18,090 bases of DNA. Source: Desulfobacterales bacterium (GTDB lineage: Bacteria > Desulfobacterota > Desulfobacteria > Desulfobacterales > JAHEIW01). The notes beneath the pieces were generated by a model that was given only the letters and a program-made list of their open reading frames with translations, did no database searches and was not told the DNA's origin. The stretch lies in contig JAQYWI010000110.1 of assembly GCA_030145015.1 (NCBI GenBank), forward strand, positions 1 to 18,090. The letters run 5' to 3'. A program made the translations under genes and the position numbers. Shown one piece after another: positions 1-18,090 of the stretch (the first letter of the stretch is position 1; every line of letters starts with the position of its first letter).

Positions 1-94
1 CCATCATATCCTGTATTAGACCATCCCAATATATTCCTTTTAAAATTCCATATTGGTACCTTGAAAATATTTATGGGCGTCTAATCATATTAAA

Positions 95-946
95 ATGCGT
101 TATTTTGGGTTTCCTACGCAATCGTTCGCTCAGAGTCTGTCGCGTCATGCAGAAGCTGCGTCGAGCCAAGTTGCGGCAGGTGTGCGTGCCAAAAGCGCAA
201 CAGCAATTGGCGAAGTGGAACGCAGAACGCATGCTGAAAGTGAATCCGAATCACATTTTGAATCTGCCTCACGCACATTTAAAAACCCGAATCACTGCCA
301 TGCAGTTACGTTCTTGTTTTATAAAATTAACAAATTGCAACAGATTAAATTTGAGTTAGTTGCGATTGAACGTCGAGTCAACGATCCTACGGCACCGACT
401 GAAGCTGACAGGCTCATAGGTCCGGAAACAGCTGGTATGGTTGCTGTCAGACCACAAGCAGTTCTAGCAACCGACAAAAATCGTCTTGAGATAGAACGTA
501 TTGCCAGGGAAAGTACGATCGAAAGACAGCGAGCTGCTGTAGGTTTAGCAGGAGGTGAGGCTGTTGGCGGTCTTAAATTTATGGCCGCAACAATCGACTT
601 CAGGAGGGGCCCTATAGGGCCCGAATTGAGGAAGGCCGCAATTCAAGAGGTTGACAAAGATTTAGGTAAAGCTAATTTGATCGATATCAAGACGGGTAAG
701 CCAACTAAAGAAATCATTGCCGAGCTGTCGTGGGAGCGTGATGAATTAATTCCAACTCCAGGGTTGCTCGTGAAAAGTTGCATGGACGATTGTAATATTT
801 GTGAACCAGCGTTGATAAAGGAGAGAGAGCTTGATATTGAGCGAAAGAACTTGGAGAACGAATTGCTCAAACGCCAGATCGAGTTGCTCGAAAAATCGCA
901 GGAATACCGTTGTTGTCCAAAAAGTTCTGAAGAGGAGAACGAATAG
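95..946 (+). CDS. Uncharacterised protein with CxxxCxxC motif and C-terminal coiled coil, probably 5'-truncated
   Basis: No function can be assigned. The 283-residue product starts abruptly in what looks like the middle of a larger alpha-rich protein (Ala/Gln/Glu-rich residues 10-55). It continues through a hydrophobic beta-like stretch (about 67-92), and ends with a cysteine motif (C229, C233, C236), a strongly charged coiled coil (about 242-270) and a CCP motif (C273-C274). The ATG at 95 has no Shine-Dalgarno sequence, and an in-frame TGA lies at 62, so the original start has probably been lost. I recall similar C-termini (coiled coil then RCCP) in uncharacterised proteins, but cannot name a family. 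The protein shares Cys-rich CxxCEP-type segments with the protease encoded at 6757-9282, so it may belong to the same system as the operon from 2093. A perfect 16-bp palindrome lies inside it at 607-622. An intact short protein using a weak start is the alternative to a 5' deletion. Confidence 0.55.
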   Translation: MRYFGFPTQSFAQSLSRHAEAASSQVAAGVRAKSATAIGEVERRTHAESESESHFESASRTFKNPNHCHAVTFLFYKINKLQQIKFELVAIERRVNDPTAPTEADRLIGPETAGMVAVRPQAVLATDKNRLEIERIARESTIERQRAAVGLAGGEAVGGLKFMAATIDFRRGPIGPELRKAAIQEVDKDLGKANLIDIKTGKPTKEIIAELSWERDELIPTPGLLVKSCMDDCNICEPALIKERELDIERKNLENELLKRQIELLEKSQEYRCCPKSSEEENE

Positions 947-1050
947 ACACCTACTTGGTAAATAGTGGCAAACCGTTTTTGGATTCTACGGATTGTGGAA
1001 AAAGCTTCATTTGAAGGAAGACGAACTTGACTGGACACCTTGCTAAAAAA

Positions 1051-1170
1051 TGAGTGGTCAGATACTTCTGGATTAATTCCCCAACTAATCCGAAAAAGGA
1101 GGTAATCATGACCACTCAAGAAAAACTGGTTAGCCGCAAACTGAGCATAATCGAACTTGCAGAATTTTGA
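1051..1170 (+). mobile_element. IS481-family transposase relic (5' end only)
   Basis: A strong ribosome site (AAGGAGG, 1096-1102) precedes an ATG at 1108. It opens a 20-codon frame reading MTTQEKLV...LAEF before a TGA at 1168-1170. This closely resembles the N-terminus of IS481-like DDE transposases, where the sequence would continue into a helix-turn-helix. Everything after codon 20 is missing, so the element is dead. A 10-bp inverted repeat (1051-1060 with 1109-1118) pairs the region before the ribosome site with the start codon, which could have limited translation in the intact element. The family assignment rests on recall of a short peptide. Confidence 0.55.
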
Positions 1171-1298
1171 AGCCGGGTTGAATCCGTGAATCATGAATCA
1201 GGGTCGGGCCAGGTTATCATTTTGTTTTTTTAAGAATCCCAAAAATAGCTTTTATTTTGTCTTAGATTTGCCTTTTTAGGACTAAAAGTGATCGTTTA

Positions 1299-1333
1299 AA
1301 AACAGAAAAGCCGCAGCCTACTCAGGCTGCGGC
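1299..1333 (-). terminator. Rho-independent terminator on the minus strand, downstream of a tRNA fragment
   Basis: A perfect 10-bp GC-rich stem (1310-1319 with 1324-1333) closes a 4-base loop. Read on the minus strand, the stem is followed by CTTTTCTGTTTTT, a classic U-rich tail. On the plus strand the following bases are mixed A/T, so termination is expected mainly for minus-strand transcription. It lies 10 bp beyond the CCA end of the tRNA-Leu 3' fragment, the usual position for a tRNA gene terminator. Confidence 0.75.
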
Positions 1334-1343
1334 AATTTAATTG

Positions 1344-1366
1344 TGGTGCCGAAGGCCGAAATTGAA
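1344..1366 (-). other. 3' fragment of a tRNA-Leu gene, possible attachment-site remnant
   Basis: On the minus strand the 23 bases read as a T-loop (TTCAATT), the 3' half of a T-stem (TCGGC), the acceptor 3' strand CTTCGGC, then ACCA. CTTCGGC-ACCA is typical of bacterial tRNA-Leu. Upstream of the T-loop the sequence (AATTT) can no longer pair with the T-stem, and no anticodon or D arm follows, so only the 3' end is present. A terminator lies immediately downstream. Short tRNA 3' ends of this type are what tyrosine-recombinase elements leave at an att boundary. No integrase gene is in the window, and a decayed tRNA gene is the alternative. Confidence 0.6.
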
Positions 1367-2080
1367 AAATTAATAATGATATCAAATAGTTAATAAAATC
1401 AAAGCTAGTTTAAGCGATATTAAGCTAGTTTTTGTACAGTCCTGGCTGCATATTCGCATATCAACTGCATATATCTATCCATTATTTCTTGAGCAGAGAT
1501 TTAATTATTAAAAATTGTCTTATTTATTAAAGTTACATTACAAAAAATAATTTTATCTCAATATAACCTTTTGTTTTTTATATAAGTTTTTTCATTTTTC
1601 TCTTGACATGAGGAATCGTATTTGTTTATAGAAGTATTGATAAATAGAAAATCGCCGAATATAAACCGTCCCCCCATTTTCTGACGTATAGGAGGTAAAA
1701 ATGCTTTAAGGCATCCAAAACTCCATTCATAGTTAAGGAATGGGGTTTTTGTTTGTTGACTAACTCTATAGCTCATCCTCTACGATTTTAATACTAATTC
1801 TCTTTGACCCCTACACCTGAATAAATTAAATCGATTAATTGATTCCTGGTCTCCACCGTTATCTGCATCTGCCTTACGGTCTTCTCTTCTTTAGATTACA
1901 ATTTTAGGTGAATCGAAAGGACCTTGCCGTATAAAAAGAGAGGCGTTCTCATTATTCTATTATGTTACAGCAAAAAACAGACTTATGAAATGTATAAATA
2001 GTACGGACGTACCCATTGTTCGTCTTCATTGTTTCAACAAATTTTATTGAAGTATCAAATGCATCAGAACAGGTTCAGAT
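1367..2080. other. Gene-free AT-rich stretch upstream of the operon
   Basis: No convincing gene is seen. The stretch holds a 10-bp direct repeat AAGCTAGTTT (1402-1411 and 1422-1431) and an abandoned translation start at 1690-1709. It also has a weak promoter-like pair before the operon (TTGTTT at 2029-2034 and TATCAA at 2053-2058, 18-bp spacing) that I would not rely on. A 72-codon minus-strand frame at 1558-1776 resembles nothing I know and has its ribosome site fused to the start. Confidence 0.5.
1690..1709 (+). promoter_or_regulatory. Ribosome site followed by a two-codon open frame
   Basis: AGGAGG (1690-1695), a 5-base spacer and ATG-CTT-TAA (1701-1709) form a textbook translation start that stops after two codons. 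It is either a decayed gene start or a coincidence. Confidence 0.3.
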
Positions 2081-2086
2081 AGGAGG
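2081..2086 (+). promoter_or_regulatory. Shine-Dalgarno site that fixes the operon's first start
   Basis: AGGAGG ends directly before the in-frame TTG at 2087 and lies six bases before the ATG at 2093. This places the real start at 2093. Confidence 0.8.
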
Positions 2087-2092
2087 TTGATT

Positions 2093-2920
2093 ATGGCATT
2101 TACCAACAACTGCGATCTATATGCTGCGATACATGAGGATGGCGTAAATCGAGTCATTCAACACATCAAACGCCAAAGACCATCATGGTTTAATTACGCC
2201 ACTGCTGATGTGATTAACAATCGCGAACTGTGGTGTGTATTAGTGGAGCACACCAATGATGTAACGAAATATGGAGACCCCTTGTTCACTGAAATGCCAC
2301 CCCTCCCAGTGCTCGGCACGGACTCACCTCCAGTTACCCTCGGATTCTGTGTGCAAATCATCAAAGCTATGATCGATTTCCATCCCAGCAATGTCATATC
2401 GCTACCCCGCGAGCTTAATCCACCGTTAACAAGGCAAAGCTTCGCACTCAATTTCAAAGTGTGTGGTGCCATCGCATGCCCTTCTGAAAATGATCTCGAG
2501 GCAATCCCCGTCCAGCCACCAACGCGTGCGCCAGATGAAAAAAAGCCGACTATCCCCCCACCAGTTCAAGTTCGAGGGCGAATGAATTGTTTCTGTCTTG
2601 ATGTCTTTGTTGTCGGGCATTTCGATCGTGATTTCCTCACAGGGGAGGAAAAATTGCTGGGAAAGGTTGACGATATCGAGATCGTAGATATCGAACCAAA
2701 AGGTCTTGAGGAAAACATCGAATGTTATTTGAAGTCGGCGGTAACTCTTGTTCTTCGACAGAAGCTAGCAATACCCTTTGCAACATTCTTCGTGGACTTT
2801 CCGCTCTTCGGCTTGGGCACTGTTTCGCTGGCCCCAACATCTAATCCTCCAGTGCCAAGTAATCCTGCGGTTGAAGAAGACCAGCTCAAAGCTTTCATCA
2901 CAATGTCGGTGAGTCCATAA
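2093..2920 (+). CDS. Uncharacterised protein, possibly TULIP-like lipid-binding fold (first gene of operon)
   Basis: The 275-residue product has no signal peptide and no membrane segment. It opens with an amphipathic helix (about residues 12-36). Alternating beta strands follow (around 83-92, 117-130 and 161-175), with a proline-rich linker near 137-156. Near 195-240 there is a strand-helix segment of the 'EPKGLEENIECYL' type ending in alternating hydrophobics. A long N-terminal amphipathic helix wrapped by curved strands is how TULIP proteins (BPI, SMP and clostridial P47/OrfX folds) look. That is my fold impression, not a demonstrated homology. I recall similar two-gene pairs in other bacteria, all uncharacterised. 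It is the promoter-proximal gene of a compact operon with 12 bases to the next gene, and its neighbours suggest a hydrophobic ligand. Confidence 0.75.
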   Translation: MAFTNNCDLYAAIHEDGVNRVIQHIKRQRPSWFNYATADVINNRELWCVLVEHTNDVTKYGDPLFTEMPPLPVLGTDSPPVTLGFCVQIIKAMIDFHPSNVISLPRELNPPLTRQSFALNFKVCGAIACPSENDLEAIPVQPPTRAPDEKKPTIPPPVQVRGRMNCFCLDVFVVGHFDRDFLTGEEKLLGKVDDIEIVDIEPKGLEENIECYLKSAVTLVLRQKLAIPFATFFVDFPLFGLGTVSLAPTSNPPVPSNPAVEEDQLKAFITMSVSP

Positions 2921-2932
2921 AAGGAGGGGAAC

Positions 2933-3838
2933 ATGAACCATTTCACTATTGCATCCTCGGAAGCAGCCTTCAGGCAGCTATTTAAGCTTCTTCGAGACAA
3001 TTTCAGTTTTTCTGACTCCGGAGGTGATAATTTTGGTCCATTTTCGGCGAGCTACGAAATTGCATTTCACTTAGAAAAAGGGACGATTAAGCTAAACAAT
3101 GACGGTACCATTGAAGTCGAAGCCCTCGATATCGTATGGGACACGCTCAGGGTGGAAGTATGCTTTGATCTACCAGGTATTCACATCCCTGGTTTTTGCA
3201 TCATTCCTGATCCATGGAACGGTTGCCTCGTTGGCGTACCGTCGATCAACATCGGCGGTCCCATCTGCATTCCTTTAGACATGAGCGGACTGGTTAGCGA
3301 AATATCTGAGATTCGTGCAAGGCTGAATGCAATATATTTCATTGACCCGGGCCGACTGACGAGTTGGTCTGATTTAGAGGCCGAGATCAACGGAAAACCG
3401 AATATGTGGCAAATCTTTATCGATCCAGAATTTGTCAGCGTAGACCCAATTGATGTTCCCCACACAATCGGGAATATTTTCGAGAACCTTGTGGAGGATG
3501 CCATTAGGGATATGCTTCCGGGTGGGCTGTTTGGTTGGGTCGTTGACTTGGTTTTTGAATTGCTCGGTCCAATCATCGACCTTATCACGTCGGCCCTGGA
3601 CATAGTCGACACTATTGAGGATTTCATCCAAGATCTGCTTGGAGACCTTTTTGGCTTCCTCACGCTCATTGAGACAGTTGTTGCTGATCACTTTGCTAAA
3701 AAATATCCAATACTCAAATTCGAAGATCCTTATCCAATTCTAACCGATGGGAGCCTAATACCAGTAAAAATCCCACTTCGAGACTTAAAAGTGAATGTAA
3801 ACACTAATGAAATGATCATCACAGGAGATGTAGGTTAA
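2933..3838 (+). CDS. Uncharacterised protein, possible TULIP-like partner of the preceding gene
   Basis: A very strong ribosome site (AAGGAGGGG) precedes the ATG. The 301-residue product has no signal peptide. An N-terminal amphipathic helix (about 8-23) is followed by strands with alternating hydrophobics (about 39-85). A Gly/Pro/Ile-rich hydrophobic stretch follows (about 85-125). A long run of amphipathic and very hydrophobic helices occupies about 180-262. The end is a final strand pair preceded by a PYPIL...LIPVKIP motif. The helical run is rich in Leu, Ile, Phe and Asp and could bind lipid or membrane surface, but it is too acidic and interrupted to be an obvious transmembrane domain. 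Its general plan resembles the preceding gene (helix then curved sheet), so the two may form a heterodimeric hydrophobic-ligand carrier. That is inference. Confidence 0.75.
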   Translation: MNHFTIASSEAAFRQLFKLLRDNFSFSDSGGDNFGPFSASYEIAFHLEKGTIKLNNDGTIEVEALDIVWDTLRVEVCFDLPGIHIPGFCIIPDPWNGCLVGVPSINIGGPICIPLDMSGLVSEISEIRARLNAIYFIDPGRLTSWSDLEAEINGKPNMWQIFIDPEFVSVDPIDVPHTIGNIFENLVEDAIRDMLPGGLFGWVVDLVFELLGPIIDLITSALDIVDTIEDFIQDLLGDLFGFLTLIETVVADHFAKKYPILKFEDPYPILTDGSLIPVKIPLRDLKVNVNTNEMIITGDVG

Positions 3839-3840
3839 CC

Positions 3841-4530
3841 ATGAAATCATTAAATACAGCTCGCACTCTGTTTAGGCAAATAGGATTGGACAGTGGCTCA
3901 CTCACGATGCTCGGGATCGTGGTCAATAGCTTCAGCGATCCGGGTGAATATCGGGGCACCGTGTATAAAGAGGGTGAAAACAAGGGTGTGTTCTATATTT
4001 CGGTCGATAAAAACAGCCCTGTCGCTCAGGCCAATATCGATCTTGCCGCCGTTACAGAGTCCGCTCCAAATCAATCCGAAGAGGCTTGCAAATGTGCCGA
4101 ATTGGAGAACCGTTTCTCAGTTAATCCAAGAGGCTATGTGCTGTTCCATGTTTCCTGCGGCCCTGGTGGATATAACGTCCGCGTGCGAAAGGCCGATGAG
4201 GACGAGGACACAAAGATCTTCGACAGCCGGAAATTGAGCAAAGGAGCCATTTTTGCGGCTACAATCTTACGCCCTGGAAGTTACTCGGTAACCAATAAAA
4301 TGGGCAAAGGAAAGGCCGCAGTTGTTGTGTCCTATCCCAGAAAACATAGGAAGGCCTACCGGCCGCCGGAACCTGTCCGAGTCAAGACAAAGGCGGAAGA
4401 ATTTTATCCTAAGCTCATTAAGCTGAAGCCTGCTCAGGGGCTTATCTTTGAAATCGAGTCATCTGCGCGAATCAAGATCGATTTGATGGAGCCCGATGAC
4501 GGTCCAAAGAAATCACAAAAAGCCTCATGA
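3841..4530 (+). CDS. Uncharacterised beta-rich protein of the prenyltransferase operon
   Basis: I do not recognise a family. The 229-residue product has no signal peptide. Its first 70 residues contain short strands and the motif GEYRGTVYKEG. A C83-x-C85 pair precedes a beta-sandwich-like segment (about 92-165) containing a further C106 and ending in a strand of type AAVVVSYP. The C-terminal 60 residues are basic and then end in a charged tail. The Cys pair followed by a beta domain recalls the C-terminal layout of the protease at 6757-9282, but the similarity is weak. It begins two bases after the preceding stop codon and its own stop overlaps the next start (ATGA), so all these proteins are probably made together. 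Confidence 0.7.
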   Translation: MKSLNTARTLFRQIGLDSGSLTMLGIVVNSFSDPGEYRGTVYKEGENKGVFYISVDKNSPVAQANIDLAAVTESAPNQSEEACKCAELENRFSVNPRGYVLFHVSCGPGGYNVRVRKADEDEDTKIFDSRKLSKGAIFAATILRPGSYSVTNKMGKGKAAVVVSYPRKHRKAYRPPEPVRVKTKAEEFYPKLIKLKPAQGLIFEIESSARIKIDLMEPDDGPKKSQKAS

Positions 4531-5642
4531 GAGGATTCGAACAGGTTGAGAGCCCAATCACGGCGCGGGATGTGCCGTGGTCTGGAGATCCTGCCTTTTT
4601 TAGGGTTCGCCAGCAATTAAATCGTCTCACGAGGCGTCTTGACCTTAAAGACGTCGATGGATTGATTTTCCGCGCCTATGATGCCATCTGCGGCCATTCG
4701 TTGGATTTCTCACCCGGTGAGAGGCCTCCGGGATTCTCACGAATCAATGTGGATGGAACACCTTTTCAATACAGTGCCAACTTAGGTGTGCCCTTTCGTT
4801 CACTTCAGTTTCTGGGTGAAGCCGGTAGGCCCAATGCATCTGGAAACGAGCGTATTCGTGCCAGTCTTGAGTGCATCGCTTATATAGCGAGCATTTTCGA
4901 AGCTAACGCTGAATTTAAAACCGCCAGAGATCTAATATCAGACCTTGCCCCTGTTAAAGATCCCCAATTAATAACCGATCCCGCAGGAGCGTTTTGGATC
5001 GGCACCGCATTTGCTCCGGATCGAAATCCACAGCTCCGAATTTATATAAACGGACGCTGGGGTAACGAGAATGATCGATGGGCCCAGTTTCGTCTTTTTG
5101 CCTCACGCTTTGGCGTGTTTAATACATGGATTGAAGCGGAAAAGATATTAACACCAGAAGTAAAACCCTTGGGATGCGCCTTGACTATCACCCGAGGTTC
5201 AAATGTTACCGGTCGCATTTATGTAAGTGCCTATGGAAAACTTATCGATTATTATGAGAGACTCGCTCGAGCAGTCAGTGGTGATCAGTTCGCTAATGTC
5301 TTACACCAATATGCGGAGTGCTTGTTGGGAGCCGATATCAAATATCCAACTCCGACAGCCGTTTGCTCGTTTGGACTTGTCGAAGGCAAACCTCTTGACT
5401 TCAAATTCGAACTTTGCATCCATTGTCTATTTACAAACGATGTTGACGCAAGCGAAAGACTGAACGAATGTTTTTCATTAGCGTGCGTGGATGCAGTCGA
5501 TTACCGTCACCTGCTGGAGGTTCTTGCGGAGGGTAAATTAGACAACCAGGCTCTTCAACTACACTGTTACGCTGGTGTTGGAGTTCGCCAGGGGGAAAAG
5601 TATTTTTCTGTGTACCTAAAGCCTAAGCTCATTGAGGTATAA
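4527..5642 (+). CDS. ABBA-fold (DMATS/cyanobactin-type) prenyltransferase-like protein
   Basis: ABBA prenyltransferases attach an isoprenoid diphosphate to an aromatic acceptor such as an indole, tyrosine or phenol without a DDxxD motif. They use a ring of Lys/Arg-x-Tyr pairs on barrel strands to hold the diphosphate. This 371-residue protein shows that pattern: R171-I-Y173, R230-I-Y232 and a final strand ending S-V-Y363-LKP, which is the usual C-terminal signature. The early strand DGTPFQYS (about 76-83) matches the position where DMATS enzymes have a catalytic Glu after TPF/TPI; here it is Gln81. Length fits the family (300-450). Its start overlaps the previous stop, and the next gene begins at its stop codon. 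No indole or peptide substrate gene is evident. The fold call is moderately sure and the substrate is unknown. It could also be a diverged, non-catalytic member. Confidence 0.6.
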   Translation: MRGFEQVESPITARDVPWSGDPAFFRVRQQLNRLTRRLDLKDVDGLIFRAYDAICGHSLDFSPGERPPGFSRINVDGTPFQYSANLGVPFRSLQFLGEAGRPNASGNERIRASLECIAYIASIFEANAEFKTARDLISDLAPVKDPQLITDPAGAFWIGTAFAPDRNPQLRIYINGRWGNENDRWAQFRLFASRFGVFNTWIEAEKILTPEVKPLGCALTITRGSNVTGRIYVSAYGKLIDYYERLARAVSGDQFANVLHQYAECLLGADIKYPTPTAVCSFGLVEGKPLDFKFELCIHCLFTNDVDASERLNECFSLACVDAVDYRHLLEVLAEGKLDNQALQLHCYAGVGVRQGEKYFSVYLKPKLIEV

Positions 5643-5644
5643 TT
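5634..5644 (+). promoter_or_regulatory. Ribosome site and ATT start, TAATT stop-start overlap
   Basis: GAGGT (5634-5638) is followed by TAATT. TAA ends the prenyltransferase gene and the overlapping ATT (5642-5644) is the best-placed start for the next gene. One base changed from the common TAATG overlap. Confidence 0.5.
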
Positions 5645-6616
5645 ATCGAAGACATCAATGCATTAAATCGTTCTATTGCTGCAGGTCTAAACTATATCCT
5701 GGATTGTCAGTCAATTGATGGATCCTGGACAGACTGGAATCTGCCGCCTGGGAGTTCCTCTATATGGACAACAGCTTATGTAAGCTGCAAGCTTAATGTG
5801 CTCCCAGAGCATTTAAAAACCAAAGCTGTCAATCGGATAATGTTGGCAGCGCAATGGCTCCTCAATCAGCAGTTCTTCGATGGAGGATGGGGTTACAACC
5901 CATCGGTAGAGTCAGATGCTGATTCAACATCGTTTGTTATTCTCGCGTTGAGGAACAGTCTCCTCGAGGTGCCCGAAATAGCTTACGAACACTTGGTTCG
6001 CTATCAGCAACAGGACGGCGGGTTTTCCACTTATCTACCCGATAACGGATTTAGCTCTTGGACAATATCGCATCCCGACGTGACACCCGTTGCTCTCCTT
6101 GCATTGTTAACCAGATCTGGGCCTTACGAGACTGCTATCCGTCGCGGCATTGCTCAAGTTTGCCGACAGCAAACCACGGGCGGTGTATGGAATTCTTTTT
6201 GGTGGAATTCTTGTCTCTACGCAACAGAGGCATGCTTGTCTTTATTGCACAAAATAGGCGCGTCAAAACTGCTTTACTCTAGAATAACAAATATGAAGCC
6301 AACCAATGCCTTTGAATATGCCCTGTTAATTTCATCGATAATAAAATGCTTTCTTAGCACTTCACACACACTATTTAAGAGTTTGACTGACCGTCTCATA
6401 CTGGAGCAACGAGCAGATGGAAGTTGGAAAAGCGAGCCAGTACTCAGAATTACCCGGCGTGATTGTTTCAAACCATGGTCTGATCCTGATCCTGGTCCAT
6501 TGTTTTCGGATTTCAGGAGGTTGTTCACCTCCGCGACCGTCCTTAATGCCCTGTCGTGTGCTTACAAACTGGTATCAAATGAGCAATTTAATAATGGTCA
6601 ACCATACAGACTCTGA
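5642..6616 (+). CDS. Squalene-cyclase/prenyltransferase-repeat protein (terpene-cyclase fold)
   Basis: The 324-residue product is an alpha/alpha-barrel protein of the terpene cyclase/PFTB repeat superfamily. QW-like repeats are visible: QSIDGSW (23-29), QQFFDGGW (about 76-83), QQQDGGF (about 122-128), a QQTTGGVW segment and EQRADGSW near the C-terminus. In place of the class II cyclase DxDD it has D92-A93-D94-S-T, a version common in stand-alone bacterial members whose chemistry is unclear. No ATG, GTG or TTG precedes codon 53 (GTG at 5798). Yet residues 12-52, including the first QW-like repeat and a WTTAY motif, are plainly part of the fold, so the ATT at 5642 (or ATC at 5645) is preferred. 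It follows an ABBA prenyltransferase with a one-base overlap, so it may cyclise or bind the prenyl chain that enzyme adds. It is shorter than squalene-hopene cyclases (about 630 residues), consistent with a single barrel. Confidence 0.7.
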   Translation: MIEDINALNRSIAAGLNYILDCQSIDGSWTDWNLPPGSSSIWTTAYVSCKLNVLPEHLKTKAVNRIMLAAQWLLNQQFFDGGWGYNPSVESDADSTSFVILALRNSLLEVPEIAYEHLVRYQQQDGGFSTYLPDNGFSSWTISHPDVTPVALLALLTRSGPYETAIRRGIAQVCRQQTTGGVWNSFWWNSCLYATEACLSLLHKIGASKLLYSRITNMKPTNAFEYALLISSIIKCFLSTSHTLFKSLTDRLILEQRADGSWKSEPVLRITRRDCFKPWSDPDPGPLFSDFRRLFTSATVLNALSCAYKLVSNEQFNNGQPYRL

Positions 6617-6756
6617 CTACATAGTTGGTTTGAATTGGCTAAAAGATTACAAATGGAAAAATTAAAGGCGTTATTTATGGTTAATTCTCGAGTCTCCAAA
6701 CCTTCTTAATTCCAAATTGACAGAAAAGTAGAGTTATCACCAAAGGGAGGTGGAGT

Positions 6757-9282
6757 ATGAGACCGTCACACATTAATTCAAATATTCTTTTTATAATCAC
6801 CTCGGCCATTCTTTGTATTTTCGTTTTTAGCAGCAGCTTCGGCGCATCTGATATCAAAGACGTACAGGCACGCTTCAAGAATGCGAAGATTAAAATGGAC
6901 AGAAAAACGTCGATTCCCATCAAAATTTCTGGATTGAATTACAAACCTGAAAGGCTATCGGAAATCGGGATACCGATTACAGAAAAAAATGTCGAAAAAT
7001 TATTTAAAGCCTTTCTCGATGAAAACAGAGCTGTGCTGGAGGTTGATTCTGAAAATCTTGCGCTTGTGTCCAAAACAATTCGGAAAGACAAATGGTATGT
7101 GAAGTATCAACAATTGTACAAGGGCATCCCTGTAATAAATTCAACGGTTGGTATGGTCGGCACAGAGCGGGGCGAAATAAAAAGTTATGCCGCATCTTAC
7201 AATCCTAAAATCGAATTGGATGTTGCAGAAAAAATTTCTGAGGAAAAGGCTATCGCCATTGCCAAAGAAACTTATGCTAAAGAGATTCTACCTGAAATAA
7301 CAATAAGGAAAATTGAAAAGGTTATCGTACCCGCTAAGGAAGGTTCTCATCCTGAGTATTACCTTGCATGGCGTATTGATGTGCTTACAAAGTCGGATCG
7401 TGTTAAAAATGACAAAATTTTCATAATAGATGCACTTACTGGAAAAATCATTCAGCAATATCCATCGCGGTTTTATGGCACGCATGCATCTGGGACTGTT
7501 AATGCCGAAATATATCCCGAGAACCCGACTGATGCTGTAACCACATTACCGATGGCCCACGAGCGGGTCAGGTGCGATGGCCCTTTCTGGAATGGCACAA
7601 CAACCACCAACCAATCCGGCTCATGGCAAATCAATACACCGTGGTGGACATCGTTTTTTTCCCAGTATGACGCTAATTTTCAACTCATTGGCCCTTACGC
7701 CCATGTCCAGGATAATGTCGGAAACGATTATATCGAAGACGCGAACTGCCGTGTCGGTAATACCTGCAATTTCACCTGGACAGACACCGACCGCGACCAT
7801 ATCAACGTTTTTCATCACATCAACGCGCTGCATGACTGGTACAAGAGCCATCTTAACTACAGCTGGGTAAATTCCTGGGACGGTACAAGCCGTTTCAACG
7901 CGGAAGTCAATCATACTTACAATAATGCATATGCCGGTGACCCAATGGGCTACGGCACAGACAACTTTGCCCGCTCAAGTGATGTCGTCTACCATGAGTG
8001 TACACACAATGTATTGCATGCATTGTATGGTGATTATGTGGGGTTTCCTGATTTGTTCGAGGAGTCATACGGTTTTGATGAGGGTTTTGCTGATTATTTT
8101 GCTGGAGCAATAACAAATGATCCGATACATGGTGAAGGCTATGGCGGAACAAGGACATTAGATAATACGAATATGTATACCAACAAAGCCACTTACAATA
8201 CTGAAGGCCATACTGGAGGGACAATCATTGCTGGTGCGGCATGGGATTTAAGAGGAATGCTGCAAGCAAGACTGGGCGATGCACAGGGTGCCAGACTGGT
8301 CGACAATTTAATTTTCGACGCCCTTGTAGGAATGGCAGCCATGCCGAGAGACTATTATTTCTCCGATCCTCAGGAAAGCAACTTTCTAACCTGCCTCTAT
8401 CAGGCGGACGACAATAATAACAACCTGATGGATGGCGTTCCGCATTTTTATTATATTCAGGAGGCCCTTGAGAATCATAATCTACTGCAGGCTGAACTAA
8501 AGAATCGTGATAGTTACGATGTGTCGCTAAACACATTGGGCACCATTACAGGAGGCGATTTTTACTTTTACGATGATGCCTTCTGGTCAAACAATGTGGG
8601 GCAGCGCGGTGTCCAGGATCTTGGTGATATTGGTACCGTGGCGCTAGAAAATGTCACTATACCTAGCACCGGCTATACTCGGCAAAGAGTCGATGCTGCA
8701 ATCAATCATACTTACGTGGCACTTGCCCAGCAGGGGGAAGAGGGTAGCTATATCGTGTTTCGGGTGAGTGATTTCGATGCCGCCAGCGATGAAGTGGTCA
8801 TCCAGTACCTGTATCGTACTCCGTTGCTGATCGACTTTGACGATATCTGCAGATTATTTCCTTCCCTCTGCAGGCAGATTTTTCCTTGTGCCAGATATCG
8901 ATTTCTGTGCGAAGCAGATATCGTTTTCCCCTATGAGGATGGATTGATCGTTGAATTTGTAGATGACATGGATATTGTCACTGTCCCTGTCGAGGAAATT
9001 TGCAAATATGTACTGGAGTGCCCCGGATGCGAACCTTCAGGCTTCTGTCCAGGATATAACATTAACTTTGTAGGCTTGCCGCAGCCATTTGGTTTTGCTG
9101 TCTACGATAACAGAGGCCGGAAGGTTGCAGAAAATCTAAAAAATACACTAAACAAAACCCTTGAGTTCAAAGCAGACAAACGACTGAAATATTTCCTCGT
9201 GGTGTCTCCGGCTAAAGAAAGCAAGCTAGATGTCCAGTATCGTTTGCCCATGAAGATCAGCGCACAAGGTATCCCTCGTTGA
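6757..9282 (+). CDS. Secreted zinc metalloprotease, thermolysin/fungalysin-like (M4/M36), with Cys-rich C-terminal domain
   Basis: The 841-residue product starts after a strong site (GGGAGGTGG) with a Sec signal peptide (hydrophobic core about 9-28, cleavage near FGA-SD, about 30). An FTP propeptide (about 85-135, YQQLYKGIPV motif) and a PepSY-like segment (about 160-233) act in this family as chaperone and inhibitor until removed. The catalytic domain has H413-E414-C-T-H417 and the third zinc ligand E442 in DEGFADYF. The 25-residue gap suits M36 better than M4. A downstream GAAWDLR helix is also M36-like. The domain after about 690 carries eight cysteines (698, 705, 711, 718, 749, 755, 758, 764) and a beta-rich tail that may be disulfide-bonded, possibly for attachment or substrate choice. 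It is 140 bases after the cyclase-like gene with its own ribosome site, so it is likely in the same locus but perhaps separately controlled. It could mature an exported protein or act as an effector. Confidence 0.85.
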   Translation: MRPSHINSNILFIITSAILCIFVFSSSFGASDIKDVQARFKNAKIKMDRKTSIPIKISGLNYKPERLSEIGIPITEKNVEKLFKAFLDENRAVLEVDSENLALVSKTIRKDKWYVKYQQLYKGIPVINSTVGMVGTERGEIKSYAASYNPKIELDVAEKISEEKAIAIAKETYAKEILPEITIRKIEKVIVPAKEGSHPEYYLAWRIDVLTKSDRVKNDKIFIIDALTGKIIQQYPSRFYGTHASGTVNAEIYPENPTDAVTTLPMAHERVRCDGPFWNGTTTTNQSGSWQINTPWWTSFFSQYDANFQLIGPYAHVQDNVGNDYIEDANCRVGNTCNFTWTDTDRDHINVFHHINALHDWYKSHLNYSWVNSWDGTSRFNAEVNHTYNNAYAGDPMGYGTDNFARSSDVVYHECTHNVLHALYGDYVGFPDLFEESYGFDEGFADYFAGAITNDPIHGEGYGGTRTLDNTNMYTNKATYNTEGHTGGTIIAGAAWDLRGMLQARLGDAQGARLVDNLIFDALVGMAAMPRDYYFSDPQESNFLTCLYQADDNNNNLMDGVPHFYYIQEALENHNLLQAELKNRDSYDVSLNTLGTITGGDFYFYDDAFWSNNVGQRGVQDLGDIGTVALENVTIPSTGYTRQRVDAAINHTYVALAQQGEEGSYIVFRVSDFDAASDEVVIQYLYRTPLLIDFDDICRLFPSLCRQIFPCARYRFLCEADIVFPYEDGLIVEFVDDMDIVTVPVEEICKYVLECPGCEPSGFCPGYNINFVGLPQPFGFAVYDNRGRKVAENLKNTLNKTLEFKADKRLKYFLVVSPAKESKLDVQYRLPMKISAQGIPR

Positions 9283-9721
9283 TGAAATAAAAGAGATCTA
9301 TGAATGATCGTTTGTGTAGCGGCGTCATAGAAAATAGGGGCCGGGAAAATAGGGTACGTCCATTGGAATATTGGATATTCTATTCTATTAACATATCACA
9401 GGGCAAACACGAATAGGTGTTTGGCGATGAACCCATAGGCTAATTTCTTCCTTGACAAAGGCTTTTTCATAGGTGTGATATCATATTACGATATCTGCAA
9501 TTTGGGCAAATTACGGATACTCTCAGAGACTGTCGAAAAAGGTTCAACTCTTAAGCGGTTTTTCCATTGATATTTTCGTTTTTTCATTTCTTCCAATCTC
9601 AGTATTTGAAGTAGTAAAACTTTCCCACATTTTTTCAATTATTTCATTTAAATATAGGAAGTTATGTGTTATATAGCGGGTAGTTTAAGCAGTAAAAGTT
9701 CACTATCTACCCGGGGATAAA
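9283..9721. other. Intergenic stretch with a promoter-like site and probable left end of an IS1182 element
   Basis: No gene is seen in 439 bases. A TTGACA (9452-9457) and TGTGAT (9474-9479, 16-bp spacing) pair overlaps GATATC-N7-GATATC (9477-9495), which could be an operator. From about 9530 (GACTGTCGAAAAAGG) onward the sequence looks like the 5' untranslated part of the IS. A 7-bp inverted repeat (9677-9683 with 9707-9713) sits just before the transposase start. No paired right-end terminal repeat is found in the window. Confidence 0.4.
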
Positions 9722-10308
9722 ATGGCTAAATATAAACGCTACGATTATTCACAAAGTGTACTGATTCCGGTTTCATTAGAAGAACAGTTGGTGCCGGGAA
9801 CCCTGGAGTTTGCCATCCATACGCTGGTGGACAGCCGCATGGATATGTCGATCTTTGATGATAACTATCAAAACGATGAGACGGGCAGAAGCGCCTATGA
9901 TCCTAAGATTTTGTTAAAAGTCGTATTATTAGGATATTCGCGGGGTTTGACATCCTCGCGTCAGATCGAGAGGGCCTGCTGTGAGAATGTTTTGTTTATG
10001 GCAATGTCGTGTAACCAGCGACCTGATCATAGCACCATTGCCCCCTTTGTTTCTTCGATGAAAGATCAAATCAAACCGTTGTTCAGAGATATATTGCTGG
10101 TCTGTGATCAAGAGGGTCTTTTGGGCGGGAGCTTTTTTGCCATTGATGGCTGCAAAATGTCGTCCAATGCTTCTAAGGAATGGAGCGGTAAAATAAGTGA
10201 TTTGCAAAAAAGGAAGCAAAAGATTGAAGGCAAGCTCAAGGCGTTGGTTGAAGATCATATTGAGATAGACAAAGAAGAGCATGGGGTTGATCCAGCTTCA
10301 AAAAAATC
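9722..10308 (+). mobile_element. IS1182-family transposase, 3'-truncated
   Basis: About 195 residues survive from a transposase normally near 450-500. The N-terminal DUF772 domain (YDPKILLKVVLLGYSRGLTS and CCENVLFMAMSC) is intact. The first catalytic aspartate is present in FFAIDGCKMSSNASK, followed by the start of a lysine-rich helical insert ending at GVDPASKK. After an A-run at about 10301-10307 homology stops and the frame reads 20 unrelated codons from the neighbouring peroxidase in the wrong frame. Two of the three DDE residues are gone, so it cannot transpose. The break is likely a recombination or deletion at the A-run that also removed the 5' part of the peroxidase gene. Confidence 0.85.
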
Positions 10309-10898
10309 AGTCTGCGGTCGAGTTTTTCGGAACCATTTTAGGCAGGGGTTTCAGTCCCCTGATGGATGAAAGGGCAGTTGTCGACTGGCATGAACTTCTG
10401 GAAACGAGTGAAAACCGCAATGTTCAGATGGCTGAGAAGCTTGACACTCAATTAGCAACCGACTTGCTAAAACTGCCGTTTATCCCAGAGGACGACATCC
10501 AGTCTTTGGCATCTCGTAATCTTCTGCGGGGTCAAACTTTTCTCCTACCTTCCGGGGAGAACATCGCCAGAGCAATTCAAAGGCCTGATTCCGAAATTGA
10601 TAATATCAGTCAGTCTACGAAAAGCATTGCCAGTGAAGCTGCTGATCTTAAAAACGGAACACCTTTGTGGTTTTACATTTTAAGAGAAGCAAAGGAAATC
10701 GGCCGGGAGACCAATCCGGGCGAATTTGAACCCGGTGAGGGGTTGGGTCCCGTTGGCGCGCGTATTGTGGCAGAAACGATGATCGGTCTGATCGAGCTTG
10801 ATTCACGATCCTATCTTGCAAAGAATCGGAACTGGAGTCCTGATCAAGGCGTTGGCGTAGCTTCCCTCGGAGAAATGCTCACCTATCAACCGTCCTAA
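10309..10898 (+). pseudogene. Heme peroxidase (animal-type), C-terminal fragment
   Basis: About 195 residues match the C-terminal third of bacterial animal-heme-peroxidase-family proteins. Visible motifs are VVDWHELL, LASRNLLRGQTFLLPSGE, NGTPLWFYILREA, LGPVGARIVAE and an LGEML tail. The N-terminal part with the distal histidine and most of the heme pocket is missing; it is replaced by the IS1182 fragment. The reading frame is open from an ATG inside the IS (10281), so a fusion peptide could be made. Without the heme-binding part, though, it cannot be an active peroxidase. No N-terminal half exists elsewhere in the window. Confidence 0.8.
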
Positions 10899-10921
10899 AT
10901 GCAAGTGGGGCGACTTATAGA

Positions 10922-10963
10922 TGGCGACCAGGTGATATGTATGTAAGCTATCCTTGGTCGCCA
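10922..10963. repeat. Inverted repeat after the peroxidase remnant
   Basis: TGGCGACCA (10922-10930) pairs perfectly with TGGTCGCCA (10955-10963), with weaker internal pairing that could lengthen the stem. It starts 24 bases after the peroxidase stop. It lacks a U-run, so it may be the old gene's terminator (not canonical) or another type of repeat. Confidence 0.45.
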
Positions 10964-11339
10964 ATTCTCAATCATTAGAAAAGTTCTCGGACAGTTACTC
11001 CGTGTAATTTTCAATCTTTTCCTCAGATCTTTATCTTTTTTCCTATTTCAAAATTTAAAGGATTGGCGTACGCAATCCATAGAATTGCAAATGAATGGAT
11101 GTCGGCTAACCTATTATCATAATGATTTGCACCTTCCATCAGCAAACCTAACAATTTTTGGTCTCTCCAATTTCCAGATTCAAGCACGTTGTCCACCATT
11201 GAGGCACTTGCAAAATATTATAGATTTGCATATGCATTATGCAATTGAGGATATCATAGGTTCCGCCTTGTTTGAATAATCTCAATCCCTCCAGTTTCAG
11301 AGTTAGTTGTATGTTTTAAAATTAACATCGGAATAATTA
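10964..11339. other. AT-rich intergenic stretch before the glycosyltransferase
   Basis: No convincing gene. Several ATTTGCA/TGCAAAT-type words recur between about 11080 and 11250, including one next to the palindrome GCATATGC. A 64-codon frame at 11085-11279 starts with TTG and has no ribosome site, so I leave it out. No clear promoter is seen for the next gene. Confidence 0.35.
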
Positions 11340-12575
11340 ATGGTTGATTTAAAAAAACTGAAAATTCTTCACTTGCTCAGCCAGAGACCGGATTCAACCG
11401 GTAGTGGTATATATGTGCAAGCCATGATTCGGGAAGCAAGCGCTTATGGTTATGACAATTATCTGGTTGCTGGTATTCGTTCGGATTGTTTTGTTGCCAC
11501 TGACTGCATTGAGCAGGACAATACCATGTTCGTAAATTTTCATAATGCTGATCTCTCAAATCATATTCCCGGCATGAGTGATGTAATGCCTTATGAAAGT
11601 ACCCGATTTTGTGACCTTACCGAAGAAGATCTCTGCGAATATGAAAAGTCATTTTCCGGAATACTTCAAAATGCTGTCAATAAGTTTAAGCCGGATATAA
11701 TTCACAGCCACCATCTATGGATTGTCAGCTCTATGGCTCGCCGGCAATTCCCGAATATTCCGATGGTAACTACCTGTCACGGTTCAGATTTGCGACAATT
11801 TCAGAATTGTCCTCACCTTCAAGAAAGAGTTTTAATTGGATGCCGTAAAATTGATGTTGTAATGGCATTGAGTGAGGCACAAAAAAATGAAATTATCCGC
11901 TTGTATAATCTGGTTCCTGAAAAAATTATTATTGCAGGGGCCGGATATAATGACAGTTTGTTTTATCACGACTCAAAACCAAATCCTGATCCGGTGCAAT
12001 TGGTGTATGCAGGAAAGCTGAGTAACGCCAAAGGTGTCCCCTGGCTTTTGCGTGCGTTAAAATCGATTCTTTATCCTGCATGGCAATTACACATCTTTGG
12101 CAGTGGCAGTGGAGAAGAAAAAGGGGATTGCCTCATGCTGGCAAAGGAATTGGGGGAAAGGGTTCGTGTCTATGGCGCACTTCCCCAAAAAAGTTTGGCT
12201 AAGGTAATGAGAGAGTCTCATATTTTGGTACTGCCTTCTTTTTATGAAGGATTACCGCTTGTTATCTTAGAGGGTCTGGCCAGCGGTTGCCGAATTGTTG
12301 CCACCGATCTCCCGGGAACCAAGGAAATACTTGGCAATTCTGATACAGATATTATAACCTTGGTCAGGGCACCGCGTTTGCGCTTTATTGATCAGCCATA
12401 CCGGGAAGATGAATATTCATTTGAACAAAATCTAAAAAAAGCGATTCAACAACAGATTAATGCTGCATCCAAGTGTGCGCAAATTGATTTATCAACAATT
12501 CAGGATAAACTTGACTCTTATACCTGGACAGGCATATTTAAAAAGGTCAGAGAAACATACATGTCATGTTTATAG
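11340..12575 (+). CDS. GT4-family glycosyltransferase
   Basis: The 411-residue protein is a retaining GT-B glycosyltransferase (family 4), which moves a sugar from a nucleotide-sugar to a lipid- or glycan-bound acceptor at the cytoplasmic face. The N-terminal half has the LKILHLLSQRP opening strand, a Gly-rich loop (GSGIYVQAM) and DIIHSHHLW. The C-terminal half has the donor domain LVYAGKLSNAKG, GSGSGEEKG and the EX7E signature E303-GLPLVIL-E311, followed by ASGCRIVATDLPG. Length is normal and the protein looks intact. No other glycan genes are nearby, so the acceptor cannot be inferred. The ribosome site is weak. Its last codons overlap the start of a broken PPOX gene, so it probably sits at a recombination junction. 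Confidence 0.9.
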   Translation: MVDLKKLKILHLLSQRPDSTGSGIYVQAMIREASAYGYDNYLVAGIRSDCFVATDCIEQDNTMFVNFHNADLSNHIPGMSDVMPYESTRFCDLTEEDLCEYEKSFSGILQNAVNKFKPDIIHSHHLWIVSSMARRQFPNIPMVTTCHGSDLRQFQNCPHLQERVLIGCRKIDVVMALSEAQKNEIIRLYNLVPEKIIIAGAGYNDSLFYHDSKPNPDPVQLVYAGKLSNAKGVPWLLRALKSILYPAWQLHIFGSGSGEEKGDCLMLAKELGERVRVYGALPQKSLAKVMRESHILVLPSFYEGLPLVILEGLASGCRIVATDLPGTKEILGNSDTDIITLVRAPRLRFIDQPYREDEYSFEQNLKKAIQQQINAASKCAQIDLSTIQDKLDSYTWTGIFKKVRETYMSCL

Positions 12576-12754
12576 AAAAAGGACCCGGTTACAAAGGCAA
12601 ACGCCTTTTTTTAAGCAAGGTACGCGAAGAGCAGGATACTGAATTGCTGCAATCCTTGCAGCGCAGACAGTATATCGATGAGAAAGACGAAGCCAAATTT
12701 CTGGTATTTTTTAAGATAGACAAAGAACTGCCCCTGGTTGGTCCCGGAGATTAG
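12566..12754 (+). pseudogene. PPOX-family flavoprotein, C-terminal fragment
   Basis: The 62 codons align well with the last 60 residues of the intact gene at 17574-17948: GYxGKRLF, KVREEQxTELLxSLxRR, FLVFFKxDKELPLVG. The N-terminal half with the flavin-binding strands is absent. The homology begins right where the glycosyltransferase gene ends (overlapping by ten bases), and there is no ribosome site. It is therefore best read as the 3' scrap of a duplicated or interrupted gene. Confidence 0.8.
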
Positions 12755-12823
12755 ACCCGGTGGCCGGTTAAACGATATGACGCATTAACGTTTCATAATC
12801 ACAGACGTACGGACATCCCATCA

Positions 12824-13276
12824 ATGATATCGAACGATCAATTCCGAAAACGGTTAAGGGAGCTGTTCAGTTCTCAAAGTCTGGCAGCTTTATCCACCCA
12901 CCATGATGGTCAGCCCTATGCCAGTCTGGTTGCTTTTTATAGTTCGGATGATCTCCGGCATATTTATTTTGTAACACCGAAAACAACGCGAAAGTATGCC
13001 AATTTAGCAGCCGACCACCGCGTGGCGTTAATGGTCAACAGCAGCACGAACCAGATCTCGGATTTTCATCAAGCCATTTCTGTAACCGCCGTCGGTAGCG
13101 CTGAAGAAATCGGAGAAGCGGAAAAGGTGCCGATTGTAAAACAATATCTGGCGAAGCATCCCCACCTGGAAGATTTTGTTCGCGCACCGACATGTGCCCT
13201 GGTGGGGGTATCCGTAAAAACCTATTACCTGGTTAAAAACTTTCAAAATGTTATGGAGCTGCACCTGGAACCATGA
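12824..13276 (+). CDS. Pyridoxamine 5'-phosphate oxidase-fold (PPOX) FMN-binding protein
   Basis: The 150-residue protein has the split-barrel flavin-binding layout. Strand SLAALSTHHDGQPYASLVAFY is followed by a second strand pair (HIYFVTPKTTRKYANLAAD), the family's FMN-phosphate region, then VALMVNSS and a helix with KHPHLEDFV. Such short PPOX proteins usually bind FMN, F420 or heme and act as oxidoreductases or binding proteins; the substrate is unknown. It is a close paralogue of the gene at 15493-15936 (shared KYxNLAA, HPHLxxF). Its stop overlaps the next start in ATGA, so it is translationally coupled to the PEP-synthase-like enzyme and probably works with it. No clear ribosome site precedes the ATG. 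Confidence 0.85.
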   Translation: MISNDQFRKRLRELFSSQSLAALSTHHDGQPYASLVAFYSSDDLRHIYFVTPKTTRKYANLAADHRVALMVNSSTNQISDFHQAISVTAVGSAEEIGEAEKVPIVKQYLAKHPHLEDFVRAPTCALVGVSVKTYYLVKNFQNVMELHLEP

Positions 13277-15459
13277 ACTGGATTCTGTCTGCTGAAGAAA
13301 TCCAATCCGCTGATCGTCGCCGGGTGGGCGGTAAAGGATATGCTCTTTCGTTACTGGTGAAAAGCGGTTTCAGGATTCCCGCGACCGTTTGCATCACCAG
13401 CGATGTTTATCAGGAATTTGTTCTGCGGACGGGCTTGCGTGAGCGAATTTTGCTCGAACTTCATCGTAAAGATTTTAAGGAAATGCGCTGGGAAGAAATC
13501 TGGGACTGCGCCACCCGCATCCGCAATATGTTCCTGGGCAAACCATTTCCGGATGACCTCGCACAGGAAATTCGCTCCGCTATCGGCGACCGATTCCGGG
13601 ATGTAACAGTGGCTGTGCGATCGTCGGCGCCGGAAGAAGATGATGCCCGATCGTCCTTTGCCGGACTTCACGACTCCTTTATCAATGTGGCTGGTGCGGA
13701 ATCGATTTTAAAACATATCCGCCTGGTGTGGGCCTCACTCTGGTCGGATGCTGCTTTATTGTACCGCCAGGAAATAGGTCTGGATGTTGAAAAGAGCTCG
13801 ATGGCAGTGGTGATACAGGAGACCGTGGTCGGTGATCGGTCCGGGGTGGTCTTTACCCGCAATCCCAATGACGAGAATCAGGGTATTATCGAATCCGTCT
13901 ACGGGTTAAACCAGGGACTTGTGGACGGCACCGTGGAACCCGATCGCTGGATTTTGGATCGATCCCGCAACACGATTGTTACGCACACCCCTTCTGAGCG
14001 CAAGTGCTGGATGATACCGGGCCCAAACGGTGTTCGCCTGGCGGAGTTGCCCGCAGAAAAATCAGCCCATCCGCCCCTGAGCCCCCAGGACGTGAAATTT
14101 GTATTTAAAACCGCGCGCCAGGCGGAAGAATCGTTTAAGATGCCCCAGGATGTTGAGTGGACCTATGACGGCGATTCTCTGGTCCTGCTTCAATCCCGTC
14201 CCATAACCACCCTGCGTTCTGATGAATCCAAAGATGAACGTGGCTGGTATCTGAGCCTGCACCGCAGCTTTGATAATCTCCAAAACCTGCGTCGCAAAAT
14301 TGAAGATGAGCTGATTCCCGGTATGATTGCGGTGGCCGAAAGCTTGGGCGCCATAGATCCTGCTGGGTTGCCGGATCAGGAGTTGGCAGCTGAAATCAAA
14401 AAGCGCTGGGAGATCAACCACAAGTGGGTCAACATTTACTGGGCGGATTTTATTCCCTATGCCCATGGTGTGCGGATGTTCGGACAGGTCTACAACGATG
14501 CCGTGCAACCCGTTGATCCCTATGAATTTATTGATCTGCTCACCAACACCGATATGGCCAGTATCGAGCGAAACAACATGTTGATGGATCTGGCTGCTGT
14601 CATCCGCAGCGATCAACAGCTGGCGAAAAAACTGAAGCAGGGGGATGATACCAATCTTGATGCCAAATTTCGATCAAAGACTGACGAATTTATTGAAAAA
14701 TTCGGCGACCTGTCCTGCGCCGTGACCGGTGGTAAGAATTGCGTGCTGGGCACCGGTCCGCTATACCGACTGCTGCTGGAAATGGCCGACCATCCGGCCC
14801 CCACCGAAACTCCTCACAAAAAGGATAGAGTCAATCGCTTGCATCAGACTTATTTCAACAGCTTTGACGACGATCAGAAAGGGTGGGCGGAAGAACTGCT
14901 TGAACTGGCCAGGAGCAGTTATCGGCTGCGGGATGACGACAATATTTATCTCGGCCGTATTGAAGCGCAGTTGCTGGCGGCCGTCCAGGAAGCCAAACGA
15001 CGGCTTGAAGATCCGTCAGGCCATCCGGCATCGGAAATATTGAAACAGGCGTTGGAAGAAGTCGATTTCGGAACCGAATCCCGGAAATCAGGCCCTGCTG
15101 CAGCAGCGACCGGAGATAACCTCCAGGCCCGGCAGTTGCTCGGCCAGCCCGCAGGTCCCGGAATCGCCAAAGGCAAGGCCCGGGTGATCCGGAAACATTC
15201 CGATTTGGCCGATTTCAAATACGGTGAGGTACTGGTTTGCGATGCGGTCGATCCCAACATCACATTTGTCGTGCCTCTGGCGACAGCCGTTGTTGAGCGC
15301 AGGGGCGGAATGTTGATTCATGGGGCCATCATTGCTCGCGAATACGGATTGCCCTGCATTACCGGCATCCCGGACGCAACCACCTTGATTGAAAGCGGGG
15401 ATGAAATAACTGTGGATGGATACCTGGGGATTGTCACCCTGGGTGGCACCGGGCTGTGA
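13273..15459 (+). CDS. PEP-synthase/rifampin-phosphotransferase-like dikinase
   Basis: The 728-residue enzyme has an N-terminal PEP/pyruvate-binding ATP-grasp domain (about 1-315). Its motifs are VGGKGYALSLL, VAVRSSAPEEDDA with R116, SFAGLHDSF, QETVVGDRSGVVFTRNP, and the terminal LLQSRPITT with R309. A diverged middle region (about 320-610) separates it from a mobile phosphohistidine domain (about 620-728). That domain has the acceptor histidine H683 in GGMLIHGAIIAREYGLP. In this family ATP phosphorylates the histidine, which then passes phosphate to an acceptor such as pyruvate or rifampin. The PEP-synthase C-terminal barrel is absent, so it is not a canonical PpsA. It is closer in layout to rifampin phosphotransferase (N domain, acceptor domain, His domain), but the acceptor is unknown. 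It is coupled to the PPOX gene by an ATGA overlap. Confidence 0.85.
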   Translation: MNWILSAEEIQSADRRRVGGKGYALSLLVKSGFRIPATVCITSDVYQEFVLRTGLRERILLELHRKDFKEMRWEEIWDCATRIRNMFLGKPFPDDLAQEIRSAIGDRFRDVTVAVRSSAPEEDDARSSFAGLHDSFINVAGAESILKHIRLVWASLWSDAALLYRQEIGLDVEKSSMAVVIQETVVGDRSGVVFTRNPNDENQGIIESVYGLNQGLVDGTVEPDRWILDRSRNTIVTHTPSERKCWMIPGPNGVRLAELPAEKSAHPPLSPQDVKFVFKTARQAEESFKMPQDVEWTYDGDSLVLLQSRPITTLRSDESKDERGWYLSLHRSFDNLQNLRRKIEDELIPGMIAVAESLGAIDPAGLPDQELAAEIKKRWEINHKWVNIYWADFIPYAHGVRMFGQVYNDAVQPVDPYEFIDLLTNTDMASIERNNMLMDLAAVIRSDQQLAKKLKQGDDTNLDAKFRSKTDEFIEKFGDLSCAVTGGKNCVLGTGPLYRLLLEMADHPAPTETPHKKDRVNRLHQTYFNSFDDDQKGWAEELLELARSSYRLRDDDNIYLGRIEAQLLAAVQEAKRRLEDPSGHPASEILKQALEEVDFGTESRKSGPAAAATGDNLQARQLLGQPAGPGIAKGKARVIRKHSDLADFKYGEVLVCDAVDPNITFVVPLATAVVERRGGMLIHGAIIAREYGLPCITGIPDATTLIESGDEITVDGYLGIVTLGGTGL

Positions 15460-15492
15460 GTGGCGGCCAGGGAGGCCGATAGATGATGGCGT

Positions 15493-15936
15493 CTAGGAAA
15501 CGGAATCCGGCAAATCTTCGAAGGATGCCCGGGTCAGGCCATTGAGCAGCAAAAATGATTTTATCTTAATCTGAAAAACTTCTGCTTCGGGGTGGCCCAT
15601 GAACTCATTTAAGTGGGGGTGGGCTGACAATAGTTTCCGGCGAACCTTTTTTTCTTTGGCAGGGTCCTCAATTTTTTGGAAGAGACCTTCAACGGTCATT
15701 GCCCTCGCTGCAGATCGGGGCGATGTGTCACGGGTGTCAATCAATAGACTTACAGCCGGATTTGCAGCCAAATTTTGGTATTTCTGCGTTTGCCTGTGGG
15801 TTACCATGTATATTTCGGTGCATGCCCCATTGGTGACATAGGCCATCAGGGAGCAATATGGTTTGTTGCCGGCTATGGTTGCCAGAACGCAACTGTTTTT
15901 TTCTCTGGCCAGAGCTTTCATTTCTTCCAGCATCAT
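15493..15936 (-). CDS. PPOX-fold FMN-binding protein, paralogue
   Basis: The 147-residue protein is a second copy of the short PPOX family. It has SCVLATIAGNKPYCSLMAYV, IYMVTHRQTQKYQNLAANP, VSLLIDTR and AHPHLNEFM, each matching the protein at 12824-13276. A ribosome site (AGGAG) precedes ATG-ATG at 15936/15933. It converges on the PEP-synthase-like gene with a 33-base gap that holds only a short GGCC-AGGGA-GGCC hairpin. The substrate is not predictable. Confidence 0.85.
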   Translation of the reverse strand: MMLEEMKALAREKNSCVLATIAGNKPYCSLMAYVTNGACTEIYMVTHRQTQKYQNLAANPAVSLLIDTRDTSPRSAARAMTVEGLFQKIEDPAKEKKVRRKLLSAHPHLNEFMGHPEAEVFQIKIKSFLLLNGLTRASFEDLPDSVS

Positions 15937-16011
15937 GGTTTCTCCTGAGAGGTCCTCGGTTCATTTATACCGCTTTTCAAAAATAACTTTTGCAATACGG
16001 AAGGATGGTAT

Positions 16012-16066
16012 AAGCGGTTGTAGAAAAAAACGTTCGAATAACAGAACGTTTTTTTGACAACCGCTT
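16012..16066. terminator. Long near-perfect hairpin in the divergent intergenic region
   Basis: AAGCGGTTGT (16012-16021) pairs with ACAACCGCTT (16057-16066), and AAAAAAACGTTC (16024-16035) pairs with GAACGTTTTTTT (16044-16055). The two arms give 22 pairs broken only by a 2/1 bulge and close an 8-base loop. The A/T-runs resemble a bidirectional terminator, but both neighbouring genes start away from it. It may be a small mobile repeat, a leftover terminator, or a regulatory structure. Confidence 0.7.
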
Positions 16067-16147
16067 TAAACATTGCTTTTTAGCATAATAGTCGGTTAAC
16101 AAAAATAAATAATTTTTATCGCTAACAAATTTAACAGGAGTTACAGC

Positions 16148-17098
16148 ATGGAGACAAAATTCAGGATTGGTATCAGCAGCTGTCTGCTTGGCAATGAAGT
16201 GCGTTGGAATAGCGGTCATAAGCTGGATAAATACCTGGCCCACACCCTGGGACAGTTTGTGGAGTATGTTCCGGTCTGTCCCGAAGTGGAGGCCGGCTTC
16301 GGCGTGCCCAGAGAATCATTTCGATTAGTAGGCGTTCCGGACAGTCCGCGCCTGGTAACGTTTAAATCCAAAACGGATCACACCGATCGCATGCTCACCT
16401 GGGCCCAAAAACGTATCAGGGAGCTGGAAAAGGAAGAGCTATGCGGGTTTATTTTCAAGAGCGATTCTCCCAGCAGCGGAATGATTCGGGTCAAGGTTTA
16501 CAACGAGAAGGGCATGCCCCATAAAATCGGTATCGGAATGTTTGCCCGGGCTTTTATGGAACACTTTCCACTGATTCCGGTGGAGGATGACGGCCGCCTC
16601 AACGATCCCATAATCAGGGAAAATTTTATCCTGCAGATTTTTACCATGAAGCGCTGGCGGGATAACCTGGCCCGCAAACGGGGCATTGGCAGCCTGGTGG
16701 ATTTTCATACCCGCAACAAACTGTTAATGTTGTCCCACAGTCCGAAACATTACCGCCTGATGGGCAAACTGGTCGCGGAGGGCAAGAAGATGCCCCTGGG
16801 GGACTTGTATGACCAGTATCAACTGCTGTTGATGGAAGCATTGAGATTAAAAACGACCATCAGAAAGAATATTAACGTCTTGCAGCACCTGATGGGTTAT
16901 TTCAAGAAGCAGCTGAGCGGAGATGAAAAGCAGGAACTACTCGAAGCTTTCGACCAATATCGCAGTGAATATGTACCCCTGATCGTGCCCATAACCCTGA
17001 TCAACCATTACGTGCGTAAATATGATCAGCCCTATCTCAAACAGCAGACCTATCTGAATCCTCACCCGCTGGAGCTCAAGTTGCGAACCCATGTTTAG
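16148..17098 (+). CDS. ybgA: DUF523-DUF1722 protein (TudS/YbgA-like)
   Basis: The 316-residue protein fuses a DUF523 domain (1-about 150) to a DUF1722 domain (about 190-310), the architecture of E. coli YbgA. DUF523 proteins include thiouracil desulfidase TudS, which uses a three-cysteine [4Fe-4S] cluster to remove sulfur from thiolated nucleobases. The matching cysteines here are C12 (SSCLLG), C44 (PVCPEVE) and C99 (LCGFIFKSDSPSSG), along with GHK and GVPRES. This residue set is seen; activity on thiolated nucleobases is inferred. A strong AGGAG site sits eight bases before the ATG. It is divergent from the PPOX gene at 15936. Confidence 0.9.
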   Translation: METKFRIGISSCLLGNEVRWNSGHKLDKYLAHTLGQFVEYVPVCPEVEAGFGVPRESFRLVGVPDSPRLVTFKSKTDHTDRMLTWAQKRIRELEKEELCGFIFKSDSPSSGMIRVKVYNEKGMPHKIGIGMFARAFMEHFPLIPVEDDGRLNDPIIRENFILQIFTMKRWRDNLARKRGIGSLVDFHTRNKLLMLSHSPKHYRLMGKLVAEGKKMPLGDLYDQYQLLLMEALRLKTTIRKNINVLQHLMGYFKKQLSGDEKQELLEAFDQYRSEYVPLIVPITLINHYVRKYDQPYLKQQTYLNPHPLELKLRTHV

Positions 17099-17245
17099 AA
17101 GTGGATTAGTGCCATACGATTAAAAGTCTTTTACGGGAATCTGCACTTCGTTGCGGCGCAAAAGCCAGGGCATAAATAGCGGGTTCTAGCGTGCCCAGAC
17201 CAGCAAATAGTTTTTACCTATTATTAAGCCCTTATTTGTCTCCGG

Positions 17246-17273
17246 TTGACCATTTGTCAATTGTGACTATCTT
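17246..17273 (+). promoter_or_regulatory. Putative sigma-70-type promoter before the small ORF
   Basis: TTGACC (17246-17251) and TATCTT (17268-17273) are separated by 16 bp and lie 41 bp before the small ORF start. It is a near-consensus -35 with a moderate -10. Confidence 0.35.
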
Positions 17274-17314
17274 GATGTAAGACAGGAAATAAATAAACGA
17301 TAAAGAGACTAATC

Positions 17315-17452
17315 ATGGCTGATGAAAATAACTATATTGAAACTGATTCAGAAAGAGAAGAAGGACATGTTGATACGCGTAAGAGAAACCATGAATGTGA
17401 GAATAAGGATCCTCATCTCGGATGTGATATGGGAATAGATGTTGCCGGGTAG
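17315..17452 (+). CDS. Small acidic protein, 45 residues, unknown
   Basis: ATG at 17315 opens 45 codons ending TAG. The product begins MADENNY and is highly charged (many Glu, Asp, Arg, His) with two cysteines (C28 and C37). A weak AAAGAGA site precedes the start. A plausible promoter lies upstream and a hairpin (17504-17534) downstream. It is not recognised as any family, and a coincidental frame is possible. Confidence 0.4.
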   Translation: MADENNYIETDSEREEGHVDTRKRNHECENKDPHLGCDMGIDVAG

Positions 17453-17503
17453 TGCACCTCACTGAGCTTGTTAACTGAAAGTCAGCGGCAAAAGCAACAT
17501 GTA

Positions 17504-17534
17504 ACAGGCAGAGCCATTTTGGGTTCTGCCCTGT
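17504..17534 (+). terminator. Hairpin after the small ORF
   Basis: GGCAGAGCC (17507-17515) pairs with GGTTCTGCC (17522-17530) with one G-U pair and a 6-base loop, and ACA/TGT extend it after a one-base bulge. No U-run follows, so it is a weak terminator candidate or a leader structure for the next gene. Confidence 0.4.
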
Positions 17535-17561
17535 TCATATCATATTGTGCAGCCTCTGATA

Positions 17562-17567
17562 AAGGAG
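17562..17567 (+). promoter_or_regulatory. Ribosome site that fixes the last PPOX gene's start
   Basis: AAGGAG ends six bases before the ATG at 17574. This makes the upstream in-frame GTG at 17547 an unlikely start. Confidence 0.8.
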
Positions 17568-17573
17568 ATTACC

Positions 17574-17948
17574 ATGAACCTTAAAGAATACTTTGATTCC
17601 AACAAAGGGATCGGGGTCTTGTCCACGGCTAATAGTGACGGTAAGGTTGATGCGGCTATATATGCCAGACCCCATTTTATGGAAGACGGTACCCTGGCGT
17701 TGATAATGCGCGACCGTCTTTCCCATCAGAACCTGCAGTCCAATCCCCATGCATCCTATCTTTTTAAAGCAGAAGGTTCTGGCTACAGGGGCAAAAGACT
17801 TTTTATGACCAAGGTAAGAGAAGAGCAGAATACCGAACTGCTGGAATCCCTGCGACGCAGAAAGTCCGCATATGGGAATGGTGAAGACAGGTTTCTTGTT
17901 TTTTTTAAGCTGGACAAAGAGCTACCGCTTGTCGGGGATGGAAAGTAA
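17574..17948 (+). CDS. PPOX-fold flavoprotein (intact paralogue of the 12566-12754 fragment)
   Basis: The 124-residue protein has a split-barrel start (GIGVLSTANSDGKVDAAIYARP), a central MRDRLSHQNLQSNPHASYLF segment typical of flavin-phosphate binding, GYRGKRLF, and a LFKLDKELPLVG tail. Its C-terminal half matches the broken copy at 12566-12754. The substrate is unknown. It differs from the two KYxNLAA-type PPOX genes in the window, which form a separate subfamily. Confidence 0.85.
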   Translation: MNLKEYFDSNKGIGVLSTANSDGKVDAAIYARPHFMEDGTLALIMRDRLSHQNLQSNPHASYLFKAEGSGYRGKRLFMTKVREEQNTELLESLRRRKSAYGNGEDRFLVFFKLDKELPLVGDGK

Positions 17949-18040
17949 TTGCTTTTGTTCAATAACTGCTGATGTGCATACTCTGCAAATCAACTCGATA
18001 GGCAAAATTTTTTACCTACCTTAAAGCGGGAACACAAATT

Positions 18041-18090
18041 ATGTCCATCAACTTAGATCCTATCCTGGTAACCGGCGCCACTGGATATGT
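18041..18090 (+). CDS. Rossmann-fold protein, 5' end only (SDR/NmrA/epimerase-like)
   Basis: The window ends after 16 codons reading MSINLDPILVTGATGYV. ILVTGATG is the GxxGxxG-type NAD(P)-binding opening of extended SDR or NmrA proteins. The ribosome site is weak. The rest lies outside. Confidence 0.7.
   Translation, partial: MSINLDPILVTGATGY

Follow-up and report, generated by a model that had tools for sequence, protein, structure and literature searches.

The 18,090-nucleotide window analysed here (the whole stretch of DNA) carries five genes, g1, g2 and g3 (together, the trio), PT and CYC (Table 1), whose order is kept at all seven further loci that we confirmed to contain PT, as far as their contigs reach. 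These seven PT loci lie in four named phyla, confirming a gene order beyond chance. PT resembles aromatic prenyltransferases, CYC resembles one-domain terpene cyclases, and the trio includes a predicted TULIP protein. We consider it fairly probable that the five proteins form one pathway, in which PT would prenylate an acceptor, CYC would cyclise the prenyl chain, and the trio would either hold the acceptor or product or be the acceptor. The dependence is one-way: PT and CYC stand behind the trio at every PT locus seen, and the trio occurs without them.

Table 1. The five genes of the cassette and the protease reading frame behind them, in window positions
Feature	Position	Strand	Length	Description
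g1	2093..2920	+	275 aa	first trio protein; probably TULIP-like; no Pfam match
g2	2933..3838	+	301 aa	predicted TULIP fold; no Pfam match
g3	3841..4530	+	229 aa	perhaps a cupredoxin-like beta protein, judging from one very distant homologue
PT	4527..5642	+	371 aa	divergent DMATS-type ABBA prenyltransferase
CYC	5642..6616	+	324 aa	one-domain class II terpene cyclase; putative non-ATG start (ATT 5642 or ATA 5639)
FTP-type metalloprotease ORF	6757-9282			HECTH motif present

Layout and conservation of the cassette

The five genes lie head to tail, as a preliminary description of this DNA had proposed, with 12 bases between g1 and g2, 2 bases between g2 and g3, and a 4-base overlap of g3 with PT. 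The junction of PT with CYC falls within the overlaps or gaps of 12 bases or fewer claimed there by way of the putative non-ATG start. Among ATG, GTG and TTG codons only GTG 5798 is available to CYC, which would leave a gap of 155 to PT and cost CYC 52 residues common to its orthologues. Upstream, the CYC frame stays open as far as 5636, behind an in-frame TGA at 5633-5635, and its codons at the PT stop read TGA GGT ATA ATT ATC. Because of this open frame, and because the seven CYC orthologues align with the longer window frame from its residue 1 to 7 onward, the start is most likely one of the two codons in Table 1, abutting the PT stop. In six of the seven orthologues (L001, L002, L003, L005, L006 and L007), though not in L004, CYC starts at the ATG or GTG of an RTGA, the 4 bases in which it overlaps the PT stop.

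The preliminary description had also counted the secreted FTP-metalloprotease as a cluster member. Its reading frame starts 140 bases downstream of CYC, behind a Shine-Dalgarno-like stretch of its own, and a tblastn search of the seven related loci, as far as they extend, found no relative (best E 1.1). We therefore place the protease outside the operon, ruling it out as a member since none of the seven loci shows a relative within its extent.

The window holds no RNA element or tRNA at gathering score, predicted internal promoter and terminator sites, being fewer than in shuffles, are uninformative, and the five proteins gave no PADLOC match to a defence system.

The PT loci come from one pattern scan of 84,980 species genomes, in which 56 stretches matched and seven were confirmed: two in Nitrosomonas, one in Acidobacteria, one in Dormibacterota, two in Pseudonocardiales and one in Terriglobia. 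Two are partial at contig ends, L003 beginning inside g2 and L007 inside g3. The finding that would have spoken against a cluster according to the preliminary description, homologues that are never neighbours elsewhere, is contradicted by these loci. Identities between the window and L001 are 64 percent for g1, 63 for g2, 52 for g3, 45 for PT and 52 for CYC. Across the 15 pairs from six complete loci, correlations between the five proteins in pairwise identity run from 0.94 to 0.99, values that shared descent would also give and that two near-identical pairs inflate.

Profile searches returned 781 relatives of g1 and at least 599 of g2, numbers not directly comparable with the 70 PT relatives, which came from a database search with a single sequence. 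At least 13 of the 70 PT entries have a contig exactly as long as that of a listed g1 or g2 entry (among the best 120 of the 781 for g1 and 119 of the best 120 of the 599 for g2). We considered, and rejected, the possibility that the cassette comes from a plasmid or phage: PT, g1 and g2 had no match in plasmids, and PT was not found in viral contigs. We found no description of the operon in the open-access literature searched.

The two enzymes and the trio proteins

PT has no Pfam match, and its score against NCBIfam TIGR03429 (5.2e-5, 22.7 bits) is far under the cut-off of 163.85, so PT would be a distant relative rather than a member of that subfamily. A profile that combines the PT of the window with 44 of the 70 relatives matches CymD at 4.5e-11 over positions 8-359 of 362, that is, over the full length, and 6-DMATS at 5e-10; further DMATS-type structures were also matched. 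The full-length CymD match and the sub-threshold TIGR03429 match support PT as a DMATS/ABBA relative, in line with the ABBA prenyltransferase of the preliminary description. PT position 98, which aligns with a Glu of CymD, is Glu in 40, Asp in 4 and Thr in 1 of the 45 profile rows, and Arg109, Tyr173, Tyr232 and Tyr326 are invariant in all 45. Judging from one alignment with CymD, these may correspond to the catalytic Glu and the basic and Tyr diphosphate-binding residues of the family. PT is like the DMATS/CymD enzymes in the full-length profile match and perhaps in these conserved positions, but it is very divergent and its genomic context is different.

CYC has nearly full-length matches in the PDB to 8PAK (4.5e-47), 8PAJ (6.6e-44), 6IJ1 (7.2e-35) and MstE (6SBB; about 4e-32). 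Its motif D92-A-D94-S-T96 (DADST, 92-96) is invariant in all eight CYC sequences and aligns with the DADST of 8PAK, 8PAJ and 6IJ1. These matches, together with the Asp-rich acid motif, support the assignment of CYC as a monodomain class II terpene cyclase of MstE type and bear out the terpene cyclase proposed earlier. CYC is like these enzymes in length, profile match and motif, but differs from them in its partners, an ABBA prenyltransferase and TULIP proteins. Cyclases of the MstE type take small prenylated aromatics as substrates.

Of the two TULIP-like partners named in the preliminary description, g2 stands by its predicted structure, which has the TULIP fold, whereas the predicted structure of g1 resembles TULIP proteins weakly; on these models g2 is a TULIP protein and g1 is probably TULIP-like. 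A viral structure library gave nothing for the predicted g2 structure at E 0.001. No sequence relationship was found between g1 and g2 or between g1 and g3. The window g3 has no significant match of its own, and the g3 of the very distant locus L035, recognised by the g3 profile (2.6e-10), has a match to plastocyanin (7.2e-5), which suggests that g3 is perhaps a cupredoxin-like beta protein.

Among bacterial TULIPs, Levine 2019 (PMC6791001) names P47, OrfX2 and YceB, to which it adds DUF4403, DUF2140 and DUF2993. The likeness of the trio to TULIP proteins such as YceB, BPI/LBP, P47 and OrfX2/3 lies in the predicted fold of g2 and, weakly, of g1, but no sequence match was found, and here a tandem pair is joined by a third, beta-rich gene. 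By sequence g1 and g2 fall outside the P47/OrfX family, both in Pfam and among PDB matches up to E 10, where no P47 or OrfX appears. The trio adds two TULIP-type protein families (one of them probable) and a three-gene module unnamed in the family libraries searched.

The trio without PT and CYC

The preliminary description had asked whether the first three genes are constantly accompanied by the prenyltransferase and the cyclase. They are not: we found ten loci with the trio genes in order but no nearby PT or CYC, nine in genomes (L017, L018 and L029-L035) and one on an IMG/VR contig (L020). Here trio-only means that PT and CYC are absent from the fetched stretch, the genome-wide search covering PT. 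Of 17 records searched with the PT profile, 7 gave a match, namely the seven PT genomes, and none of the nine trio-only genomes did; nor did the L020 contig, which is a fragment. Among these ten, g1 of L033 is cut by the contig end, the L031 contig stops 420 bases after g3, g1 of L030 and g2 of L034 are interrupted, and the relationship of L035 is very remote (g2 E 5e-20).

Searches with the g2 profile, in genome sets that overlap and include the seed genomes, hit 1 of 398 genomes in the phylum of G001, 2 of 125 in its family, 2 of 297 in the phylum of G003, 2 of 151 in the phylum of G004, 2 of 200 in the order of G005, 8 of 298 in the class of G926, 1 of 9 in the class of G595 and 1 of 250 in the order of G001. 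In the last two sets, only known seed loci were recovered. L020 carries portal, terminase and tail genes and is the sole viral contig with the trio found in three scans; its g2 had no match in phages and plasmids.

In a g2 tree of 84 rows (L035 left out), the 6 PT-associated and 9 PT-less rows lie on opposite sides of a branch of length 0.99 with 100/100 support; the tree is midpoint-rooted, these 15 are its rows of known context beside 69 others, and the program gave a warning that long branches come together. The simplest reading is that PT and CYC perhaps joined the trio once. The cassette would then be a case of a trio joined by a prenylation-cyclisation pair and afterwards retained across four named phyla.

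A possible objection is that the trio is an accessory module with varying cargo, PT and CYC being one cargo with no direct biochemical tie to the TULIP ligands. Such a module would recall the orfX-p47 clusters, TULIP operons that adjoin varied toxin genes (PMC7020563). Like them, the trio is a TULIP operon whose neighbours vary, but the sequences differ, g1 and g2 lacking any match to P47 or OrfX. Behind the trio, L017 and L020 each have one more gene, of 780 aa and 329 aa and neither with a Pfam match above cut-off, but these may be mere unrelated neighbours, and PT and CYC follow closely behind the trio at all seven PT loci, as far as contigs reach. We regard the objection as improbable. Among the ORFs listed for the PT loci, no toxin gene was noticed by eye.

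Candidate acceptors and the proposed pathway

Flanks of up to 2 kb at the seven loci and the window contain no small ORF shared between lineages apart from the ends of g1 and CYC (one of these lying on the other strand) and a single weak match of 20 residues between L001 and L003 (E 0.004), inside unrelated flanks. The scan had no upstream flank for L003 and L007 and little for L005, and a distant or lineage-specific precursor could escape it. Within these flanks we thus agree with the earlier statement that no RiPP precursor is visible.

The closest parallel is NctPC (Hubrich et al. 2024), described in a review (PMC13290415) as an ABBA-fold prenyltransferase fused to an MstE-like cyclase, which geranylgeranylates tryptophan and then cyclises. 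Compared by description, the likeness lies in the pairing of an ABBA-fold prenyltransferase with an MstE-like one-domain cyclase. NctPC is a single fused chain acting on tryptophan, whereas PT and CYC are separate genes, with the 4-base overlap given above, and have the TULIP trio ahead of them; a peptide pathway of NctPC type differs further in that no lineage-shared precursor ORF was found here within 2 kb.

Given this precedent and the lack of a shared precursor ORF, we examined whether tryptophans of the trio track with PT. Trp47 of g1 is Trp in 86 of 86 close rows, where it is the only invariant Trp of g1, and Leu or Phe in all eight informative PT-less rows. Trp145 of g2 is Trp in 74 of 75 close rows and in none of 8 PT-less rows, and position 198, where the window has Gly, is Trp in 73 of 75 versus none of 3. 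By comparison, Trp159 of g2 is Trp in 9 of 9 PT-less rows and Trp95 in 6 of 10. Three of five Trp columns, versus 29 of 180 others, are conserved specifically in the close set (one-sided Fisher p 0.037, uncorrected); dropping a g1 column without PT-less letters gives 28 of 179 and p 0.034. This specificity is weak because a single long branch separates the two sets and context is known for few among the 86 and 75 close rows, and that Trp columns may track PT is offered as a hypothesis, not as a finding.

These columns bear on the idea that the trio is the substrate, PT and CYC setting a polycyclic terpenoid on Trp47 of g1 or on Trp95, Trp145 or Trp159 of g2. The pattern at Trp47 and Trp145, the absence of a precursor ORF common to lineages and the Trp-modifying fusion on record would all fit, but the p value is confounded by the long stem branch, and position 198, one of the three specific columns, is Gly in the window and rests on three PT-less letters. 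Trp159 and Trp95 persist in rows without PT, and Trp47 lies within a confidently modelled region rather than a flexible tail. We think this unlikely. It is likewise doubtful that the operon makes terpenoid-modified proteins in which a polycyclic terpene on a TULIP-protein Trp would serve as a covalent lipid; no covalent polycyclic terpene modification of a folded protein was found described in the open-access literature searched.

The five-protein pathway that we favour draws on the families of PT and CYC, the PT-CYC overlap at six of seven loci, the constant order and the correlated identities, and further on the split in the g2 tree, the predicted g2 fold, the absence of a lineage-shared small ORF and the NctPC precedent. 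The five proteins are probably cytosolic, no signal-peptide-like start being apparent by eye. PT would take a prenyl chain, by analogy C20, off its diphosphate and attach it to an aromatic acceptor, with indole or tryptophan the likeliest, and CYC would next protonate the chain and cyclise it. The trio, as a pre-existing module for hydrophobic ligands, would hold the acceptor or product during or after both steps; alternatively within the same pathway, the trio module would itself be the acceptor. That the two steps fall on one molecule in this order, that the trio is a carrier and that the five proteins act jointly, after a single origin of the pairing, is how we would connect the observations. 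A carrier-bound, prenylated and perhaps cyclised metabolite, the output predicted in the preliminary description, is plausible. The operon offers a direct route to the question of what the TULIP proteins of bacteria carry, and of whether terpenoids are cyclised on a carrier or on a protein. PT and CYC are distant from characterised enzymes and could be new late-stage terpenylation tools.

A serious alternative, which we hold to be possible if somewhat short of probable, is that the product of PT and CYC is a small, diffusible meroterpenoid built on some common metabolite, be it free Trp, indole, a phenol or a quinol, and that the trio stores, shields or exports this product. By eye, in ORF listings around the seven loci, no scaffold gene, transporter or regulator was seen to repeat, only the window genes being systematically compared, and this speaks against it. 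The small aromatic substrates of MstE-type cyclases would suit such a product. So would the relatives of PT, since PMC3227686 presents CymD and its DMATS relatives as indole prenyltransferases of secondary metabolism. A tailored metabolite would also account for the ORF adjoining CYC in L005 (Pseudonocardiales), which Pfam identifies as a P450 (5.2e-26); the statement that no P450 is visible thus holds for the window but not for that locus. The corresponding ORF of L006 looks alike from its listing.

Start codon of the cyclase gene

At the conserved start position of the one-domain class II terpene cyclase gene (CYC), the window reads ATA/ATT and has no ATG, GTG or TTG (5633-5648); six of the seven CYC orthologues do carry such a codon there. 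Either translation begins at an unusual codon here, or the gene is degenerating.

Other genes in the window

One PNPOx-like gene overlaps by 4 bases the gene for a 728-aa PPDK_N/PEP-utilising enzyme; the third PNPOx-like protein scores below the Pfam cut-off. At 9722-10898 a transposase-like ORF (DUF772) overlaps a 205-aa ORF, which by eye resembles a haem peroxidase in its C-terminal portion and for which a Pfam search found no match; the overlap is possibly an insertion scar.

Features in the window and related loci
Locus	Position	Feature	Remark
Window	12824-15936; 17547-17948	Three small PNPOx-like proteins and 728-aa enzyme	Pfam
L017	1294-3636	780-aa protein after trio	Repeated GFNPQPEPP motifs
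L020	2592-5099; 5319-6308	Trio, then 329-aa ORF	Trio on opposite strand
L005	4852-6174	P450-like ORF adjoining CYC	Pfam, tested for this locus only
L006	12249-13571	P450-like ORF adjoining CYC	
L001	4051-7197	Radical SAM and heparinase-like proteins	Directly upstream of trio

Trio loci and their neighbours

L017, L020 and L033 are among the loci that carry the trio (g1-g3) without the prenyltransferase and CYC nearby. The 780-aa protein of L017 had no match in a Pfam search. In L033 a single open frame (5011-6549), cut by the contig end, holds both g1 and g2 matches, and from sequence a truncated g1-g2 fusion is possible. On L020, a viral contig that also encodes portal, terminase and tail proteins, the 329-aa ORF following the opposite-strand trio resembles by eye an M15/MepA-type peptidase; a family search gave no confident match.

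Among loci with the prenyltransferase, L002 has ORFs matching the L001 radical SAM and heparinase-like pair, which was not noticed in the remaining loci. In both Pseudonocardiales loci (L005, L006) the frame after the P450-like ORF resembles by eye a glycosyltransferase.
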